Positions 1-64,000 of a stretch of DNA of 64,000 nt are shown one piece after another. Numbering within the stretch: position 1 is the stretch's first letter; every line of letters starts with the position of its first letter. The notes beneath the pieces are model-generated. The model was given only the letters and a program-made list of their open reading frames with translations, was not told the DNA's origin and did no database searches. The position numbers were made by a program, and so were the translations under genes. Location of the stretch: IMG/VR virus record IMGVR_UViG_3300009414_000001, positions 1-64,000 of that record. One strand, 5' to 3'. The stretch is from a virus.

Positions 1-1080
1 GGTTAGCTTTAAATTAAAAAGCTCTTGCTCGGTAAATAAAGCTCGAATTTGCTGATGAAGTTCAGGTTGAGTAAAAACGCGAGAGTATGCACAGATAAAA
101 ACTTTATTTATATTCTCAACCAAGAAACCTGTATCTGCCTCTTGCTCTTGCTCTCCCCATGCATTAATCCATTCAATAGTTGGTAAAGCCGAAGAGATAT
201 AGCCACGATAGTCGCCACTCCATACTAGTTCGCCGTTAAACGTTGAGTAATATAGCGCGCCTTTTCTCACACTCTCTATAGACTCCTGCGGCAAACCGCC
301 GACAATAGGTGAAGAGGTGGTTGCTGTTACCTTATTAAAACTAGGATCACTAAAAGAAAGCGTCTGCCCTGTGATCAATGTTGTTTCACCTTCGGTTAGC
401 CACGCATCTAAATGCACAGTTGCACCGTCTGGCACTTGCTTTGCGATCACGCCATTACCAAACCTAACACCTAGCTGCTCACTCGGCGTGTAAAACTCTA
501 CGTAAAACTTACTTGTAGGCGTACCGCTGCGAAACAAGAATGAACGCGTCCATTTTGCTGTACCGCCGTCATCGATCAATACATCAAGTTTATGCGTCTT
601 TGCTGAATCCTCTTTAGATAGCTGAACCTCAAGGTATTTAGTATCACCAGCAACAGCCTGAGAAATTCGTTTTTTGACTAGTTGCTTTATTTGCACGGTA
701 GCTGACTGCCCTGCCAAAATATTAACCGCTTCACTCGTCACATAACCCACACCTTCCGCTGATGTCAATACCGCGCCCTCATGGACAAATATCGCCAACT
801 CATCACTGTTAACAAGGGTGATTGCGCCGATAGAAGGGGTTATTTTAGCCCGTACATAGCCTTTATTCTCTGCCGCTGCAAGAATGCTTGAGGCTCTGAT
901 TGCAAGCGATAAATGCACCTCGGCAAGCTCTCTACTCACTAACGATAAACAGCGATAAACCACCTGTGAAATAAAGTTAATTATGCCGTTAGAAAATTGC
1001 GAACCGACCATCTTAGCCCACCATGGCTGTGGGTTTAAGTTATCTTCAAAAATTTGTTTTACTTCGTCTTTATTGAGCAT
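1..1080 (-). CDS. Baseplate J-like wedge protein (partial)
   Basis: The frame is open to the left window edge, so the C-terminus is missing. It starts MLNKDEVKQIFEDNLNPQPWW at 1080 and about 360 residues are visible. The N-terminal helical part, then a beta-rich stretch (GAVLTSAEGVGYVTSEAV and LDAWLTEGETT) and VGGLPQESIESVRK match the pattern of baseplate J / T4 gp6-type wedge proteins, which join wedges into the baseplate ring. It lies directly downstream of a gp25-like gene (9 bp gap), the usual neighbour of J. Family assignment is by pattern only. Confidence 0.7.
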   Translation of the reverse strand, partial: MLNKDEVKQIFEDNLNPQPWWAKMVGSQFSNGIINFISQVVYRCLSLVSRELAEVHLSLAIRASSILAAAENKGYVRAKITPSIGAITLVNSDELAIFVHEGAVLTSAEGVGYVTSEAVNILAGQSATVQIKQLVKKRISQAVAGDTKYLEVQLSKEDSAKTHKLDVLIDDGGTAKWTRSFLFRSGTPTSKFYVEFYTPSEQLGVRFGNGVIAKQVPDGATVHLDAWLTEGETTLITGQTLSFSDPSFNKVTATTSSPIVGGLPQESIESVRKGALYYSTFNGELVWSGDYRGYISSALPTIEWINAWGEQEQEADTGFLVENINKVFICAYSRVFTQPELHQQIRALFTEQELFNLKLT

Positions 1081-1089
1081 TTTATTACC

Positions 1090-1431
1090 TTACAGTTCCG
1101 CTAATTTTTGTGTGATAGCGCCTTGAGGCGTACCTATTGTTACAACGATGTCATCAATACCTTGAGCAACCACTTTTATGCCAGTGATCACCACGCTAGG
1201 AATATCTATCGGTAGCTTAATGACAATATGCGCCTCTATTTGCATTTCTAATATTACGTTTGCTGGGTAATGCCTAAACAAGTGGAATTGATTACCCCAT
1301 GAAGGCATGCCGTATATATCATTCATAGGCGTTAAAACCCACTCACGAATATTATTGATAGCCGCCTGTTCATCGTCATAAGTAATGACACCCAGCGAAT
1401 TAACCTCTAGTAAAAAATCGATTTCTTTCAT
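1090..1431 (-). CDS. Baseplate wedge protein, gp25/gpW-like
   Basis: 113 residues, the usual length for the gp25-like family. The motif REWVLTPMNDIYGMPSWGNQ (residues 29-48) is the family hallmark: a conserved stretch before a Gly-x-Pro/Gly-Asn turn. In contractile phages this small protein sits at the sheath-baseplate junction and helps nucleate sheath assembly. It ends just before the J-like gene and starts immediately after the long Gly-rich structural gene, as expected for a baseplate operon. Confidence 0.85.
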   Translation of the reverse strand: MKEIDFLLEVNSLGVITYDDEQAAINNIREWVLTPMNDIYGMPSWGNQFHLFRHYPANVILEMQIEAHIVIKLPIDIPSVVITGIKVVAQGIDDIVVTIGTPQGAITQKLAEL

Positions 1432-3486
1432 TTAGCGAAGATCCATGGTTAAAGACTTTAAATAAGTGTCATCAAATGACTTAGGGATAGTGTAAGGAAT
1501 GGCGCTCGTTCTATTGTCTTTTTTGGACGCCTGTTGGCTCGCCTTGGCTAGATGATTATTTACCTTCTTCATCTCATCAATAAGCGCAGGATCATGCTTA
1601 CTTACCACTGTAGACTCTTTAGCGTTATTGTTGGTTGTCGACTTACTTTTACTTGTTGTATTTATCGATTCGACGTACTCAGGATTGAAATCGTTAACTG
1701 CTGGCGCTAAAGCACCTGACAAAGCTTTTAACTTATTATCCTCGCTTGATTGCAGGGGTAATCCGTTAACACCCTGAGCCTTACCATTTACGGGCGAGAA
1801 ATCCACGGATGTAGAGGCAACGGTTGAGGTAGCTTTAGATTTGCTTTTTTCGGTAGCCCCACCAAAAGGATTATTCAGCTCAATTTCTGCATTCGTTTTT
1901 TTCTTTACTGACTCTACCGATTGAACGGGACTCTCCATCATTGAAGCAACAGCCTCACCAGCCATGGAGCCACCCTCAGAGCCAGCCCAAGCGCCAAGCG
2001 CGCCACCAATCAAGCCACCAATCAACGTACCAACAAACGGCACCAGCGAGCCGACAGCTGCACCAGCCGCCGCACCAGCCAATGCACCACCACCAGCACC
2101 TACCGCAGTAGAGGCGGTAACAGTGTTTTTTTGATTGTCACTAAGATCTTCGCGTTCTTTTAACTCTTGGTGTTTTGTAAAACCAGCTGTCGCCACGACC
2201 AAAGGAACCGCTAATTTTGATAATGCCTTACCAGCAAAATTTAATGCTTTAGAGCCAGCGCCAGCAGATTGAGCAGCACCAGAAGCAGCGCCACGACCAA
2301 ATAACCCTTTTACCTTGTCTACGCCAGTACCTAAGAAACCACTCACCTTAGCGAGCTTAGGAGATTTTGATTTTAATTTATCAAAAGCTCTACCAATACG
2401 ACCACGCTTACCTTTTTTGCGCCCCTTACCCTTACTAGAGCCTGAAAAATCAGTCAAGTCATCAAGTATTGAACTACTAGCGCCGCCGCCAAAGTCTTTG
2501 TCTGCAATCTCTTTTAATAGTGAGGTCTGCTCATCTAATTCGCCTTTTATATCGTCTTTTTCTTCAACTTTCCCTTTGATAACATCGTCTGACTTTACCT
2601 TGTCGACAACGGCTTTTTCAGTGGGAGTGCTTGCTTTATCGTCAGTATCAGAAGATCCTTTTTTAAATGTCTCACCAGCCCTTTGAGCATAGCCTTTAGC
2701 ATCCGAAGCAATGTCCATCGCCTCAACACCCATATCGTAAAATGAGCCTAGCGCTATACGTCCTAATGCGCCTTTTCCGTCTTCTGCAACATTGTTGCCA
2801 GCCGCCACCTCAACGAGTCTACCTAGCAGACCTTTTTTGTCATCATCTTCGCTTTTGTTACTTTCTTTTTGCTGGGCAATCGCTTCTTTTGATGCATAAC
2901 TACCGTCTTGATTACGCCAGCGATCACGCTCATCTTTGTATAAGCCATCTAATGACTTAGCGGTACTGGTGAGTGCTTTAGTGTTTTTTATCGCCTCGGT
3001 TGTAACAATACGCTCAGAAGTAGAGGTGTTATTATTGACAACCTTTTCTTTGCTTGAGTTTATTTTGCTTTTGGGCGTGTCAATTCCTGAAACAACGATC
3101 TGCTTGTTGTCGGCCTTACTTCTTGTTTTTCTAGGTGATGATAAAACTGTTTCAGCCGATACAGCTTTCTTTACTGCTTCTTTGGCTTGCTGGTTGTTTT
3201 CAACAGCAACAATGCTGTTTTTATTTTTTTTACTGTTATCGACTGACTCAAAAGCAGCAGTGGTTCTTTTAAGCTCAACCGCTGGCGATAGTCCGACAAT
3301 GGCCTTCTCAATATCACCCAGCTTGTCGAGCTGCTCTTTTGCTGACATTTCAATCTGGCTAGCTATTCGCTCTACTTCACTTGTTGCCTCAACACTTGAT
3401 ATAGGCGCGCTGCCGACACTAATAATTTCAGCTTGAGCATTGCTTATATTGGTTTCTGCTTCTGTATTACTATCGTTTATCTTCAT
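1432..3486 (-). CDS. Large Gly/Ala-rich tail protein, possible tape measure
   Basis: 684 residues. The N-terminal half is charged and low complexity (Lys/Ser/Asp-rich, with a basic KGKGRKKGKRGRIGR patch near residue 355). The centre (about 460-530) is a long Gly/Ala hydrophobic segment (GGGALAGAAAGAAVGSLVPF...GGLIGGALGAW) resembling the membrane-active hairpin found in many tail tape-measure or ejected proteins. The C-terminal third is Ser/Thr/Asn-rich. No enzymatic motif was seen. Its place between baseplate genes supports a tape-measure or internal tail role, but homology is not visible. It overlaps the next upstream gene by 4 bp (ATGA). Confidence 0.55.
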   Translation of the reverse strand: MKINDSNTEAETNISNAQAEIISVGSAPISSVEATSEVERIASQIEMSAKEQLDKLGDIEKAIVGLSPAVELKRTTAAFESVDNSKKNKNSIVAVENNQQAKEAVKKAVSAETVLSSPRKTRSKADNKQIVVSGIDTPKSKINSSKEKVVNNNTSTSERIVTTEAIKNTKALTSTAKSLDGLYKDERDRWRNQDGSYASKEAIAQQKESNKSEDDDKKGLLGRLVEVAAGNNVAEDGKGALGRIALGSFYDMGVEAMDIASDAKGYAQRAGETFKKGSSDTDDKASTPTEKAVVDKVKSDDVIKGKVEEKDDIKGELDEQTSLLKEIADKDFGGGASSSILDDLTDFSGSSKGKGRKKGKRGRIGRAFDKLKSKSPKLAKVSGFLGTGVDKVKGLFGRGAASGAAQSAGAGSKALNFAGKALSKLAVPLVVATAGFTKHQELKEREDLSDNQKNTVTASTAVGAGGGALAGAAAGAAVGSLVPFVGTLIGGLIGGALGAWAGSEGGSMAGEAVASMMESPVQSVESVKKKTNAEIELNNPFGGATEKSKSKATSTVASTSVDFSPVNGKAQGVNGLPLQSSEDNKLKALSGALAPAVNDFNPEYVESINTTSKSKSTTNNNAKESTVVSKHDPALIDEMKKVNNHLAKASQQASKKDNRTSAIPYTIPKSFDDTYLKSLTMDLR

Positions 3487-3689
3487 TTCTTTTTAGACCT
3501 ATCAACAACCACAGTATTCAAATCAACAATTAACGGAAATTGACTCGCTAGCACTGAGTCAATAGGCTGATTCGGGATAGTTTTAATACATAAATTTTCT
3601 ATTATTGTTTGCCAACCAGCACCGCTAAATCTTTGCAATGTAGTCGTGACACCGAAAGGGCATATGCACTCTAGTCTTATTAGCTGCAC
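3483..3689 (-). CDS. Small baseplate-operon protein
   Basis: 68 residues from a GTG start preceded by a near-perfect AAGGAGGT Shine-Dalgarno, although only about 3 bases separate them. The frame overlaps the 3' end of the upstream gene by 65 bp and its stop overlaps the next start (ATGA), so it is translationally embedded. It begins MQLIRLECICPFGVTTTLQRF and has no known motif. It is probably a small structural or assembly protein. The strong ribosome site and couplings argue that it is real. Confidence 0.6.
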   Translation of the reverse strand: MQLIRLECICPFGVTTTLQRFSGAGWQTIIENLCIKTIPNQPIDSVLASQFPLIVDLNTVVVDRSKKK

Positions 3690-4422
3690 TTACCTCCTTA
3701 TCGTCATTTGTACAATCAAATGCAGGCGTGATAGCCGACATCTCACCCACACTGTTGACATTCATAGGAAGTCCAAAGGTGTTTCTTTTGTTATACTTTT
3801 GTGTTTCTTTTGAAATCCGTTCGAACTCCATTACTGTCATAGTTTCCTTTAATGACTCTAATCGCTCAATCAATTCAGGCACAGGCTTATTAACCATATC
3901 AATAGGAAGAAACTGCAATAAAACACGCATCACTTTGATCTCGGTCTTTTGTTTTTGCGTAGCTTCCTCATCAATGCAAAGTCGCATCTCTTCTAAGTGC
4001 TGCTCAGCCCATCCGAATAATGGTGTAATGCGATACTCTAGCTTTTCCCCCAGTGTAGATACTTCTGACTTTTCAATACTTCCAGTCGTTACTTGGTCGC
4101 CTAATAACTGCAAGTCAAAATCAACATGGTGCTTATCACCACAGCCGCACTTGTAAGTGATCAACGTTGAAGTATCTTCGGTTACATACAAGTAAATCCA
4201 AAAGATTGCCGCCTTTCTATCTTGAGCCGTCCAATACAATGATGACGTTTCTGGCTTAGCAGCGTCATAAGTCGTATTTAAGCGGTCTAAATAGCGTGTC
4301 GCTATCTCTTGCTCCATATCTGGCGATAAGTCTGCGAAATCGACGCACACTTGCACTGTAGGGACATCAAAGGTAATGCTTTTGCTTTTATCTGTTGGTA
4401 ATGTAAAGGCTGGGATAATCAT
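3625..4422 (-). CDS. Baseplate hub/tail assembly protein with Zn-binding motif
   Basis: 265 residues. Residues about 95-106 carry YKCGCGDKHHVDFDL, a Cys-x-Cys...His-His cluster typical of the T4 gp26-like baseplate hub assembly/chaperone family in contractile phages. The C-terminal half is helical and charged. It is tightly packed between the tube-like gene (2 bp gap) and the small gene it overlaps. Role as a hub assembly factor is inferred from motif and context. Confidence 0.5.
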   Translation of the reverse strand: MIIPAFTLPTDKSKSITFDVPTVQVCVDFADLSPDMEQEIATRYLDRLNTTYDAAKPETSSLYWTAQDRKAAIFWIYLYVTEDTSTLITYKCGCGDKHHVDFDLQLLGDQVTTGSIEKSEVSTLGEKLEYRITPLFGWAEQHLEEMRLCIDEEATQKQKTEIKVMRVLLQFLPIDMVNKPVPELIERLESLKETMTVMEFERISKETQKYNKRNTFGLPMNVNSVGEMSAITPAFDCTNDDKEVSAANKTRVHMPFRCHDYIAKI

Positions 4423-4424
4423 TT

Positions 4425-4934
4425 TTAGCCACCTCCTAATGAGTCTGATTGAGTAAAAGATATTGGATAAGATACATAAGCGCCTAACTCGTCCACGCTC
4501 TCCGTTCTGTCACCTCGCAGAGTAGGGAAAACCACCCAGCTCTCGCGTAACTCAGTGCTACCATCTTTAAGTAACGTGTGGATCTCTATGGCAAACTCAT
4601 ACGTGTGAGATAAGTTTTTAGTACCGTTAGAGTTGAATATCTTGCCAGCTTGCTCATCGAACCATGTAGCAAAGTCACCTCTTTCGTTATCTCGGATCGT
4701 AACGCCCAAAATAACAGGGGCAGCACTTTCTGGTGACGTCATCACGTTACCGCCGACACGCTTCTCTGTTGTCGTTATTTCAACAGCGCCATAGCTAATG
4801 TCTTTAGCGAACAAATCAAAATCTATAGCGCTACTGGGCACAACAACCTTAAATTGCCAGCCTTCCATGTATTTCTGCTCTCGGTGCTTTCTATAAGCAG
4901 CTCGGCGAAACCTGTAAAGGGGATCTTGACTCAT
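4425..4934 (-). CDS. Tail tube-like / baseplate tube-initiator protein
   Basis: 169 residues, beta-rich. It opens MSQDPLYRFRRAAYRKHREQ and contains DFDLFAKDISYGAVEITTTEKRVGG, then a long set of beta strands ending in YPISFTQSDSLGGG. The pattern (long beta-hairpin loop, one sandwich domain) resembles gp19/gp54-type tube proteins. Two other tube-like genes lie close by (5507-5992, 6004-6606), which suggests this is a tube-initiator paralogue. Its start overlaps the stop of the preceding gene by one base. Confidence 0.5.
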   Translation of the reverse strand: MSQDPLYRFRRAAYRKHREQKYMEGWQFKVVVPSSAIDFDLFAKDISYGAVEITTTEKRVGGNVMTSPESAAPVILGVTIRDNERGDFATWFDEQAGKIFNSNGTKNLSHTYEFAIEIHTLLKDGSTELRESWVVFPTLRGDRTESVDELGAYVSYPISFTQSDSLGGG

Positions 4935-5503
4935 TAACTAAAGCTCGATAGTGGTAGTGGTGGCGCGGAATCAACCATATTTTTTTCTAGTTCAAGTTTT
5001 CTTGCTAAAAGCGTGGCATTATCTTCAATAGTTGGATCAGCTATTTCATCACGCGCCGCTAAGGCTGATTTAACTTCGTTGTTAGGAATACGTATCAAGA
5101 CATCTAAATAATCTTGCAGCATAGGGATGCTTTCTGGTGGCAGTTCATCTTCACTATGATCCATGCCAGCCAAGTCAACAAAATACAACAAGGTAGCTGG
5201 CGCTTTAAATTGAGCATCAACCTCTACCTCAAGGTATTTCTCTTCATTGACTTGAGTGAGTTGGCTATAATAGCCATTACCCACACCATCGGTTAAGCAA
5301 ATTCTCTGTAGATAATCATCTGGCAAAGAACTTGATAAACCCGACTCCAAATCAACATCAATCTTTACTGATTTACGTTTACCGAACTTAGTTTGATAAG
5401 TCGTTAATGCCCGTAAAAGAATGGCTTCCAATTGGTCTGAATCGTCTATTAATAAAATAGGGAAACCCAGCACAACAAGCGATAATAATTGATTTGGAGT
5501 CAT
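4934..5503 (-). CDS. Structural-operon protein of unknown function
   Basis: 189 residues. A hydrophobic N-terminus (LLSLVVLGFPILLI) is followed by a mixed alpha/beta domain and a C-terminal helix (about 140-180). Not recognised. The position between tube-like genes and the size fit a tail-terminator or connector protein, but nothing in the sequence proves it. It is coupled to the next gene by a one-base stop/start overlap. Confidence 0.5.
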   Translation of the reverse strand: MTPNQLLSLVVLGFPILLIDDSDQLEAILLRALTTYQTKFGKRKSVKIDVDLESGLSSSLPDDYLQRICLTDGVGNGYYSQLTQVNEEKYLEVEVDAQFKAPATLLYFVDLAGMDHSEDELPPESIPMLQDYLDVLIRIPNNEVKSALAARDEIADPTIEDNATLLARKLELEKNMVDSAPPLPLSSFS

Positions 5504-5506
5504 TGG

Positions 5507-5992
5507 TTATTCTGCCCAGCCGTAAGTTATTGTAATAGACGGCTTAACAAGTGCTGCTGTGTCATCAGTAGAGCCATCAAAGGCATCTGACGTCAATAAG
5601 CAGTCTTCTAAGTTACGAACTAAAGCTTCTGGTGACTCACCTTCTGTCGACTCTGGCGCGGCCTCCATGGTGCAGTTGACCTTCTCAGCTCTTTCGATAA
5701 TACCACGAAGGGCGCTGAGTAAGTCGCCTCTTACGTTTTCAACAGCAGTAACAACAATCTCACCACTGTTTTGAAGCATACCGTATTCTGGAATACCCAC
5801 ACCACCATGACCTTTTTCGTCAATAACTTCACGTTGCGTTTTAGGCCATTGAGCAGTGCGGAACATTGCCGTTAAACCTTCATAACCAGCGATAGTGAAC
5901 TTAAATTCATTACTTTTTAGTTTTGTGCCGATTGCCTTTTCTGAGTTATACAGCCTTTTAACAAAGCCTTTATTACCTTCGGTAGCAGCCAT
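5507..5992 (-). CDS. Tail tube protein
   Basis: 161 residues. The N-terminal FKFTIAGYEGLTAMFRTAQWP and the central DEKGHGGVGIPEYGMLQNSG loop followed by a beta strand and IITERAEKV-like helix match the gp19-type tube fold (sandwich plus extended loop that stacks between hexamers). Length fits T4 gp19 (163). This is my preferred main tube candidate; 4425-4934 is the alternative. Confidence 0.6.
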   Translation of the reverse strand: MAATEGNKGFVKRLYNSEKAIGTKLKSNEFKFTIAGYEGLTAMFRTAQWPKTQREVIDEKGHGGVGIPEYGMLQNSGEIVVTAVENVRGDLLSALRGIIERAEKVNCTMEAAPESTEGESPEALVRNLEDCLLTSDAFDGSTDDTAALVKPSITITYGWAE

Positions 5993-6003
5993 TTTCTTTA
6001 CCT

Positions 6004-6606
6004 TTAATTAAATGTTGATTGTATGCGCGAGCGATTGATCACGTTTTTCGCGGTTAACGTTAATGTGACCGTGTTTGATAAAAAGTAGCCTTCATCGGTT
6101 TTGGATGCGTCAAGCTCAGAGCTAACACTCTCAATAACAATATCGGTGTATAGGTTTGTTCTACCGATGTTTAACGTTATCGATTGTGGTGTTCTACCAC
6201 CGACAAAATTTTCATTCAGCTCAGGGCTAGCCATGCGCTCCAATGCCATTATCGCGTTGTTGACTTCATTCTTAGGATCACTAGATGCCTTAAAAACCAT
6301 CACTACGTTAAATGTCATCGGGGCATTACCTGACCAGACTTGCTTACTGTTAAAGCTTGAAACGCTCGTTAATCCAGCGTTATTCTCACCTTGCGTAAGT
6401 GTCTGAACACCGCCAGCAACTCGACTTGCATTCTGACCAGCACTATCGCCCTCAAAAGGACTGTCCCAGTTAGATTGCAAGTCTTTGCTTGAGCCTTCAC
6501 CCAAATAGCCAATAACGGTAGTGACGTCACCTTCAATCTGTTGCTGCACAGAAACCTTTAACGCTTCTGAGATGCTGTTATCGTTGATAACGCCATACCG
6601 TGCCAT
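6004..6606 (-). CDS. Baseplate tube-cap-like protein
   Basis: 200 residues. The segment VWSGNAPMTFNVVMVFKASSDPKNEV (about 90-115), then NNAIMALERMASPELNENFVGGRTPQSITLNIG, resembles the strand-helix pattern of T4 gp48/gp54 tail-tube cap proteins, in which W-x-G...F-x-V-x-F precedes a helix and a second sheet. The cap would start the tube on the baseplate. Family call is moderate. It has only short spacers on both sides. Confidence 0.5.
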   Translation of the reverse strand: MARYGVINDNSISEALKVSVQQQIEGDVTTVIGYLGEGSSKDLQSNWDSPFEGDSAGQNASRVAGGVQTLTQGENNAGLTSVSSFNSKQVWSGNAPMTFNVVMVFKASSDPKNEVNNAIMALERMASPELNENFVGGRTPQSITLNIGRTNLYTDIVIESVSSELDASKTDEGYFLSNTVTLTLTAKNVINRSRIQSTFN

Positions 6607-6609
6607 TTT

Positions 6610-7311
6610 CTATAAGCCTCTTGATTTACGAAGTCGCATAGACTTTTTACGGTTCAACTTCGCGCCAGCTTTATGAGCGCTTCGACGGGCTTTTTTAAGG
6701 CCAGCACGTTGAGCACTAGACATACGGCGCTTTTTAGGGCGTTTTTTAACTAGTTTGACCGTACCGTTACGAATAACCTTTTGCACAGCTGCAAGCATTA
6801 GCTCGCCGCCAGACATAAAGTTGATCATAAGCTCTTCGCTCGCGTCTTCATCGCTTGCTTTTGGTAGCTTTTCAGAGAGTGAGAAAGCGATTAACTCGCC
6901 TTTATCGTCACTTTCATCATCAATGAATGCAGACACATCTGCTTCACCAGCACCAAAACTAACAAGTGCATCAGCCATAAGGCCGATCACATCATTAAAG
7001 TGAGCTTCTTCACCGTCTTGGATTTCGCCATCATCATCGAGATCAGCAAGGCCGATCGCCAACTCTTCAAACTCACCAAAAGAGTTATCGCCATTATGAA
7101 TCCATTCAAGAACAACTGACGCAGCTTGTAAGCGGTATTGCTTAACGGCGTAATCTTCTGACGAAGACATCTCATCTTCTGTAGCAGAAGCAAGCATTAA
7201 GGCTTCTTCTGCTGCTGCTTTTACTTCCGCTTCATCTTTACTAATCTGCTCAGCAGTCTTAGGTAGGATGATTGGATTTGCACCAAATGAACTTTGTGTA
7301 AATAATGTCAT
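6610..7311 (-). CDS. Acidic-then-basic virion protein with EF-hand loop
   Basis: 233 residues with a split charge: residues 20-175 are strongly acidic and residues 185-233 very basic (KKRPKKRRMSS...ARRSAHKAGAKLNRKK), suggesting nucleic-acid contact. Residues 90-101 (DLDDDGEIQDGE) match the canonical EF-hand calcium loop at positions 1, 3, 5, 6, 8 and 12. LMLAS at 38-42 matches a motif shared with capsid, portal and head-protease proteins here, so it may be cleaved during maturation. It lies between sheath and tube-cap genes. Function unknown. Confidence 0.6.
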   Translation of the reverse strand: MTLFTQSSFGANPIILPKTAEQISKDEAEVKAAAEEALMLASATEDEMSSSEDYAVKQYRLQAASVVLEWIHNGDNSFGEFEELAIGLADLDDDGEIQDGEEAHFNDVIGLMADALVSFGAGEADVSAFIDDESDDKGELIAFSLSEKLPKASDEDASEELMINFMSGGELMLAAVQKVIRNGTVKLVKKRPKKRRMSSAQRAGLKKARRSAHKAGAKLNRKKSMRLRKSRGL

Positions 7312-7323
7312 TTAGATATCCCC

Positions 7324-8868
7324 TTATTTAATAAGTACAGGCTCGCCTTTCGTGCGGCGGTTAGTACCCGTTACACATAAGCCCCAACGACAAGTCCAAA
7401 GATCGAACTCAGTTTGTTTTACTTCAAACCAGAAAGGTTCAACACCGTCATCATCAGGATTGCGTGGTTTAACAAGCGCGCCCGAAGTAACAAACGACTC
7501 ACCGATTGTGTTAAGTAATCGAGATAAGCCTTTTTTGGTGATGCCATCTGGCTTGTGGCGTAATGCATTAGCACCAGCATGAAACTGCTTGCTAAACTCA
7601 TCACAGACAGAGCCTACGTGCTGGAATCGCAAGTAATCACGCTTACCCCACAGAGTTAAGGCGTCATCAATAAATAAGCGTCCGTTATCAACGTTAATTT
7701 TATTAATGCGAACATCAACCATTGCGCTGTAATCGGGGATACCTACACCTTTTACTTGAATTAAATCAGCACGTTGAATCGTCGCCAAATCAACGCCAGC
7801 AGGAGAGTAATGCACACCCACCGTAGCACCTGTTGTAATGTCACGACCTTTTGCTTTTGCGGCAAAGGCAGAGCCAGACAAACCCCAAATAGCACGACCA
7901 CCGTAATAGGGATCTTTTGCAGTGTATGGGAAGTGGTATAGCGCCATATGGTAGTTGTTGATACCTAATGCTGGCGCTGCTAATAATGCAGCTGCATAGG
8001 TAATCGACGGCACCAAATCGGCAAAACTATCGATTAGGCGATCAGTGGAGTAATCTGCCAACTTAGCTAGGTAAGTGGCGTCATACATGCCCATCGCAAC
8101 ATAAGCAGTTAAGTACTCCATTGAATAATGCAATACATCAAGCGCTTTAATCATATCGGAAGCGTCAATTGCGCCACCAGCAACGGGCTTAGTGAATGCT
8201 TTATTTAAGTCTTGAGCTTCTGCAAAAGTAGCATCAGGACGTAAAGCAACATTGATAACTGAGCTGCGATTAACAAGTGTTTCTATGAACATGTTAACGC
8301 CACCATCATCAACAGCTTCAACATCAAGGCTTACAACCCAATCTTCAAGCTCAACAGCGCCATTAATACCATCTTCCGTTACTTTGATGGCAATAGTGGA
8401 ATCTGTATCATTTTTAACGATATCAATAGTACGGACGCGATCAGAGTCGCCATCAACCACATAAAAAGCAGCCCACGCCGTTGAGATAGCAACGACCTGA
8501 GTACCATATGAATCAGTTGATACCGTGGTAGGTTGTGCTTCACCTGTATTATGTGCCTGAATAACTGGGAACGAGGCATCAGAAGCGACAACACGCACAA
8601 CACGACCATCACTCGCTGAAACTGACTCGCCCAACTGGCGTAAACAATCAGCATCAGTACCGACACTAGGGTGCCATGGCTTACCTAACACTGACTGCCA
8701 GTTTTCTTCATTGACGCTTAAGACTTCAAAAGGTTTACCTTTTGGCGAAACTACGACTGCACCAAATCGATTGTTAGCACCTAAACCACCAGCAGTTAAT
8801 GTACCGCTAGAGTTAATGGCATTAATAACCGTTTGAGCTACTTGAGACAAGCTAGAAGGTATCTGCAT
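7324..8868 (-). CDS. Contractile tail sheath protein
   Basis: 514 residues. The C-terminal third carries the sheath pattern: NGRLFIDDALTLWGKRDYLRF followed by a helix (DEFSKQF) and a final WFEVKQTEFDLWTCRWGLCVTG strand pair that forms the handshake between subunits. The middle has IINNYHMALYHFPYTAKDPYYGGRAIWGLSGS-like content typical of gp18-type sheaths. The sheath contracts to drive the tube through the host envelope. It overlaps the next upstream gene by one base. Confidence 0.8.
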   Translation of the reverse strand: MQIPSSLSQVAQTVINAINSSGTLTAGGLGANNRFGAVVVSPKGKPFEVLSVNEENWQSVLGKPWHPSVGTDADCLRQLGESVSASDGRVVRVVASDASFPVIQAHNTGEAQPTTVSTDSYGTQVVAISTAWAAFYVVDGDSDRVRTIDIVKNDTDSTIAIKVTEDGINGAVELEDWVVSLDVEAVDDGGVNMFIETLVNRSSVINVALRPDATFAEAQDLNKAFTKPVAGGAIDASDMIKALDVLHYSMEYLTAYVAMGMYDATYLAKLADYSTDRLIDSFADLVPSITYAAALLAAPALGINNYHMALYHFPYTAKDPYYGGRAIWGLSGSAFAAKAKGRDITTGATVGVHYSPAGVDLATIQRADLIQVKGVGIPDYSAMVDVRINKINVDNGRLFIDDALTLWGKRDYLRFQHVGSVCDEFSKQFHAGANALRHKPDGITKKGLSRLLNTIGESFVTSGALVKPRNPDDDGVEPFWFEVKQTEFDLWTCRWGLCVTGTNRRTKGEPVLIK

Positions 8869-9518
8869 TATTCAGCATCCTTCTTTGTGTCAGTGGCTTT
8901 AGATGCTTTAGCTTTTGCTTTAGCTGGCGTTTTAGCTGGCGTTTTAGCTTTGGTCGCTGTTTTAGTGCTTTCAGCATTTTCGGCTTCGGCTTTTGCATCA
9001 GCTTCGGCTTTTGCATCAGCTTCGGCTTTTGCATCAGCTTCGGCTTTTGCATCAGCTTCGGCTTTTGCATCAGCTTCGGCTTTTGCATCGGCTTCGGCTT
9101 TTGCGTCAAGCTCTTCTTGTGTAGGCTCTTTTTTTTGAGAAGCCTCAAGAGCTGCCATAGCCTCATCAAAAGCAATTTGCTTTGATTCAGCGAATTCAAT
9201 AGCAGCAATGCCTTTTGCATTTAATGCTTCGGCCTGCTCTTTTAAGTTATCAGCAATAACTTGGGCTTCACCTAACTCAACACTTGCAACATCGACAGCC
9301 AGCTGCTCAGCAGATTTTTCTTCAAGCGGAATGATGTCACAATCAATTGCACTGTTAACGGCCTTAATATTGGCTTTCACAGCTTTAGCGGTAGTTATGT
9401 CCAGCTCAAACTTTTGTCCTTCGGGTGCTTCGTTATACGGCAAGATATTTAAGCCTAAAACACTAAGGGAAAAGCCAGAGCTGTTCATAATCGCCAGCGC
9501 TACTTTATTTTTTTTCAT
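8868..9518 (-). CDS. Virion-operon protein with DAKAEA tandem repeats
   Basis: 216 residues. The N-terminal domain (1-80) is globular. Residues about 85-135 are helical and acidic. Then come seven DAKAEA hexapeptides, which would form a charged single alpha-helix, and a Lys/Ala/Thr-rich tail (KAKTPAKTPAKAKAKAS). Encoded between sheath and capsid genes. Possibly a linker, decoration or assembly protein; no homologue recognised. Repeat number is likely to vary between relatives. Confidence 0.6.
   Translation of the reverse strand: MKKNKVALAIMNSSGFSLSVLGLNILPYNEAPEGQKFELDITTAKAVKANIKAVNSAIDCDIIPLEEKSAEQLAVDVASVELGEAQVIADNLKEQAEALNAKGIAAIEFAESKQIAFDEAMAALEASQKKEPTQEELDAKAEADAKAEADAKAEADAKAEADAKAEADAKAEADAKAEAENAESTKTATKAKTPAKTPAKAKAKASKATDTKKDAE
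8983..9108 (-). repeat. Seven tandem 18-bp coding repeats
   Basis: On the plus strand the unit GCTTCGGCTTTTGCATCA is repeated seven times end to end (first five identical, last two with single changes). On the minus strand each unit encodes the DAKAEA hexapeptide. Near-identity at the DNA level points to recent slippage or recombination. Confidence 0.95.
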
Positions 9519-9533
9519 GTTTGAATTCTCCGA

Positions 9534-9560
9534 AAATCAAGGGGCAATACACCCCTTGAT
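9534..9560 (-). terminator. Hairpin after the capsid gene
   Basis: Perfect 9-bp arms ATCAAGGGG / CCCCTTGAT around a 7-base loop, followed on the minus strand by TTTT. It lies 31 bases after the capsid stop and probably acts as a (partial) terminator that keeps capsid mRNA in excess over the tail genes. Confidence 0.65.
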
Positions 9561-9590
9561 GAATGGGTTTATTAGTTATTGATTAACTAA

Positions 9591-11207
9591 TTAAGACGCT
9601 ATGTTTGTGATAGTGGTCTTAGCGAAGTAAGCAGATCCATTATCAGGATGAACTTGACCGTATTCGCTGCCCCACATGGTGTCTGAGTGAACCAAGTTGC
9701 CGCCAACATCATGCTTAAACGAGATTGGTGGGATTGCAGTACCAGCAACATAGCCAGAGTCGCCATGGTTACTACCTTTCGCGTACCACAAGATATCGTT
9801 AGTACCTAAATCATCTAATGGAACAGGCACTTCATAGATGCGGTATTTACCGAATAACATGCCAGTTAAATGCACTTGTGGAACACGCTTGTAATTAGGT
9901 ACTGGCTTAAAGAAATCAGAGCCTAACGCTTGAAGGAATGCACTAGCACCTAAACCAACATAAGCGCCGATAATTCCCGACTTTTTGTTAGCGTTAGTTA
10001 CTTCTGCATCAAGCGCAGTCATGAACTCGCCGAACTCTTCGTATTTTTCACGGAAGTAAGCGCCAGCAGGAACGTGTTTGTTGAACACACCAGTTCTAGT
10101 TGCAGCAAAAGCCATATCACGTAAGCGGCGTGTATCAGTTTCGTAAGCAATCAAGTTAGACATTGAATTGATTAACAGTGACTCAATGTCAATGTTATGC
10201 TCGCGGCGCATTTTATGCAGCGATTGGATGCTTGCTTGGCTATTGATGCTAACTTCATACGGCTTAACTTCTACAACAGACATCTTGTGGCTGACTGTAG
10301 GGATTAAGGAAGGGTTAGTTTCGATGTCTATTTCAAATTGGAAATGAAGCTCACCTGTGGTAATTGCCGCAGAGCTGTTTAGCACGACACTGCCGCCGCT
10401 ATGATCTACCGTACCAGATAAGGTTGTATTACCAATTTTTCCAAATAACACACCATCTTTTTCTTGTGCGACAGGAATGCGATCATGATAAATGACAACA
10501 CTGTCGGCTTTGATTTCATGCTTCTTAAGTGAAGGTAAATCAGTGGCGGTATCAAAAGTAAATTGCTGCTTAGCCGCTTGAGGCTGCTCACCAGCAGGAA
10601 AAGGGTATCGCTGGCGCTGCTGAGAAAACTGACCCATTGAGCCTTCGGCAATTATAGTGCCTTGTGTGTACTCACCACTTGTCGACGCTGCAATAGTGGT
10701 GATACGGAAGATTTCAGCAATATCTTTACCAGCTGGGATCAATGTCACCGCATGGTTAGTTGCACACTTCAAGTAAACGGGTAAAACCGTTGCAACAACG
10801 CGAGCACGCTCAAGCACACCATCAGAAGTCGATAAAGAGGTTTCAGCACTCGCAAGCATCAAGCCTGCTTGTGAGTTAGAAGGGGTTTTCATTAAACCCA
10901 TTAAGTTTTCAGCTGTCTTATGTGCGGCAGCTAAAAGCTCATTTGATGGTGCTTCACCGTTATTGTCCATTGCATAGTTTTCAAGTGCAGAACCCCACGC
11001 AGGCGCGATAACGTTTGCTTCGGCTTCCGATAAGCTACCGATACCAGCAGTACTTGCTAGCATTAACGCTACAGCACCATAACGCGCCTTTTTGTCAGCA
11101 ATTAAAGCGCCGCCTTCAAACTGAGGATTAACCACAGCATTTTTCATTTGTGTAGCACGGATAGCAATATCGCCCTCGCGTGCATGTAACTTCATCTTGT
11201 CATTCAT
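9591..11207 (-). CDS. Major capsid protein precursor
   Basis: 538 residues. The region after residue 120 (DGVLERARVVATVLPVYLK, then NHAVTLIPAGKDIAEIFRI) fits HK97-fold major capsid proteins of P1/T4-like phages. The first 120 residues look like a removable prodomain and contain LMLAS twice (48-52 and 116-120). Cleavage after the second would release a mature shell protein of about 418 residues. P1's major head protein is also made as a precursor and processed by Pro. A hairpin follows the gene, and TACTAACATTATTAACAGG, a diverged C1-type element, lies in its leader. Confidence 0.75.
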   Translation of the reverse strand: MNDKMKLHAREGDIAIRATQMKNAVVNPQFEGGALIADKKARYGAVALMLASTAGIGSLSEAEANVIAPAWGSALENYAMDNNGEAPSNELLAAAHKTAENLMGLMKTPSNSQAGLMLASAETSLSTSDGVLERARVVATVLPVYLKCATNHAVTLIPAGKDIAEIFRITTIAASTSGEYTQGTIIAEGSMGQFSQQRQRYPFPAGEQPQAAKQQFTFDTATDLPSLKKHEIKADSVVIYHDRIPVAQEKDGVLFGKIGNTTLSGTVDHSGGSVVLNSSAAITTGELHFQFEIDIETNPSLIPTVSHKMSVVEVKPYEVSINSQASIQSLHKMRREHNIDIESLLINSMSNLIAYETDTRRLRDMAFAATRTGVFNKHVPAGAYFREKYEEFGEFMTALDAEVTNANKKSGIIGAYVGLGASAFLQALGSDFFKPVPNYKRVPQVHLTGMLFGKYRIYEVPVPLDDLGTNDILWYAKGSNHGDSGYVAGTAIPPISFKHDVGGNLVHSDTMWGSEYGQVHPDNGSAYFAKTTITNIAS

Positions 11208-11421
11208 TTTAGACGTTCCTGTTAATAATGTTAGTACATAAGTAAAGGCAAAAACGCCTTGACTTTTGTAGTCTAAAACGAGAGAAAAATATTACTGAGA
11301 AAAACCAACAACTAAAAAAAAGCAAAACTATGAATAAATTTTGCAATCAATCAAATCTTTCATATGAGTGCTTCAAATGTTATATTTGACTTAAATTAAA
11401 GCAAGGTAGTGAGATAAACAC

Positions 11422-11685
11422 ATGGAGCAAAAATTCGTAACACTAGGCGTATTTAAGGATTTAGTAGGATCTGGCGGTATTGGCGAGGTGGTAGCGCAAA
11501 AGAATGATAGTGAGAAGTACATGCTATTTGGTATATCAACCAATAAAGAAACAGTTTTTTTAGTGAAGACGTCGAGAGGAATTAACCACCTGAAAGAATG
11601 GGACGGCTTAGGCTATCTAGGTGACTTTATTGAAAGTACTGGGATATCTGAGTTTAAGGTAATAGGATTACTTAAGAAAGAGTGA
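11422..11685 (+). CDS. Small plus-strand gene inside the late region
   Basis: 87 residues beginning MEQKFVTLGVFKDLVGSGG; mixed alpha/beta, not recognised. It is transcribed against its neighbours, has its own upstream AT-rich region of about 210 bp, and is closed by a strong hairpin at 11693-11739. This independent-unit layout is typical of a phage 'moron' gene that could be expressed in the lysogen. Confidence 0.6.
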   Translation: MEQKFVTLGVFKDLVGSGGIGEVVAQKNDSEKYMLFGISTNKETVFLVKTSRGINHLKEWDGLGYLGDFIESTGISEFKVIGLLKKE

Positions 11686-11692
11686 CAAATAA

Positions 11693-11739
11693 AACACTCA
11701 AGAAACACAAATAACATTTAATTGTGTTTCTTGGGTGTT
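11693..11739. terminator. Bidirectional terminator hairpin
   Basis: 18-bp arms with a single mismatch (AACACTCAAGAAACACAA against its inverted copy) and an 11-base loop, between the convergent plus-strand gene and the holin gene. It would stop transcription from both sides. Confidence 0.85.
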
Positions 11740-11746
11740 AGGAATG

Positions 11747-12256
11747 TTATTTTGCAAATTTAGGCGTTAATGCCCTATCGCAGAACCACCACATTGCCGC
11801 AGTCGAAGCCGTATAGAATACCGTGTAAATCATATACCTAATAATCTCTCGCATTTCACCAGTAGAAAAGGCGTTATTAAGTGAATGCGCCTTATCTGAA
11901 AAAGCTGACATAATAGATAGAAACATCAAGGTAGCTACAAAAATCAATAAGGTCGTTAAGAATGGCCTAAACACCACTTTTATATTATTAGCCCATGGTG
12001 ATGTATTACTATTAGAGAGGCTTGCATCTGACTCAATGGAGTTGCTTAGCGCCTCGCCTTTGGCTATATCTGCCCTAGCACTAATATCTAGGCTTGCCAT
12101 CTCCTTATCATGCTTCCACTTGTCTTTTTCGTGGCTCTGGCGTAGCTTTTCTTGATAGTACTTACCTATCTGACCAAAAACCCCACCTATAGCGCCAGTG
12201 ATCACACCACCAACACCAGCTGTAGCACCGTTAAATAAACTGGTAAGCCATTCCAT
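11747..12256 (-). CDS. Three-TM holin
   Basis: 169 residues. It has a Gly-rich hydrophobic segment at about 10-30, a charged helical linker (QEKLRQSHEKDKWKHDKEMAS) at 34-55, and two transmembrane segments at about 96-116 and 135-157. This layout fits the GTA/phage '3TM holin' family, which makes the inner-membrane lesion that frees the endolysin. It lies one base after the muralytic gene (12258-12767), forming a lysis cassette behind a C1-type operator. Confidence 0.7.
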   Translation of the reverse strand: MEWLTSLFNGATAGVGGVITGAIGGVFGQIGKYYQEKLRQSHEKDKWKHDKEMASLDISARADIAKGEALSNSIESDASLSNSNTSPWANNIKVVFRPFLTTLLIFVATLMFLSIMSAFSDKAHSLNNAFSTGEMREIIRYMIYTVFYTASTAAMWWFCDRALTPKFAK

Positions 12257-12257
12257 A

Positions 12258-12767
12258 TTAAGCAGCCTCGTTGTAAATTAGTCGGTTAGCATTAGCAACA
12301 TATTCTTCGGGCTTTCCTGCGCCTGCCTCAGAGTTATGATTATCTTTCCAATAATCAGCACGCCCTTCTAATGTGATAGGTATAGGGGCTGTTATCTTTA
12401 AGTACTTAAGGCGAGTGAATATTATTGCAAGTAGTGGATTAAAATCTAACTCACGCAACTGGACTGTTTTAACATCAATACCATAGCGCTTAATAACCTT
12501 TTGGCGGTCTTTCTCTCTAACTCGCTTGCGAACATCAAGAAACCCTATGCGATCAAACTGGGTTACGCCAGCGCCTTGACCGTAAACACTGCGGTCTTTA
12601 CAGCCACCTAATAACGTTTCTTGAGCACAAATCTCTTTCATGGCGATATCGGCGTTGTCGTTACCACCATTACCCAGCGTTTCACAAACATCTTTGATGA
12701 TCATATCTAAATGAAAGATGCTAATTAACCCGTAACCCACTATCTTTTTTATATTCATATTTAACAA
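12258..12767 (-). CDS. Endolysin, lysozyme/transglycosylase-like
   Basis: 169 residues. KEICAQETLLGGCKDRSVYGQGAGVTQFDRI (about 45-75) supplies the likely catalytic Glu and the Gly/Gln-Phe-Asp substrate-groove pattern of lytic transglycosylase-type phage endolysins. The C-terminus GRADYWKDNHNSEAGAGKPEEY is also typical of this family. It would cleave peptidoglycan after holin triggering. The N-terminal hydrophobic stretch (VGYGLISIFHLDMI) might be a signal-arrest segment. MNIKK three codons downstream is an alternative start. Confidence 0.7.
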   Translation of the reverse strand: MLNMNIKKIVGYGLISIFHLDMIIKDVCETLGNGGNDNADIAMKEICAQETLLGGCKDRSVYGQGAGVTQFDRIGFLDVRKRVREKDRQKVIKRYGIDVKTVQLRELDFNPLLAIIFTRLKYLKITAPIPITLEGRADYWKDNHNSEAGAGKPEEYVANANRLIYNEAA

Positions 12768-12770
12768 CCT

Positions 12771-12788
12771 TTAGTTTATTTGTTAGTA
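12771..12788 (-). promoter_or_regulatory. C1-type operator, lysis cassette
   Basis: Minus strand reads TACTAACAAATAAACTAA and runs directly into the AAAGG ribosome site of the endolysin gene. One of 12 dispersed copies; proposed binding site for the C1-like repressor at 35285-36043. Confidence 0.65.
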
Positions 12789-12815
12789 TTCTTAATCTTA
12801 AATAAAAACGCCAAA

Positions 12816-13301
12816 TCAAGAAACACTTCCCGTTAATGGCGCACCTAGATTTGTGACGCCCGACCATATTATTGTTTTTGTCACAGACTCCACTGCAACA
12901 AACAACGCCTCAAAATATGGCGTTGACTCACTAGTCGTAATAACACCCATAATAGCCGCTTTATAAGCGCCCACTTTCGTCGCCGCATCATTCCCTAAAA
13001 TAGACACGCACGGCGGCACAGGCGCTAAATGTGAAGTAGCCCAGTAATCGGCAAACATTTGCGCCAATACATCAACATTATTCGTCACACTACCCGTTAG
13101 GCCAGCATAAGCAGCGCCAATAACCCCAGCTGAGCCTGCACCAGTCGCAATAGGATTCACACTAGCACTAGCATCGCCATGATAAGCGTTCTGCCACGCT
13201 GACTTCATGAGATTTAGCGAAGTATTGACGTCATTAGTTGATATAACGTCTTGGTACGCACTATTAATACTGGAAGCAACACCAGCAGCATTTAGGGGCA
13301 T
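12816..13301 (-). CDS. Late structural-operon protein, unknown
   Basis: 161 residues, small-residue rich (Ala, Gly, Ser, Val) with MKSAWQNAYHG and a central Gly-rich stretch. No motif is recognised. It overlaps the spike gene by one base and ends the 18.6-12.8 kb tail operon, so a minor virion or assembly role is likely. Confidence 0.5.
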   Translation of the reverse strand: MPLNAAGVASSINSAYQDVISTNDVNTSLNLMKSAWQNAYHGDASASVNPIATGAGSAGVIGAAYAGLTGSVTNNVDVLAQMFADYWATSHLAPVPPCVSILGNDAATKVGAYKAAIMGVITTSESTPYFEALFVAVESVTKTIIWSGVTNLGAPLTGSVS

Positions 13302-14146
13302 TATTCTTGTACCTTCACTGTTCCTGATAAAACATCTTCAAATGTCATTATCTTGGTTGGCGTTGAAGTGGGTGAACCTAGATTTCCTATGACCGTATGA
13401 GTGTTAAAGGTTTCGATTATATGCCTAAGCAATGCAACCAACTTATCACCCATCACAGCAGGCTCTAACCCTTCGCTACCTACATCTATTGTAGGGGCGA
13501 TTACTTTTACATGGCCTGTTGAATTGATCGTAGTGGTGCCGCCGACATTCATCACCCAGTTACCTTCGATATTCTCTTGAAGCTTACCCGTACCACTACG
13601 GTAAGTGTCACCTTCTGTATGTAATACGCTATGGCCTTCATTCGTAAACTCAAATGATGTGCCACTCGCCTTATGCGTTAATCGGTAACTTGAGTCGGGC
13701 GCTATTTCTATCAATACACCAAATCGACTAAAGACCACTGCATCATGGTATTGAGGCACTGGCGGCGTAGGCTCGTCAGCGTGGCGTAAGTGAGTATGTT
13801 TTTCTTCGCCAGCAAATGCCTCATGAGGCATGTTAGGTATACCATCTGGCGCATAGTGACAACTTCCTGTTATACGTGGAAGGCGAGTATCACCATTGAT
13901 AAAATCGACCCATACATAATCATCAACAAGACAAGGCTCAAAGCCGCCCTCATTCATTCTCGCACCTATCGGAAGCTTATACTCAGCCCATGGCAGCACA
14001 TCATCAGTTAAATCATCCCACACTGATAGCAGGCGCACTTTTGCCCTCATCAACTGCGCTGGATCTTCGGTGCTAACAACGACAGCCCTATACTCGCCGT
14101 GCAGCAAGCCTTTTGCGTTGCTCGCCTGCTCATTAAAACTGTTCAT
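13301..14146 (-). CDS. Baseplate central spike protein, gp5/gpV-like
   Basis: 281 residues. The N-terminal OB-like domain (YRAVVVSTEDPAQLMRAKVRLLSVWDD... at 18-45, then VDDYVWVDFINGD at 75-87) is followed by a repetitive beta-helix segment (FEFTNEGHSVLHTEG...NVGGTTTINSTGHVKVIAPTIDV, about 165-225). This is the gp5/gpV spike architecture that pierces the outer membrane. No lysozyme domain is inserted. It overlaps the hub gene by 14 bp. Confidence 0.8.
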   Translation of the reverse strand: MNSFNEQASNAKGLLHGEYRAVVVSTEDPAQLMRAKVRLLSVWDDLTDDVLPWAEYKLPIGARMNEGGFEPCLVDDYVWVDFINGDTRLPRITGSCHYAPDGIPNMPHEAFAGEEKHTHLRHADEPTPPVPQYHDAVVFSRFGVLIEIAPDSSYRLTHKASGTSFEFTNEGHSVLHTEGDTYRSGTGKLQENIEGNWVMNVGGTTTINSTGHVKVIAPTIDVGSEGLEPAVMGDKLVALLRHIIETFNTHTVIGNLGSPTSTPTKIMTFEDVLSGTVKVQE

Positions 14147-15107
14147 AGGTTGAAACCTCTATATTACAAGAATAAACAAGCCCTAATTGATAATGAGTAA
14201 TGCGACTAATAATTCCCTCATCAGGTAGGCTTTCATCAATAACTCTTTCGGTGTTATGGCGATGAAATATCATTTCAATCTTTTTACTAGGCGACATTTG
14301 CAGCGAACCAAATGAGTTTAAATTGAGTGCTGGCAAAAATTGCTTACTTAACTTTTCAAGCTGCGGAACAGAGCGATGAGGCACAAATAGCGGCGTGCCG
14401 TCTAGCGATTCATCTCCTACCATTCCGCCAACCATAGACCACGAAAAATAAGCCTTGCCTACTTCCCTAGCCCATACCTTAGAGAGATCGAAAGGTGATA
14501 GCGCAGAGATAGGGCGCTCAGCAGCAGGATTGTTGTATTCAAGCGTTACAATCTTTTCTTGATCAACAATGCTCTGACAGCTTTTGATATAACCAACCCC
14601 TCGCACAATAAAAACGCTAACCCCCAAGTCGCGCTCTATTTTTCTAATGAGCTGGCTTGGCGTAGAATCTTGTAATAAGTGATAGGTATACAAGCCACTG
14701 ATAGCCTCTTCTTCCCACTCACCAACATCAGGCAGCAAAGTTTTGATTATGGTTGAAGCCGATTCATCAACAAAAAATAGAGGTCTTCTTGCTGGCACCT
14801 TGGAAAGAGAAACATTTTTTTGAAGGGCATTCACTACAATGACATTACCACCAGCAGGATTAACGGTTAATACCTCAAATTCCTCAGTAAACGAATCGTT
14901 ACTAAAGTCATCGAATACAATCTCAATAATAGCGCCAGACTTAAAGCCGTAATCATCACGAATAAGCGAGCCTGCATCAGTAAACTCAAGCATAAGCTGT
15001 GCGCCATCAAGGCTCATGAATTCAATATAGGCACAACTTAGCATTAGTATCGGATCAACCAATACACCATTACACTTTATAGACCTAACAAGTGCTTCAT
15101 TTAGCAT
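14133..15107 (-). CDS. Baseplate hub protein, gp27/gpD-like
   Basis: 324 residues. Beta-barrel-like segments near 35-95 and 195-260 surround a helical insertion (ESASTIIKTLLPDVG, then TPSQLIRKIERDLGVSVFIVRG) that matches the hub fold of T4 gp27 and Mu gp44. The hub trimer links tube and spike, and its gene directly precedes the spike gene as expected. Stop/start overlap with the upstream gene is one base. Confidence 0.65.
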   Translation of the reverse strand: MLNEALVRSIKCNGVLVDPILMLSCAYIEFMSLDGAQLMLEFTDAGSLIRDDYGFKSGAIIEIVFDDFSNDSFTEEFEVLTVNPAGGNVIVVNALQKNVSLSKVPARRPLFFVDESASTIIKTLLPDVGEWEEEAISGLYTYHLLQDSTPSQLIRKIERDLGVSVFIVRGVGYIKSCQSIVDQEKIVTLEYNNPAAERPISALSPFDLSKVWAREVGKAYFSWSMVGGMVGDESLDGTPLFVPHRSVPQLEKLSKQFLPALNLNSFGSLQMSPSKKIEMIFHRHNTERVIDESLPDEGIISRITHYQLGLVYSCNIEVSTYEQF

Positions 15108-15883
15108 TATGTAATTAACTCTTTAAGCGAGCCTTCGTAGCGCATCGCTGTATTTGGAAAAGAAAAGGCGGTCACAGTATCAGCGATAACACTTATCGTT
15201 ATTTCATTACTTAGCAGGCGTTTTGATTGAGAATCAGAGATCACTTTACTCATCATTTCACTACCTAGTGAATCAATGTCGACATCAAGTGTAACAGGCA
15301 TACCCATCAGCATCGTTTTAGCCTTGAACCTTGTAGATACACCGTACTTCTCATAGGCCACTGAATCCTTAAAATACTGGCTTGCATGACGCACAAGCAT
15401 CGACTGACGCAAGAAAGAACGTAACGCCAGCGTTAAAGCCGTTAAAGTGGGGTTATCCCAAGCGCAGACAACAACGCGATAAGATAGTGCCACTTTATCA
15501 ATGAACGTTTCAACGTCCCAGCCACCCTCTGTCGACTCGAAGCTATCTAAAAGAACAGGGATATGATCAGTTAAAGCTGCCGAATCAATAACACTGCCTG
15601 ACGTATAATAAACCGCTGGCAAGACACTCGCCTCAATCCCTTTACTTTTCGCCGCTCTCTCGAATCGGTCAACAAATTCAGAAGGAGAACCATGATCATC
15701 AAATAAGACCACCTTTTCTATTGCTGGTCTTTTTAAGAACTTAATTGCTGCTAAATTTTCTTTGCGATCTGCATCAGTAATAACGGTATTCTCAAACGCC
15801 TGACGTAGCCACTTACCAAAAGCCTTGTCGACATCGGTTAAATTGGTTGTCTCTCGCATTTCACTTGTTATTTTCACTGACAA
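15107..15883 (-). CDS. Late tail/baseplate protein, unknown
   Basis: 258 residues, alpha/beta, with VVVCAWDNPTLTALTLALRSFLRQSML in the centre and a beta-rich C-terminus. It sits directly upstream of the hub gene. A tail-terminator or wedge role is possible but not shown. Its leader holds ATCTAACAAAATTAACAAA (about 15906-15924), a diverged version of the C1-type element. Confidence 0.5.
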   Translation of the reverse strand: MSVKITSEMRETTNLTDVDKAFGKWLRQAFENTVITDADRKENLAAIKFLKRPAIEKVVLFDDHGSPSEFVDRFERAAKSKGIEASVLPAVYYTSGSVIDSAALTDHIPVLLDSFESTEGGWDVETFIDKVALSYRVVVCAWDNPTLTALTLALRSFLRQSMLVRHASQYFKDSVAYEKYGVSTRFKAKTMLMGMPVTLDVDIDSLGSEMMSKVISDSQSKRLLSNEITISVIADTVTAFSFPNTAMRYEGSLKELIT

Positions 15884-15956
15884 GGCACCTGTGTTTTAAA
15901 ATGTTTGTTAATTTTGTTAGATGATACATCGCATTGATAAAAACCACACTACCTAG

Positions 15957-16466
15957 TTATGAAATAGCTGGCAGCTCATCACTATCGCCCGTAAAAGGTA
16001 ATAGGTAGTAAATATGGTTTAGACCTTGGTTATCTGTAGCTCTTACTTTATGAACCGAATAAAAAACCGAAATACTCTTTCGTTTAGAGTTCATCACATT
16101 AAACATGATGGCACTACCTTCGGGTACATTGCGTTTATTGATTTTAACGGCTATAGGCTCATTTGCACCGCCTGTTATATCACTATCATCAGTAGATAAC
16201 GTCAAATAACTCACACTGCTAGGCATATCAACCATAACAATTAGCTCAGGCTCACCTAGATCAGTTTCATTCTCAACCTCATCAAGCACTAAGGGGGCAT
16301 CTTCTTCATAGTGACTTTCCGCAGCTGGCGCAGTAGCCTCAACAGTTATAGAAGGCCATAAGATAGCATCGTAGGCATTCGGATCTTTTTCTATCTTTTT
16401 TATTTCACTGTCGCGCAATATTTTATTTAACTTAGTGTTATTGCGATTCTTTGAGCGCATTGTCAT
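15957..16466 (-). CDS. Late-operon protein, unknown
   Basis: 169 residues. A basic N-terminus (MRSKNRNNTKLNKIL) is followed by an acidic linker (EEDAPLVLDEVENETDLGEPEL) and a C-terminal beta-rich domain. No known family was recognised. It is next to the zinc-finger gene and shares its orientation. Confidence 0.45.
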   Translation of the reverse strand: MTMRSKNRNNTKLNKILRDSEIKKIEKDPNAYDAILWPSITVEATAPAAESHYEEDAPLVLDEVENETDLGEPELIVMVDMPSSVSYLTLSTDDSDITGGANEPIAVKINKRNVPEGSAIMFNVMNSKRKSISVFYSVHKVRATDNQGLNHIYYLLPFTGDSDELPAIS

Positions 16467-16470
16467 TGAA

Positions 16471-17613
16471 TTACCCTTTCAACTTACCCTTTAATCTATT
16501 TAAGTTTGCTTTAGATAACTTCTGCTTCTCTGCAAACCGACTTAATATATCTTCATTTGAGGCACCAAACGCTTTAGCGCCTTCTGAAAACGACTTGTAG
16601 GAATCTGATATCTTTTTATCTTTAAGCTTCTGATTTTGCGCCCTAGCTCGCTTAAGCTGTGTCTGCAACGTTTGCAGTTTATTTGCATCTTTTTTTATTC
16701 TGTTAGCGAGCCGAACCTTATTCCTTAAATGCTTTTCAAAGGCTTTCTTCTCTCGTTCAGAGTCAAGAGCACCACGACGAGATAAACTATTGGCTTTTTT
16801 TATCTCATCTTTTTCGAAGTAAAATTTATTCTTATCGCCATAGCCGACTTTAGCTGCTGCCTTAGCCATGGTTTTTGCGATAAGTTTAATCCAGCTAACC
16901 GACTTAAGCTTATTTAACGCAAGTAAAACGTGCTTACATGCCACCCCTTCACCGTGGGGGTTTCTAATCTTAGGGAAAGCATACTCTTTAGGGGATAACG
17001 CAAAATTACCAGCAGTCGCTAAGTAGCGATAAGTATATTGATGCTGCCCACAATTACACTCAAAGGAAAGATTGTCCGATATGATCTTCCTTATTGTTTT
17101 TTCATCACCTTTGACCGTTCCCTCAGAATCACTCATGCGATCAAACCAAGATTCAAAGCGAATCTGTACGCGATATGCACCGCCAGTCGTACTCGCATCT
17201 GATGATTGAACGTTTACCGTGAATATGTCACCAATAACACCAACAGGAGAGGCATTTTTAACACCTGTCCCATCATTTACACGGTTATTTGAGCGATCTA
17301 AATCTTTCTTGGTAGAGTTGGCAACTATCTGAGCGTAGGTGATACCTCTTTCACTCTTGTTGAACTTCTTACCTAAGTATTCCTTTACTCGCTTAAAGTC
17401 CACCAAATCAGCTGTAGTAAAGCCTGTACCATCACTTTTTTTACCTAAGCTTGAAAGCGGCAAGTTACTCTTTGCATTAAGTAACGCTGGCGTTAAAGTT
17501 CGCTTACCAAACTTACGCGCCTTAGCGTTAGCCTTGGCGATTTTATTATGCATGGCGTTGAATTTTCTTGGCTCTATGTCCTCGAAATCAAAGTCCATAT
17601 TAAATTCAGCCAC
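16471..17613 (-). CDS. SWIM-type zinc-finger protein in tail operon
   Basis: 380 residues. Residues about 190-235 carry Cys-x-Cys (FECNCGQHQ) and, after some 36 residues, Cys-x-His (GVACKHVLLALNKL), the SWIM zinc-finger arrangement, which usually binds DNA or protein. The C-terminal 100 residues are a basic coiled coil (KKAFEKHLRNKVRLANRIKK...). It lies among baseplate genes, 2 bp upstream of the gp53-like gene's stop. Known phage SWIM proteins are of unclear function; here it may be an assembly or DNA-end factor. Confidence 0.6.
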   Translation of the reverse strand: MAEFNMDFDFEDIEPRKFNAMHNKIAKANAKARKFGKRTLTPALLNAKSNLPLSSLGKKSDGTGFTTADLVDFKRVKEYLGKKFNKSERGITYAQIVANSTKKDLDRSNNRVNDGTGVKNASPVGVIGDIFTVNVQSSDASTTGGAYRVQIRFESWFDRMSDSEGTVKGDEKTIRKIISDNLSFECNCGQHQYTYRYLATAGNFALSPKEYAFPKIRNPHGEGVACKHVLLALNKLKSVSWIKLIAKTMAKAAAKVGYGDKNKFYFEKDEIKKANSLSRRGALDSEREKKAFEKHLRNKVRLANRIKKDANKLQTLQTQLKRARAQNQKLKDKKISDSYKSFSEGAKAFGASNEDILSRFAEKQKLSKANLNRLKGKLKG

Positions 17614-17615
17614 AA

Positions 17616-17918
17616 CTAACCACCATGCGACTTAATTTTTTTGCGGATTAAATGCGCTGGCGGATAAAGCAAAGGCTCACCTACTGGCAGCGCATCTAGC
17701 TCATCAGTAAGACCAGCGATAAGCAACACCACCCAGCGACACTCTGGCGTGCCGTAAATTCGATAGGACGCCAGCTCAGGGCGATACTCTTCATCGACAG
17801 CCATAGAACGAGCGATCCAGTCCGTCTTATCACTCGCCAGCAAATCTCTGTGCATGATATTCCTAAGAATAGGATCATCTATATTCAAATCAGAAAGGCG
17901 ACTTAAGTTATTTGACAT
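17616..17918 (-). CDS. Baseplate wedge protein, gp53-like
   Basis: 100 residues from MSNNLSRLSDLN. A longer frame to 17963 exists, but 17918 overlaps the upstream stop by a few bases in usual operon style. The pattern RPELASYRIYGTPECRWVVLLIAGLTDELDALPVGE (about 45-80), in which Tyr-x-x-Tyr-Gly is followed by Arg-Trp and a hydrophobic run, matches the gp53-type wedge family. Confidence 0.6.
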   Translation of the reverse strand: MSNNLSRLSDLNIDDPILRNIMHRDLLASDKTDWIARSMAVDEEYRPELASYRIYGTPECRWVVLLIAGLTDELDALPVGEPLLYPPAHLIRKKIKSHGG

Positions 17919-18597
17919 AAGTAAAGCCCTCTGGAATGCCAGTATTATCGTGAATGTCAGCAAGGTTTCGAGACTTAATTAAGTCATGGTGCTTTTGTTC
18001 ATGATGTTTAGTTAAGGATGACTTTTGAGCGGAAATGCGTAGCGATACCGCCTCCTTGGCACCCTTTACACTGGCAAACATCGCCTTAAGTACAGGCAAA
18101 TGACTAGGATTGTTACTAACTACAGCGTAAATGACGAGCAATAAGGCTCTGTGACTTGCTTTTATGGACTCCCATTCGAGCTGGAATACTGTTCGGCCTT
18201 TATCGTCGATAACTTCATTAATATTTGACTGGGGGATAGCTAAACTTGCTACACTTTCGCCGTAGACGATAACGCCGCCACTATTCATAGCGCGGTATTG
18301 TTTCATCGCCATATTAACAACGGTAACACCTGACACATCGTCCATGGTGTCCATACTTATCTGGTAAGCACCTCTAACTTTTATCGTTGAAAAACCTTCC
18401 TCGATAAAAACTAAAAAACCTTTTTTGACACGCTCTTTTACTATCTTGGTTATTGGCTCTTTATAGCCAGCAACACCAACAGGAAACGTATCAACTTTAA
18501 CAATACTTAACTGACCAGAGCGCCATGACGCAAGCACACCACAAGGGGAGCCGCCTATGGTAGACACGCAATATATTTTCTTATCGTTGTTTGTCAT
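17908..18597 (-). CDS. First gene of the tail operon, unknown
   Basis: 229 residues. The N-terminus KKIYCVSTIGGSPCGVLASW followed by KGFLVFIEEGFSTI looks like a mixed alpha/beta fold, perhaps RNase-H-like, but catalytic residues cannot be assigned. The C-terminus is helical and basic (SSLTKHHEQKHHDLIKSRN). It opens the late tail operon, just downstream of a C1-type operator and an upstream terminator. Confidence 0.5.
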   Translation of the reverse strand: MTNNDKKIYCVSTIGGSPCGVLASWRSGQLSIVKVDTFPVGVAGYKEPITKIVKERVKKGFLVFIEEGFSTIKVRGAYQISMDTMDDVSGVTVVNMAMKQYRAMNSGGVIVYGESVASLAIPQSNINEVIDDKGRTVFQLEWESIKASHRALLLVIYAVVSNNPSHLPVLKAMFASVKGAKEAVSLRISAQKSSLTKHHEQKHHDLIKSRNLADIHDNTGIPEGFTYVK

Positions 18598-18606
18598 TTT
18601 AAGCCT

Positions 18607-18624
18607 TTGGTTTATTTGTTAGTA
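18607..18624 (-). promoter_or_regulatory. C1-type operator, tail operon
   Basis: Minus strand TACTAACAAATAAACCAA, then AAGG ribosome site and the ATG of 17908-18597. It lies just after a terminator, so it marks the head of a new unit covering the tail genes. Confidence 0.65.
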
Positions 18625-18644
18625 CAATGATAATTCAAAGGCAA

Positions 18645-18677
18645 AAAAAAACCTAACGAGAAAAATCAAGTTAGGCT
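18645..18677 (-). terminator. Terminator after ref
   Basis: On the minus strand AGCCTAAC and GTTAGGT arms enclose a 12-base loop and are followed by a run of eight or more T. It separates the ref unit from the tail operon. Confidence 0.75.
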
Positions 18678-18728
18678 AAAGTTTCATGAGACTTCAACAG
18701 CCGTCCAAACTGCTTATGATTTATACTA

Positions 18729-18746
18729 CTAGCTTATTTGTTAGTA
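18729..18746 (-). promoter_or_regulatory. C1-type element at the ref stop codon
   Basis: Minus strand TACTAACAAATAAGCTAG; the TAA stop of ref lies inside it. A second copy follows 105 bp downstream (18607-18624), so the two could cooperate at the tail promoter. Confidence 0.55.
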
Positions 18747-19390
18747 TGCAACAGGTTAGAGTAAACTGGCTTGTAATCGATAAGTTTCCAAAGCTGCATT
18801 ATCAACTCTTCTTGAGTGCCGTTAACTTTCTCCCACAAAGCCTTGCCGCCTTCCGCCCCTTTAGCATGGATAGGAAACACATCGGGATAGAGGGCTTGCA
18901 TTTCTTTGGTCATCGGCGTGTCATGATGCCACTGGCACAGCCCTAGACAGTGTTCATGCGCATACGGCTTCGTTCTACCATCGCAATGATGCACTGAAAC
19001 ATAACTACCCTCACCAGCTGTCGTTATCCCAGCGTTAATACAAGCAATACAGCCCACAGCAGCCATTTTATTATGTAGCGCTTTTTCACTGCTACTTACC
19101 GACTTGCCAGCCAATCCTTTTGATTTGATCGGCTTCCTCGTTACGATTTTAGTGAAGCTTTTTTTATTTTTAGCTATTTTCTTATCAAATGCTATTTTAG
19201 CTTTTTCCTTTTGCTTGGCTTTATATTCTGGCGTTTGCTGCTTAGCTCTGGTCTTTTCTTGTGATGCAATCGCTTTAGCTCTGGCCTTTTCCCTTTGCTC
19301 TGGTGAATTTGCCTTATCTATAGCGCGCTGCCTTGCTCGCTTTTGAGTTGCAAGCGCCTGCTCTCGTTTTTCCTTTTCACTTTTTGCCAT
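18734..19390 (-). CDS. ref: Ref-type RecA-dependent nuclease
   Basis: 218 residues. The first 95 are a Lys/Arg/Glu/Ala-rich basic segment. The nuclease core reads MAAVGCIACINAG (about 110-122), VSVHHCDGRTKPYAHEHCLGLC (about 132-153) and QWHHDTPM: the CxxC, HH-x-DGRTKP and LC-x-x-H-H pattern of P1 Ref (recombination enhancement function), an HNH-like enzyme that cuts in RecA-bound D-loops. P1 Ref is about 186 residues; this copy has a longer basic tail. In P1 ref is C1-controlled, and a C1-type operator lies upstream here too (19461-19478). Confidence 0.85.
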   Translation of the reverse strand: MAKSEKEKREQALATQKRARQRAIDKANSPEQREKARAKAIASQEKTRAKQQTPEYKAKQKEKAKIAFDKKIAKNKKSFTKIVTRKPIKSKGLAGKSVSSSEKALHNKMAAVGCIACINAGITTAGEGSYVSVHHCDGRTKPYAHEHCLGLCQWHHDTPMTKEMQALYPDVFPIHAKGAEGGKALWEKVNGTQEELIMQLWKLIDYKPVYSNLLHTNK

Positions 19391-19460
19391 GACACACCTT
19401 TGTATGTTACTTGTAAGTTAAATGTAATTCATTTAGCTGTATTGATTGTGTATAACTCTG

Positions 19461-19478
19461 TTAGTTTATTTGTTAGTA
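19461..19478 (-). promoter_or_regulatory. C1-type operator upstream of ref
   Basis: Minus strand TACTAACAAATAAACTAA, an exact match to the lysis-cassette copy, about 70 bp upstream of the ref start. Confidence 0.7.
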
Positions 19479-19503
19479 CGTGACTAGCGAGCAAAAAACA
19501 GCG

Positions 19504-19740
19504 CTAACTGTTTTTAGAAGATGCCGCAGCAACAAAGGCGTAGCACGTATCAGAATGCGCCTCAAGGCGCTTAACTTTCTGACTGATAGTCGTTGTTGAT
19601 AAGTTATATTTCCTCTCGACAGCGTAGCTCGTATAACCATTAAGAAGAACATCCCTCAAGGCTGGCCTATGCAGCTCTTTAACATTTAGCTGTTCGAAGG
19701 CAACGAGCAATTGCGCCTCATTAAATTTTACGGACATCAT
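19504..19740 (-). CDS. KorA/TrfB-like HTH regulator
   Basis: 78 residues. ARDVLLNGYTSYAVERKYNLSTTTISQKVKRLE-type sequence (about 26-58) forms a helix-turn-helix like that of plasmid TrfB/KorA repressors (alanine-rich helix, then SxxTISQKVKRL recognition helix). KorA proteins repress plasmid replication and transfer promoters. Upstream, TTGCAAGTATATTATCACC and TTATATT on the minus strand give plausible promoter boxes. The target sites are not known. Confidence 0.6.
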   Translation of the reverse strand: MMSVKFNEAQLLVAFEQLNVKELHRPALRDVLLNGYTSYAVERKYNLSTTTISQKVKRLEAHSDTCYAFVAAASSKNS

Positions 19741-19856
19741 TACCCTTATATATTTCTAATAGATTAGACCAATATAATACAGGTGATAATATACTTGCAA
19801 GTAAAATTACTCCTGTGTTTTGTGGTACTTGTTATTTCACGGATAATGGCAATTAG

Positions 19857-19888
19857 AAAAGCCAGCTACAATAGAGTATCTGGCTTTT
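19857..19888. terminator. Bidirectional hairpin
   Basis: AAAAGCCAG and CTGGCTTTT arms around a 14-base loop, with T-runs on both sides. Ends the 19916-20182 unit on the minus strand. The remaining bases of the 19741-19915 gap hold the promoter of the KorA-like gene. Confidence 0.75.
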
Positions 19889-19915
19889 TTATGTTTTCTA
19901 CTTGCTGTTTATGGT

Positions 19916-20182
19916 CTATATATCTTTTTTGAGAGTAGGAGCGTTCAGCTTTTTACTTTTTTCCTTATGCTTTATCGCTTCATTGTGTAGATATTTATTT
20001 GCTCTACCTCTAAAATCTGGTTTGTTATCTCTGTAGATGTTTTCGTATTTATCTGATACTTGCTCTTTTAACTCATCAGGAATAAAAAACATGCGGTCTA
20101 ATACGAACTGTTTATCGCTGTCGCCCCTTTTATTAAAATACCATAAGGGATATTCTTTTTTGATTGGAAAGAGGCTACCCAT
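19916..20182 (-). CDS. Small hypothetical protein
   Basis: 88 residues, charged, opening MGSLFPIKKEYPLWYFNKRG with a basic C-terminus (NEAIKHKEKSKKLN). Not recognised. A C1-type element lies just upstream and a strong terminator downstream. Confidence 0.5.
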   Translation of the reverse strand: MGSLFPIKKEYPLWYFNKRGDSDKQFVLDRMFFIPDELKEQVSDKYENIYRDNKPDFRGRANKYLHNEAIKHKEKSKKLNAPTLKKDI

Positions 20183-20194
20183 TAGTTTTAATTC

Positions 20195-20213
20195 CTAGTT
20201 ATTTTGTTAGTTC
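20195..20213 (-). promoter_or_regulatory. C1-type element, variant
   Basis: Minus strand GAACTAACAAAATAACTAG has one extra A relative to the consensus. It overlaps the stop codon of the upstream gene and lies about 15 bp before the 19916-20182 gene. Confidence 0.5.
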
Positions 20214-20738
20214 ATTGGTTGACTTTGAAAAAGCTGGCGGAACATATTCAGCCCACCCAAGAAGCTTGTAGCTTTCATTAAAAGTTATTAACTCGTAGTA
20301 GTTGTCGAATTCATAATGAGACTGACAAGTCACCCAGCCAACAGAATTAACATACTCACCATCTGTATTCACTAGTGCATCATCGCCATACAAATCTTCA
20401 TCCCCATTTTTATATGGTCGGTTTTGGTACTGAGCTAAAAAGGTCATTACTTTTGGCTTGTCGAATTTAGGACTGTTAACCTCGACAGCAACCCAAAACT
20501 CTTTCTCGGCACCAACATTAACAACGGGCGTAGTTTCTGGTTCTTTCCAGTCAATATAGCCAGTATAATTCAATGCTAAATTTGTCTTAGAATACGTATT
20601 AACAAACCAACTAAAAACACCATCAGGATTATCGTTCTCGTCAGACAATTCCGTTATAAGCGTATCACCAACAAAGATAGAAACTAGCCCTTCATCTTCA
20701 CAGTATTTATACCTAAGTACATTTGTTTTCTCAGACAT
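20199..20738 (-). CDS. Accessory protein, unknown
   Basis: 179 residues, acidic. The C-terminal VGWVTCQSHYEFDNYYELITFNESYKLLGWAEYVPP pattern (W-x-x-C...LLGWAEY) is seen in phage accessory proteins of unknown function. No catalytic residues are recognised. Confidence 0.5.
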   Translation of the reverse strand: MSEKTNVLRYKYCEDEGLVSIFVGDTLITELSDENDNPDGVFSWFVNTYSKTNLALNYTGYIDWKEPETTPVVNVGAEKEFWVAVEVNSPKFDKPKVMTFLAQYQNRPYKNGDEDLYGDDALVNTDGEYVNSVGWVTCQSHYEFDNYYELITFNESYKLLGWAEYVPPAFSKSTNELTK

Positions 20739-20750
20739 TTTATTTTCCTT

Positions 20751-21002
20751 TTATTGTTTTTTAACATTTCTCTCGGTATACCAAGACTCTGCCATCTCTT
20801 TTTTTCTGATATCTGCGCACTTAGGGCAACCAGTGCCCGTCATATGCTTACCAGCCTGTTGCTGATACTTATGCCCTTTCGAGCAGGCGAGCTTTATCTT
20901 TGATTTGGAGTTAACGTACACAACCCTACTGTAGTCATAATCATCACCGTAACGCTCGATTGCTCTGGCTATAAACTCATCAGTAGTTAAGGTTTTAGGC
21001 AC
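20751..21002 (-). CDS. DUF723-like zinc-ribbon protein
   Basis: 83 residues. TTDEFIARAIERYGDDYDYSRVVYVNSKSKIKLACSKGH followed by GTGCPKC matches the DUF723 repeat unit found as a DNA-contact module in homing endonucleases and as free small phage proteins. Cys/His residues (ACSKGH, CPKC) probably bind one zinc. No nuclease domain is attached. Confidence 0.65.
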   Translation of the reverse strand: MPKTLTTDEFIARAIERYGDDYDYSRVVYVNSKSKIKLACSKGHKYQQQAGKHMTGTGCPKCADIRKKEMAESWYTERNVKKQ

Positions 21003-21426
21003 GATTACAATCCTTTAAAGAAACCAACGGCAAGCCGTGAATATAACTACAGTCGAACTGACCTTTAAATACACTGCCACAACCTTCGGGAAGTGGAAGT
21101 TTGCAGCTATTACATGTTCCGATAGCCTTCTGATCGTGCTTTATCCTATCGCCATCAACTCTCATTAAGGTCATTAGGTACTCTGTAGTGCAATCATACC
21201 CTCTGGCAGTTGCTTGCTCTTGGAGCTGCTTGCTTTCCGTGTCACTAATACCTTTTCCGCCAGCAGATAAAGAATTCTTAGTTAAGGGATCGCTGACTAC
21301 TGGCTCCTGCCCATTTTGTTCAGCGAGCGCTTTCTCTTTGGCTTTTTCGCGCTGCTTTCGCTTGCGCAATTTGCCTTGTTCGCGTATCTTCGCCTTCTGC
21401 TCTTCGGTTTTTTCTTTTTTAGCCAT
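20995..21426 (-). CDS. Basic coiled-coil protein with C-terminal Cys motif
   Basis: 143 residues. Residues 1-40 are Lys/Glu/Arg-rich (KAKIREQGKLRKRKQREKAKEK), like the basic leader of Ref. The C-terminus has TCNSCKLPLPEGCG and FDCSYIHG, possibly zinc binding. Overlaps the DUF723 gene by 8 bp. A pair of GTGACNGTCAC palindromes lies upstream, so it is probably regulated separately from the upstream genes. Function unknown. Confidence 0.5.
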   Translation of the reverse strand: MAKKEKTEEQKAKIREQGKLRKRKQREKAKEKALAEQNGQEPVVSDPLTKNSLSAGGKGISDTESKQLQEQATARGYDCTTEYLMTLMRVDGDRIKHDQKAIGTCNSCKLPLPEGCGSVFKGQFDCSYIHGLPLVSLKDCNRA

Positions 21427-21445
21427 AATTTATTACTTTCTTGTT

Positions 21446-21491
21446 GCGTGACGGTCACGCGAATTGATTTGATTTAACCGTGACAGTCACA
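21446..21491. promoter_or_regulatory. Paired GTGACNGTCAC operator
   Basis: Two palindromes, GCGTGACGGTCACGC (21446-21460) and CGTGACAGTCAC (21479-21490), with centres 32 bp apart, about three helical turns. The same pair arrangement recurs at 45845-45887. A dimeric repressor binding cooperatively is the natural reading. Confidence 0.7.
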
Positions 21492-22196
21492 CTAATCGGT
21501 CGTCGTTACTTTTACTGAGGTCGAAAATACATGGGGTTCATTGCAGAATTCATCAACAGACTTATTCAACTTATCGTACTGTTGAATCCCCCATACAACC
21601 GCATAACAGCACCATAAGTAGCGACTTGAAAAAGTTTCGCTATCCATCCACTCCCAGCAATCAATAAAATCTAACTTATTGATGACCCCTGAATTAAAAC
21701 TATCGATAGATGAAATATACCTGTATTCGTCCATATCTTTGTATTTGAAATGATCTTTTACTTCGGCGCGAAATGCTGCCTCAAAGTCATTTTCTGTAGA
21801 GTACTCACTCCCTTGGTAATCCTCAAAATACCCCTCTATCTCATCACAAATAGTGTCAACCCTACTCTCTATGGACTTCATAACAAGGCTAGAGTCAAAC
21901 GTTTTTAAGCCACCATTCCTAGAGGTGGACTGCACCTTTTCCGACCAATAATAAGCATTAATAATTAATTCTTCATTACGAAAAAATCTAAACATATCCT
22001 CAACACGACTAAAAACATAAGTGCCCATATCGCCAGAAAAAACCAAATGATGCGGATAGGTAACTAAGCTAAACTTTTGATTGGATGAGCCGTTATTAGA
22101 AAACTCAAGATGTCGATAAACACCATTATCTTGATGTACGGTCATCGTGTGATTGGCTACGTTTTCTAAAAAGCCCTCTTTTGATATTTTACTCAT
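21492..22196 (-). CDS. Conserved phage accessory protein
   Basis: 234 residues. The N-terminal pattern NHTMTVHQDNGVYRHLEF...GSSNQKFSLVTYPHHLVFSGDMGTYVFSRVEDMFRFFR (about 14-92) is a very common but uncharacterised phage/plasmid family. The C-terminus is helical and ends around WCCYAVVWGIQQYDKL. Overlaps the next gene by one base. Function unknown; the family is usually in early/accessory regions. Confidence 0.6.
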   Translation of the reverse strand: MSKISKEGFLENVANHTMTVHQDNGVYRHLEFSNNGSSNQKFSLVTYPHHLVFSGDMGTYVFSRVEDMFRFFRNEELIINAYYWSEKVQSTSRNGGLKTFDSSLVMKSIESRVDTICDEIEGYFEDYQGSEYSTENDFEAAFRAEVKDHFKYKDMDEYRYISSIDSFNSGVINKLDFIDCWEWMDSETFSSRYLWCCYAVVWGIQQYDKLNKSVDEFCNEPHVFSTSVKVTTTD

Positions 22197-22852
22197 TAGT
22201 AACTACTCCCTGCACACGTTAAAGCTGCCCACTCTTCACAGCTAGTATTGTTACAACCATCAAAATCATAAGGGTTAAACTGCCAAACCATGCGACCACA
22301 GCTAGGACAATTCCAGCGTGTTTTACCTGTTGTTTCCTTTTTCTTGCGCGGTTTTTTGTATTTGATGCCTGCGCCCGTAATCATTTTTCGAGTATTAACT
22401 TGCTGACGATGAATAACAGGACGACAAATAGTATCAAGGTATGATTTAGGCAGGATTATGTCTTTGGTGCCTGAAAACTCTCTCATAGCCTCGTCATAGG
22501 TAAATATTTCAGCTTCATCATAGTTAAACGTATCACTACGGCCTTTAACAAAGGCGATATCATTACCGTTCCATTTACGCGCTACTTGAACAACGTACTT
22601 GTCATTCAAATCTTTTGCTTCTGGCTCTTTGATGTGTTGATGATCAACCGACTTAATAGCCACCCTGTCCACTTCATCAACAAATAAAGGCAATGAATTA
22701 ATATCGTGCCCTAGCGCTTTTTGAGCCTCTTCCAATGTGAATTTATGGGCTTTAGTGAGATCAGTGCCGTACCCCTTCCCATTTATGCAGTGAAACATAA
22801 TCACATCGCCAGTATCACCATGGCGACTTGTTAAATAAAATAATTTTTCCAT
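22196..22852 (-). CDS. Accessory protein with C-terminal zinc ribbon
   Basis: 218 residues. The N-terminal half opens LFYLTSRHGDTGDVIMFHC. The C-terminus has WNCPSCGRMVWQFNPYDFDGCNNTSC (about 180-205), a four-Cys zinc ribbon, after a basic patch (KYKKPRKKKETTGK). Probably nucleic-acid binding; function unknown. Confidence 0.55.
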   Translation of the reverse strand: MEKLFYLTSRHGDTGDVIMFHCINGKGYGTDLTKAHKFTLEEAQKALGHDINSLPLFVDEVDRVAIKSVDHQHIKEPEAKDLNDKYVVQVARKWNGNDIAFVKGRSDTFNYDEAEIFTYDEAMREFSGTKDIILPKSYLDTICRPVIHRQQVNTRKMITGAGIKYKKPRKKKETTGKTRWNCPSCGRMVWQFNPYDFDGCNNTSCEEWAALTCAGSSY

Positions 22853-22861
22853 AATTTACTC

Positions 22862-23128
22862 TTATTTGTTTAAGTAGATATCCTTGAGAAACAACTCACC
22901 CAGCTCAGTTAACACTTTAGCCTCGCTTTTCTTGCCATCTTCGATAAGGCCACCGTTAACAACAATATGATAAGCAGTGTGACCAGCCCAGTAGCCGTCA
23001 CGTAAGTTGCGCAAGGTTTTAGCTATCTGCTCACGCTTTTTTACAACACATTTATTAATAGGATCACCAAAGTTAGTACCTTTAAATAAATTGTTGATGT
23101 ATTCATCAGTGATAGCGAGGTTATTCAT
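22862..23128 (-). CDS. Small conserved phage protein
   Basis: 88 residues from MNNLAITDEYINNLF, a start that overlaps the stop of the AlpA-like gene in operon style. The longer frame to 23200 would run through that gene. The pattern FGDP...KREQIAKTLRNLRDGYWAGHTAYHIVVNGGLI is a recurrent uncharacterised phage family. Confidence 0.6.
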   Translation of the reverse strand: MNNLAITDEYINNLFKGTNFGDPINKCVVKKREQIAKTLRNLRDGYWAGHTAYHIVVNGGLIEDGKKSEAKVLTELGELFLKDIYLNK

Positions 23129-23387
23129 TTTTAGAGCCTCCATCCACCCAAGCCTCAAAACTACTAAGCAACCAGTAAGATTTATCGCCAGCAACAGCAT
23201 CAGGAGCAGGAAAAACCCCTTTTCTAAGCCACCGATAAAGAGTGACGCTACTTATGCCTAATAACCTCTGTAGCTCAGATCTTTTTATTAAGCGACCACC
23301 TTTGTTTTTTTTGTGTGTGTTAGCTAGCTGCAATTCAAGCTCGGCAATTTTCGCTTTCTCCTTGTTATCTCTATTCATGCTTATCAC
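23121..23387 (-). CDS. AlpA-like HTH regulator/excisionase
   Basis: 88 residues. A short charged helix precedes GGRLIKRSELQRLLGISSVTLYRWLRKGVFPAPDAV (about 30-65), the MerR-like winged-helix of AlpA/excisionase proteins. Such proteins regulate prophage genes or bend DNA in recombination; two tyrosine recombinases are encoded in this phage. Confidence 0.7.
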   Translation of the reverse strand: MISMNRDNKEKAKIAELELQLANTHKKNKGGRLIKRSELQRLLGISSVTLYRWLRKGVFPAPDAVAGDKSYWLLSSFEAWVDGGSKNE

Positions 23388-23670
23388 TCAAAAAATCGAT
23401 TGTTAGGCGCTCTGACATATCATCAAAATCAGACTCTTTATCACTAGATACACAGTTAAAAATGCCTATGTTTTGCCCCACCTTATCCGCCAGCGAAATA
23501 AGCTCATCTTTATCAAATAAACCGCTCAAGTAGTTATCATCTGTTTTCTTGATTATTTGATGTAGGAACGAAGAAAGCTCGTTATAGTCTTCTGTCATAC
23601 CGCTACGAAGACCGTTAATGCTGATCCTCATTGTGCCGCTTGGTGGCTTTTGACTAGTGCTATCGCTCAT
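23371..23670 (-). CDS. Small acidic hypothetical protein
   Basis: 99 residues, acidic, with no recognised motif. It overlaps the AlpA-like gene by 17 bp and follows the 23677-23961 gene closely. Confidence 0.45.
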   Translation of the reverse strand: MSDSTSQKPPSGTMRISINGLRSGMTEDYNELSSFLHQIIKKTDDNYLSGLFDKDELISLADKVGQNIGIFNCVSSDKESDFDDMSERLTIDFLSDKHE

Positions 23671-23676
23671 TTTAAT

Positions 23677-23961
23677 TTACCCCGTTAGTTTATTTGTTAG
23701 TTTTCTATTGCTGGGAAGTCCTAGCGCTAAGCGCCACAAACTCCCTTTAATCTTGCGGCCTGAAACATCCACTACTTTAACCTTTCTATTTGGCAGTTCA
23801 GTTTCAATCGTTTCATACTTCAAGCCACTTCTGATGTTATAGAGCAAGCCTGACGCCTCTTTGGCGGTAACGCCAAGCTTTTCGCCTAAAGTGGCGGCTG
23901 TAAAGTAGCTACCACTTTCAAGCATTACCTCGGCTGCTTCGCCCGTACTAAAGCTAGCCAT
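23677..23961 (-). CDS. Winged-helix-like phage protein
   Basis: 94 residues. EAAEVMLESGSYFTAATLGEKLGVTAKEASGLLYNIRSG (about 8-46) looks like a winged helix-turn-helix, followed by a strand pair (LPNRKVKVVDVSGRKI). Recurrent uncharacterised phage family; probable DNA-binding regulator. Its 3' end overlaps a C1-type element. Confidence 0.5.
   Translation of the reverse strand: MASFSTGEAAEVMLESGSYFTAATLGEKLGVTAKEASGLLYNIRSGLKYETIETELPNRKVKVVDVSGRKIKGSLWRLALGLPSNRKLTNKLTG
23685..23702 (-). promoter_or_regulatory. C1-type element
   Basis: Minus strand AACTAACAAATAAACTAA within the last codons of 23677-23961 and about 15 bp before the start of 23371-23670. Confidence 0.6.
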
Positions 23962-24359
23962 TACTGATTAGCCTGACGCTGATTCCATTCTGTTTGAGCA
24001 TCCCACTGATTACCACCAGCAATAATATAGCCGCTAATAAACTCAGACTCCTGTTCAGCCAACTGCTCCGCTCTAGCCTCTTCTTCTGTTTGCTGGTAAC
24101 AATCATAAGCCCAAATGTGCTCAGGCGAGGCATCCCACAAGGTTAAATCAACAACACCAGCAGCTTTAACTTTTTCCATTAGAGCATCAGCCTTTTCATA
24201 AGACAATGCTGGCGGCAATGTAAAAGTAATTTGCTCATTGTTATTGTAAATAGCCACAAGCCACTCATTAGCCTCACAAGCTTCGCGTGAAACAGTCAAT
24301 ACAGACACATTGTAGCCAGCAGCCTTAAGATTGAATTTTGTTAGGTCAGTGTTGCTCAT
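23961..24359 (-). CDS. Accessory protein, unknown
   Basis: 132 residues. The N-terminal half looks alpha/beta (YNVSVLTVSREACEANEWLVAIYNNNEQITFTLPPAL) and the C-terminal half helical and Gln/Glu-rich (EEEARAEQLAEQESEF). Not recognised. It starts just after a C1-type operator and heads a run of small genes down to about 22.9 kb. Confidence 0.5.
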   Translation of the reverse strand: MSNTDLTKFNLKAAGYNVSVLTVSREACEANEWLVAIYNNNEQITFTLPPALSYEKADALMEKVKAAGVVDLTLWDASPEHIWAYDCYQQTEEEARAEQLAEQESEFISGYIIAGGNQWDAQTEWNQRQANQ

Positions 24360-24374
24360 GGTTTATTTAATCCT

Positions 24375-24392
24375 TTAGTTAATTTGTTAGTA
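24375..24392 (-). promoter_or_regulatory. C1-type operator
   Basis: Minus strand TACTAACAAATTAACTAA directly preceding AAGG and the ATG of 23961-24359. It lies 3 bp from a TGATTCTGTTAC-type palindrome, so two regulators may meet here. Confidence 0.65.
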
Positions 24393-24395
24393 CGT

Positions 24396-24414
24396 TGATA
24401 TCGTAACAGAATCA
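24396..24414. promoter_or_regulatory. TGATTCTGTTACAGAATCA-type palindrome, variant
   Basis: Plus strand TGATATCGTAACAGAATCA. Diverged copy of the 19-bp palindrome found at 27359, 27538 and 33522. Confidence 0.5.
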
Positions 24415-24460
24415 AATGAGCGTGACAAGAGCGTGACATAACAATTAAATTCAAAGCAAA

Positions 24461-24486
24461 AAAAAGACCCGTTAAGGTCTTTTTTG
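24461..24486. terminator. Hairpin terminator
   Basis: AAAAAGACC and GGTCTTTTT arms around a short loop, with A/T runs on both sides, at the end of the 24513-25864 unit. Confidence 0.8.
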
Positions 24487-24512
24487 GGTTAGCCGTACAT
24501 CCAACAGGGCAA

Positions 24513-24707
24513 CTAAGCAACCCGTAGGTGATCAAGAGAAACACCGCCAGCCTTACCGCTGATTTGAACAACGATTTCACCATGACCAAGTGCCCATGGT
24601 TCAGACCTGACTGTATGCTCGGTAAACACCTCTTTTTCATCTAATAACGGGTAATAGAGTACTTTAGTACCTATAGGAAACTCTGCTCTTGCTCTATCAA
24701 AAATCAT
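24513..24707 (-). CDS. Small hypothetical protein
   Basis: 64 residues, beta-rich (FPIGTKVLYYPLL...GHGEIVVQISGKAGGVSLDHLRV). A KOW/SH3-like barrel is possible. It directly follows a 54-residue membrane protein gene and is closed by the terminator at 24461-24486. Confidence 0.55.
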   Translation of the reverse strand: MIFDRARAEFPIGTKVLYYPLLDEKEVFTEHTVRSEPWALGHGEIVVQISGKAGGVSLDHLRVA

Positions 24708-24872
24708 TTAATATTTACTCCACGGTAAAAGCTCAATCACAACATAATTAAAATCTTTCCACTTTTCCCAGTTAGGCTCTTTACGTGCAACCTCAATAGC
24801 AGCCGTACCAAGCAATGCAGGAATGGTAAAGGGCAGCACAGCCACCCTAACGATAAGTTTAATAATTACCAT
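24708..24872 (-). CDS. Short single-TM protein
   Basis: 54 residues starting MVIIKLIVRVAVLPFTIPAL, one hydrophobic N-terminal segment, then a polar tail ending VIELLPWSKY. It overlaps the upstream exonuclease stop (ATGGTAA) and abuts the downstream start. Both junctions are operon-like, which supports it despite its size. Confidence 0.5.
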   Translation of the reverse strand: MVIIKLIVRVAVLPFTIPALLGTAAIEVARKEPNWEKWKDFNYVVIELLPWSKY

Positions 24873-25456
24873 TTCATGAACACCGTTGAACGATAAGCCT
24901 TAAGCTCTTTTATCGACTCTTGGATATCTGCCAGCGCTTCATGCTTAAACTCTTTACGGCTAGTAATATCTTTCTCAAGTTCAGGTATAAACGCTCTAGC
25001 AGCTAACGCCAGCACACTAATATCTAGCTGACGATAATGAAAGTAATCGTTTAACTCAGGCATTTGGCAAGTAAGAAAATTGCGGTCTAGCTTGATAGAA
25101 TTACCTGAGAATACTGCGCCTGTTTTTTCTTTACGATCATACTTATTGATACCAAGCGCTTTAAGGTGGCTAATAATAACTTGCTCTGCTTCTTTTAGTG
25201 TCAATGCCGAAGCTCTAACCTCATCTAATAAACCACTCTTTGTATGCGCTTTTAAAGCCCATTCATGGCACTTCGCTATCTCGGCCTCGCTTTGATGGAT
25301 TACCAATCTTAACGGCTCACCCACTTGATTTAACTCAAGGTCAGTGACGATAAACGCCAGCTCAAATATAGGATAGTGAAGCATCCCCAATTTATTACCT
25401 TCGATGCGACCATCAAGGCCACCCGTTTCAATATCACCATGTACAAAATATTGCAT
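24866..25456 (-). CDS. DnaQ/oligoribonuclease-like 3'-5' exonuclease
   Basis: 196 residues. Exo I motif HGDIETGGLD (about 7-16), Exo II around GNSIKLDRNFL (about 118-128) and Exo III FKHEALADI (about 173-181) give the DEDDh catalytic set of the oligoribonuclease branch. It would degrade short RNA or act as a proofreading-type exonuclease during phage growth. Length fits Orn (about 180). Overlaps neighbours by one and seven bases. Confidence 0.75.
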   Translation of the reverse strand: MQYFVHGDIETGGLDGRIEGNKLGMLHYPIFELAFIVTDLELNQVGEPLRLVIHQSEAEIAKCHEWALKAHTKSGLLDEVRASALTLKEAEQVIISHLKALGINKYDRKEKTGAVFSGNSIKLDRNFLTCQMPELNDYFHYRQLDISVLALAARAFIPELEKDITSRKEFKHEALADIQESIKELKAYRSTVFMKW

Positions 25457-25722
25457 TATTTAACCTCTTTGTTTTTGTTGTAATCGTTAATAAAATCCTC
25501 GCCCAATCTCTTAACAACCTTTTCTGGTAATATACTTATATCGCCTTTTACCACTGAGTTAGGTGCTTCTATTTTGTGCTCATCGCAACGCTTATATAGA
25601 TCATCACCATAAACAGGGTACTTGTATTCACCGAAGTCATGCGTAACTATATTTCTCGCTACAAAGGTAACTGGCTGACCACAAATATCACAAGTTTCTT
25701 GAGTGTTATTTCCCTTATTCAT
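25456..25722 (-). CDS. Small zinc-binding protein
   Basis: 88 residues. ETCDICGQPV (9-18) and YKRCDEHKI (about 43-51) give a CxxC plus CxxH site, probably one zinc knuckle. Next to the exonuclease gene with a one-base overlap. Function unknown. Confidence 0.5.
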   Translation of the reverse strand: MNKGNNTQETCDICGQPVTFVARNIVTHDFGEYKYPVYGDDLYKRCDEHKIEAPNSVVKGDISILPEKVVKRLGEDFINDYNKNKEVK

Positions 25723-25738
25723 CTTAAAGCCCTATTGT

Positions 25739-25864
25739 TTAGTTGTAATAAATGGCGTTGTTTAGCTCGCCTATATGCGTTTCAATTTCTAACCGTTTAT
25801 CCCAATATTTTTGCGTGCCATTATTGGATTGGCTTTTTATTTGCTTACTTCTTAACTCAGGCAT
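25739..25864 (-). CDS. Very small hypothetical protein
   Basis: 41 residues, MPELRSKQIKSQSNNGTQKY at the start. It overlaps the upstream gene's stop (ATGCCTGA) and has AAGGGG at good distance. Charged and helical, no family recognised. Confidence 0.45.
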   Translation of the reverse strand: MPELRSKQIKSQSNNGTQKYWDKRLEIETHIGELNNAIYYN

Positions 25865-26099
25865 AAAACAGCCCCTTAATTGCTTGATAAACAGACCGCC
25901 CATTAAAGATCCGTCTAATAAAATATGACCTCGCTAACGATATCAGCGTATAACACAATCCAAGGCTCAAGTTTTGGCCTGCACTAATAGACCACCCGAA
26001 CATAGGAAATAAAATAGCGTTAGCTGTTAGAGTAATAGAAAGACCTATTAATATGTTTGTGAGCGACTCAAGTAGTGAGTCTTTTTTTGTTTGATTCAT
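25857..26099 (-). CDS. Small membrane protein, DUF7220-like
   Basis: 80 residues from MNQTKKDSLLESLTNILIG; a longer frame to 26315 would run through the upstream gene. Two membrane segments, ILIGLSITLTANAILFPMFG and LSLGLCYTLISLARSYFIRR, followed by FNGR. The SLLES-x-x-N-ILIG and RSYxxRRxFN features match a widespread phage/plasmid family of unknown role. Confidence 0.65.
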   Translation of the reverse strand: MNQTKKDSLLESLTNILIGLSITLTANAILFPMFGWSISAGQNLSLGLCYTLISLARSYFIRRIFNGRSVYQAIKGLFYA

Positions 26100-26100
26100 G

Positions 26101-26532
26101 TTATTGAGTCTGCTCATAGATTGTGTCCGATTTATCACAAATAAAGCCATGGCAAACATACCCTGTAGCCTCATCGTATGGCGTTCTTTTGCATTTCTTC
26201 TGCCTGTACTGATAATGCTCATAGCCACAGCTAAAAGCGTAAGGGTTAGCATTGTAATCAGCATAATATTGATCTTGCCCGTTGCGTGCCGCATTAGCGC
26301 CAGCTGCAAAGCCACTCAAGAAGTCTTCTCGCGTGTTGATCATCAACGTTTCACCCAAGCTACCCTCTACAACCAAAATAGCACCCAGTTTAACTAACCT
26401 AGTTACCGTTTCACTGTTAAAAGAACCATGATAAACATCTTTATTCACATCATAAATAACAGGAGTGTCGCCGTGCCCCGTTGCTTCCATCAAAGAAACA
26501 AATAACTCTCGCTGTTTTCTTGGTATTGGCAT
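26101..26532 (-). CDS. Accessory protein, unknown
   Basis: 143 residues from MPIPRKQRELFVSL (the frame continues upstream to 26571). HTREDFLSGFAAGANAARNGQD-like sequence and a Tyr-rich C-terminus with Cys residues (YVCHGFICDKSD). Not recognised. Confidence 0.5.
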   Translation of the reverse strand: MPIPRKQRELFVSLMEATGHGDTPVIYDVNKDVYHGSFNSETVTRLVKLGAILVVEGSLGETLMINTREDFLSGFAAGANAARNGQDQYYADYNANPYAFSCGYEHYQYRQKKCKRTPYDEATGYVCHGFICDKSDTIYEQTQ

Positions 26533-26579
26533 GATTAAAAACCTTAGTAAATTAAATCGTACAATTAACATTTAACATC

Positions 26580-26597
26580 TTAGTCAATTTGTTAGGA
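26580..26597 (-). promoter_or_regulatory. C1-type operator
   Basis: Minus strand TCCTAACAAATTGACTAA about 50 bp before the 26101-26532 start. Likely head of the 26.5-24.5 kb unit. Confidence 0.6.
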
Positions 26598-26614
26598 CTA
26601 GAATGTTAATTTTT

Positions 26615-27316
26615 TTAAAGAGAAAAGCCCAGCTTTTTAGGTTTTAGCGATTCATCATTTACGCCTTTTTTGACGTCAATGTGCTTACTATCAATAAGCC
26701 CTTTCATTAGCGCGCCGTCTTGCCTCGTTTTTCGCTTATCATCTTTAAAATCATTTCCTGCAAAATCGCACGAAAGAGCATATCGATTATTTAGAGCGAC
26801 AAGAGCTGTATTATTGCTTGATTCTGTTACCGAATCAACTTTATAGCTATTAGTGAACGAACAGGTAAAACCCATCTTTAGGCCATTTCGATAACTATTC
26901 ATATACTTTGCAGGAGCACCGCCAATTAACAGGCGATGCTGCTTTGCTTTTTTGATGATTTGCCCTCTAGCAACTTCGTACACATAACGAGAAAATTCTA
27001 TGTCGCTCGGCTCACCAACATAATAAAACACCCCTTTAAGCGCACTGTAGCCTTGACGGTACGTGACACAAACACCTAAAACCTTAGCTATACTAGTTGC
27101 CATTTGCGCATCACTGTAACTTATTTTTATACCTGAATGCTTAAACTCAAGCCGCTTGATGCTGGCACTTCCTATATCACCCATATTTAAACGATATTCC
27201 GTCATGTAGGCCATGGCCTTAGTGTTGGCGCTATTTCTTTCGTGTGGGTTCGTGGTTGATGCAGCTAAAGCGAGCAATTTTGCTATTTTTCCCTTTATGC
27301 GTTCCACTTTACTCAA
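26615..27316 (-). CDS. DUF2786-domain protein
   Basis: 233 residues. RIKGKIAKLLALAASTTNPHERNSANTKAMAYMTEY (about 6-41) is the DUF2786 signature. The remainder, including DIEFSRYVYEVARGQI and the region to about 180, fits the DUF7168-type domain that usually follows it in phage proteins. Function unknown. A 19-bp palindrome at 27359-27377 lies upstream and another copy is embedded in the gene at 26819-26837 (TGATTCTGTTACCGAATCA). Confidence 0.65.
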   Translation of the reverse strand: MSKVERIKGKIAKLLALAASTTNPHERNSANTKAMAYMTEYRLNMGDIGSASIKRLEFKHSGIKISYSDAQMATSIAKVLGVCVTYRQGYSALKGVFYYVGEPSDIEFSRYVYEVARGQIIKKAKQHRLLIGGAPAKYMNSYRNGLKMGFTCSFTNSYKVDSVTESSNNTALVALNNRYALSCDFAGNDFKDDKRKTRQDGALMKGLIDSKHIDVKKGVNDESLKPKKLGFSL

Positions 27317-27358
27317 AGCAAATACCTCTGTAAATTTAATATATAAACCAATTAATTT

Positions 27359-27377
27359 TGATTATGTTACAGAATCA
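27359..27377. promoter_or_regulatory. 19-bp palindromic operator
   Basis: TGATTATGTTACAGAATCA, 43 bp upstream of 26615-27316. Part of a dispersed operator family; faces a second copy at 27538-27556 across a divergent intergenic region. Confidence 0.65.
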
Positions 27378-27537
27378 AATCGAGGTCAACTTTTTAACAC
27401 ACAAAAGAAACACCTTAAAAATTCAATTAAACTTCCTTTAACTACCAACAAGGACACCTGAAACACACACAAGACCCACACAGAACCCACCTTTAGCACA
27501 CGAAAACAAAGAACAAACAAACAACTTGCGTACAGGC

Positions 27538-27556
27538 TGATTGCGTTACACAATCA
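27538..27556. promoter_or_regulatory. 19-bp palindromic operator
   Basis: TGATTGCGTTACACAATCA, 27 bp upstream of the 27583 start. The intervening 27378-27537 is A/C-rich with no other gene and probably carries the divergent promoters. Confidence 0.6.
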
Positions 27557-27582
27557 ACTAAAATCAACTAGAGTAAGCACCT

Positions 27583-27837
27583 ATGAGCAATACAGAAGGA
27601 AAAAAGATTGGCGGATTCAGAGAGGGATCAGGAGGAAAACCAAAGCACAAAGCAGGCAAAACGACAACAAAACGAATCCCTGAAAAATACATCGATGCAG
27701 TTTCATCGTTAATAAATCATCTTGAGAGTAATGCAGAAATAAACAAAAAAGGTGAAACAAAGACCAGCGAACCACTAAGAATAGTTTCAGCATTTGAGCA
27801 AGAGCAAGAGATTACTTTTACAATAAAAGCTGTTTAG
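27583..27837 (+). CDS. Small basic DNA-binding-like protein
   Basis: 84 residues. GGFREGSGGKPKHKAGKTTTKRIPEKYIDAVSSLINHLE (about 10-48) resembles small plasmid/phage proteins in which a Gly/Lys leader precedes an RIPEKY strand and helix, as in ribbon-helix-helix folds. It lies directly behind a palindromic operator and in front of a terminator, so it could be the autoregulated repressor of that operator family. This is inference. Confidence 0.5.
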   Translation: MSNTEGKKIGGFREGSGGKPKHKAGKTTTKRIPEKYIDAVSSLINHLESNAEINKKGETKTSEPLRIVSAFEQEQEITFTIKAV

Positions 27838-27873
27838 AAAAATCAGCAACCTTATAAAACTCGACTATTATTT

Positions 27874-27899
27874 AAAACCATCAATTAAGATGGTTTTTT
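27874..27899 (+). terminator. Terminator after 27583-27837
   Basis: AAAACCATC / GATGGTTTT arms, 6-base loop, T-run. Confidence 0.85.
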
Positions 27900-28314
27900 G
27901 TTTCATACCAGCCAACAAGCAAAACAGCAACAACTTATCTTTAAAATCAAATAAAAAACCTACTTGCTAAATATACCATTTATAGAAATAGCGACAAGTA
28001 GAGCGTTAGCAAATAAATTAAACAACGCTTTTGCTGGCCTCTCTAATTGCCATAACATAGGATATGGCAATTAGATACAATTCACTAAGTCGACAAGTCA
28101 CAAGCAAAACCACCAAAACACGAATAAACCCATTCCTTAAAATCTGCGTAACTTCACCTTAAAAACAAAATAATATCGACACAGCTACTTGCTTCTTTTC
28201 GGAATATAACAAGTAGCGTTTATACTCGTCAATAAGCAGACGATCACCCAATGGATCGCTTCTTGCTTAGATAGCTTTAATTATTATTTTTACAACTAAA
28301 AACTAAGGGAAATT
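27900..28314. other. Non-coding region with inverted repeats
   Basis: About 415 bases with no convincing gene. It holds a perfect 13-bp inverted repeat TCTAATTGCCATA...TATGGCAATTAGA (28042-28075) and two hairpin-like units with CTACTTG...CAAGTAG ends (about 27960-28003 and 28184-28216). Near 28235-28270 a further GACGATC...GATCG pairing occurs just before the repeat-peptide gene. Related words (TACTTG and GGCAATTAGA or GCAATTAGA) recur near 19790-19857 and 33483-33514, the latter before the recombinase gene. Confidence 0.6.
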
Positions 28315-28725
28315 ATGTTAAATTATATATTCTTATCAATCATGTTGGCTTTTAACCCAGCAGCAGAATCAGCAACAAGCAATCTTGATCAAGGCACGCC
28401 ATCAGTTCAAGGTAGCAAAACAAAGCGTGTTGATTTTAATTTACTTGGCAGCAAAACAAAGCGTGTTGACTTCAACGTGCTCGGCAGTAAGTCAAAGCGA
28501 ATAGCTTACGGTAGTAAAAGCAAGCGCATCGCTTACGGTAGCAAATCAAAGCGTATTGATTTTAATCTGTTAGGTAGTAAGTCGAAGCGAATCGACTTTA
28601 ACTCATACGGCAGCAAGTCAAAACGAATTGACTTCAATATGCTTGGCAGCAAATCAAAACGCATCGACTTTAATATGCTTGGTAGTAAATCAAAACGCAT
28701 TAATGCTGATTCCGTCAAAATATAA
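28315..28725 (+). CDS. Exported peptide with nine GSK(S/T)KR repeats
   Basis: 136 residues. The N-terminus (MLNYIFLSIMLAFNPAAESA) looks like a signal peptide with likely cleavage after ESA. From residue 33 there are nine copies of GSK(S/T)KR(I/V), most followed by DFN plus two hydrophobic residues, two by AY. The product is strongly basic, and each unit has a Ser/Thr and a dibasic Lys-Arg. Synonymous codons vary among repeats while the amino acids are kept, so the peptide is under selection. AAGGG ribosome site; terminator at 28748. It heads the phosphatase/sigma/kinase cluster. No known family. It could be a periplasmic ligand, a multi-peptide precursor or a phosphoacceptor. Confidence 0.7.
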   Translation: MLNYIFLSIMLAFNPAAESATSNLDQGTPSVQGSKTKRVDFNLLGSKTKRVDFNVLGSKSKRIAYGSKSKRIAYGSKSKRIDFNLLGSKSKRIDFNSYGSKSKRIDFNMLGSKSKRIDFNMLGSKSKRINADSVKI

Positions 28726-28747
28726 ACACGACTAAATCAATAATATA

Positions 28748-28774
28748 GAAAGCGGCGATTTATTGCCGCTTTTT
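28748..28774 (+). terminator. Terminator after the repeat peptide
   Basis: AAAGCGGC / GCCGCTTT arms with an 8-base loop and T-run. The phosphatase gene follows, so the peptide may be made in excess or from its own promoter. Confidence 0.85.
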
Positions 28775-28831
28775 TGTGTGTTGCGCAAAATTGTTGTAAA
28801 GTAGCTCCCAATGAGATGGAGCTAATTATCA

Positions 28832-29569
28832 ATGCTAAATTTAAGCAAACATTTAGAAGTTGAATTAAACACAGAAGGCGTTGATTACTTTGTTGGTGAC
28901 GTACATGGTCACTACGACGAATTAATGAACGAAATGAAGCGTGTGGGCTTCAAGGAAAGTACAGATCGCCTTTTCTTTCTTGGCGACTTATGCAATCGAG
29001 GCGATGATTCAATCAAATGCCTAGACTTGCTTACCGAAAAACATAAAACACTTACAGCTTACTCATTGGAAGGAAACCATGAGAATCTAATAAGTGAATT
29101 GCCCTACAACTCAAAAATCGAAGAACAATTAAAGCGAAGCAGCACAGGCGGTCAATGGGCAGTTGATTGTTATCACTTCGAACCCTCTGTATTTAGAAGG
29201 CTAACAGGTATCATAAAGGCTAAGTGCTTTAACGCTATAACTGTCAAGACATCACTCGGCAGTATTGGCTTAGTTCACGCTCAAGCACCTGATGACTGGG
29301 CTGTTTTCAGTCACAGTAAAATACCTAATGACGTACTGTTTAACGGCCTATGGAGTCACGAAAAATACTCTAAGCCTGCAAGCGAACTAAACCCCATCAA
29401 AAACATCGACCTCACTATTAGTGGACACACTAATTCAAGCGAAATTGTAGTCAAACAAAACATGATTTGGATTGACACTTTACGTAATGGCGGAAGGATA
29501 ACAATAATAAGCGCCGCAGAAGCTTTTGAGTTGATGAAAACTGAGAGAGCAAATGAACGAACAAGATAA
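28832..29569 (+). CDS. Ser/Thr phosphatase, lambda-PP type
   Basis: 245 residues. GDVHGHYDEL (about 22-31), FFLGDLCNRGDDS (about 48-60) and LEGNHENL (about 80-87) are the three metal-binding motifs of PPP-family phosphatases; LVHAQAP and ISGHTNS supply the later histidines. Phage lambda phosphatase is about 221 residues. It is coupled to the sigma gene by a 17-bp overlap, and likely dephosphorylates targets of the linked kinase, possibly the sigma factor. Confidence 0.85.
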   Translation: MLNLSKHLEVELNTEGVDYFVGDVHGHYDELMNEMKRVGFKESTDRLFFLGDLCNRGDDSIKCLDLLTEKHKTLTAYSLEGNHENLISELPYNSKIEEQLKRSSTGGQWAVDCYHFEPSVFRRLTGIIKAKCFNAITVKTSLGSIGLVHAQAPDDWAVFSHSKIPNDVLFNGLWSHEKYSKPASELNPIKNIDLTISGHTNSSEIVVKQNMIWIDTLRNGGRITIISAAEAFELMKTERANERTR

Positions 29570-30194
29570 ACACAGGTTAACATTCCTTATCCCTCGCTGG
29601 AACGATGGCGACAGAACCGCCATCAATGAAGTAGCTAAAATAGTCGAGCCATGGGTTAGAGGTTTCGCTTCGCTTGCTATCGATAAAGAGCACGAAAGTG
29701 TAATGGTTGCCAGTAAAAAGATACCCACAATATTAGGCATGTGGGACGTTAACGAGCAAACACAAGAAGTAATGGTAAGGTTTGCTATTCATCAAAATTC
29801 AGTGACAAAATTAACCACTCCTTTAGCTCTTTACCAGCTATTGAGGTTTATGACCTACAGGATTTTAAAAAACAAAATTGAGGCTATAACAAAGCAGTCT
29901 GAGAATAGAGTCTCGGTCAGCGCAATGGATCCCGAAGAGCAAGATTTAATGGAAGGAGCGGCAAACAAGCAAAATGCCTCTGATATGGTTACGCTGCTAG
30001 AGCACCTTGAACATATCAATATAAAGCACCCTGACATGGCGATGGCTTACGCGATGCATCACATCGACGGTCATACCACCCAAGAAATATCTGACATAAC
30101 AGGGCAGACAGTAAGAAGTATTCAGCGTAATATAAAGCTAGTGAATACAGAGTTATACGCGCACTTAATGACTATAAAAACGGAAGCTTCGTAA
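29553..30194 (+). CDS. ECF sigma factor, ECF43-like
   Basis: 213 residues. Region 2-like sequence RWNDGDRTAINEVAKIVEPWVR lies near the N-terminus. Region 4 is AMAYAMHHIDGHTTQEISDITGQTVRSIQRNIKLVNTEL (about 160-200), a helix-turn-helix of the ECF_sigma type that is usually encoded beside Ser/Thr kinases. In Vibrio parahaemolyticus EcfP/PknT such a sigma is activated by threonine phosphorylation rather than an anti-sigma; the same logic is inferred here because no anti-sigma is encoded. One-base overlap with the kinase. Confidence 0.75.
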   Translation: MNEQDKHRLTFLIPRWNDGDRTAINEVAKIVEPWVRGFASLAIDKEHESVMVASKKIPTILGMWDVNEQTQEVMVRFAIHQNSVTKLTTPLALYQLLRFMTYRILKNKIEAITKQSENRVSVSAMDPEEQDLMEGAANKQNASDMVTLLEHLEHINIKHPDMAMAYAMHHIDGHTTQEISDITGQTVRSIQRNIKLVNTELYAHLMTIKTEAS

Positions 30195-33100
30195 TGGATT
30201 TAGACGTTCTTGATATTGTAGAGAAAGCACTTTTAGTTGATGAACCAGCAGAGAGATTGAAACTAATCTCTGAGAGCTGCGGCAATAATCAAGAGCAAAT
30301 CGATTCAATAGTTTTCTTAATAGATGTTGTTAGCGAAGAAATAGAGCAACCAGAGCTTACCGCTGATGACGTCAAGGAAGCTTACGAAGTTCCAAGTGAC
30401 GAATTATCTGCCTTTGATATCCTAGCTATAGTCACAGAAGACGGAATCACCACCCAAGACCAAGAAAAGCTAGTTATAGAGCTTTGTGCTGGTGATGAAA
30501 GCAAAGTAAAGGAAGTTAATCGCCGTCTTGAAATGCTCTCTGATGATATCGATGAAGCGATCAACGAAAACATAATACAAGAAAGCTACAAGTCACTAAA
30601 AAACGGCGGCATCAACGACCCTAAAGCCCTCGAAGGCTTAATTGTTAACGACTATCGATTAGATTCCTTTATAGATAAAGGCTCTTACGGTTTTGTCTAT
30701 AAAGGCACGCGAATCGATGGCAAAATGAAAAAACAACAAGTTGCCATAAAAGTCATTAACCCGTCCATCAAAAACATTCTTCCCTTTGATTTAATTGACC
30801 GTGAAGCTGACATCATGGCGATGCTAAATCACAAATACATTGTTAATGTGTTGCATGTAGGTAGCGTTAATTACAATGGTATGTTTTTAGATTGCCATAT
30901 AACAGAGTTTGTTAATGGCTGTAATATATTCGAAGCCTTTCCTTTATCACTAGACAATCTGATAGCTAAAATTAAGTGTGTTGCTAGGGTAGCTAAAGCA
31001 TTAGAGCACTCGCATAAAAACAAGCTTATACACGCTGATATCAAGCCTGAAAACATCCTTGTTCGTTACTCTGAGAAGACTGAAAAAGAAAAGGAAATGT
31101 TTCTTAGGATCATGTGTGAGACTGATGTGGGCAATACTGGCCTAGTCTCTCATGATTTAGAACCTGTACTTTTAGATTTCAGCATATCGCCAACATCTAA
31201 CGCCCAAGGTACATCAAAAGCTGATGCGATAAAGTTTGCCAACAACTACAGATCACCTTACAGCTCTCCTGAATATCTACAAGGAGAGTCTTTATCTGCT
31301 CGCTCGGACGTTTATTCGCTCGGCGTATTACTGCATGCATTGATTATCAACAAAGAGCCATGCGAAAGAGGGCAGTTTGAAGAGTGGCCTAGCGACATAT
31401 TGCTAGGTAAAAAAGAATGGGATTACAACTGGTGTCTTGGTGACTTAGACGCCATCATCAAAAAAGCATGCGCTAAAAACCCTGATGACCGATACAACAA
31501 TGTTACTGAATTCAAAAATGACCTCTATAAGTTTATAGAGTTCAAGCCAGTTTCAGCGAAATCTGAGTCCTTGCCAGCGAAAGTATACAAGAAAACCCGA
31601 AGAAACCCTTTAATGATGACGGGCTTAGCCATGGGGTTTGTGTCGTTCCTATACGCTGCCTTTTACTCTATCGATGCAATAGAGCAGAATGCTCAATATC
31701 GTCATAACCTAGCGCTGTCGGAAGAATATTCCACTATGCTAAGCGAAGTACTCAAGCCTGTTGTTTCTCGAAAAGCTTTAAGTAAAGATTTTTTTGAAGA
31801 CAGCTTAAGTAGTTGGAACAAGTTTGATAACGCAACAACCGAAAAGCGCGTTTACTTCTTATCGTCATTAGCTGAGATGGCAACTAATGCACAGCATTTT
31901 GATATCGCGTCTGAAATGTACGAAAAGCTATTAAAGTCCTTTGAAGATGAATTAAACGAAAAGGACAGAATAAAGCACACATCAAAGTACATTGTCGCAT
32001 TAAACAAGAGTGGGCAGTCTGAAAAAAGTCAGCGAATAGCTGCGCCTATGTTCGATTCGATGGTTGGTCATAATTATGATGATCCCGTTATTGTCGGCGC
32101 TTTCTTGGAAATGTTTGACAGTGCCAGTCGATACATATACGAAAGCTACGAAGAAAGCGTGCCACTATTGGAAATACTTAGACAAATAGAGCAAAAGCCA
32201 CAGTTGTTTTTAGCGCCAGAGCATAGATCACTACTTCATTACCACACTGCAAAAGAGCGTTATTATTCTTTCTTTGGCGATTACGCCAGCACAAGTATCG
32301 GTCAGAGTGAAGACTTCTATCAGGAAGAAATGGTGCCAGTATATAAGGACACCAGAGTTGATATAGACAAAGCCCTCTACTTGCTTAAAGGAACTCGTCA
32401 AGAGGAAGAGTATAGGCATCAATATTTAAGCTTAAGCGCTAGAATTGAATACGAACTAAGAAACACTAAAGCCGCCAAAAAACTGAGCAATAGAGCTATT
32501 AGATACGCCAAGGAAAACTGGGGAGACAGCCCGATAACCCAGCGAGCTTATGTAATAGATTTCACGGTTAATCGCCACGTTGATTTAAATAAAATGCTTT
32601 CATCTGCGAGAAACGCCGATAGAATGCAAAGCCGCAGAGGTGTTAGTCGTGATGACTTGATCACATCGAGCTATTACCTTGCTGATGCATTACTGATGAG
32701 TGGAAAGCTAGATAAAGACAAGGCATTAATACTCAGTCTAATTAATAAATACACTCCTGAACAGCTTGATTATGAAGGCTTGGACTCAATGGAAGCGATG
32801 ATAATTGATTATCTTGGCACTACTGAGTTTGATAAAAGTGACGCTGACAATAAGATACTTGCAAGCTATGCGCTGGCGGCAGCTGAGCGCATGAAAACAA
32901 TTGAACCTAACGAATTCGAGCAAGAGAAGTATAATTTTGCTCGATTAATTAACCTGTATTTTAACGACGAGCTAAAAGGTAGTGATATTTTCAACTACTT
33001 TAATAAAACAAAGAAGTTTCCGTCAAACCTACAAGCAACCAAATACACCTACTTAGCCATTTTATCTATTGACCTTAAAGAGCATGAAGTAGCTAACAAC

Positions 33101-33340
33101 CTCGTAAGTTTTGCCAGACAGGCGATGGTATACACAGAATTTGAGCGCACAAACTCAGTCAACCTGATGAGCATGTTTGCCTCAATCACTAAAGTTTATA
33201 TCGCTATTGGCGACATTGACGCCGCAAGAAACACCTTCAACAACGCTGCAACAATCTACAGAACGCATGAAGACGCACTTTCTGGAAGTTATTTTGCAAA
33301 GCAACTCACTGAATTAAATGATAAATTAATATTTTCATAA
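30194..33340 (+). CDS. Membrane Ser/Thr kinase with TPR-like sensor domain
   Basis: 1048 residues. Two related N-terminal helical repeats (about 1-50 and 70-120) precede the kinase domain (about 154-450): glycine loop DKGSYGFVYKG (161-171), Lys186, catalytic loop HADIKPEN (280-287, HAD instead of HRD), DFS (328-330, instead of DFG) and SPE at 358-360. One membrane segment at about 472-492 divides the cytoplasmic kinase from a 550-residue helical, TPR-like outer part that would face the periplasm. Partner of the ECF sigma and phosphatase. The exported repeat peptide could be its ligand. The metal-binding Asp is kept, so activity is plausible. Confidence 0.85.
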   Translation: MDLDVLDIVEKALLVDEPAERLKLISESCGNNQEQIDSIVFLIDVVSEEIEQPELTADDVKEAYEVPSDELSAFDILAIVTEDGITTQDQEKLVIELCAGDESKVKEVNRRLEMLSDDIDEAINENIIQESYKSLKNGGINDPKALEGLIVNDYRLDSFIDKGSYGFVYKGTRIDGKMKKQQVAIKVINPSIKNILPFDLIDREADIMAMLNHKYIVNVLHVGSVNYNGMFLDCHITEFVNGCNIFEAFPLSLDNLIAKIKCVARVAKALEHSHKNKLIHADIKPENILVRYSEKTEKEKEMFLRIMCETDVGNTGLVSHDLEPVLLDFSISPTSNAQGTSKADAIKFANNYRSPYSSPEYLQGESLSARSDVYSLGVLLHALIINKEPCERGQFEEWPSDILLGKKEWDYNWCLGDLDAIIKKACAKNPDDRYNNVTEFKNDLYKFIEFKPVSAKSESLPAKVYKKTRRNPLMMTGLAMGFVSFLYAAFYSIDAIEQNAQYRHNLALSEEYSTMLSEVLKPVVSRKALSKDFFEDSLSSWNKFDNATTEKRVYFLSSLAEMATNAQHFDIASEMYEKLLKSFEDELNEKDRIKHTSKYIVALNKSGQSEKSQRIAAPMFDSMVGHNYDDPVIVGAFLEMFDSASRYIYESYEESVPLLEILRQIEQKPQLFLAPEHRSLLHYHTAKERYYSFFGDYASTSIGQSEDFYQEEMVPVYKDTRVDIDKALYLLKGTRQEEEYRHQYLSLSARIEYELRNTKAAKKLSNRAIRYAKENWGDSPITQRAYVIDFTVNRHVDLNKMLSSARNADRMQSRRGVSRDDLITSSYYLADALLMSGKLDKDKALILSLINKYTPEQLDYEGLDSMEAMIIDYLGTTEFDKSDADNKILASYALAAAERMKTIEPNEFEQEKYNFARLINLYFNDELKGSDIFNYFNKTKKFPSNLQATKYTYLAILSIDLKEHEVANNLVSFARQAMVYTEFERTNSVNLMSMFASITKVYIAIGDIDAARNTFNNAATIYRTHEDALSGSYFAKQLTELNDKLIFS

Positions 33341-33521
33341 AATATTTTGTAACCTTTGTCGTTTTTTCCGTTTTCGATTGTACAGTGATTAAATTGTACG
33401 CTTTTACTATTATCAATCCCCCACGAAAATTAAGGGAAGATAATAGTAAAGGGACGCTTTAACGAAAAATAATGCATATTCCTACTTGCCAAATGCTGGT
33501 AATTAGCAATTAGACGAGATA

Positions 33522-33540
33522 TGATTCTGTTACAGAATCA
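33522..33540. promoter_or_regulatory. 19-bp palindromic operator, best copy
   Basis: TGATTCTGTTACAGAATCA, symmetric except the central base, 37 bp before the recombinase start. The rest of the 33341-33576 gap is AT-rich and holds no gene; GCAATTAGA near 33506 echoes the inverted repeat at 28042-28075. Confidence 0.7.
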
Positions 33541-33576
33541 AATTTAGTTAATTGCAGCAAGCAAAAAGGAAGTTGT

Positions 33577-34476
33577 ATGGATATCTTAAATGACGTTAAA
33601 GACTGGTTAAATTCAGAGTTCCCATCGCAAGAAGAGATCAAAGAAACAATAGACAGGCTGTCTATGAATGCTGGCTCAACTAAGAACCCAGCTGAACGCT
33701 TTGAATTTAAAGATGCAATCGAGTTACTTAAAAAGGAATTAGGCAAAGAGCCACAGACCTTAAGCAGTAATTCAAAGAATGGCGTTGCTGCCTTCCCTTC
33801 AAGTATTAGAGAGGAAAGCCCAGCCCCCATCAAAGCAAAACCTTTAAAAGCAAACGGAAGCAGAGCAGCCAGTCCGATTAAAGATAAAACTGACATCAAG
33901 ATGATTGCGAAAATGATGAGCAAGTGGAACTTTCAACGTGAAGCTCATTTATTAATTATCGGATGTAATACAGCTCTACGTTATTCAGATTTGCGCATGA
34001 TGAGATTCGATCAGGTAATTCATTCAGCGAAAAATGACGGCACAGCATACATAGAGCAGATAGTTGAAAAGAAAACTGGCAAAGCAAAACGTTTAATATT
34101 GAACAGAACAGCCATGAAGTACATCACAGCGCAATATGAGTCGTTAAAAGGATTAGGAATAGAAAACCCTATCTATGTATTTCAAGGCACAGGAAACCGA
34201 ACGAAGGCAGAGCCAAAACCTGTATCAAGAAGTCATGTAAACCAAGTCTTCAAACATGTTAGAGAAGATATGGATCTAGATTTTAGATTGTCTACTCACA
34301 CGATGAGAAAGACTTTTGGATACCATGCGTATGACAATGGTAAAGGTATCGATATAAAGATACTACAGAAGCTATTTAATCACGCATCAGAACAAGACAC
34401 CTTTATTTATATTGGTGTTAACGCTCAGCGAGTACAGGAAGCTTATATAACAGCTGAGATAGAGATAGATTTGTAG
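33577..34476 (+). CDS. Tyrosine recombinase
   Basis: 299 residues. Residues 1-105 are a helical N-terminal part with a linker. The catalytic domain shows ALRYSDLR (Arg I), a Lys-rich beta hairpin (KKTGKAKRLIL), HTMRKTFGYH (H-x-x-R), LFNHASEQDT (second His) and the nucleophile in YIGV. All catalytic positions are present. It may resolve plasmid dimers as Cre does in P1, or integrate. Likely controlled through the palindrome at 33522. Confidence 0.85.
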   Translation: MDILNDVKDWLNSEFPSQEEIKETIDRLSMNAGSTKNPAERFEFKDAIELLKKELGKEPQTLSSNSKNGVAAFPSSIREESPAPIKAKPLKANGSRAASPIKDKTDIKMIAKMMSKWNFQREAHLLIIGCNTALRYSDLRMMRFDQVIHSAKNDGTAYIEQIVEKKTGKAKRLILNRTAMKYITAQYESLKGLGIENPIYVFQGTGNRTKAEPKPVSRSHVNQVFKHVREDMDLDFRLSTHTMRKTFGYHAYDNGKGIDIKILQKLFNHASEQDTFIYIGVNAQRVQEAYITAEIEIDL

Positions 34477-34564
34477 AATTCATGACTCCTAATTGTGGGC
34501 GAATGAAAACTATGTATTATATGAATCACACAGCCATAAACACGATTAGAAGGAATTTTTGAAG

Positions 34565-34795
34565 ATGCACACCAAGTTAATTTCACTACTGTCAGAATTA
34601 GAAAAACAAGTAAACACAGATAAAGTAAAGGCCATCATCGAAGAGATGATCCCGTTATCGGTAAGCTATCAAATGATAGAGCTAAATATAGAAGATGCGA
34701 TCTCTAATTTTGAAGAGTCTCACAAAAGAACAGCTACCGACGAAGAAAAGGAGTCTATCAGATTCGGCTTTATGTGTGGGATTAGCTGCGAATGA
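34565..34795 (+). CDS. Small acidic protein upstream of c1
   Basis: 76 residues from ATG (MHTKLISLLSEL); a TTG start six bases earlier is possible, but AAGGA fits the ATG better. Helical and acidic. In P1 the C1 antagonist gene coi and the imc genes lie just upstream of c1. The position suggests, but does not show, a similar role. Overlaps the next gene by 4 bp. Confidence 0.5.
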   Translation: MHTKLISLLSELEKQVNTDKVKAIIEEMIPLSVSYQMIELNIEDAISNFEESHKRTATDEEKESIRFGFMCGISCE

Positions 34796-35100
34796 CCTCA
34801 TCGATTAAAGTGATATTGTCTTGCATGCTTGGGCTAATTGGTGGCCTCTGCTTGTTTGATATTATCGGAACGCCCGTAGTTAAATTTAATGAAATGGTAG
34901 CCATCATAGTCGGACTGTCTATTGTCGGCGTTATATCCAACACTAAAGCTTTATTGTTCGTCCTTACTTGCGCTACATACTCATTCGTTACCTCTATCCA
35001 TTTCTCCCTACAAGCAGGAGCAACCCCTATACTCGTTGCTGTTCTCACTTTTGTTATGCTTGTATTTCTCATCGACCAAATAGATAAAAAACTAAACTAA
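34792..35100 (+). CDS. Small membrane protein upstream of c1
   Basis: 102 residues with three or four membrane segments (VILSCMLGLIGGLCLF, MVAIIVGLSIVGVI, ALLFVLTCATYSFV, PILVAVLTFVMLVFLI). Followed by a strong terminator. Function unknown; an immunity-region role such as superinfection exclusion is possible. Confidence 0.6.
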   Translation: MTSSIKVILSCMLGLIGGLCLFDIIGTPVVKFNEMVAIIVGLSIVGVISNTKALLFVLTCATYSFVTSIHFSLQAGATPILVAVLTFVMLVFLIDQIDKKLN

Positions 35101-35104
35101 TCCC

Positions 35105-35130
35105 CAAAAAGCCGCGAAAGCGGTTTTTTT
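35105..35130 (+). terminator. Terminator before the c1 promoter
   Basis: AAAAAGCCGC / GCGG plus T-run hairpin with a GAAA loop, isolating c1 from the upstream operon. Confidence 0.85.
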
Positions 35131-35185
35131 ATGATTAATATTCCATAACAACAACGCATTAGACCTGTCATAACTAGCATTTACC

Positions 35186-35214
35186 TTGCATATTTGGTAA
35201 ATTTGGCAAATAAT
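35186..35214 (+). promoter_or_regulatory. Candidate c1 promoter with half-operators
   Basis: TTGCAT and AATAAT with a 17-base spacer. Downstream lie two GTTAGTA words (35232, 35244) and AAACTAATAAAACAATAAAGG-like sequence (35255-35275) resembling diverged C1-type elements, so autoregulation is likely. Confidence 0.5.
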
Positions 35215-35284
35215 TAGATCACTACTTCTACGTTAGTAGATGCTGTTAGTACGGAAACTAATAAAACAATAAAGGGCGATGTGA

Positions 35285-36043
35285 ATGGAGAATAAAATTT
35301 TAGATAACAATATAGCCAAAGCCTACCACGAATTCGAGGCGTTTAGAGCTGAATTCGTTACGAAGTGGTGCGCTCGCTCTAGCTTTAAAGAGAATCGTAA
35401 GGACGGAGATATTAGACCCGTTGTTTTACTACGAACTAAAGAATTAGTTAGTGAGTTAATGGCAGATATCGAAATAGATAAAAGATTACTCGCTATATTG
35501 ACATCTGAGCCTGAAAGATTCTCACCCAAGGCCAGTAAATTTAAACCGATCTTAATGCCCGAAAAAGGCGTTACGAAGGTTTCTATTAGTCAGCCGCCAG
35601 CGACAAACTCTCGTAAGAAAACAAAAACGGAAGTTTTGAGATCATTAGGTCGCTTAGTGGATAGACTTGATCACACAGTTTTAACCACTGGCACACAGCA
35701 TTCAATTGATGCTTTAGCGATTGCGACAAAGGAATATCAATCAATTAAAGATGATTCCGAAGAGGTTTATCGTGTTCGTACTTACGGATATACAGACACT
35801 TGTGTTTACCTAGCACAACATGGCACCACTAAAGATAAGGTAAGAATTCCGATTACTGGAATGTTTATTATTGATCTGGAAGGTGCTTGCTCTGTTGCCG
35901 TTCAAGAAAAGAACGACCCAAAAGCGGCGATAAAATCATATCCTGTCACGCCAATTGCTTGCTCAGCTATCCTAAAGGGAATGCTGTACCGTCAAAGTGA
36001 TATTGACGCACATAACGACAAATCAAAGAAAAAGGCCATCTAA
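35285..36043 (+). CDS. c1: P1 C1-like lytic repressor
   Basis: 252 residues. The N-terminal pattern YHEFEAFRAEFVTK...RPVVLLRTKELVSELMADIE matches, residue by residue in key places, what I recall of P1 C1 (YQEFVSFRDLFLKK...RPVVVLPFKETDSIQAEID). The middle YRVRTYGYTDTCVYLA...GMFIIDLEG and the C-terminal MLYRQSDID also align. P1 C1 (283 residues, no classical helix-turn-helix) binds an asymmetric 17-bp operator scattered round the genome and keeps the prophage silent; 12 similar elements occur here. It converges on pacB, the neighbour of c1 in P1, across a terminator hairpin. Confidence 0.8.
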   Translation: MENKILDNNIAKAYHEFEAFRAEFVTKWCARSSFKENRKDGDIRPVVLLRTKELVSELMADIEIDKRLLAILTSEPERFSPKASKFKPILMPEKGVTKVSISQPPATNSRKKTKTEVLRSLGRLVDRLDHTVLTTGTQHSIDALAIATKEYQSIKDDSEEVYRVRTYGYTDTCVYLAQHGTTKDKVRIPITGMFIIDLEGACSVAVQEKNDPKAAIKSYPVTPIACSAILKGMLYRQSDIDAHNDKSKKKAI

Positions 36044-36051
36044 GCGCCATT

Positions 36052-36073
36052 GTGCCACTTTTTCGAGTGGCAC
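36052..36073. terminator. Hairpin between c1 and pacB-like gene
   Basis: Perfect GTGCCACT / AGTGGCAC arms with a T-rich 6-base loop between convergent genes. Confidence 0.7.
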
Positions 36074-36079
36074 CACCCT

Positions 36080-37576
36080 TTATTCATTTAACCAACTTTC
36101 TGCCTCTTCTAGCGCTCTTTTAGATGATTCTGGTACTTCTACGCTTGCTGGAACATATGGAACAAGCATTGCCATACAATAAGTATCAGATCTATCAGGC
36201 GATGATATGCCTTTTTTCTTCATCTCAGGCTTGGGCATCATAGCGTAAACGCCTTTGTCACTTAATGTGTAAGGCAGCTTAGATGCTTGCTCTTTGGTTT
36301 TATCGCTAGCATCAAGCCTACAGCGACCTTGCTGAATAGCATACTTGAATCTAAAGTGGCCTTGCGTGCGTTTGTGGTTAAAACGCTTCTTGTCGCTGGT
36401 GTTATGGCAGGAATCACCCCACTTCATCGCAATAACATCAACCTTAAACTCTTCCTCTAATCGCTGGGCAACCGTGCTACCTACACCATTAGCATCGACA
36501 GCAACCGTTATGTTTGGATAGATATCGCTATAACACTCTGAATAGATTATTTTAGCCATTGCATTAGATTTTATGCTGACTGGGTACTCTGTTAACTTAA
36601 CGGGCACTAAACGCCTGTTAAAATCATCTCCTGATATCTTTGCGATGAGAATAACTGACTTATCTCGACCATCACCGATATCAACCAGCGCAACATAACC
36701 CCAATCATTAGCAAGCTGTGGGTTTGCTCTCTGCGCTTTGGTACATTCTTGTATTGATAATAAATCGCCAGCGACTTGATCAGGAAATAAACCTAACACC
36801 CTTATTCGGTATTCTTCTGAATCTCGACCGCCAAACTCTCGCGCTTTTTCTAGTAAAAATTGCTTTGTGACAAAGCGACTCAGTTCACTGTTAAAAACTA
36901 ATGGCGTAAAGCCTGTGCTGTCGCCAGCTCTTTTCGTGTAGGTTGTTTGTGACTTGTAAAACACACCACTTAAGCGCGTAGGCTGAGACAATAAGAGCAT
37001 CCTATTGTCATCCTCTGTCATTGCGCCCGTCATAACATTAAAGGCTTTATCTGATACGCCAGAAGCCTCGTCGACAATATAGATGAAATGAGCATTATGC
37101 TCACCAGCAAGCGCCTCTTCTTGGCCTTGTTTACAGCTTTTTATGCGGCAATTCCATACGCCTTTATGTCCACGTATGAATAATTCCGTTTCAGTAAGTA
37201 TTATGTGATGGGCGAGCCATGGGTGACGTTTTTTGACTTCTGATATAACTATTCTTATGTTCTTCCAAACAGCCGCCCTAACCTGATCAACACTGTTAGC
37301 GACTAAATAGATCTGTGAGTTGGGATAACACAGCATGAATATCAGCACTATCATCGCTGAACTAAATGACTTACCCGTACCGTGACCCGAAGAGATGGAA
37401 ACTCGACTACCTGTTTGCGACACCTCATTAAGCATTATCATTTGCTGGGCGCTTGGGTGAAATTTAGGGGGTACTAAATAAAGCCACGCTTTCAGCCAAT
37501 CAAACCTAAAGCGCCTTACAAACTTTAAATACTGAGGTAATTTCGTTATAAGCTGCTTTTTCTTTCGCTTACTCAA
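36080..37576 (-). CDS. pacB: Terminase large subunit, PacB-like
   Basis: 498 residues (P1 PacB is close to this). Walker A GHGTGKS (64-70), Walker B FIYIVDEAS (Asp-Glu at 169-170), a coupling motif in LLLLSQPT, and nuclease-domain acids in VALVDIGDGRDKS and VAVDANGVG. The ATPase drives headful packaging and the nuclease cuts concatemers. Overlaps the small-subunit gene by 8 bp, as in P1 pacA-pacB. Confidence 0.85.
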   Translation of the reverse strand: MSKRKKKQLITKLPQYLKFVRRFRFDWLKAWLYLVPPKFHPSAQQMIMLNEVSQTGSRVSISSGHGTGKSFSSAMIVLIFMLCYPNSQIYLVANSVDQVRAAVWKNIRIVISEVKKRHPWLAHHIILTETELFIRGHKGVWNCRIKSCKQGQEEALAGEHNAHFIYIVDEASGVSDKAFNVMTGAMTEDDNRMLLLSQPTRLSGVFYKSQTTYTKRAGDSTGFTPLVFNSELSRFVTKQFLLEKAREFGGRDSEEYRIRVLGLFPDQVAGDLLSIQECTKAQRANPQLANDWGYVALVDIGDGRDKSVILIAKISGDDFNRRLVPVKLTEYPVSIKSNAMAKIIYSECYSDIYPNITVAVDANGVGSTVAQRLEEEFKVDVIAMKWGDSCHNTSDKKRFNHKRTQGHFRFKYAIQQGRCRLDASDKTKEQASKLPYTLSDKGVYAMMPKPEMKKKGISSPDRSDTYCMAMLVPYVPASVEVPESSKRALEEAESWLNE

Positions 37577-38576
37577 AATCTTTCTCGCTTAGTTCTTCAT
37601 CGCCATTATCATGCCCTACACTGATGCCGCCATTAAACGCACTCTCTAGTGAAGTAATTTTCGCCAGCTCTGCACCTAATGACTTCTCGAACTCTATAAC
37701 CTCTAAGCTAAATTCTTCATCTGTCATGCCTTCTTCTGGCGTCTCTTCTGGTGGTTCAAGGAAGGTTATTTCTTTTTCCATTTCTTTAGTTAAGGAAATA
37801 GGAGGCTCTACCCCGAAAGCTTCAATAAGCCTTACCGTGTCTGTAGCATTCAGATTATCTCTAAAGCGCTCTTCATAGGCGTTATTGATAATTTGAAGTT
37901 CTTCTAGGCGTGTATAGTTACTCAGCTCACGCCTTTTCACTTCTATTTCGACTTGTCGCTTCTGAACTTGCGAGATTGTTTCAGCCAACCCTGTCAGTGA
38001 AGGAGTTATTGCAGCATCACAACGATAACGCTTAAGCACATGAGACTCGCCCTCATTCCACTCAGTCTTGTCGGGTATTTCCTCACTTTCATACAAGTGA
38101 TCAATAGCGCTGTGCATATTCGATTGATTTTGCAGTACGAATTCAAGTTGAGCATAAAGAACCGTTAGCACTCGCTCCAATGGAACAGCTGAATCACTGG
38201 TATCTCGATCCATGTTGATAACCGCCCGTTTAACAATAGGCGCTGGTATATTTTCAATAGGAGTAATAACGCCTGTTTTCTTGGCGTTTGAGTTATTAGC
38301 GCGAGCACCTGTTTTTTTGGGTGCTTTTTTAACGATCGTTGTCGATCTGTTTTTTTTGGCTTTGGAATTGGTTTTTTTTTGAGAGTTGCCCTTTTTAGCG
38401 CCATTACTTAGGAATTCTCTCGCCTTTTTTGTGCTGATATGGCGCTTAGCTGAGCCGAAAGGGATGCCTTTTTTCTCGCAATATGCTTGTACTGAAATTT
38501 GCTCAGTATCTAGTAACTTAGCGTATTCTGCTAAGTGTTCAGCCCAATTTATTCGCTCTGCCAACCCAAACTCCAA
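37569..38576 (-). CDS. pacA: Terminase small subunit, PacA-like
   Basis: 335 residues. N-terminal INWAEHLAEYAKLLDTEQISVQAYCEKKGIPFGSAKRHIS (about 9-48) is a helix-turn-helix of the type that begins PacA-like proteins, followed by a basic linker (KKGNSQKKTNSKAKKN) and an acidic helical C-terminus. PacA recognises pac and starts packaging. A P1-like cluster of Dam sites was not evident inside the gene. Confidence 0.65.
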   Translation of the reverse strand: MEFGLAERINWAEHLAEYAKLLDTEQISVQAYCEKKGIPFGSAKRHISTKKAREFLSNGAKKGNSQKKTNSKAKKNRSTTIVKKAPKKTGARANNSNAKKTGVITPIENIPAPIVKRAVINMDRDTSDSAVPLERVLTVLYAQLEFVLQNQSNMHSAIDHLYESEEIPDKTEWNEGESHVLKRYRCDAAITPSLTGLAETISQVQKRQVEIEVKRRELSNYTRLEELQIINNAYEERFRDNLNATDTVRLIEAFGVEPPISLTKEMEKEITFLEPPEETPEEGMTDEEFSLEVIEFEKSLGAELAKITSLESAFNGGISVGHDNGDEELSEKDFE

Positions 38577-38613
38577 GCCGTGTTACTGGCTCTAAAACCT
38601 TTAATGGGCTACA

Positions 38614-38631
38614 TCCTAACAAATAAACTAG
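38614..38631 (+). promoter_or_regulatory. C1-type operator, opposite orientation
   Basis: Plus strand TCCTAACAAATAAACTAG, 38 bp upstream of the pacA start but pointing the other way. Could still occlude the pacA promoter. Confidence 0.6.
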
Positions 38632-38648
38632 TTCGCTAAAATTAAAAA

Positions 38649-38730
38649 GTGCGAAAACTGCGAAAAAAGGATCGAATGAGAGTGCGAAAAGTGCGAATTT
38701 CGCATAAAAAAAAGTGCGAAAATTCGCACT
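38649..38730. repeat. GTGCGAA repeat cluster, candidate centromere
   Basis: Copies of GTGCGAA or a one-base variant start at 38649, 38659, 38682, 38691 and 38714, and two are followed by inverted TTCGCA. The last forms AGTGCGAAAATTCGCACT flanked by A/T runs, which could also terminate the parB-like gene. The location directly beside the par operon suggests a parS/parC binding site. Confidence 0.6.
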
Positions 38731-38774
38731 TTTTTTGAGGTAACTTAAATTTTTTAAACTTTGCTTATATTGCG

Positions 38775-39092
38775 CTACATATTGTCCTTGATAGCAGATA
38801 TAAGCTGGTCTTCGTCGATTTCTTCACGCATAGAAAGCAGGCCACGGATAATCATGCTACGAGTAATACCACGACCTCTTCTGCCTGTTGTTTCGGTTAA
38901 TTCATCAGCCCACTGCCCAAACTCTTCATACTCACCATCAGAACAGCGGTATGAGTGCTGCTCTAATGAGTTGCTATCAGACGTTTTACTGGTCTTTTTT
39001 AATTTCTTTTTTTCTTTTTTTTCAGCATTAAGACGAGCGTTGAAAGCAGACGTCTTACTTGCTGGTATTTCTTTATTTTTTTGTGTTGCCAT
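38775..39092 (-). CDS. Small partition DNA-binding protein (ParB-like)
   Basis: 105 residues. A basic flexible N-terminus (about 1-45) is followed by a helical RHH-like segment (EEFGQWADELTETTGRRGRGITRSMIIRGLLSM). Small size, basic tail and one-base overlap after a short ParA fit the type Ib centromere-binding protein, not a P1-type ParB. Likely binds the GTGCGAA cluster downstream and represses its own operon. Confidence 0.65.
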   Translation of the reverse strand: MATQKNKEIPASKTSAFNARLNAEKKEKKKLKKTSKTSDSNSLEQHSYRCSDGEYEEFGQWADELTETTGRRGRGITRSMIIRGLLSMREEIDEDQLISAIKDNM

Positions 39093-39868
39093 TATTCAAG
39101 CACCTCTACTATTTCCTTTGTTAATTCTTTGTATTTCATGGCGACAACAGAGCCTTTCTTATAGGCACACACCGCTTGGTTAGCTACTATCGACTTGCTG
39201 ACGTTTGCGCATCGATTAATTTCAGCTTCAAATCTAGGTATTAGATTCTCTGCAATGTCATGGTCTATCAAATCATTCTCGATAGATGCCCTGCCATCCT
39301 TCATCGTGCGGAACATATAGCACAGCGGCATATCATCTTCTCGCAAGTCCAAAACCTTACTATATAGAGAGGCTGTCGCTTCAACTGACACAACATCACC
39401 GATAGGGCTTACAATCAAATCAGCTATGTTTATTGCATTAAGTGCAGACAAATCTAAAGAAGGCGCACAATCAATTACTATGTAGTCAAAATCATCGACA
39501 ACACCCTTTAGTGCTTTTTCTAATATTTGCTCTCTACGTGTTCTTTGGTGAGCTGCTATCACTGCCTCACCAAATAACGGCGAGGCTGGCGCTATAAATA
39601 AATTATCAATTTCTTCCTCTGTCTTTCCGTCAACAGCAGGAACAATAGCCTTAATCACCTCCACACCTTTAGTTGCAAACACATCGGTCATGGTTACATC
39701 AAACGAATACGAGCCACCTGTCATCACCCTAGACCCGTTTCCTTGATGGTCTAAATCTACCATAAGCACCATACTGCCTTGCTTAGCCAGACAGTAACTT
39801 ACATTCTTAGCGGTATCGGTTTTGCCAACACCGCCCTTACCATTTGCTACAACAATAATCTTAGCCAT
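39092..39868 (-). CDS. parA: ParA partition ATPase, type Ib
   Basis: 258 residues from MAKIIVVANGKGGVGKTDTAKN; the frame extends to 39928 but AAAGGAG precedes this ATG. Deviant Walker A KGGVGKT at about 10-16, MVDLDHQGNG (Walker A'), and FDYIVIDCAPSLDL (Walker B) define ParA/MinD ATPases. No N-terminal regulatory domain, so type Ib. It segregates the prophage plasmid with the small protein encoded next. Confidence 0.9.
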   Translation of the reverse strand: MAKIIVVANGKGGVGKTDTAKNVSYCLAKQGSMVLMVDLDHQGNGSRVMTGGSYSFDVTMTDVFATKGVEVIKAIVPAVDGKTEEEIDNLFIAPASPLFGEAVIAAHQRTRREQILEKALKGVVDDFDYIVIDCAPSLDLSALNAINIADLIVSPIGDVVSVEATASLYSKVLDLREDDMPLCYMFRTMKDGRASIENDLIDHDIAENLIPRFEAEINRCANVSKSIVANQAVCAYKKGSVVAMKYKELTKEIVEVLE

Positions 39869-40034
39869 TACGACTCCTTTTTTTGTACCATTGCAATGAT
39901 GATAGCTCATTACAAACACAATTAACACACAAATAAATAACTTTTAACATACATACGAAATACATATAAAACACAATATACTTTCAACACAAAAAAAGAG
40001 CACCTAAGCACTCTTACATTTAGCTATTTGTAAG

Positions 40035-40538
40035 CTATAAAGATTTTATATATTTATATAAATGCTCTTCCCATTCCGTGATACTCATATCGCTAAGTCT
40101 GTCGATTCTTATTGAAGTCTCAACAACCGCATCACCGTCTTTAGTGAACATAGCAATACCTACAACACGCTGAAATTCGAAGTTGTAACCGTACTTAGCA
40201 GCCATCTTACAAATACCATCCTCGGTTACTCTTGGCTTACCATTCGCTGTATAATCTTTGAGATCTTCTTTGTTGATACTGCTAGCAGAATCAGTTAAAA
40301 CATGATTACCTTGTTTATCCAGCTTAAGTAAGCTCTTTTCAACCATATCGTTAACCACACGACCATGCACAGCCATAGGAACTTGCTTTTTACTGCTCTC
40401 GCTTGTGACCAGTAGCGGCACTCCGCTTTTACTATCAAAAACGACCCTACTGCCTATGTTCTTTTTTCTACCTAATACTAGGCCGCTATCAGAAAGTAGC
40501 GCACCAATCACATCAGCTTGTTGTTTTGTTAAAATCAT
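40035..40538 (-). CDS. Hypothetical protein
   Basis: 167 residues. The N-terminus TKQQADVIGALLSDSGLVLGRKK is followed by beta-rich sequence, then a helical domain (VTEDGICKMAAKYGYNFEFQRV). Not recognised. Overlaps the VRR-NUC gene by 26 bp. A wobble hairpin with T-run at about 39993-40014 probably ends this unit. Confidence 0.5.
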   Translation of the reverse strand: MILTKQQADVIGALLSDSGLVLGRKKNIGSRVVFDSKSGVPLLVTSESSKKQVPMAVHGRVVNDMVEKSLLKLDKQGNHVLTDSASSINKEDLKDYTANGKPRVTEDGICKMAAKYGYNFEFQRVVGIAMFTKDGDAVVETSIRIDRLSDMSITEWEEHLYKYIKSL

Positions 40539-41106
40539 TGTTTATTACCATTGGATTAAATTTCGTATTGGGTAACATCATATAAAGCTCTATAGCTCGT
40601 ATAGCTTCCTCGCAACCCCATGCCTTAACTGAATAATACCCGTTATCGTGTAGCAATTCTAATCTTGCTTGTTGAGCTTCCGACACTCTGCCTTTTTTCT
40701 TGTCTTTTTGCTTTAATTCTAGCCTTAAACCGAAATAACCACCCTTAGCGATATCTAGCTGCATATCAGGATAGCCCTTCTTTAGACCTTCTGCATTCAA
40801 GTCTATCGCTGTTTTAGTGTGCCTTTGACCTCCGTTCGGAACAGAAACCAACGACTCATAGATGATTTGGTTATTAATTGAAAAATGATAGAACACTCGA
40901 ACCTGATCATAATGCTCATGCTTGCCTTTTATTAACTCAGGCTTTCTAGCAAGCTTTTCAAGTGCGATTTTGTGTGGGCATTTACTCACCTCAAACGTTG
41001 CCAAGCCCTTTTTGCTAACGGATAAAGGACACTTTTTCGCAGTTTTCTTCTTTTTTCGCTTAGCCTGAAATTCATTAAGATCAAACTCTGACATTCTTAA
41101 AGTCAT
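40513..41106 (-). CDS. VRR-NUC nuclease
   Basis: 197 residues. SVPNGGQRHTKTAIDLNAEGLKKGYPDMQLDIAKGGYFGLRLELKQKDKK (about 94-143) holds the VRR-NUC core: PNGG, then GYPD, then LELK with catalytic Asp and Glu-x-Lys, followed by Gln-x-x-x-Leu...NGYYSVKAWGCEEAI. Such stand-alone nucleases act on branched or damaged DNA in phages. The basic N-terminus may bind DNA. Confidence 0.8.
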   Translation of the reverse strand: MTLRMSEFDLNEFQAKRKKKKTAKKCPLSVSKKGLATFEVSKCPHKIALEKLARKPELIKGKHEHYDQVRVFYHFSINNQIIYESLVSVPNGGQRHTKTAIDLNAEGLKKGYPDMQLDIAKGGYFGLRLELKQKDKKKGRVSEAQQARLELLHDNGYYSVKAWGCEEAIRAIELYMMLPNTKFNPMVINNDFNKTTS

Positions 41107-41291
41107 TACTCATTTTCTCGTAAATTGTGCGCTGTTATTTTATCTTTGCTAATCAAAACGATCCTTTAACATTCGGACTTAACGGACGTACAAATCGTGC
41201 AAAAAGTAACCTGCAAAACCAAGTGTCTTAATTCGCTTTTAAAATCAACAGCTTGCTCTTAACTTCGGCTTTAAGTGCTAGACTGTCCGAA
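41107..41291. other. Non-coding spacer
   Basis: No gene seen. ATTCGGAC (41171-41178) and its inverse GTCCGAAT (41285-41292) flank the second half and could mark a recombination or operator site next to the recombinase gene; evidence is weak. Confidence 0.3.
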
Positions 41292-41894
41292 TTAACCGAA
41301 TAAAGCCTTGTCACCAGCAACATATGTATCAACCAAATCCTCTTCATCATTATCAAGATAGTTTATTGTTGTTTCTGGCTTACTGTGATTTAAAAGCTGC
41401 TGTATTTCTTCAAGTGTGCAACCATTTTGCTCTCTCAAGCGTGAACCAGACTTTCTTAACGAATGCGTACCTAAATTTACATTGCCTAACCGACCTATTG
41501 AGCGCCTATATCTCATTACATCGATTTCAACTTCACACATCCACTCCCACACCCTGCCTCTGCTGATAGGGTTTCGACCACCACCGTAGCGACTTTCAAA
41601 TAAATACTTGTCATTAGGAAACTTAAGGCGCATTTCAGTTAATATTTTTATTGCATGTGGTGTTAACGTGATCAGCTTCTTTTTCTTTGTTTTACCTTCA
41701 ATTATTTTGAATTGACCTACATCAAGAGCAGCATCTATTTGCTTTGTAGTTAATCTTAATAAATCACTAATCCTTAGCGCCCACAAAGCTGTTAACTCTG
41801 CTATCCAGCGAGCTTTTATACCTCGTTTTTTCTCTAACGAGTCTAAAATCACATGGAACTCATCTTTATTTCTAGCGCTATGAACTTTACTCAT
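41292..41894 (-). CDS. Catalytic-domain-only tyrosine recombinase
   Basis: 200 residues. ALRISDLLRL (Arg I), GKTKKKKLITL (Lys hairpin), THSLRKSG (H-x-x-R), LLNHSKPETT and the tyrosine in INYLDND are all present, but there is no N-terminal core-binding domain. Compact recombinases of this type act in dimer resolution or as accessory resolvases. Independent of the 33577 enzyme. Confidence 0.8.
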   Translation of the reverse strand: MSKVHSARNKDEFHVILDSLEKKRGIKARWIAELTALWALRISDLLRLTTKQIDAALDVGQFKIIEGKTKKKKLITLTPHAIKILTEMRLKFPNDKYLFESRYGGGRNPISRGRVWEWMCEVEIDVMRYRRSIGRLGNVNLGTHSLRKSGSRLREQNGCTLEEIQQLLNHSKPETTINYLDNDEEDLVDTYVAGDKALFG

Positions 41895-42025
41895 GATGAA
41901 ATATTTACAGTCCCTTTTCGTCTTGATGAATGAGCTGAATGACTGCTTTTATTTTCAGTCGCTATATTTTTTTTGCTGATTAAGAACTCAAAAGCTCTTC
42001 TGCGTTTTGATACTGACTTTTTCAT
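41891..42025 (-). CDS. Short basic protein
   Basis: 44 residues from MKKSVSKRRRAFEFLISKK, fitted between two genes with an ATGA overlap to the recombinase. Basic and Ser-rich. Unknown. Confidence 0.4.
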   Translation of the reverse strand: MKKSVSKRRRAFEFLISKKNIATENKSSHSAHSSRRKGTVNISS

Positions 42026-42026
42026 G

Positions 42027-43292
42027 TTATTTTTTCTTTTTCCGTTTAGCTCTGTTTTTAGCTCGCTTAGATTCACTCATCTTTGAACTAATACGCTTAA
42101 TCTTATCGACCTTCTCATCACGACTTAATGAATCATGCTCAGCAAGCACAGCAGCCCCCGTCACAACGTTTGCAGTTTCAGGGCTTATATCTCCGCCTGC
42201 TCTTAATTCTTTTAATGCTTTTCTAGCTTTGGCTTTTGACATTACATTTGAATTATTAACTTGCTTAGCCTTCTTAGCGACATACGTTGTCCTAGAAGCA
42301 AGCTCAGCTTGTTTTTTATCAAAATGCTCTTGCACCTGTTCGAAGTTAACATCAGCAATCAATTCTGAAATTTCTTTCCTCTCAAAAGCGGTAGGCATAG
42401 AGACAGCTGTGTTAGCAGCAAAGATAACTGCATTTTCTTCATCAGTTCCGCACAACACCATCCGTGAAATTCCGTTAGGATGATGAAAGGAGAAAACTGG
42501 CTTATTCATATCAAGCTCAGTGCCATCTACTGCACTAGGCCGCTCTTCACCTACAGGCTGAACGCCAAGGTAAGTCAACCAAGTACCACGGCGTTTATTT
42601 TCCCAAAGTACTTGTTTACCAGAAATTGCCACCAACTCTCGCGCATCTTTCAATTCAGCAAGAGCCTCTTTAAGTTTGTCATTCAGCATTTTGGTACTGC
42701 TGTTGTACTGGGCACGCTCTGATCTAAGTTTCGTTAATTCTTGTTGAAATGACTTTTCAGCTTTTATAAATTTTCCTGCTGACTCATTCTCACGCTTAAC
42801 AGCAGAAGACACTTTATCTTTTGATTTGCTTAGCTTAACCATTAACTGTCTATTTGCTTCGTGAGATTGCTCAAGAGCAGGCTTTAGATCAGATAACTCA
42901 TTTACCAGTGATTTGTTTGTTTCAGTTAGTTCAGCATTTAATACGCCATTATCTTTTAATGTCTTTACAGAGTTTTCTGACTCTTTTAATTTTTTAGCAA
43001 GGTTTAGTCTTATACGGTCATGCTCTTTAAGAGATATATACCCAGTACTAACTTTTTCTACTCGATACTCTATTTTTGGTGGTTTAATTCTTTCTTGCTC
43101 TAACTGCCAATTTAATGATGAGACTGTTGCACTAGATCTAGCTAGCTCATCTTTTGTCTTTTGATGGTCAACTGTTTTTTGTAAAAGCAATAATTGAAGA
43201 GAGCTGCTAATTTCATCTTCTAGCTCTCTTGGTATTTCATAGCTGAAACTTTGCACTGCTTTTTGTATTTCTTCATTAAACTGCGTCGACAT
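42027..43292 (-). CDS. Coiled-coil protein near the origin
   Basis: 421 residues. Residues about 45-215 are a predicted long coiled coil (ELTETNKSLVNELSDLKPALEQ and similar heptads). The region 220-300 looks globular and contains SFHHPNGISRMVLCGTDEENAVIF. The C-terminus is very basic (KSKRAKNRAKRKKKK-like). Architecture recalls plasmid KfrA-type coiled-coil proteins, without visible homology. It lies beside the plasmid origin. Confidence 0.55.
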   Translation of the reverse strand: MSTQFNEEIQKAVQSFSYEIPRELEDEISSSLQLLLLQKTVDHQKTKDELARSSATVSSLNWQLEQERIKPPKIEYRVEKVSTGYISLKEHDRIRLNLAKKLKESENSVKTLKDNGVLNAELTETNKSLVNELSDLKPALEQSHEANRQLMVKLSKSKDKVSSAVKRENESAGKFIKAEKSFQQELTKLRSERAQYNSSTKMLNDKLKEALAELKDARELVAISGKQVLWENKRRGTWLTYLGVQPVGEERPSAVDGTELDMNKPVFSFHHPNGISRMVLCGTDEENAVIFAANTAVSMPTAFERKEISELIADVNFEQVQEHFDKKQAELASRTTYVAKKAKQVNNSNVMSKAKARKALKELRAGGDISPETANVVTGAAVLAEHDSLSRDEKVDKIKRISSKMSESKRAKNRAKRKKKK

Positions 43293-43803
43293 TTTATAAA
43301 TCTCATTTCATTAAGTTTTAGCAACCCCCTTTCTATTAAAGGGTTAATCTAATGCAATACTATAATTTTTTAAATTTTGGTTCAAGTTGTTAGTACATTT
43401 AATTAAAAAATAGGCAATCAGAAAGGTATAGCTTCTTTTTTATACAAAAAGTGATGACCGTTCACCAATACAGTTAAATTCACTTAAGATCCTTTGATTG
43501 GATCTACTCACTACGTTATGAATTCATCTTTTAATGGGGCAAACGAATAAAATAAGCTTATTAACACAAACTAACACCCAAGTTAGCGATCTAATAAAAT
43601 AAGCCGCTTAATTGCCTTGTAGACGTTCTTTATCTTTCAAGATGATCAAATAAAAATTTATTGTTTACTCTTGGAGCGCCAGCGACTTAATAAGATATAA
43701 ATATATATTTAGATATAGTAGATAATAATAGATAGCGTATATTTCGTGTACAGCAACAAACCCAGTGGTAGCAGTAGTTACAAGGTTTTTTTTCATATAT
43801 GAG
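43293..43803. other. AT-rich leader of the origin region
   Basis: No gene found. An extremely AT-rich stretch at about 43676-43750 could be a DNA-unwinding element. AAGATCCTTTG (43485-43495) recurs at 44491-44501, both with Dam GATC sites. Confidence 0.5.
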
Positions 43804-43906
43804 GTTATGCGATAGTACTGTTAAAGTTATGTGATAGTACTCTTTTGGTTATCCGATAGTACGCAAATAGTTATGTGATAGTACTCTTTTGGTTATCCGA
43901 TAGTAC
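43804..43906 (+). repeat. Iteron array A, five copies at 22-bp period
   Basis: GTTATNYGATAGTAC-type 15-mers start at 43804, 43826, 43848, 43870 and 43892, exactly 22 bp apart (two helical turns). Variants alternate GTG/CCG. The sequence is unrelated to array B, so a different initiator or regulator probably binds here. Confidence 0.9.
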
Positions 43907-44377
43907 TGTTAAAAATGGCTATAAAAGCCTTAAAACACAGCTTATACAGGGTTAGTAACAACATACTAACAGATTTACTAACAAGTCTATTTTAGCTTTT
44001 AACGCCTTGATAGCTTTAAAATCACTTAAAAGCGGTAGTTGATGAATGCAAAAAAGTAAAGGATCGTTTGGTATTGTTAATAGCTCTACACGTTAATATT
44101 TGCTATCAAATAACGGTTATTGCATTCATTGCGATAGCTAACTTGCCTTATAGCCCTAAGCCACTCAAATTGACTCACAGGAGCTAACGGCTGTTTTTTC
44201 TATTCTTGTTTGTTTTAACTGTCAGGATCCCACTGTAGGAATGATTGCACTTAACTAAACAATTAAATACAACATGAGGTAACGCTTGCGTTAGATCTTA
44301 CATTCTTTCTTCTTTCCCTTTCTTCTTTCTCTTTAGTGGGCTTTAACGAATTGATTTTAAAGAGGTAATAAGGCCAC
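43907..44377. other. Spacer between iteron arrays
   Basis: No gene. It holds ACTAACAGATTTACTAAC (43965-43982), partly like the C1 element, a pyrimidine-rich tract at about 44303-44335, and several GATC sites. Confidence 0.5.
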
Positions 44378-44480
44378 TTAACGACAGTTTAGAGCCTATC
44401 TAACGATACTTTAGAGACTAACTAACGACATTTTAGAGCCTAATAGACGACAATTTAGAGACTAACTAACGACAAAAATG
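44378..44480 (+). repeat. Iteron array B, five copies at 22-bp period
   Basis: CTAACGACANTTTAGAG-type units at 44378, 44400, 44422, 44444 and 44466 (last one partial), precisely 22 bp apart, immediately upstream of the Rep_3 initiator gene. Classic replication-origin iterons. Confidence 0.9.
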
Positions 44481-44481
44481 A

Positions 44482-44490
44482 TGTGGATAA
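44482..44490 (-). promoter_or_regulatory. DnaA box
   Basis: TGTGGATAA is the exact complement of the consensus TTATCCACA, placed right after array B as in many iteron origins. Confidence 0.75.
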
Positions 44491-44550
44491 GATCCTTTGT
44501 AGCGGAATAGCCAATAAAAAGCTTTATTTATGGATCGCATTACTGTTAAC

Positions 44551-44578
44551 CTACGACAAAACAATAATATGTCGTTAG
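44551..44578. promoter_or_regulatory. Inverted half-iterons, rep operator
   Basis: CTACGACA and TGTCGTTAG face each other across 11 bases just before the rep start. Inverted half-iterons are bound by Rep dimers for autoregulation in pPS10/pSC101-type plasmids. Confidence 0.65.
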
Positions 44579-44585
44579 TAGTAAT

Positions 44586-45590
44586 ATGGATCATAAACCT
44601 AACTTAACCGTTGTACATAGCAATGACCTTTCTGAATTTAGTTACTCTTTGTCCCTTGATGAATTGAGAATATTAAACTTAGCGCTAACAAAGGTTGACA
44701 GCAGAAAGTCCAAAACTGGCGTCATATCCATACATGCATCTGAGTTTGCAGAGATGTATGACCTAGACAGGCATAATGTTTATAGAAACATGCGCAATGC
44801 CTTGAAGGAGATTAACAGAAAACCGATCAAAGTGCCCTACCTTGATGACAACAACAAACCAAGAGTAAGAGAGAAAACTTGGCTAACAGATCTCGACTAC
44901 TCTACCTTAGATGACTCTGATGAAGTTTTTATTGAGTTCAACCCTTCTATTCATGAGTATCTATTCGAATTAAAATCAAACTTTACTTCACTTAATTTTC
45001 AGTATGTTAGCCAGTTAAACACTCCCTTTTCATTTAGATTATACCAATGGCTAAATAAGGCTAGGAATTTAAATAAACACCAAAAAGGCTCTACTGTGGA
45101 AGTTGAGTTAAATGTTGACTGGATGAAAACAGTGTCAGGCTTAGATGATAAGTACAATAGGTGGGGAGACTTTAAAGACAGAGTTATTCACCCTGCGGTA
45201 AATCAGATAAATTCTAAAAGCGACTTGTCGGTAATGTATGAACCGCTAAAACGCTCAAGGTCAATTTATGCAGTTAGATTTGTTTATATAGTTGAAGCAA
45301 GCACGCCAGAGTTTTCACCTCCAACAAGGCCACGACTCTCAAGGCGTCCAAAAGTAAAATCAGGAACTCACCTTGAGGGGGAGTGGATGCGAACAAACTT
45401 AGCTCTCTTACTTAAATATGAAAAGGATTTAAAAACTTATGATCCTTCTGCAAAACTAACCATGGCTGACCTAAAAAAAATAGCGCAATACTCATCAATA
45501 TGTAGCCATCTTACCCATGAAAGGATCACCCAAGAGATAAAGCAAAGGCAAAATAAAAGGTTATCTAACGACAAAATAGAGATGAACTAA
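44586..45590 (+). CDS. Rep_3-family plasmid replication initiator
   Basis: 334 residues. Two winged-helix domains: FSYSLSLDELRILNLALTKV...IHASEFAEMYDLDRHNVYRNMRNALKEI (about 18-80), and FNFQYVSQLNTPFSFRLYQWLNKARN...VDWMKTVSGL (about 135-195). This is the Rep_3 (RepE/RepA) layout. It binds the flanking iterons to open the origin. The last codons overlap downstream iterons. Likely maintains the prophage plasmid. Confidence 0.9.
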   Translation: MDHKPNLTVVHSNDLSEFSYSLSLDELRILNLALTKVDSRKSKTGVISIHASEFAEMYDLDRHNVYRNMRNALKEINRKPIKVPYLDDNNKPRVREKTWLTDLDYSTLDDSDEVFIEFNPSIHEYLFELKSNFTSLNFQYVSQLNTPFSFRLYQWLNKARNLNKHQKGSTVEVELNVDWMKTVSGLDDKYNRWGDFKDRVIHPAVNQINSKSDLSVMYEPLKRSRSIYAVRFVYIVEASTPEFSPPTRPRLSRRPKVKSGTHLEGEWMRTNLALLLKYEKDLKTYDPSAKLTMADLKKIAQYSSICSHLTHERITQEIKQRQNKRLSNDKIEMN

Positions 45591-45753
45591 CGACAAAATA
45601 GAGATGAACTAACGACAATTTAGAGAACTTACCGCTAACAAAGCAGTTAAAACAGGATTACTAGCCACTTTTTTGGACAATAACCGCTCTTTGCAGGTCT
45701 ATTCGTGCCTCTATATCCCTTTAGGTGTAAAACTCTCTCTAAATTGTCGTTAG
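45565..45753 (+). repeat. Downstream iterons B' with one inverted copy
   Basis: Three more direct copies of the array B unit begin at 45565, 45587 and 45609 (22 bp apart), overlapping the rep stop. One copy is inverted at 45737-45753 (CTCTAAATTGTCGTTAG). Such sites usually control copy number by handcuffing. Confidence 0.85.
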
Positions 45754-45844
45754 TTGGGGTAATTCCCATAGCAACACACTTGGGCTGCCAATAAAAACAC
45801 TATAGATTACAATGCACTAATAATAACCCCTTCCGCTCTTATTT

Positions 45845-45887
45845 CGTGACAGTCACGTTTAAATTATTAAATTAGCGTGACTGTCAC
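45845..45887. promoter_or_regulatory. Paired GTGACNGTCAC operator, second locus
   Basis: CGTGACAGTCACG (45845-45857) and GTGACTGTCAC (45877-45887) with centres 31 bp apart, the same geometry as at 21446-21491. Upstream of the 46030-46296 gene. Confidence 0.7.
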
Positions 45888-45949
45888 ACCAACAACCCCA
45901 GTAAAAACACCTCGATTATCATTATTGCGCTTCGCGCACTAAAAACTTA

Positions 45950-45977
45950 TTGCGTATTGCGCACTAAGCTGTATACT
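45950..45977 (+). promoter_or_regulatory. Candidate promoter for 46030-46296
   Basis: TTGCGT and TATACT with a 16-base spacer, downstream of the palindrome pair. Confidence 0.5.
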
Positions 45978-46029
45978 GTACTTATCCCTTGCGCTAGGGT
46001 GGACTAATAAGTAAGAAAAGGAAGTTTAT

Positions 46030-46296
46030 ATGCTAATTTTAGATATTAATGACCTAGCTGGCGCAATTGATAAGTTATCAGAAACCGCAAAAGGTGATGT
46101 AGTTGATTTTATCGAAACTCTTATGAGTGTAGATAAGATAAGTGACCTAAGCTCAATGTACGATGATTTATCAATTAGTGGTAATGCTTTTAATTACGTT
46201 ATTAAGGAAAACTATCAGCATGTTGTATTTGCTGTTTCAGGTGAAATTAATAACGATAATGAAATAGAAGTACTAACACTGAAAAGCTATGACTAG
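46030..46296 (+). CDS. Small acidic hypothetical protein
   Basis: 88 residues, acidic, alpha/beta (LILDINDLAGAIDKLSETA, then YQHVVFAVSGEIN). Good AAGGAAG ribosome site and promoter. Unknown; candidate to be controlled by the paired palindromes. Confidence 0.55.
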   Translation: MLILDINDLAGAIDKLSETAKGDVVDFIETLMSVDKISDLSSMYDDLSISGNAFNYVIKENYQHVVFAVSGEINNDNEIEVLTLKSYD

Positions 46297-46441
46297 GTTA
46301 AAGGTAGGTGTTATTTTAGCGCCTACCTTATTTAATTCCTAATCTGCTTAAAACCCGAATAACATTATAAAAAAATAATACTAATAAGCTTAAAAAGCGA
46401 AACATAAAACTATAAACATAGAGTAAAAAACAGGAGTAGCT

Positions 46442-46744
46442 ATGAATCGGTCAAATAGCGAATCAATGGCAGCACTAAGCAAAATAGGTTTAGTAATTAC
46501 ACCTAAAGGTGCAGGACATCACGTTAGCAAATTTCTTAAAAGAAAAGGTATTTCAGCAAATAAAGCAGGGGAAACAATGGGCGTATCTGCCTCTACTGTT
46601 ACCCGTCTTATCGGTGGTGGCTCTCTAACTGAGTCAATGGCAGCTAAATTAGCAGCGCACTATGATCTACCTATTACTATGCTTTTTAATTTAGAAGCAA
46701 GTTTTCACGCACACAATGCGGAAAGTCTATTAGCTACGGCTTAA
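46442..46744 (+). CDS. HigA-like XRE regulator
   Basis: 100 residues. HHVSKFLKRKGISANKAGETMGVSASTVTRLIGGGSLTESMAAKLAAHYDL (about 26-76) is a clear helix-turn-helix of the HigA/XRE antitoxin type. No HigB-type toxin is beside it, so it is probably a solitary regulator. Followed by a terminator. Confidence 0.75.
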   Translation: MNRSNSESMAALSKIGLVITPKGAGHHVSKFLKRKGISANKAGETMGVSASTVTRLIGGGSLTESMAAKLAAHYDLPITMLFNLEASFHAHNAESLLATA

Positions 46745-46761
46745 TTAAATAGACTTAAAAC

Positions 46762-46795
46762 AAGCCTCTTTATTCACAAGATTAAAGGGGCTTTT
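46762..46795 (+). terminator. Terminator after the HigA-like gene
   Basis: AAGCCTCTTTA / TAAAGGGGCTT arms, 10-base loop, T-run. Confidence 0.75.
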
Positions 46796-46809
46796 TAATG
46801 TCTGAGAAT

Positions 46810-46899
46810 TTACTTTTTTGTTGTGCATCTGTAGCAATCACACCAAAGCGCATGACCATTTTTCTTTTTACGCTTCTTGGGTTTTTCTGGCTTTGGCAT
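46810..46899 (-). CDS. Very small Cys-containing basic protein
   Basis: 29 residues: basic N-half (MPKPEKPKKRKKK), then HALWCDCYRC, a possible metal site. GAGG precedes the start. Short, but it fits the packed minus-strand array. Confidence 0.4.
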   Translation of the reverse strand: MPKPEKPKKRKKKNGHALWCDCYRCTTKK

Positions 46900-46915
46900 A
46901 GAAGCTCTACCTCAT

Positions 46916-47176
46916 TTAATTAATACTACCTACAAACTCAAAACCGCACTTTACTTCGAATGAACCCCATTCAACCGTTTGATGCTCATGTGGTGGTGTT
47001 ATCCTGATACAACTAACTGGTATTCCAGCCGCCAGCACTGCCAATAAACACTCTTCTAAAAACTCCTGAGAATCACGAAAAGCCGCTAACAGGTAGTTTT
47101 CAGGCGGACTAATAAACTCTGCACTTTCAAGCATCTCTTTACTTACGTTTTTCGATAAATATGGAGATATAGCCAT
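46916..47176 (-). CDS. Small hypothetical protein
   Basis: 86 residues. Helical N-terminus and beta C-terminus (IPVSCIRITPPHEHQTVEWGSFEVKCGFEFVG). Unknown. Confidence 0.5.
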   Translation of the reverse strand: MAISPYLSKNVSKEMLESAEFISPPENYLLAAFRDSQEFLEECLLAVLAAGIPVSCIRITPPHEHQTVEWGSFEVKCGFEFVGSIN

Positions 47177-47185
47177 AAATCAGCC

Positions 47186-47548
47186 CTACTTAAAATAACG
47201 ATTAAATACGGCGCTGTTAATACCGTAAAATTTAGCAACATCATCGAGATGATAAAGATCAGGAAGCAGCTCACCTTTTTCAATTGCAAAATATGCTTCT
47301 TTGGTGATATTCATCGCCTTGGCAACATCTTCTAATTTTGCTCTTTTCTTAGCTCGTAGATTCCTTAGCAATACAACCAAAGTCATTAAATCATCTTTCG
47401 GCACCATGACTACTTTAACAGTGCTCTTGCATGGTGGTACGCAAGAAAAAGCGCTAATGATCATTTTCTTTTGCGCCTCTATAAACGCAAGAGTGTTCAA
47501 TTCTTGTTTTGACGGATTTATCGACTGAAATTGTAATGTTTTAGACAC
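47186..47548 (-). CDS. XRE-family HTH protein
   Basis: 120 residues. LRAKKRAKLEDVAKAMNITKEAYFAIEKGELLPDLYHLDDVAKFYGI (about 65-112) is a canonical Cro/CI-type helix-turn-helix; the N-terminal 60 residues are separate. A regulator of the small-gene array or of the origin; target unknown. Confidence 0.7.
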   Translation of the reverse strand: MSKTLQFQSINPSKQELNTLAFIEAQKKMIISAFSCVPPCKSTVKVVMVPKDDLMTLVVLLRNLRAKKRAKLEDVAKAMNITKEAYFAIEKGELLPDLYHLDDVAKFYGINSAVFNRYFK

Positions 47549-47562
47549 TTCATATTTCCTAT

Positions 47563-47709
47563 TTAGATTTTTGCTAAACGCTTAGAACGATTTTTCTGCT
47601 CTCTTTGCTCTCGTTTTAGCTTTTTACTTGCAACATACTCGTCGTGTTCCTCAGAGTGTTTTTTGCCTTTTAACTTCGACATTAATCTGCCGTTTAGTTT
47701 CTTAGCCAT
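47563..47709 (-). CDS. Short basic protein
   Basis: 48 residues from MAKKLNGRLMSKLKGKKHS, preceded by AAGGAAG. Almost entirely Lys/Arg/Glu helix. Unknown. Confidence 0.5.
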   Translation of the reverse strand: MAKKLNGRLMSKLKGKKHSEEHDEYVASKKLKREQREQKNRSKRLAKI

Positions 47710-47710
47710 T

Positions 47711-47875
47711 TCAACTTCCTTTTTTGTCGTATTTGCGTTTTTCATACCACTCATAGCCACAACCGTGGCATTTATAACCAATACATGTCATGCCGCTATA
47801 ACGCTCGACAGGGAAATGTTCTTTGTTATTTTTCTTATGAATAAACACACCTTTCAACCAGTTAATTATTGTCAT
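47711..47875 (-). CDS. Small zinc-knuckle-like protein
   Basis: 54 residues, MTIINWLKGVFIHKK at the start and YKCHGCGYEWYEKR near the end, one CxxC pair. AGGA ribosome site; it runs directly into the next gene. Confidence 0.5.
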   Translation of the reverse strand: MTIINWLKGVFIHKKNNKEHFPVERYSGMTCIGYKCHGCGYEWYEKRKYDKKGS

Positions 47876-47897
47876 TTGCCATTCCTATATTAAAAAT

Positions 47898-48146
47898 TTA
47901 ACGTGCGCCAGTTTCATCTTTAAATTTTAACTGCCCCGTAACCCGTCTTTTAGACGCATTTATTTCATCTTGAGAATAACGACCAAAACACCACCTTTTA
48001 AATTCTGACCATTGCCTAGCAGCTTGAGAATTATCACTAAACTCTGACTCTTGATAATACTGCTTCAACCTACCATCAAGAGCCAATATTGCCTCATCAA
48101 CTTTGAATGTTTGTAGGTATTGGCTTTCAAAGCTTTCCTTATTCAT
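47898..48146 (-). CDS. Small hypothetical protein
   Basis: 82 residues, helical and polar (FKRWCFGRYSQDEINASKRRV). TAGGAAA-type ribosome site shared with neighbours. Unknown. Confidence 0.5.
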   Translation of the reverse strand: MNKESFESQYLQTFKVDEAILALDGRLKQYYQESEFSDNSQAARQWSEFKRWCFGRYSQDEINASKRRVTGQLKFKDETGAR

Positions 48147-48161
48147 AAGTGCCGTTTCCTA

Positions 48162-48461
48162 TTACTCGTCCCACTCGCTACGGGGTGGAATATTTATATT
48201 TTCTAAATCTTCAATATGCATACCTAGCTCTGACGCATCTTCACGACTTAGACCTATTTCATTTAGATATTTAACATCAATATCAATACAGTCATTACAC
48301 AACAATGAGCGCAATAACGACCGAAACCTAGCAGAGCGATCAAACTCGTCACCAATGCCTACGCTTATCACTTTGTGAGTTTTACCTTCGTGCTGAATTT
48401 CTCTAGCAAAAGTATCAAGACCAACGACTGAAAGAGTCATTAAATTTGTATCTTCGGACAT
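48162..48461 (-). CDS. Small hypothetical protein
   Basis: 99 residues, acidic C-terminus (SELGMHIEDLENINIPPRSEWDE). Unknown; member of the TAGGAA-led array. Confidence 0.5.
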   Translation of the reverse strand: MSEDTNLMTLSVVGLDTFAREIQHEGKTHKVISVGIGDEFDRSARFRSLLRSLLCNDCIDIDVKYLNEIGLSREDASELGMHIEDLENINIPPRSEWDE

Positions 48462-48476
48462 AAAAAAAGTTTCCTA

Positions 48477-48767
48477 TTAAGATAAAAAGCGCTTAACGCA
48501 CTCTTTGGTTGTTAAAAATCTTTCATTTTCGCCTGCTCGATTACAGCAAAGGAAAGGCTCTAGCTCTTCACTAGGTAAAGCACTAGTTCCATACAGCTGC
48601 GCCCTCTTTAACCTTTCGTCTAATCGCTCCAAACCATTAGAGCCTTGTTCTTCTTTTATCAATGAAGTTAGTTGCTCCAAAGTTATCGAAGACACAAACC
48701 TAAAGCCGTCACTAATAGTGCAGTAGAAGTTGTATTTACCTTTGTGGTGACAAATAATCTGAGCCAT
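48477..48767 (-). CDS. Small hypothetical protein
   Basis: 96 residues, opening MAQIICHHKGKYNFYCTISDG; beta then helix. Unknown; TAGGAAG ribosome site. Confidence 0.5.
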   Translation of the reverse strand: MAQIICHHKGKYNFYCTISDGFRFVSSITLEQLTSLIKEEQGSNGLERLDERLKRAQLYGTSALPSEELEPFLCCNRAGENERFLTTKECVKRFLS

Positions 48768-48782
48768 TTCGCTTCCTATACG

Positions 48783-48938
48783 TTATTGATGATCACAATC
48801 TTGGCAAGGCTCACCAAATACAACATCTGAGTACTTACAAATATTGCAAGGGAATGAGAAGCTATGCGGTGACTGCTTTTCGTGCTCAAAATTACTTTTC
48901 TCAACCTTTAATACTTCTATTAAATCCATGTTATCCAT
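48783..48938 (-). CDS. Short zinc-ribbon protein
   Basis: 51 residues. FPCNICKYSD and GEPCQDCDHQ give two CxxC pairs, a complete four-Cys zinc site. AGGAAG ribosome site 5 bases before ATG. Confidence 0.55.
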   Translation of the reverse strand: MDNMDLIEVLKVEKSNFEHEKQSPHSFSFPCNICKYSDVVFGEPCQDCDHQ

Positions 48939-48950
48939 TTTACTTCCTAC

Positions 48951-49040
48951 TTAACCTTCGTTTGTTGGTGTCGCTGCTTTAGGGTGAAATAAAGCTCTGT
49001 TAACTGCTATCGAAATTAGTGATTTCTTAAAAAAATACAT
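48951..49040 (-). CDS. Very small peptide gene
   Basis: 29 residues, MYFFKKSLISIAVNRALFHP; amphipathic. AGGAAA at good spacing and exact fit between neighbours. Unknown. Confidence 0.35.
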   Translation of the reverse strand: MYFFKKSLISIAVNRALFHPKAATPTNEG

Positions 49041-49052
49041 ATGTGCTGTTTC

Positions 49053-49547
49053 CTACACTAAGTTAGTTAGTGAATTAAGTTTTAATTTAACCCTATGCGC
49101 AGCATGATTTGATAACCCTGCATAAGCATCTGTATGTATGAAATGCTCAGCTTGTTCAAGTAACATATCTGAGCTGTCATCAATGATCACATACTGCTTA
49201 AAATTGAATGAATCAGCACCTAGAACCTCTTTATTTTCATAAAGCCATGCTTTGATCTCGTTCCCACGAACAGAATGCTGGCCTAGATGTGGCGTTTGAC
49301 CAACTACCTCACCCGTAACACCGAATACTTTAAGCATTTTTTTGTTTTCGCCTAACCCTGAACATCTCCAAGCTGAACTAATAACAATTTTTGCACCCGT
49401 TTCGTCAGTGATTTTATTAAGATTTTCAACTAGTGATTTATTCATCCAACCATAAGGCAGAACTTTTAAAACGTCAGAACTTTCGCTATTTGAAGCTACT
49501 AGCGCCTTATTCAAAACGCCGTCAATATCTAAGAAAATAATACGCAT
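49053..49547 (-). CDS. HAD-family phosphatase-like protein
   Basis: 164 residues. IIFLDIDGVLN (motif I, Asp-x-Asp-Gly, residues 3-13), KIVISSAWR (motif II Ser, about 54-62) and YVIIDDSSD (motif IV, about 119-127) form a HAD active site without a large cap, like phage polynucleotide 3'-phosphatase or RNA-repair-associated HAD domains. Substrate unknown. Confidence 0.8.
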   Translation of the reverse strand: MRIIFLDIDGVLNKALVASNSESSDVLKVLPYGWMNKSLVENLNKITDETGAKIVISSAWRCSGLGENKKMLKVFGVTGEVVGQTPHLGQHSVRGNEIKAWLYENKEVLGADSFNFKQYVIIDDSSDMLLEQAEHFIHTDAYAGLSNHAAHRVKLKLNSLTNLV

Positions 49548-49550
49548 AAT

Positions 49551-49757
49551 TTACCCTGTAATTTTGAGGTTATATTTTTTCTCAAAAGCTTTAATCAAAC
49601 CCTCTTCATGGGTTTTACGTTGAAAAGAGTAATCAACACAATCAGTACACTTAATTCTACTAAAACCTTGCTCCCTGCTTGATTCGATAGATAAAGCCAT
49701 GAAGTCAGCGCCACAATCAGGGCAAGGAATGTCGGATAATTGTTCATACTTGAGCAT
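49551..49757 (-). CDS. Small zinc-ribbon protein
   Basis: 68 residues. IPCPDCGADF and IKCTDCVDY give two CxxC pairs. Three bases upstream of the HAD gene. Unknown. Confidence 0.6.
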   Translation of the reverse strand: MLKYEQLSDIPCPDCGADFMALSIESSREQGFSRIKCTDCVDYSFQRKTHEEGLIKAFEKKYNLKITG

Positions 49758-49775
49758 GGAACGGCTTCCTTTTTT

Positions 49776-49898
49776 TTAAAAATCAACACTCACATGAGTA
49801 AAGAACCAGTACAGCAGCTCGCACGCTTTCCATACACCAAGCGATAAAAGAATGATAACTATCCATATCGCTTTAGGTGAAATATCAAAATTAACCAC
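49776..49898 (-). CDS. Short single-TM protein
   Basis: 40 residues from a GTG directly after the upstream stop, AAGGA at good distance. KAIWIVIILLSLGVWKACELLYW is one membrane helix (listed here in part). Unknown. Confidence 0.45.
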   Translation of the reverse strand: MVNFDISPKAIWIVIILLSLGVWKACELLYWFFTHVSVDF

Positions 49899-50165
49899 TT
49901 AAATATCCTTACTGATCAACTGACCGTCTAGCTGAGCATTGGCCTTCAATGAAGCTAGGCGCTCTTTTGCGTCATTTACTGATGTAGCCCAAAGCGTGAA
50001 ACTCATTTTTCGCTGTCTCTCGTCTTTGTAGCTGTAGGTGTATTCAAACCAAGTGATGTTATCGTCATCGATAAAGGTACACTGTGGATCGGGTGCGTTT
50101 TTCTTTGCTGAAAAATCACTAATGCTAGTTACGTTATTTTTACTCATTTTGGCTTTATTGCTCAT
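49899..50165 (-). CDS. Small hypothetical protein
   Basis: 88 residues; basic N-terminus and a beta-rich middle (ITWFEYTYSYKDERQRKMSFTLWATS) ending in a helix. Unknown. Overlaps the upstream membrane-protein gene by 11 bp. Confidence 0.5.
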   Translation of the reverse strand: MSNKAKMSKNNVTSISDFSAKKNAPDPQCTFIDDDNITWFEYTYSYKDERQRKMSFTLWATSVNDAKERLASLKANAQLDGQLISKDI

Positions 50166-50358
50166 TTATCATATTTGGGGTTTCCATTTGGCTGTTTTGA
50201 ATGGCTATCGTGATAATAGAACCCCAACCAAGTAGAGCAATTGTAAATGTAGCGAGCAGGAATTTTTTTGCATTTGCGTTAAGTGTTGACCAGTTAACAA
50301 AGTCCAATACAACGGATGTCGTGAGGAAGAAGTTGAGCACACCAAAAAATAAAAACAT
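50155..50358 (-). CDS. Two-TM small protein
   Basis: 67 residues with membrane segments at about 2-20 (FLFFGVLNFFLTTSVVLDF) and 33-52 (FLLATFTIALLGWGSIITIA). Unknown; directly downstream of the TrfA-like gene. Confidence 0.5.
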   Translation of the reverse strand: MFLFFGVLNFFLTTSVVLDFVNWSTLNANAKKFLLATFTIALLGWGSIITIAIQNSQMETPNMINEQ

Positions 50359-50372
50359 AACAATCCTTTTAA

Positions 50373-51206
50373 TTAGTAATTTTCAGAGCGAAGCATCATT
50401 GCTAATCGCCCAGTAACCTTATTCATACAAACCTCATAGCTGATGTTTGCATCATTAATGCAGTCGATAGCCTTTTGAAGCTCTTGGGCTTTAAAGTCTT
50501 TTACCTTTTTACGTGTAGAGCCTGAGAGTTCGTGCAGCTGCTTGGCGTTAGGGGTAAATCGACCGTCATATTTATTACTGGCAATAAAGGCGTGAATGAA
50601 TTTAGCTAATGAATTGCCGCTTAAGGCTTTTCTTTCATAGCTATCTATTCTCGCAAAGCCACCACCACCAAATAACTCATTTAAGCCGTGAGGCAGCACA
50701 ATCGACCAATCTCTTGATACTCGTCTTGTGCCTTTTCCGTCTTCGTCGGTGATGTAAATACTGTATTCAGAAATGAGGTTGAAGCTAAACTGGCGGTTAG
50801 TTGTTTCGTTATTACCGATGTAGCGAATAACATTGCCACTCACTGCGGTATTACGAAGATGGTCTAAGCAATCAATTATCTTTTTTCGGTATCTAGTCTG
50901 TAAAGGCCAACCAAGTGAGTGCAATAATTCAGAACGAGTAAATGAAATAACTTCGCCAGTGTTAACTTTTTTACTTAAATGCAGCAGCTCTAAATAGACA
51001 TCCAAATCATCTTGATTTAAGCCAAAGCCATGGTAATTAACTGTGGTTACACCTTGCTTATTGCTATCAGAGAATATCGTTGACGGCTTGATGCAGCCCT
51101 CTCTTTTTCTATTGCCACGAACTGCAAATAATCCACATTTTATAAATTCTCTTGGTATGGCTCTTTCACCATTTTTCCAGAAAACAATATTAGGTTGCGC
51201 TGACAT
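50373..51206 (-). CDS. TrfA-like replication initiator
   Basis: 277 residues from MSAQPNIVFWKNGERAIPRE; the frame extends to 51317 through the operator, so this inner ATG is preferred. RGNRKREG...YHGFGLNQDDLDVYLELLHLSKK...GEVISFTRSELLHSLGWPLQTRYRKKIIDCLDHLRN (about 20-130) matches the TrfA family of broad-host plasmid initiators. A second initiator beside the Rep_3 protein. A paired C1-type operator lies in front, so lytic-phase replication is the likely role. Confidence 0.75.
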   Translation of the reverse strand: MSAQPNIVFWKNGERAIPREFIKCGLFAVRGNRKREGCIKPSTIFSDSNKQGVTTVNYHGFGLNQDDLDVYLELLHLSKKVNTGEVISFTRSELLHSLGWPLQTRYRKKIIDCLDHLRNTAVSGNVIRYIGNNETTNRQFSFNLISEYSIYITDEDGKGTRRVSRDWSIVLPHGLNELFGGGGFARIDSYERKALSGNSLAKFIHAFIASNKYDGRFTPNAKQLHELSGSTRKKVKDFKAQELQKAIDCINDANISYEVCMNKVTGRLAMMLRSENY

Positions 51207-51252
51207 ATACCGCTCATTTTTTTTATTTTGATATCTATTTATAACACAGGAT

Positions 51253-51300
51253 ACCCTAACAAATAAAATATTTTTATTAATTTGCTTTATTTTGTTAGGA
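51253..51300. promoter_or_regulatory. Bivalent (inverted) C1-type operator
   Basis: ACCCTAACAAATAAAATA (51253-51270, plus) and TCCTAACAAAATAAAGCAA (51282-51300, minus) face outwards/inwards as an inverted pair between divergent TrfA-like and csrA operons. P1 also has bivalent C1 operators. Confidence 0.65.
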
Positions 51301-51367
51301 TGTTGTGAGATTATCAAAATCGCAAAAAGGCACGAATGCCGATTAATAGCTATAGAAGGGCTTACTC

Positions 51368-51562
51368 ATGACTACAAAGCAAATACCACTAAATACCGTA
51401 ATAACCTTTAAGAATCTTTCTGAAATTAAAGAGGAGTACGGTAGTGATGCCGTAGCTGAGTTTTATGCAGATAAGAAAAAAATGTTAGTACAGCAAGGTA
51501 TGGTTTCCAATGGTGGTTTTGCGGCGAGTCCGTTAACTACAAAAAAAGGAAATGCTCACTAA
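51368..51562 (+). CDS. Small protein upstream of csrA
   Basis: 64 residues, helical (LSEIKEEYGSDAVAEFYADKKKMLV). Coupled to csrA by one-base stop/start overlap (TAATG). Unknown. Confidence 0.5.
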   Translation: MTTKQIPLNTVITFKNLSEIKEEYGSDAVAEFYADKKKMLVQQGMVSNGGFAASPLTTKKGNAH

Positions 51563-51765
51563 TGCTCGTACTAAGCAGAAAAATAGGCAATGCCGACCAG
51601 TCAAAAATTACCGTCTTCACGCCAACAGGTGACAAAATTGTTTTTTGCGCCTTAAGCATGAAAGGAAATTCCGTACAGGTGGGCATTGAAGCCCCTAAAC
51701 CTTATACGGTAATACGAAATGAATTGCTTGACAAAAATGGAGATCCTAAAAGACCTCTCAGATAA
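51562..51765 (+). CDS. csrA: CsrA/RsmA-like RNA-binding regulator
   Basis: 67 residues, the usual size. MLVLSRKIGNADQSKITVF at the N-terminus and VQVGIEAPKPYTVIRNEL correspond to beta-1 (LxLSRK) and the VxIGIxAPxxxxVxRxEL strand and helix of CsrA. The two key Arg positions (Arg6 and the one before NEL) are kept; the middle strand is diverged. It would bind GGA in host or phage leaders and shift host carbon and virulence control, or time phage expression. Confidence 0.75.
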   Translation: MLVLSRKIGNADQSKITVFTPTGDKIVFCALSMKGNSVQVGIEAPKPYTVIRNELLDKNGDPKRPLR

Positions 51766-52276
51766 AACGGGCGTCAATGGTGGCATCAGCGTGAACAAAT
51801 CGGGTTCGCGCTATCTCACTTATTATGTGAATACCACTGATAAATCAATCAGCGACAAACCCTCTAAAGGTTTCTGTGTTGGCGTTGAAATCAAAGTAAC
51901 CGAAGAAAGAGCACAGCATGCATTAAAATCAGCATACGCTTATCGGGAAGTTTACGAAACAGCAAGAAAAAACAACACAAAATTTGACAGTAATATATTT
52001 AAAGACTGGCGAAAGCGTTTTGTTTATGCGCCAGAGCTAGACGGAAAGATAACGCCTTTCGGTGAAAAAATAACAGTAGTGAAGGCTTACCCTTTAACGC
52101 TTTTGATCACAGGGAGTACGTCTATTTCTGAGTCACTGGGTAACTGCTTGGCTGACTCATTAAGAGGCTCGAAAATAAAATGCACAGCCCCTCACAAAAA
52201 CAAGGGGGCTAAGGCGATGACATTAGGCGACAAACCCTTAACCTTTTATATCGGTGACGGTTGCGAGGTTGCGTAG
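51737..52276 (+). CDS. Hypothetical protein after csrA
   Basis: 179 residues from MEILKDLSDKTGVNGG; an earlier ATG at 51719 adds six residues. Overlaps csrA by 29 bp. Alpha/beta with a Gly/Ser-rich C-terminus (LGNCLADSLRGSKIKCTAPHKN). Unknown. Confidence 0.5.
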   Translation: MEILKDLSDKTGVNGGISVNKSGSRYLTYYVNTTDKSISDKPSKGFCVGVEIKVTEERAQHALKSAYAYREVYETARKNNTKFDSNIFKDWRKRFVYAPELDGKITPFGEKITVVKAYPLTLLITGSTSISESLGNCLADSLRGSKIKCTAPHKNKGAKAMTLGDKPLTFYIGDGCEVA

Positions 52277-52612
52277 ATGTCGAAAAAGCCCCTTAGCAAG
52301 CAAGCAAAAACACGAAACGCTGTTATCAAGTATTTGATTAGTCATGGCGAGTATAAAACGCCAAAGGAAATCGAAAAGGCCATAGGGATTAGTAGAGAAA
52401 AAATAACACGCTCTATTTCCGATATCAGGCAATGCGAAGATTATATAACGCTTAGCCTGATCAAGCCTTTTCGAGTTCGACTAAAAAGCGTAGCTAAGCA
52501 GGATGAATTGTGGCGAACCGCTCTAAATATTAGAGCGCCAGCGAAGGCAGGAAAAACTAAAAATGAATCATGTACAAAAAACACCTCTAAAGTACGTAGG
52601 CGGAAAAGCTAG
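52277..52612 (+). CDS. Winged-helix-like DNA-binding protein
   Basis: 111 residues. TRNAVIKYLISHGEYKTPKEIEKAIGISREKITRSISDIRQ (about 12-52) looks like a winged helix; basic C-terminus. Overlaps the Dam gene by 50 bp, so expression is probably coupled. Confidence 0.55.
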   Translation: MSKKPLSKQAKTRNAVIKYLISHGEYKTPKEIEKAIGISREKITRSISDIRQCEDYITLSLIKPFRVRLKSVAKQDELWRTALNIRAPAKAGKTKNESCTKNTSKVRRRKS

Positions 52613-53390
52613 GCTCTACGATAAAATAAAGCCTTATTTTCTGAGTTCTAAAAAACAAGCCATTGCAGAGCCGTTTGCTGGCGCTGCTGCAACCTTCTTT
52701 TTATTATCAAAAGAAGGTTTACTGACTGAGCCATCATTGCTTAACGACTTAAGCTCTCCTTTAATTGATTTTTACGAAGAGCTAAAAACCAACCCTCTTG
52801 AGCTTAGTAGTGCCTTAACACAATTCTCTGACTACCATAGTGAGCGCTTCTACTATCACGTTAGGGAATGGGATAGATATGATCAATGCACAAGCCAGCA
52901 GCTAGCCGCTCGTTATTATTACATCAATAGAATTGGCTACAATGGATTGTACAGAGTCAACGGCGACAACCAATGTAATACACCATGGGGGCAGCGAAAG
53001 TCTTTTAATGTAAATCAGCAAAATTTAAACTGGGCTTCTAAGACACTACAGGGTGCTGTACTAGATAGCGCGCAGTATGATAGCTTGCCGATTACTAACG
53101 ATAAATTCTACCTTATCGATCCGCCTTATTATGACACTTTTGACGGCTATACAAACACAAGGGCAGACAAAGCCTTCTATGAACGGTTAAAAGCCTTTAT
53201 TGACGCACTCAACGCCATCGGCGCGCCTTTTTTACTAACAAACTCAAACAATACCTTCATTCAAGAGTTGTTTTCAGAATACAGGCAGCAAGTCGTTAAT
53301 ATCACTTATAGTGTTTCTGGCAAAGTGTCAGGTCGAAAACCTACTACTGAATTATTCATTTCAAACATTGAGATCAACCATGACAACTAA
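52563..53390 (+). CDS. dam: Dam-type adenine methyltransferase
   Basis: 275 residues. TPLKYVGGKARLYDKIKPYF (SAM motif near 5-20), EPFAGAAATFFLL and LIDPPYYDTF (catalytic DPPY, about 186-189) define the D12-class N6-adenine methylases (GATC). P1 also carries a Dam methylase, which acts on its pac site and origin; GATC sites lie in this origin region. Confidence 0.85.
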   Translation: MNHVQKTPLKYVGGKARLYDKIKPYFLSSKKQAIAEPFAGAAATFFLLSKEGLLTEPSLLNDLSSPLIDFYEELKTNPLELSSALTQFSDYHSERFYYHVREWDRYDQCTSQQLAARYYYINRIGYNGLYRVNGDNQCNTPWGQRKSFNVNQQNLNWASKTLQGAVLDSAQYDSLPITNDKFYLIDPPYYDTFDGYTNTRADKAFYERLKAFIDALNAIGAPFLLTNSNNTFIQELFSEYRQQVVNITYSVSGKVSGRKPTTELFISNIEINHDN

Positions 53391-53613
53391 AAAAAAGAAA
53401 AGTAACAAAGAAATAAACGACAGCAAAGGTTACATTTTTAGTGTCGAGGGCGGAAAAAGAAAATGCGCAAGAGAGTCAGGTGAGGAAAGAAAAAAGAGCA
53501 GACCTAACGAGGAAACTATTAAAGCAAGGGAGCGCAGAGAGAAGCTTGATAGCATTGCGAGGAAAAAGGAACTCTTGTCGCTTGAGCAAGAGTTCGACTA
53601 TCTTGATTATTAA
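53380..53613 (+). CDS. Small basic protein after dam
   Basis: 77 residues from MTTKKKKSNKEINDSKG, overlapping the dam stop by 11 bp. Lys/Glu/Arg-rich helix. Its stop overlaps the convergent protease stop by two bases. Unknown. Confidence 0.5.
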   Translation: MTTKKKKSNKEINDSKGYIFSVEGGKRKCARESGEERKKSRPNEETIKARERREKLDSIARKKELLSLEQEFDYLDY

Positions 53614-54584
53614 GCTTTGTTATTAAAGTTAGGCTCTTCCTCGTAACTTTCAAAGCTTTTACCTTCATTAGCTGTAGCGGTGTCCTGTGAAGCCGTTACA
53701 TTGTTAGCGCTGGCTAACATCAACTTATCTTGCTCTGACATATTGCCAACACTCGCCAAAATCATTGTTAATGCTTCGTTTGGCTCACCAGTGCTTTGCA
53801 ATGCAAGCGCCTTTGTTTCCTCAGTCACAAAAACAGGTAACCTTTCAATACATGCCAGCATAAGCGCTTGGCTGTCAGCGCGGGCTTTTTCAGACGCTTG
53901 CTCGATGTCAGAAATCTTCTGATCTTCTTTGTTATCGTTAGCTAAGTGCATTAATTCAAGCTCTTCGACAACGCTGTTGTGCTCAACACGACTTACAGAG
54001 TCATCAGCATCCAAGGCTTCATACTTTTCGTTAGCTTCTGACTCACTTAAGCCGCTTTTGACTAAAGATGCGATGATATCTTCTCTTGATGGCGCAGTAC
54101 TCGCCAGCATCATATTTTCAGTGCTGATATAGTTAGGGCGCTTAACATAATCAATACCAGCAAAATCAGTCATAATGCGATGACCGTTTGCTGAGTTCGT
54201 CGCCCAAGACCAGCCACCTACATTAGAGTCAATCATTACAGACATTGCCTTGCCGCCATCGGTATCATAGATTTCTTGAGTAAAATCCACAGTCCCATCG
54301 TCAGAAACAGACAGGTGAGTCGTGCGACAATCTGGTACAACATTAACCTTAGTGCCTTCAATGAACTCAACGTCACTAGGGCGCAATTTACCCGTTTTAG
54401 CACGCACTTCATGACCAAAATAGCCATAATGCTCGCCAAGCTCAAAGCCCTGCTTTACAAGCGGTGCATCAAGTGTTTTTCTTATACTGGCAATAGCAGG
54501 CATAAAATTTTGACTGTCAATTCTGCCGCTATTGAATAAATTAAATTTATCGCTAACCGTTCTTAATACGCTAGGTTTTTTCAT
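53610..54584 (-). CDS. pro: Head maturation protease with scaffold-like tail (Pro)
   Basis: 324 residues. Residues 50-135 hold EHYGYFGHEVR (His58) and SNVGGWSWATN (Ser126), the spaced His/Ser of T4 gp21/HK97-type prohead proteases. Residues 150-324 are helical and acidic like a scaffold and contain four copies of the candidate cleavage motif: MMLAS 158-162, LMLAC 241-245, MILAS 274-278 and LMLAS 288-292. In P1, pro lies next to prt (portal), as here (one-base overlap). The protease would process capsid, portal and itself. Confidence 0.65.
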   Translation of the reverse strand: MKKPSVLRTVSDKFNLFNSGRIDSQNFMPAIASIRKTLDAPLVKQGFELGEHYGYFGHEVRAKTGKLRPSDVEFIEGTKVNVVPDCRTTHLSVSDDGTVDFTQEIYDTDGGKAMSVMIDSNVGGWSWATNSANGHRIMTDFAGIDYVKRPNYISTENMMLASTAPSREDIIASLVKSGLSESEANEKYEALDADDSVSRVEHNSVVEELELMHLANDNKEDQKISDIEQASEKARADSQALMLACIERLPVFVTEETKALALQSTGEPNEALTMILASVGNMSEQDKLMLASANNVTASQDTATANEGKSFESYEEEPNFNNKA

Positions 54585-56215
54585 TAGTTACTTTCCTCTA
54601 TTTCATTAATTACATCGAGCATTAAGCTCTTAACGTACTCTGCATCGCCTTTTCGATTACCTATACCAGCACTCGCCAGCATTTGATCATCATTTGAGAC
54701 AGTTTTTGAAATGTCTTCCAACATCACATTGACTTTATCTTCGTCAACATTGAGGTGATCAGTAAACACCCAGTTTTTAACAGAGTTTGGTAGTTGTGCA
54801 TCACCCATCATCGCCAACAAGTTAACCACTTGCAGAGCGAAATCAGCGTTAGCCGTGCGACTAGCTGCTTCTTTAAGCTCTATAGCAGTATTCATTGAGT
54901 TGAACATCAAGCGATAAGGCTTATCAGAGTTAGTGATTATTTTTCCGTGCTTGTAGTAAATATGCGTTTTAATGATGTCTTCATAGCCGCTTGATATGCC
55001 ATTACGAAGCCAATTTGCTTTCGTTAATGCTTGGATAGATGTTTGTAAAAATCCGCCCTCGCCTAACCCACCAGCCATCAAATCGCCAAAACCTAATAAT
55101 GACAAATCAAGCGATAAGCTTGATGCCAAGCGCTTTGCATTGAACATAATGTCTTCAATGTCTTTTATGTTTGGATTGCCTGTTGTCGTATCTATATCCC
55201 ACGCGCCTTTTTTGGGGATCACAGTATTTATGTATGACTGAAAATAAGCGCTACTTGCTGCTGTTGAATTACGTAACTTAGTATCATTTTTAAGCTGGCG
55301 TTGAATGAATTGAATGTATTCAGCGCCCGACAGCTGATCTAGCCCGTTAGTATCAATGCCTATTAATCGCTCCTGCCTTGCCGTATTACGGCGCGCAGCT
55401 TGCAGGGCTAATAAACCCTCGCCTAGTGCAATATAGGGATCGTGGCAAGTAGCCAGTAAGCTAGTGCCATAGTTTTGTGTTTCTATAGGCTTTCTGTCTC
55501 TAGGTAGCGTATTAAGAGAAAACTTACCATTCGAATCAGCATGCAGAGGGCGTTGAGCTGGATTAGGCTCCCAGTGTGGCGTCTTGAAGCAGGCTACTTG
55601 CCATGGTTCCACCAGTTGAATTAAATTCCCTTTCTTGGGGTTTCCTAGATGTTCAGAAGTATAACCAGCGACTTCACCACCACGAACATAGCGCTTAAAC
55701 GTGTGAGGTAACGTGTGATAGTCATGCTCAAGAGATATAAGCCCCTTAGCCCCCCAATGAGGCTTTGCATAATTACAACCGTAAACAGCCATTATATTTG
55801 CTATTTCGATGGTTTTCTCATTAAAGATATCTTGTAAATCTTCTCGCAATTCTTTTGCGAAGTCTTTATCTTTATCTGTCGTTGATTCAATTGTTAGTAT
55901 CTCGCCTGTTACTGGCTTTTGACTAAATGCGTGAGAAACATGGATACCTAATCCTGAGCTAATGGTCGAATCGCATGCCATTGCTTCATATATACCATAG
56001 CGAGATCGACGGTCTATGGGGGCTGTATTAATTGGTGTAACATCAGCCTCGCCAGCCTCGCCACTGCCAGCAGAGTTACCGACAAGATGAGAGCCGCTCG
56101 TTGCACCAGCTTCCATTTCATAGGTGGCACTAGGATCATTAGCATCGCTAGCTTTAAAGCCTTTCCATAATTCGGTGATTCTGGCTTTTACGCCTCTTTT
56201 CTCTGTCATTGCCAC
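54584..56215 (-). CDS. prt: Portal protein (Prt)
   Basis: 543 residues, a usual portal size. RRSRYGIYEAMACDSTISSGLGIHVSHAF (about 70-98) is the portal crown/clip entry. A long wing/stem follows, with LASSLSLDLSLLGFGDLM (about 355-375). QMLASA (MLAS at 512-515) near the C-terminus matches the candidate head-protease motif, so about 28 residues could be trimmed. It would form the packaging channel docking PacB. Divergent from darB across a C1-type operator. Confidence 0.75.
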   Translation of the reverse strand: MAMTEKRGVKARITELWKGFKASDANDPSATYEMEAGATSGSHLVGNSAGSGEAGEADVTPINTAPIDRRSRYGIYEAMACDSTISSGLGIHVSHAFSQKPVTGEILTIESTTDKDKDFAKELREDLQDIFNEKTIEIANIMAVYGCNYAKPHWGAKGLISLEHDYHTLPHTFKRYVRGGEVAGYTSEHLGNPKKGNLIQLVEPWQVACFKTPHWEPNPAQRPLHADSNGKFSLNTLPRDRKPIETQNYGTSLLATCHDPYIALGEGLLALQAARRNTARQERLIGIDTNGLDQLSGAEYIQFIQRQLKNDTKLRNSTAASSAYFQSYINTVIPKKGAWDIDTTTGNPNIKDIEDIMFNAKRLASSLSLDLSLLGFGDLMAGGLGEGGFLQTSIQALTKANWLRNGISSGYEDIIKTHIYYKHGKIITNSDKPYRLMFNSMNTAIELKEAASRTANADFALQVVNLLAMMGDAQLPNSVKNWVFTDHLNVDEDKVNVMLEDISKTVSNDDQMLASAGIGNRKGDAEYVKSLMLDVINEIEESN

Positions 56216-56243
56216 TCACTCATATAAATTAATTTTAGGGCGT

Positions 56244-56261
56244 TTCATTAATTTGTTAGCA
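56244..56261 (-). promoter_or_regulatory. C1-type operator, portal/protease unit
   Basis: Minus strand TGCTAACAAATTAATGAA, about 29 bp before the portal start and between the divergent portal and darB-like genes. Confidence 0.6.
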
Positions 56262-56303
56262 TATCATGGCAATAATTTATCCTAAAATTTTAAAAGGCAT
56301 AAT

Positions 56304-59300
56304 ATGAGTGACAATATCCCCAGCGATAAACTCTCTAATAATGAAGCTGTAGCAAAAGTAAAGGAATCTACTAGCGCCAGCGAAGTTTTTGAGGTGTTTG
56401 AGCAATACTACCAAATAGGCGAGCACGCTAAATCAACGAAAGGTTTTGGCGTAGAAAAGATAAAAGGCGTAGCTATCGCCACTAGTCGAAAAGCAGCTAA
56501 CCAAGCTGCCATGGATATAGTGGAAAAGTATCGCAAAGGTGAAACATTAACAAGTGACGATTTAGATGCACTCAAGGGTTATACAGGCTTGGGTGGTATT
56601 GGTGCAACCATCAGTGAATACTATACGCCTGAGTATGTCGCAGAAGGCACATGGGATGCGCTTAAAGCTAACGGCTTTGAAAACGGCAATGTTTGCGAAC
56701 CTAGCTGCGGCGCTGGCGTATTTAACGGCACTAAACCTGATGGCGTTGTTATTACTGGCTCTGAAATTGATAGTACTTCAAGCACGATAAACACTATCCT
56801 ACACCCCGAAGATGAAATAACTAACCAATCATTTGAAGAGCTGGCGATGTCAGTGCCAGACGGTCATTTTGATTCGTTTATTGGCAATGTTCCTTTTGGC
56901 GATCAGCGTGGTAAATATGCCCAGCTCGATCCGCAGTATTCAAAAGTTAAACATATGGAGCAGTATTTCGTTACTCGCGCCATCGACAAAACAAAAGCAG
57001 GCGGCTTGATTGCGCTTGTTGTTCCGACACAAATCATTGATAGAAAAACATTCAGCAAGTTTCGAGAAGAGATCAGTTTAAAAGCTGAATTCTTAGGCGC
57101 GCATCGTATGCCTAGCGGTGTTTTTTCAAATAACGGCACCGATGTAGTAACTGATGTTCTTCTTATGCAGAAACATAGTGAAGACCTTTTCTTCAAAATT
57201 GCAGACCTTGAAAAAAGCACACTGAAAAGTGCAAATGTATTATTTGATAGCTTCATATCTGGTAAATGGTTCGAAAAAGAAGGTAAACGCTTTGTGATGG
57301 GCGAAACATCAAGAAGTGACTTTCAAAATCGATTACAAGTCGCTCGCGGTGAATTAACCAATGATGCCATTAAAAATAAATTAGCGCACAAATTTGATAG
57401 TCGCATTGATTTTGAATTGATTGAAGCAACAGCCCCTACTGTGATTGTTAATTATAACAAGGGTGATACTCGCCTGATCAATGGTGGATGGTTTGAATTT
57501 GATGGCGAACAATGGGAGCCAAGCGGATTCACTATCCCAAATAGCGGCAAGATTGACAAGGCCATCTTTGGCACCGAATCATATCAAGAGTTAAGCGCTA
57601 GCTTAGAAACAGCTGAGCAAGCACTCGCATTAAAACTTAACTCAGAAAATATCAAAAACGTTGCCAAGCTCACACCTAGAGCATTATCACCCATCACTAA
57701 GCATGCACTCGATACAATGCAAAAAGCCGATAAATCAAACCATGACTTGATTTATCGCGGCACATTAATCGGGCAAATGATTAACGAATACATGGAAGCC
57801 CCAAGCGAAGATCAGCGCCTAAAAATTATTGCCATGATCAAAGATGAGCAATTTAAGACAGGCATAGCCAAAAACAACAAAGCGATTGCTGGCCTATCAC
57901 GCAGTTTAGACCGCTTTATCAATGCAACTGATAGCGATGGCAACCTATCTGATTTAATGAGCGGAAAAGCACAAGGCGTAGCAGCACAATACGACTTTAG
58001 CGACCCTGTTGATGTCGTTAATTACCTTTTCTTAGATAAAGACTTAATGCCCGTTAACTTGACTGAATTTAACGACTTATATACGGGCGATGATTTAACT
58101 ATTGAGCAGCTGGCGAAGTTTCCTGAAATAGCTTTCTCAGCAAGTGGTGATTCTCTTTACCCGTTTGACCGTTATTGCTCTGGTGATATTAAACAAAAGC
58201 TTAATGATTTATCTTCGGCAATCATGCGCGAGCAAGACCCTGCTGTTAAAGCGAAGTTTATCGCACAGCAAGAGCGCATCAACGAACGAAGAAAGAAAAC
58301 GTCGATTGATGACATCAAGTTCGAGTTAAACGCAAAATGGATGCAAAGCAACTACGTTACTGAATTCTTGGCCTCGCGTGATATTGATATGCGACTCAAT
58401 GAACAAACAGGGCGATTTGTTACTTACAGTGAAAGCAATACCTTTGCTGGTCAGTTAGAGCAGTACTTGAATAACGAAGCTTTCAGTAAGCGAAAAGAAG
58501 ATCGCGCCGACAACCTAGCTCGTATTCATACACTGCAAAGTGAATTTGATTTTTGGATAAGACAGCATGCTGATGCTGACTACATCACAAATCAATACAA
58601 CATGACTTTTAACGCCAACCTACCTTTTGAGCATGGCGAGCACGATTTAGGGCTTGATCAGGTTTCAGGCAAAGTTAAAAACATGCCATTCCAAAACAAA
58701 GAGATCCGCAGAATGTCCGAAGACGGGCGCGGTATTTTAGCGTTCGGCACTGGCTTAGGTAAATCTCATACAGCTAATGGCCTTGTCGCTTTAGACTTGG
58801 AAAAAGGACGTTGTACAAAAGTTTGTTATGCGGTGCCTAAATCACTCATCACAAATTGGTATCACGAAACTAAGCATTTCTTTGGTGATAAACGGAGAAT
58901 TTTATTTGTCGGGCTTGAACCTGTTAAAAACAAAAAAGGCGTTATTCAGCAAGATAAGTGGCTTGATAAAGATGGCGAGCACAAGATTAATGACGTTACG
59001 GGCGAACTAGAATACCGCGATCAGGTAAAAGAGCTTGGCAGCAAAGAAATATTAGCCCGTATGGCTACCATCCCTCATACAAATTACGACATCGTGGTGA
59101 TGACCAAAGAGCAATTGGCTGCTATCCCTATGCGCCCTAGCTCCATGGAAAAGTATGTAGACAACATGGTCAACAAAGAGCTTATGAGTGGCGCTGATGC
59201 TATTCGAAAACTTGGTGGTCAAGGAGCCAGCATTGGCAAAGATGGCTACAAGCAAGCTAAACAAAAAGAAGGCTTTCAATCTAAATACCATGCCAATCAA

Positions 59301-62300
59301 ACTACCAAGTCTGGTGAGTATCCATTCTGGGAAGATATGCGCTTCGATAAGCTTATTATCGATGAAGCTCATAACTACCGAAATGCATTTAAAGCTGGTC
59401 GTAGAGCAAATGAAATCGCTTACTTACCAACAGGCGGCGTAGCTAAATCAGCAGCAGACCTAGCCATCAAGTCGAGTTACTTACGTGAACAAAATGGCGG
59501 CAAAGGTATTCATATGCTGACAGCCACGCCAACAGTAAACAGCCCTACTGATATTTTTAATATGCTATCGCATGTTATGACGCCAGCGGAATGGGAAGAG
59601 TACGGGATTTACACGGTAGATGATTTTATCAAGGTCTTTGGTCGCATTGAGACTATGGACGTTCAAAAGCTCTCAGGTGAAGTCGAATCAAAAGAAGGCT
59701 TAGCAGGCTTTAAGAATTTAGACGCACTTAGAAGTATTTACCATCGCTGGGTTATAGCCAAAGAAGTTCAAGACGTTGCAACTGACGTTAAAATGCCAGA
59801 TAAAAAAGTTGTTGATAATAAAACAACACTCAATCAAGAGCAGCTTGACATATATGAAGAGCTACAAGATAGAGCGTTAAACATTCTTGACGCAGAAGAC
59901 GAAGACGGCGAACCGACCGACTTTATCTTTAGTATTATTCGAGATATGGATCGTGTTGCAACTGACATTGATTTGTACCACAAAAGAATTACCTTTGTGT
60001 TACCAAAGAAACACAAAGAAGTGTTAAGTGACATTGTTATACCTAGCGTTATCACTGAGAAAAAAGAAATCGTTAAGAAAGCTGGTGAAAAACTAACGGT
60101 AGTACATGAGCTTAATGCAAGTGTTGATAGCAGCGGAAAAAACACCATCGTTGTAATTAATGAAAACTTTGAAGATGAATTCATCAAGGCACTTGTTAAA
60201 GCTGGTATTGATCAAAAAGACATTAACCACCCTATTACACCTAAATATGCAAAGTTAATTGAGCGCTTGCGTGATGATTACAAAAATGGTGGTAAACAGG
60301 TTATTTTCACCGAAGAAAAAAGCCAACACCAAAAGCTTAAGCGGATCATTGCTAATAACTTAGGTGTACCACTAGACCAAATAGGCATAATCAATGCTGA
60401 TACGGTTAGCAAAGGCAAGAAATCAACCGACTTAGATAAAGAGGCTGGCGCTCTTGAAGATTTAGCCGACCGATTTAATACAGGTGCTTACAAGTTCCTT
60501 ATCTGCAATAAAAAGGCAGAAGTAGGTATAAACTTGCAGCACGGCTCTACTAAGCTGCATCACTTAACAATACCATGGACACCAGCGAGCTTGATCCAGC
60601 GATTCGGGAGGATCTGGCGCATAGGTGGTACTCAAGAGTTTGTTACAGAGGAAAACTATCTAGCCGAAGGCTCTTTTGATGAATTCCGTTTACGGGCGTT
60701 AAGCAAAAAAGCCAGCTGGCAAGCCTCGTTATTAAAAGGCGATGCAAACAGCGTGGATTTTGAAGAGGTTAACGATCTGGCAGAAGCTCGGTTATTACTT
60801 GCTAAAAACCCCGAAGAACTTAAAGCCCAATTAGAAGCACAAGCACAAGCATCTAAAGATAAAGCAGCCTTAAGAGCCAAGCAGCGTATATCTACAGCGC
60901 TTGGTAAGTACAATCGCCTACGAAACAAAAAGGAGCTTTGGGGTAAAGAGGAAACTGACCTTAAAGAACTTAAAGCAACAATTAAAGCAGCTGTGCAACA
61001 AGGTGTTATCGATACAGATCCAACCGACTTACCAGCTGATCAATTCGTCATTGAACCTATCAGTGGTCAGACGGTTAAAGCTGGCGATATTTACACCAGC
61101 AAAGAGCGTTACAGCTCAGGTGATATTTATGAAGTTGTCAAAATTAACCATGTTAAAAACAAAGTTAGCCTAAAAATGATTTTTGGTACTTACGGCTTGG
61201 GTAAGGTGTCAGAAACATTACTAACTAACATCACTCAAAACTACGAGTTATCAACCTACAGCGCCAGCGAGTCAATAGTTAAGGCTGAGTTCGCTAAAGG
61301 CGGTAAGATGAGTATTAGCCTACTATCAAGCAAGCTAAGCACTATTAGCAAAGAAATGTTTTTCAAGTATGCAACAGCGGAAAACTATGAAGGCTTTGAA
61401 GGTGAAAGCGCATGGCAAGGAAACCAAATTGCCAATATTGCGGTAACTTCTGAAAACGTTATTTACCCAAGCAAGCATGATCAAGTGTTGGTGACAGCTT
61501 TCGCTAACTACGGGCTTGAGTTAATACGAGCCAATAAAGAAGCGGAAATTGATGAATCTATGGGGCGCGCCTTGTTTGGCTGGTCTTATCTGCAATCAAT
61601 ACGAAGTTATGGCACCAAGCCCACTACCCATCAATTAGTTGAATGGGAAGTTGCGATCAAAGCCAGCACTATTGACGCTCTAAAAGAGTCAGCGAGTGAA
61701 AACTTAGATGATGGTTTATGGTCAGTGTATAGCGAGCAAGGCGGCAAGATCAAATCAATGGTAGCTGACTCAATACCAGACGGTTATGATGACAGCAGCC
61801 CGTTTGCTGATGAAGTCAGAAACATCACACGCACTATTGTTGAGGGATTAAACGACATTAGAAAGTCGCTGATCAATGAAGCCAACCGAATCAAGGAGGA
61901 AGCAGAGGCCGCTAGAAAAGAAGAGGCACTTGCAAAGCAAACAGCAGCGCTTAGGGAGCGATACCCTGAGACTCAACAAGCTGAGCCTGAGTCTGTAGAA
62001 ATACCTAGCGGCACTTTGACGGATCAGCAACTCCTTGATAATGTTAATGCTGATAATCAATGGAGTACGTTAATAAGCGATTTTGGTGAAAAAACCTTGT
62101 GGTTTAAGACTAACCGCAAAACAAAACAAGTCGCTAAAGGTGCTACTGGTCGCTTATACTTAAATCTTAAGGATGGTGGGCGCTGGGACAAGGCGATGTT
62201 TATTGATGTCGGCAGTCGAGAGCTTAAGCAACCTAATGCTAGAGTCATTATTGCAGAGCAACATAAAACCAGCGAAGAGCACACCAAGATCCGCTCTATA

Positions 62301-62378
62301 GTTCGCTTATGTGAAGAGCTTGGTGTTACCGTTAGTGATCATAGTGAGTTCTATAACACTGACCTAATCGAAGGATAA
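56304..62378 (+). CDS. darB: DarB-like methylase-helicase antirestriction protein
   Basis: 2024 residues. N-terminal N6-adenine methylase: EYYTPEYVAEG (106-116), SAM motif EPSCGAGVF (132-140) and catalytic NVPF (195-198). SNF2-like helicase: Walker A GTGLGKS (815-821), DEAH (1020-1023), TATPT (about 1072-1076), a large insertion, then QRFGRIWRIGG (motif VI, about 1432-1442). The C-terminus has helical, charged segments (about 1500-1580 and 1880-1920). P1 DarB (about 2255 residues) is packaged in virions and protects entering DNA from type I restriction. AAGG ribosome site. Confidence 0.85.
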   Translation: MSDNIPSDKLSNNEAVAKVKESTSASEVFEVFEQYYQIGEHAKSTKGFGVEKIKGVAIATSRKAANQAAMDIVEKYRKGETLTSDDLDALKGYTGLGGIGATISEYYTPEYVAEGTWDALKANGFENGNVCEPSCGAGVFNGTKPDGVVITGSEIDSTSSTINTILHPEDEITNQSFEELAMSVPDGHFDSFIGNVPFGDQRGKYAQLDPQYSKVKHMEQYFVTRAIDKTKAGGLIALVVPTQIIDRKTFSKFREEISLKAEFLGAHRMPSGVFSNNGTDVVTDVLLMQKHSEDLFFKIADLEKSTLKSANVLFDSFISGKWFEKEGKRFVMGETSRSDFQNRLQVARGELTNDAIKNKLAHKFDSRIDFELIEATAPTVIVNYNKGDTRLINGGWFEFDGEQWEPSGFTIPNSGKIDKAIFGTESYQELSASLETAEQALALKLNSENIKNVAKLTPRALSPITKHALDTMQKADKSNHDLIYRGTLIGQMINEYMEAPSEDQRLKIIAMIKDEQFKTGIAKNNKAIAGLSRSLDRFINATDSDGNLSDLMSGKAQGVAAQYDFSDPVDVVNYLFLDKDLMPVNLTEFNDLYTGDDLTIEQLAKFPEIAFSASGDSLYPFDRYCSGDIKQKLNDLSSAIMREQDPAVKAKFIAQQERINERRKKTSIDDIKFELNAKWMQSNYVTEFLASRDIDMRLNEQTGRFVTYSESNTFAGQLEQYLNNEAFSKRKEDRADNLARIHTLQSEFDFWIRQHADADYITNQYNMTFNANLPFEHGEHDLGLDQVSGKVKNMPFQNKEIRRMSEDGRGILAFGTGLGKSHTANGLVALDLEKGRCTKVCYAVPKSLITNWYHETKHFFGDKRRILFVGLEPVKNKKGVIQQDKWLDKDGEHKINDVTGELEYRDQVKELGSKEILARMATIPHTNYDIVVMTKEQLAAIPMRPSSMEKYVDNMVNKELMSGADAIRKLGGQGASIGKDGYKQAKQKEGFQSKYHANQTTKSGEYPFWEDMRFDKLIIDEAHNYRNAFKAGRRANEIAYLPTGGVAKSAADLAIKSSYLREQNGGKGIHMLTATPTVNSPTDIFNMLSHVMTPAEWEEYGIYTVDDFIKVFGRIETMDVQKLSGEVESKEGLAGFKNLDALRSIYHRWVIAKEVQDVATDVKMPDKKVVDNKTTLNQEQLDIYEELQDRALNILDAEDEDGEPTDFIFSIIRDMDRVATDIDLYHKRITFVLPKKHKEVLSDIVIPSVITEKKEIVKKAGEKLTVVHELNASVDSSGKNTIVVINENFEDEFIKALVKAGIDQKDINHPITPKYAKLIERLRDDYKNGGKQVIFTEEKSQHQKLKRIIANNLGVPLDQIGIINADTVSKGKKSTDLDKEAGALEDLADRFNTGAYKFLICNKKAEVGINLQHGSTKLHHLTIPWTPASLIQRFGRIWRIGGTQEFVTEENYLAEGSFDEFRLRALSKKASWQASLLKGDANSVDFEEVNDLAEARLLLAKNPEELKAQLEAQAQASKDKAALRAKQRISTALGKYNRLRNKKELWGKEETDLKELKATIKAAVQQGVIDTDPTDLPADQFVIEPISGQTVKAGDIYTSKERYSSGDIYEVVKINHVKNKVSLKMIFGTYGLGKVSETLLTNITQNYELSTYSASESIVKAEFAKGGKMSISLLSSKLSTISKEMFFKYATAENYEGFEGESAWQGNQIANIAVTSENVIYPSKHDQVLVTAFANYGLELIRANKEAEIDESMGRALFGWSYLQSIRSYGTKPTTHQLVEWEVAIKASTIDALKESASENLDDGLWSVYSEQGGKIKSMVADSIPDGYDDSSPFADEVRNITRTIVEGLNDIRKSLINEANRIKEEAEAARKEEALAKQTAALRERYPETQQAEPESVEIPSGTLTDQQLLDNVNADNQWSTLISDFGEKTLWFKTNRKTKQVAKGATGRLYLNLKDGGRWDKAMFIDVGSRELKQPNARVIIAEQHKTSEEHTKIRSIVRLCEELGVTVSDHSEFYNTDLIEG

Positions 62379-62382
62379 GAAA

Positions 62383-62769
62383 TTGACTATTTTAACGAAA
62401 GAAGAAGTAAAAGAAGTTATTGAGGTGGAAGGAGCCACAGAAAGCCAGATAACAGGCGATCTGCTCAAGTCCTTTGCAAAGTCCATAAAAAAACAACCAA
62501 TACGCTATCGCGCGTTTGGGGCTTATTGGTGGCTCATTAAACGCCAGCTGATAGAGATAGATTTAGCGCTTGATGAAGTTATCGACTTGCAAACCTATAA
62601 ATCACTCTCTTATGGGGAGCCAGTATTAGATATAACAGCTGCTTGGATTTATTACACTCAGCAACTTGATTTACACGGCTTAATGCTTAGCAACGAACAT
62701 CAACCACTTAACGAAAGTAATTTAGGTGCATTTGTTCAAGATGAAGAAATGGAAAAGCTTATCGCGTAA
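62383..62769 (+). CDS. Small protein after darB
   Basis: 128 residues from a TTG start (AAGGA 8 bases upstream). Helical, with AFGAYWWLIKRQLIEID and LDITAAWIYYTQQLDLHG. Unknown; same operon as darB, closed by the terminator at 62790. Possibly a DarB partner. Confidence 0.6.
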   Translation: MTILTKEEVKEVIEVEGATESQITGDLLKSFAKSIKKQPIRYRAFGAYWWLIKRQLIEIDLALDEVIDLQTYKSLSYGEPVLDITAAWIYYTQQLDLHGLMLSNEHQPLNESNLGAFVQDEEMEKLIA

Positions 62770-62789
62770 CTAGCGATTCTTAGGTAGAG

Positions 62790-62815
62790 AAAAGGCGCTT
62801 TATAGCGCCTTTTTT
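62790..62815 (+). terminator. Terminator of the darB operon
   Basis: AAAAGGCGC / GCGCCTTTT arms with a 6-base loop; bidirectional, also ends the minus-strand unit at 62814. Confidence 0.9.
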
Positions 62816-63188
62816 AATGTGTGTTTTTGTCGTGACGATAGAACGTTATATTTTCCGTAAAGCCTGCGATATTTCGAGGCTTAACAACTAAAACATCCTC
62901 ATCCAATTTAATGACTTTAGCGTAGTATCTAACGCCTTTTTTAATCGCTTTGTATTCTTTTGGCATCTTAATGCCTCGCTTATCAATTGAGACTATTTCT
63001 TCAATCAATAAGCCATCAGCAATACGCCACTTGTATTTAATGGATATCTGTTTTTTATTTCCCTGCGCATCAGCAATGAATAGCTCACCAGTTTTTGTAC
63101 CATCATCAAAGTAAGTATCGATTGCAGCACCAAGCTGCTCATCTTTCTCTTGCAATTGCGACCACTGGCCTACTATTAAGCTTCTCAT
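62814..63188 (-). CDS. Hypothetical protein
   Basis: 124 residues, beta-rich (SIKYKWRIADGLLIEEIVSID, then RYYAKVIKLDEDVLVVKP). Unknown. Confidence 0.5.
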   Translation of the reverse strand: MRSLIVGQWSQLQEKDEQLGAAIDTYFDDGTKTGELFIADAQGNKKQISIKYKWRIADGLLIEEIVSIDKRGIKMPKEYKAIKKGVRYYAKVIKLDEDVLVVKPRNIAGFTENITFYRHDKNTH

Positions 63189-63216
63189 TTCTTCACTCTC
63201 AACTCTTTAACTAAAA

Positions 63217-63381
63217 CTAATCACTGATGCTTTTTTCGTACAATTCTATTTGAGCGTCAACTTCACTGATTTGCTTATCTAAACTATCAGCGCTTGCCGT
63301 TCCCAAAAAAGAATAAGCCTCAAGTAGATCAGCGCGATGCTTTACCGCTTCTTGATAATCACTTTCTGTTTTAAGTTTCAT
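63217..63381 (-). CDS. Small helical protein
   Basis: 54 residues from MKLKTESDYQEAVKHRADLL (six codons shorter than the open frame). Heptad-like helix. Unknown. Confidence 0.5.
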   Translation of the reverse strand: MKLKTESDYQEAVKHRADLLEAYSFLGTASADSLDKQISEVDAQIELYEKSISD

Positions 63382-63402
63382 AATATTCCTTATTAACATC
63401 TC

Positions 63403-63675
63403 TTATTCAATATTCCAATCTATGCCAGCTACAACCTCAACTATAGGTTTTTCGTACTCGCGCTCAATCTCAGCTATTTTTTCTTTGAAGTCTTTAACGA
63501 ATACCTCAATGCTTGCTTTCGGACTATTTAGCGCTGAAACATAAACACACCGATCACAAAACAACGAAGCTTCCTTACCAAGCCAATAATAACTGCCCTC
63601 GTATTTTTCAAGGTCAGGCTTTATGCCTGTCGCCTGCTCGACGGACTTTATTATATTTGCTTTAGTCACTTTCAC
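63403..63675 (-). CDS. Small acidic protein
   Basis: 90 residues, VTKANIIKSVEQATGIKPDLEKYEGSYYW at the start; alpha/beta. Overlaps the DUF4236 gene by 14 bp. Unknown. Confidence 0.5.
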   Translation of the reverse strand: MKVTKANIIKSVEQATGIKPDLEKYEGSYYWLGKEASLFCDRCVYVSALNSPKASIEVFVKDFKEKIAEIEREYEKPIVEVVAGIDWNIE

Positions 63676-63889
63676 TTAAAACTTCCTTTTTTCTCTTAAA
63701 GTTAATTAATTTCTTACGATAACTTGCGCCACTAATAGGAATATTTAGGCTTCCTATAATGCCCTGCTTACCAATATTTAACGAGAAAAAGCCTCTAAAT
63801 CCTATCGATACAGAAAAACCATTCTTGCTCGCATTAAGCCAAACAACGCGCCCAATAACGGGCACTCGCTTTTGAAATCTTAAGCCCAT
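63662..63889 (-). CDS. DUF4236-like protein
   Basis: 75 residues from MGLRFQKRVPVIG. MGLRFQKRV...VWLNASKNGFSVSIGFRGFFSLNIG...LNIPISGASYRKK is the DUF4236 pattern (MGxRFRK, NxSKxGxSxSxG, IPGTGxSYR) of a common, uncharacterised phage/plasmid family. Confidence 0.7.
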   Translation of the reverse strand: MGLRFQKRVPVIGRVVWLNASKNGFSVSIGFRGFFSLNIGKQGIIGSLNIPISGASYRKKLINFKRKKEVLSESD

Positions 63890-63905
63890 ACATAAATCCT
63901 TTTTG

Positions 63906-64000
63906 TTACTGAGCTGCCTCATAATCGTCTAGCATTTCATGAAAGTTACTATACATCTCGTAATCACTACAAGCATCCTCGACAGCTATTATATCAACAT
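63906..64000 (-). CDS. Gene fragment at the right edge
   Basis: The last 30 residues of an acidic protein (ends ...HEMLDDYEAAQ) run off the window. Product unknown. Confidence 0.35.
   Translation of the reverse strand, partial: VDIIAVEDACSDYEMYSNFHEMLDDYEAAQ

Follow-up and report, generated by a model that had tools for sequence, protein, structure and literature searches.

What would a phage do with a gene for an apparently exported repeat peptide placed beside genes for a phosphatase, a sigma factor and a membrane kinase, and is the peptide what the kinase senses? These questions are raised by a locus in the window, by which we mean the whole 64,000-nucleotide stretch analyzed here (positions 1 to 64,000 of IMG/VR record IMGVR_UViG_3300009414_000001, an 89.8-kb P1-like virus). 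A sequence-only reading of this DNA had described a four-gene module with its last three genes overlapping, and ORFs together with Pfam and PHROGs matches confirmed it at exact coordinates. Four plus-strand ORFs occupy positions 28315-33340, in the order repeat peptide, phosphatase, sigma factor and kinase, and the last three overlap by 17 nt and then by 1 nt. The module encodes neither a protease nor an exporter, no anti-sigma ORF lies between or beside the sigma and kinase genes in the window, and no known RNA element was found at the locus. Long stretches of the window showed no DNA similarity to phages or plasmids, and single window proteins had no relatives among viral contigs.

The peptide gene (28315..28725, + strand) encodes 136 aa and is preceded by its own start signal, AAGGGA. 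The protein begins with a hydrophobic N-terminus of the export type (MLNYIFLSIMLAF) and continues with nine GSK[ST]KR[IV] units, most of them followed by DFNxL; it is strongly basic and has no cysteine. The signal-peptide-like start and the nine basic repeats of the sequence-only reading are therefore present, but its count of one Ser/Thr per repeat is not borne out, since every unit carries a pair of hydroxyl residues (S2 and S/T4). Comparison of the nine units gives 0.82 synonymous against 0.07 nonsynonymous differences per site. The repeat is thus a protein-level feature and not a DNA artefact, and the sequence indicates that purifying selection acts on the units. The AlphaFold2 model of the peptide was uninformative (pLDDT 48).

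The exact pattern GSKxKR-x6-GSKxKR gave only ten matches in 84,980 genomes, all due to chance or low complexity. It missed a family that was later found with an HMM, because the units diverge. Homologues of the peptide occur in 25 chromosomes of related Gammaproteobacteria (weak matches L135-L138, which have the repeats only and no leader, were left out of this count). When 854 ORFs were searched with an HMM built from the chromosomal peptides alone, the peptides of the five modules described below were all retrieved, and nothing else scored at E<=0.01. Of the whole family, the peptide of the window has diverged furthest (E 1.2e-4); its unit lacks the VRI ending. The host peptides also consist of tandem units (e.g. 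GTRKGQVRI); each protein repeats a uniform unit, and positions 2-6 of the unit vary from species to species. The family is named by no library and is apparently undescribed.

All peptide genes share a putative control signal. In the window, a predicted sigma54-type promoter lies about 60 nt upstream of the peptide gene (28253..28266, + strand; GG at 28253-28254, N10, GC at 28265-28266; TGG-N8-TTGC). In all five modules a GG-N10-GC element precedes the peptide ATG at -59 to -62, and each of the 25 chromosomal genes also has one upstream, so that a predicted -24/-12 promoter with TGGC/TTGC-type boxes is found at a similar position in 30 of 30 peptide genes. By chance, GG-N8-TTGC would be expected about 0.001-0.006 times per 90-bp upstream region. 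Directly 3' of the window peptide gene is a terminator-like hairpin, annotated as an intrinsic terminator (28747..28775, + strand; AAAGCGGCGATTTATTGCCGCTTTTTT); a hairpin occupies the equivalent place in the other four modules, three of which add a T-tract. With a predicted promoter and terminator of its own, the peptide gene stands apart from the sigma operon. A conserved hairpin in the 5' UTR was considered and rejected, as the window sequence folds no better than shuffles. An inverted repeat is visible 5' of the start in the telomere-phage copies and in the L017 copy.

The same four-gene order was found in the window, on three other phage elements and in one decayed chromosomal copy. The carriers include several marine phages unrelated to one another. 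The elements are of different types: P1-like, podovirus-like with ParA and an integrase, two of the telomere (N15) type with a protelomerase, and the chromosomal remnant. The peptide is present in all five of these phage-type modules and is not found with canonical chromosomal kinase/ECF pairs. Its absence from homologous kinase/sigma loci, the weak point that the sequence-only reading had foreseen for its own proposal, did not materialize. In the two telomere phages (L051 and G448:C388), convergent telN and repA genes flank the module (repA phrog_4913), and in G448:C388 a gene for a cI-like repressor stands beside it. The kinase gene of the telomere-phage modules is followed by a gene for a small conserved protein of 89-124 aa; no such gene was recognized after the window kinase. 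The P1-like phage and the telN-repA phages may use the module for different purposes.

The kinase (30194..33340, + strand, 1048 aa; Pfam Pkinase 1.7e-24) is laid out as a membrane receptor. It has an N-terminal extension, a Hanks domain (~aa 150-447) whose catalytic motif is HAD and not HRD, one transmembrane helix (~aa 472-496) and a C-terminal extracytoplasmic domain (aa 498-1048). The outer TPR-like region that had been suggested is confidently predicted as a superhelix by AlphaFold2 (pLDDT 84, pTM 0.81). A fold search with this sensor matched TPR superhelices, and no RRNPPA protein was among the best matches.

The host loci provide the main evidence on what such a sensor might bind. All 25 chromosomal peptide genes lie directly downstream of a gene for a transmembrane Reg_prop/Y_Y_Y/PAS/GGDEF/EAL receptor with a periplasmic propeller, and the receptor/peptide locus keeps a constant place, with a gene for an M16 peptidase on one side and fadJ/fadI on the other; this peptidase is a candidate for releasing single units in the hosts. 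The propeller of these receptors is far more divergent than their GGDEF-EAL part (57% vs 14%). Across the hosts, the more two propellers differ, the more the peptide units tend to differ as well, also once M16, FadJ, FadI, PAS and GGDEF-EAL are controlled for (partial r 0.37, P 0.0005); M16 shows no such signal. This co-divergence was computed on the host propeller receptors, the phage-kinase pairs being too few. The host system and the module have in common a homologous, apparently exported peptide, a sigma54-type promoter and a transmembrane sensor; they differ in that the host output is a chromosomal c-di-GMP enzyme and that of the module a kinase and a sigma factor. That a single peptide class accompanies large extracytoplasmic sensors of two unrelated types points to a ligand. 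Together with the fixed receptor neighbor, the co-divergence in the hosts makes it most likely, judging from sequence, that the peptide is a ligand of the adjoining receptor, which the phages pair with a kinase, sigma factor and phosphatase. The earlier guess that the kinase senses the peptide thereby gains indirect support from the host family. The peptides are strongly basic, yet the sensors of kinases that come with a peptide show no greater acidity than the sensors of kinases that lack one.

The remaining two proteins would complete a signaling pathway. The PPP-family (NinI/lambda-phosphatase-like) Ser/Thr phosphatase (28832..29569, + strand, 245 aa) matches Pfam Metallophos (6e-14) and the PHROGs NinI-like phosphatase (4.5e-42), has intact GDVHG, GDLCNRG, GNHE and later His motifs, and shares 38-45% identity with its counterparts in the other modules. 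The divergent ECF-type sigma factor (29553..30194, + strand, 213 aa) matches Pfam Sigma70_ECF (2.5e-5), has recognizable regions 2 and 4, and shares 20-24% identity with the sigmas of the other modules.

On balance, we lean towards reading the module as a mobile peptide-signaling circuit that tunes lysogeny versus lysis through the kinase and the sigma factor. A short pro-peptide would be expressed from the host sigma54-type promoter and exported. In the periplasm, the kinase would bind the repeat units, whole or cut, through its extracytoplasmic TPR-like domain; alternatively, the peptide could be released and re-enter through the outer membrane before binding. Binding would alter the activity of the kinase towards the co-encoded ECF-type sigma, and the NinI-like phosphatase would reset the circuit. 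The sigma factor would then shift phage gene expression, most likely tuning lysogeny versus lysis independently of SOS.

A cell-autonomous use of the peptide is possible, though we consider it unlikely. The peptide would then act in the periplasm as a co-sensor or inhibitor and never between cells: changes in its export, abundance or degradation would inform the cell's own kinase (via sigma54) of the envelope or host state. The sigma54-type promoter, which couples the peptide to an activator protein of the host, and the lack of an exporter in the module are consistent with this, as is the finding that the related PknT switches on EcfP upon polymyxin, a cationic peptide stress (PMC8999054). However, units that are uniform within and variable between species, and that co-vary with the host receptor propeller, look like ligand-receptor specificity, which a pure stress reporter would not need. 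It is more doubtful still that the peptide serves as an effector, either antimicrobial or aimed at competitors, with the kinase, sigma and phosphatase controlling its production or self-protection. The peptides do have a net charge of +7 to +20 after the leader and no cysteine, and the small protein after the telomere-phage kinases could be an immunity protein. Yet the separation of the peptide gene from the sigma operon by its own promoter and terminator argues against this, the host copies adjoin a c-di-GMP receptor and not transport or immunity genes, and there was no toxin match in PADLOC, Pfam, NCBIfam or PHROGs.

The kinase and sigma factor could also be ordinary ECF43-type cargo, with the peptide an unrelated neighbor or structural repeat. 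Like EcfP/PknT of Vibrio parahaemolyticus, EcfK/PknS of Xanthomonas citri and ECF43 in general, the module combines a sigma factor with an adjoining gene for an N-extended, one-TM Hanks-type kinase with a periplasmic TPR domain, and has no anti-sigma. The kinase thus has the usual PknS/PknT layout of N-terminal extension, TM and TPR (PMC13147305), and PknS (9eed) is among its closest solved sequence relatives, with a match that spans the N-terminal extension. The hallmark of ECF43 is a region 2.2 without the acidic DAED residues (QTTA type), where phospho-threonine activation occurs (PMC8999054). The module sigmas instead keep acidic residues, in DVNEQTQE of the window and in SPDDIAQE, GVNDIAQT, CPEDISQT and CPNDIAQT of the others; the canonical L002, L058 and L059 sigmas do not align with them at region 2.2. 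EcfP-like phospho-threonine activation therefore cannot be assumed, and the analogy with ECF43/EcfP drawn by the sequence-only reading is functional at best. Besides the acidic region 2.2, the module differs from EcfP/PknT and EcfK/PknS in its phosphatase, apparently exported repeat peptide and phage carriage. With a peptide kept in five of five modules, its promoter and terminator included, and absent from canonical pairs, ordinary cargo is already disfavored and very improbable. Just as slim is the chance that the phage peptide mimics the host one and acts on the host Reg_prop/GGDEF-EAL receptor, altering host c-di-GMP, while the kinase senses something else: the peptides are homologous, but the phage ones travel with their own receptor kinase, and in the only genome with both (G140) the phage unit (GKKGKIRI) differs from the host unit (ATRRGMIRI), where close mimicry would predict a match, so that this candidate was rejected. 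An anti-phage defense system, also suggested earlier, was rejected as well, since PADLOC gives only generic kinase matches and PD-T4-6, MADS6, PglW and MkoA gave no family-level match, the best matches covering essentially the kinase domain.

For the preferred reading, a peptide circuit, there are partial precedents. As in arbitrium (AimP-AimR) and the Rap-Phr systems of Bacillus phages, a phage-coded precursor of a peptide, here predicted to be secreted, lies beside a TPR receptor, in the same short cluster in five of five modules. Such precursors sometimes contain several pheromone copies, as in tandem pheromone propeptides (PMC6458997, PMC11343458). Unlike the cytoplasmic RRNPPA receptors of Firmicutes (HTH-TPR or Rap-type, with Opp import), the receptor of this Gram-negative module would be a membrane kinase whose TPR-like domain follows the TM, lies outside, and acts via a sigma factor. 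The telN-repA interval of telomere phages is a known place of SOS-independent lysis-lysogeny sensory modules (PMC10432266). VqmA-Qtip and TF-smORF modules of linear plasmid phages lie there and are thought to be SOS-independent (PMC10432266, PMC12802170); L051 and G448:C388 share this position, G448:C388 alone has the cI-like gene, and the comparison does not apply to the P1-like window. Unlike the kinase/sigma module, those systems pair a transcription factor in the cytoplasm with a small anti-repressor, and the word "kinase" is absent from the texts of both papers. The module, which had been called undescribed-looking, is genuine, and we found no description of it in the literature searched. 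The sigma54-type promoter, the host peptide family and the telN-repA position in telomere phages do not appear in the sequence-only reading.

More widely, and tentatively, we propose a class of Gram-negative peptide pheromones that is sigma54-controlled and has tandem, species-specific units and large extracytoplasmic receptors. Its pro-peptides would be exported. Hosts would couple it to a c-di-GMP receptor; several unrelated phages would have acquired the peptide and coupled it, with a private sequence and a kinase, phosphatase and sigma factor of their own, to the lysis-lysogeny decision. In Firmicutes, phages are known to signal to one another by peptide (arbitrium), and Gram-negative phages eavesdrop on host small molecules; we know of no Gram-negative phage that runs its own peptide circuit. 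If the proposal is true, Gram-negative phages possess a peptide channel that runs via a kinase and a sigma factor, and their hosts make a family of exported peptides whose likely receptor can be named, ligand and receptor visibly co-diverging. It would also provide an entry point to what TPR-bearing, ECF-associated kinases sense. The findings suggest that Gram-negative bacteria have a peptide "language" and that phages have adapted it.

The sequence-only reading placed four plus-strand genes in this region, and an ORF check recovered them at exactly its coordinates: a repeat peptide (28315-28725), a NinI-like PPP phosphatase (28832-29569; 4.5e-42), an ECF-type sigma factor (29553-30194) and a membrane Ser/Thr kinase (30194-33340; 1.7e-24). 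The identities it gave to the last three are backed by Pfam, NCBIfam and PHROGs, weakly for the sigma (2.5e-5). These three genes form one overlapping operon, apart from the peptide gene. The peptide has no reliable family match in Pfam, NCBIfam, PADLOC or PHROGs. It comprises nine GSK[ST]KR[IV] units, each with two hydroxyl residues rather than the single Ser/Thr first claimed. Differences per site among the units are 0.82 synonymous versus 0.07 nonsynonymous, and thus selection acts on the protein sequence of the peptide.

The virus record that includes the window is 89.8 kb and may be incomplete. The window portal shares 35% identity with the phage P1 portal, and the window also encodes a replication initiator, a tail sheath and an integrase that follows shortly after the kinase gene; "P1-like phage-plasmid" is therefore a fair description. 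Low-complexity repeats (read as DAKAEADAKAEAD or, in a different frame, as QKPKLM) adjoin the tail sheath gene on the minus strand (8852-9518), and a 2,024-aa ORF (56304-62378) follows the portal gene.

Using the sigma as query against 369 genomes retrieved a second module copy, and alignments retrieved others. The order peptide, phosphatase, sigma, kinase occurs in five independent loci, window included. Contig G140:C15 (IMGVR_UViG_2893759370_000002) also carries portal, major head protein, terminase, ParA and integrase genes. Two telomere phages, IMGVR_UViG_3300027967_000009 (locus L051) and G448:C388 (L055), encode a protelomerase (Pfam ResT-TelK) and an N15-type replication gene. The copy on G408:C240, with a broken sigma and decayed peptide, is apparently a chromosomal remnant. 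Full-length identities to the window proteins are 25-27% for the kinases, 38-45% for the phosphatases and 20-24% for the sigmas, and the peptide units vary (GSKSKRIDFN in the window; GKKGKIRI, GSSRGKVRI and GSHSGKIRI elsewhere). Sought beside kinase/sigma loci, as the sequence-only reading had proposed, a peptide of this kind was found in 5/5 modules and at none of the canonical kinase/ECF pairs examined (a Pseudoalteromonas plasmid; chromosomes).

Two chromosomal loci, L060 (G390:C1, 1187-5522) and L076 (G384:C223, 5000-10788), combine a kinase, NinI-like phosphatase and ECF sigma without an adjoining peptide, and are possible relatives of the phage operon's ancestor. Genome G408 holds several broken copies (L053 on C240, L054 on C89, L056 on C108), with a frameshifted sigma, a decayed peptide and lone sigma genes, possibly left by earlier phage insertions. 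In telomere-phage modules, the kinase gene is followed by one for a small conserved protein of 89-124 aa that matches no Pfam family (L051, 7377-7751; L055, 11234-11503; L054, 4898-5167; L053, 2836-3105); no counterpart was recognised in the window. In L055 (G448:C388:1-12000), a perfect palindrome with 4,263-bp arms (centre 4263/4264) reaches the contig start beside the protelomerase gene, and looks like assembly read through the hairpin telomere of a linear phage-plasmid.

Searching with an HMM of the four phage peptides added homologues from about 20 other genomes in G140's family, and a refined HMM extended the set; 25 chromosomal loci were examined in all. The chromosomal peptides have a short hydrophobic leader (MLSSLILSLAMS...) followed by tandem units, mostly G-x5-[VI]-R-I, near-uniform within one protein and differing across species. 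As an unbiased test, a chromosomal-only HMM ranked the five module peptides above every other ORF among 854 (window E 1.2e-4), which points to the window peptide being a member of this family. Wider sampling matched 10 of 395 genomes in the order, several weak and repeat-only, and 1 of 303 in the class, so the family looks nearly limited to one bacterial family. No description of it or of the module was found in the open-access papers searched.

All five modules carry a sigma54-type -24/-12 signature, GG-N8-TTGC, 59-62 nt 5' of the peptide ATG (chance in a shuffled 90-bp region, 0.001-0.006), and a terminator-like hairpin 3' of the gene, with a T-tract in 4/5. The peptide gene thus appears to be its own unit in the modules, separate from the phosphatase-sigma-kinase operon. 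Chromosomal peptide genes have GG-N10-GC upstream in 25/25 cases, mostly TTGGCAC-N5-GC. Two inverted repeats, CTACTTG(C)...CAAGTAG (27960-28007 and 28185-28218), lie 5' of the window's peptide promoter and could be sigma54 activator sites or phage operators.

Each of the 25 chromosomal loci has, immediately upstream of the peptide, a gene for a protein roughly 1,500 aa long (locus L119 is truncated where its contig ends); the L110 copy shows Reg_prop propeller, Y_Y_Y, PAS, GGDEF and EAL domains. M16 peptidase and fadJ/fadI genes flank the pair wherever the contig extends far enough. The insulinase-type M16 gene, upstream in L110-L128 and L147-L151, is a candidate peptide-processing enzyme, or reflects synteny alone. 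The receptor diverges by 57% in the propeller versus 14% in GGDEF-EAL. With M16, FadJ, FadI, PAS and GGDEF-EAL as controls, the distances of peptide unit and propeller still correlate (partial r 0.37, P 0.0005; by ranks, 0.35, P 0.001), although pairwise distances are non-independent and phylogenetic control is imperfect. M16, as a control, shows no residual correlation with peptide-unit distance, which argues against a mere clock effect.

This class of putatively exported peptide adjoins transmembrane sensors of two kinds, unrelated to each other but both with a large outer domain. The host sensor has a propeller and signals through c-di-GMP; the phage sensor has a TPR superhelix (AlphaFold2 pLDDT 84) and kinase/sigma output. 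The simplest reading of this pairing is that the peptide, once exported and processed, would bind the neighbouring receptor as its ligand. Sensors of peptide-bearing kinases are no more acidic than those of other kinases. In G140, which has peptides of both origins, the phage unit is GKKGKIRI and the host unit ATRRGMIRI, a difference that would be expected of a private channel.

The likeness to ECF43 systems in the sequence-only reading holds for the kinase/ECF gene pair and kinase layout, but the sigma alignment lacks the region 2.2 hallmark (PMC8999054), so the module is not assigned to ECF43. Arbitrium works somewhat alike; the module receptor, however, is not an RRNPPA protein. TF-smORF modules share the location of the telomere-phage copies but differ in their parts. 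That location, flanked by the convergent genes telN and repA, is the one in which linear plasmid phages carry sensory modules that set off lysis independently of SOS (PMC10432266); in G448:C388 a cI-like repressor gene lies beside the module. From this position and the ligand-receptor reading, we infer a phage-coded peptide circuit that would tune lysogeny, through presumed phosphorylation, sigma targets and an effect on lysis, with the sigma54 promoter of the peptide gene adding host-state input.

Follow-up and report, generated by a model that had tools for sequence, protein, structure and literature searches.

The window analysed here, 64,000 nucleotides in length, corresponds to bases 1–64000 of a viral record of 89,820 bases. 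At 50373–51206, on the minus strand, it encodes a TrfA-family replication initiator of 277 amino acids with two predicted winged-helix domains; nowhere else in the 89,820 bp was TrfA matched. The gene starts with an ATG; the TTG at 51317 in the ORF list merely opens the longest frame. On the minus strand trfA is preceded by homologues of the P1 head-processing protein Pro (53610–54584, minus strand, 35% identity to P1 Pro) and of the portal protein Prt (54584–56215, minus strand, 35% to P1 Prt). A Dam-type DNA methyltransferase gene (52563–53390, plus strand) is oriented divergently from trfA; its product is 28% identical to P1 Dmt and 25% identical to the Dam encoded at the equivalent place in Vibrio vulnificus p48/10. 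The same divergent operon includes a CsrA-family regulator (51562–51765, Pfam 5e-11).

Comparison with the P1 proteome by blastp revealed around 30 P1 homologues in the record with identities of 25–43%; head, tail and packaging genes are represented, sheath and capsid among them, and the set takes in prt, pro, 22, 23, PacB, darB and bplA. Judged by these matches the record is a P1-like phage that is distant from P1, which bears out the comparison with P1 made in an earlier, sequence-only reading of this DNA. The bplA gene is split over both record ends, which makes it probable that the full circular genome is represented. Homologues of RepL, KilA, Ban and RepA were not found in the record by the same blastp comparison, nor did the RepL profile phrog_2418 match it in a search that recovered the positive controls. 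The phage encodes a homologue of the P1 repressor C1 (35285–36043, plus strand; 29% to P1 C1, E = 4e-12; phrog_1678, E = 1.2e-19) and a ParA-like partition ATPase (39092–39928, minus strand; phrog_164, 8.7e-40). Two tyrosine recombinases are encoded at 33577–34476 and 41292–41894, the first of which is 46–47% identical to a recombinase encoded in the Vibrio and Photobacterium elements described below; no convincing Cre homologue was found in the record. Among the other gene products are a DarA-like protein of 1703 amino acids (67035–72146 of the record, L003), far above the 639 amino acids of P1 DarA, and a small protein composed of GSKTKRVDFN-like repeats (28315–28725).

The TrfA-like protein noted in the sequence-only reading is confirmed by profile searches, with matches to Pfam PF07042 (E = 9.6e-14; score 51.5 bits, curated cut-off 22) and to phrog_26900 (3.4e-32). 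An AlphaFold2 model based on a 26-row alignment has a mean pLDDT of 87, and structure comparison aligns its residues 12–275 with the iteron-bound RepE54 monomer (Z 15), followed by R6K pi (Z 13.3) and RctB (Z 13.2). By its predicted fold the protein is an intact two-winged-helix iteron initiator, and the family core residues are retained. A QLPLW-type motif near the N-terminus is absent from the phage TrfA and from all TrfAs of the Vibrio and Photobacterium P1-like elements, and present in most others; it is common in the TrfA family rather than defining, and we suspect that it is the counterpart of the clamp-binding motif of RK2 (PMC4980987).

The phage encodes a further initiator, of the Rep_3 family (44586–45590, plus strand; PF01051, 1.7e-33; PF21205, 1.6e-17), for which we propose a role in plasmid maintenance. 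Upstream of the gene are located iterons with a CTAACGACA core and a 22-bp period (44370–44482, plus strand), with a DnaA box, TTATCCACA, beside them (44482–44490, minus strand), and three more iteron copies lie downstream (45557–45625, plus strand). The sequence-only reading had reported a Rep_3 initiator with iterons and was correct in this, and the combination of gene, flanking iterons and DnaA box is, to judge from its features, the standard layout of an iteron plasmid origin. What had been overlooked is a second array of five 22-bp direct repeats with a RGTTATNYGATAGTAC core (43803–43912, plus strand), an iteron family distinct from that of Rep_3. Arrays of at least four copies were found in none of 8 shuffled genomes. 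A GC-skew analysis for origins yielded a single monotonic trend and was uninformative.

By E-value the best TrfA matches in the plasmid collection are encoded by P1-like phage-plasmids of marine Vibrio and Photobacterium, including V. vulnificus p48/10 and P. toruni pCECT9189-2. In these elements portal and pro are followed by a methyltransferase operon that is divergent from an operon ending in rdgC–trfA on the portal strand, and a further initiator of another family is encoded elsewhere in the element. No TrfA match was found in annotated phages by tblastn, nor in viral contigs by a single-sequence scan; an alignment query recovered additional TrfA-bearing members in the viral contigs where that scan gave none (L116–L119, L124 and L126). 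In a phylogenetic tree the phage TrfA groups with all the Vibrio and Photobacterium P1-like TrfAs and L116 with a support of 100/98, but it sits on a very long branch and the join is therefore provisional. Going by the TrfA sequences, L126 is a separate acquisition. The Alteromonas macleodii plasmid pAMBAS45 was considered as a relative and rejected: the annotation of the part covered lists neither trfA nor any other initiator, and the plasmid is probably a deletion derivative. This P1-like plasmid (L196) carries a diversity-generating retroelement at 24483–26101 that includes a reverse transcriptase and Avd.

Among 36 P1-like records chosen by portal, 28 encode RepL and none TrfA; conversely, the phrog_2418 profile detected RepL in none of the 13 TrfA-bearing P1-like records, the phage included, and no element among those examined encodes both. 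P1-like records without RepL include one with two RepA-type initiators (L012) and one with RepA and Rep_3 (L013), which hints that the lytic initiator has been replaced in further ways. In 17 RepL-bearing records from beyond the P1 species group, repL is located downstream of the portal gene on the same strand at a distance of approximately 1.3–10 kb, usually within 1–6 kb, and in D6 it directly follows prt–pro (order prt–pro–repL). The phage trfA is located 3.4 kb downstream of the portal gene on the same strand; this RepL-like position supports the notion that TrfA has replaced RepL. Position alone does not discriminate, however, because both replicons are near portal–pro in the Vibrio elements.

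Three Vibrio elements provide a natural initiator swap. TrfA is identical (100%) in V. parahaemolyticus NZ_CP046830, V. owensii G038 and Vibrio p0908, RdgC, Dam and Pro are 98–100% identical in the same three, and ParA, compared for two of them, is 99% identical. The initiator encoded between par and dam is of the P1-RepA type in NZ_CP046830 and G038 (45% and 43% identical to P1 RepA, respectively, and 46% to each other) and of the Rep_3 family in p0908, which is only about 20% identical to either of them. The exchange of the par-linked initiator is as expected of a plasmid replicon that determines incompatibility, and the fixed TrfA is as expected of a backbone function; these comparisons suggest that TrfA belongs to the fixed phage backbone and that the par-linked initiator is an exchangeable plasmid-maintenance replicon. 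The Vibrio elements carry an array of five to six 22-bp repeats (GGTATCTCGATTTATGC) approximately 0.6 kb downstream of trfA. It is present with either type of second initiator, Rep_3 or RepA, and at the equivalent place P. toruni carries 22-bp repeats in five copies. On this comparative evidence the arrays belong with trfA in the Vibrio and Photobacterium elements. The V. vulnificus element pVv01 is mitomycin-inducible and plaque-forming and is reported to be closely related to p0908 (PMC4132613), and such Vibrio elements can thus be functional phages.

The array at 43803–43912 has the same copy number and period as the trfA-linked arrays of the Vibrio and Photobacterium elements. It is located between a PmgS-like gene and trfA, and the overall order is that of the relatives with the Rep_3 replicon intervening. 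Its similarity to the Vibrio iterons is not significant (best P = 0.13), and its assignment to TrfA consequently rests on architecture; by this analogy it is the most likely candidate for a TrfA-dependent origin. The sequence-only reading had proposed looking for an origin inside or near the TrfA-like gene; no iterons were found inside or beside trfA in the phage, and the best candidate is approximately 6.5 kb away. Strict TTATCCACA boxes are located on the Rep_3/RepA side in the phage and in each of the Vibrio and Photobacterium genomes compared, and at the TrfA array in none of them. Read as its reverse complement (GTACTATCRNATAACY), the array resembles a motif that is dispersed over the phage genome (P ~0.007 at a width of 15, ~0.05 at shorter widths).

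This dispersed motif (GTACTAACAAATAAACTA / GTACTAACAAATAAACTAAAGG) occurs in 11 copies in the record, mostly just upstream of start codons. The copies of GTACTAACAAATAAACTAAAGG are located at 12774, 18610, 18730, 19464, 20199, 23688, 24379, 26584 and 38615 of the window and at 64572 and 88502 of the record, and their sites include the mat homologue, an R-like tail-fibre gene and the vicinity of PacA. A further copy, ATACTAACAGATTTACTA (43963–43980, plus strand; 17.2 bits, rank 12 genome-wide), lies approximately 50 bp from the array at 43803–43912. The motif resembles the P1 late promoter (AACAARTGACTW) with P = 0.013 and the C1 operator with P = 0.08, and hence leans a little more, not decisively, towards a late promoter; it is probably a late promoter element and possibly an operator.

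An inverted pair (51255–51299), a putative regulatory site, lies in the divergent promoter region (51207–51367) that separates trfA from csrA–dam; its arms, CCTAACAAATAAAA (51255–51268) and TTTATTTTGTTAGG (51286–51299), are 17 bp apart. The sequence-only reading had placed an inverted pair just upstream of trfA and taken it for a bivalent C1 operator. The pair is indeed present and its arms are complementary at 12 of 14 positions, but an equal or better inverted repeat was found in 9 of 60 shuffles, no better than chance, and a matrix built from 14 P1 C1 operators reaches at most 1.2 bits in the trfA upstream region; the interpretation as a C1 operator was thus not upheld. Over the whole record the best match to this matrix (15.1 bits at 45811) was inside the shuffled range, and none was located upstream of trfA. 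The phage's own C1 is a diverged homologue, and P1-consensus operators are also missing from the relatives with a diverged C1, for which reason trfA may still be under C1 control. A different, CTAAT-type site is located upstream of the C1 gene (35208–35223) and is absent upstream of trfA; AGYGATCTAATWAWWT, tried as an operator specific to the phage's own C1, has mismatch-free copies at just two positions, 35208 and 43585, neither of them at trfA.

The arms of the inverted pair match half of the dispersed motif GTACTAACAAATAAACTA. A matrix derived from its 11 sites, without the arms themselves, scores them at 16.7 and 8.6 bits, ranking 13th and 24th genome-wide, and when the region upstream of trfA is shuffled the better arm has a P of 0.0005. 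A C1 operator is one of several options for the pair, alongside a late-type promoter element and an autoregulatory operator of the initiator. There is a minor chance, compatible with our main view, that the pair is an operator of the phage's own diverged C1 and that trfA is C1-repressed like the repL of P1. The phage does encode a C1 homologue, CTAAYAAA is common to the arms and the P1 operators, and the motif shared by the arms is also found at the homologues of mat and ref, both of which are C1-controlled in P1. Against this, in addition to the poor score of the P1 matrix and the different site upstream of the C1 gene, the motif is slightly nearer to P1 late promoters and lies directly at the start codons of several genes. 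In the Vibrio and Photobacterium elements the rdgC–trfA promoter includes two or three RCGTAATTA repeats with a 12-bp spacing (13912–13945 in L101, and equivalents), the only such cluster in each genome. Their uniqueness indicates that this promoter is probably regulated there too, by a different protein than that of the phage.

The absence of RepL, the P1-like backbone, the swap of the other initiator and the separate iterons support a lytic role for TrfA, and we consider it reasonably probable on the sequence evidence that TrfA, as a component of the phage backbone, replaces the RepL of P1 as lytic initiator. The Rep_3 gene, its own iterons and the DnaA box would form the plasmid-maintenance replicon of the lysogen. 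In this scheme, induction would switch on TrfA synthesis from the regulated divergent promoter. The protein would then bind to its separate array of five 22-bp iterons, here most likely that at 43803–43912, and by opening the origin bring in the host replisome, which would amplify the genome for lytic growth; we infer the initiator activity, its timing, the origin and the mode of promoter control alike. A P1-like division of labour with TrfA in the role of RepL had been put forward in the sequence-only reading: its core gains indirect support from the comparisons, in that RepL and TrfA do not co-occur in the elements examined, that the swap leaves TrfA 100% identical and that TrfA has its own iterons in Vibrio; its reasoning from a C1 operator finds none in the sequence. 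Several observations count against our main view. The phage TrfA shares just 29–31% identity with the Vibrio TrfAs and has a very long branch, the candidate array is distant from trfA and without a significant match to the Vibrio iterons, and the swap is seen in the Vibrio relatives, not in the phage itself. The likeness of the array to the motif dispersed at other promoters implies that it may belong to another protein.

It is also conceivable, with a probability well below that of the lytic role, that both initiators serve the plasmid state and that TrfA is a second maintenance replicon of a multireplicon element with a wider host range, lytic replication being recombination-dependent or driven by an unrecognised initiator. 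TrfA, after all, serves plasmids such as RK2 as their maintenance initiator (PMC4980987), and those of its relatives that are annotated occur in plasmid records; in other viral contigs it occurs without a strong Rep_3 match, in one case adjoining ParA, and the Vibrio trfA shares its operon with the gene for the recombination protein RdgC. Against this reading, a maintenance replicon under incompatibility selection should show the opposite of the pattern in the Vibrio elements, where the par-linked initiator is swapped and TrfA is identical, and RepL is absent wherever TrfA is present. The reverse assignment, with plasmid maintenance by TrfA and lytic replication by Rep_3, appears improbable: ParA adjoins neither initiator in the phage, with Rep_3 4.7 kb and TrfA 10 kb away, but the Rep_3 gene has the classical plasmid origin layout, and in the Vibrio relatives it is the Rep_3/RepA gene that is linked to par and has been swapped.

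A loss of initiator activity, with TrfA acting as a regulator or incompatibility factor instead, could account for the long branch and the missing QLPLW motif of most TrfAs; we regard it as unlikely in view of the two-domain RepE-like fold predicted intact and with high confidence, the retained core residues and the iteron arrays kept beside trfA in the relatives. Improbable too, in our estimate, is a TrfA that combines lytic initiation with transcription regulation, in which the origin iterons, the inverted pair and the motif at around 12 genes, some of them late, would share one recognition sequence and couple replication to late expression.

If lytic replication can indeed be taken over by a plasmid-type iteron initiator, unrelated initiators would be interchangeable in the lytic slot of phage-plasmids, and pipelines that annotate trfA as a plasmid replicon gene would be assigning such elements by a phage gene. 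It would also raise the question as to how runaway replication in the lytic phase could be sustained by an initiator of the iteron type, which handcuffing normally holds in check.

Textbooks describe P1 as having separate replicons for the plasmid and the lytic state, the latter of which has been studied through RepL. The phage resembles P1 and D6, with their RepL/oriL, in possessing a second initiator apart from the plasmid replicon; as in D6 and many P1 relatives its proposed lytic initiator is a backbone gene near portal–pro, and like the RepL of P1 and D6 it adjoins a probably regulated promoter. It differs from both in that the initiator belongs to the TrfA family and not to RepL (phrog_2418), and in the lack of kilA. 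In contrast to P1, where oriL is placed in repL (PMC9948254), the candidate origin of the phage is an iteron array outside the gene; within oriL, importance has been demonstrated for an AT-rich stretch (PMC9948254), and for this reason the missing repeats in trfA do not decide whether an origin is located within the gene.

With TrfA and oriV of the IncP plasmid RK2 the phage shares the Pfam TrfA family, a two-winged-helix iteron initiator and an array of five repeats. The repeats of RK2 oriV have a 22-bp spacing. RK2 oriV includes five TrfA sites (PMC4980987). In contrast to RK2, the phage TrfA coexists with a separate plasmid replicon and is missing the QLPLW motif, and its array is without an adjacent strict DnaA box; its identity to the TrfAs compared is 21–31%.

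The closest parallels are p48/10, p0908, the other Vibrio P1-like elements and pCECT9189-2, which share with the phage a P1-like backbone, a TrfA downstream of portal–pro on the same strand, a divergent methyltransferase operon, a second initiator family and the absence of RepL. A C1 homologue was not found in p48/10 or pCECT9189-2. Unlike in the phage, trfA of the Vibrio and Photobacterium elements is in an operon with rdgC behind a promoter with unique 12-bp repeats, and its iterons, of a different sequence, are located 0.6 kb downstream of the gene. No paper describing TrfA as a lytic initiator was found in the literature searched. A P1-type phage with two replicons is thus a known arrangement; the new element, which the balance of the evidence favours, is a TrfA-family protein in the place of the lytic initiator.
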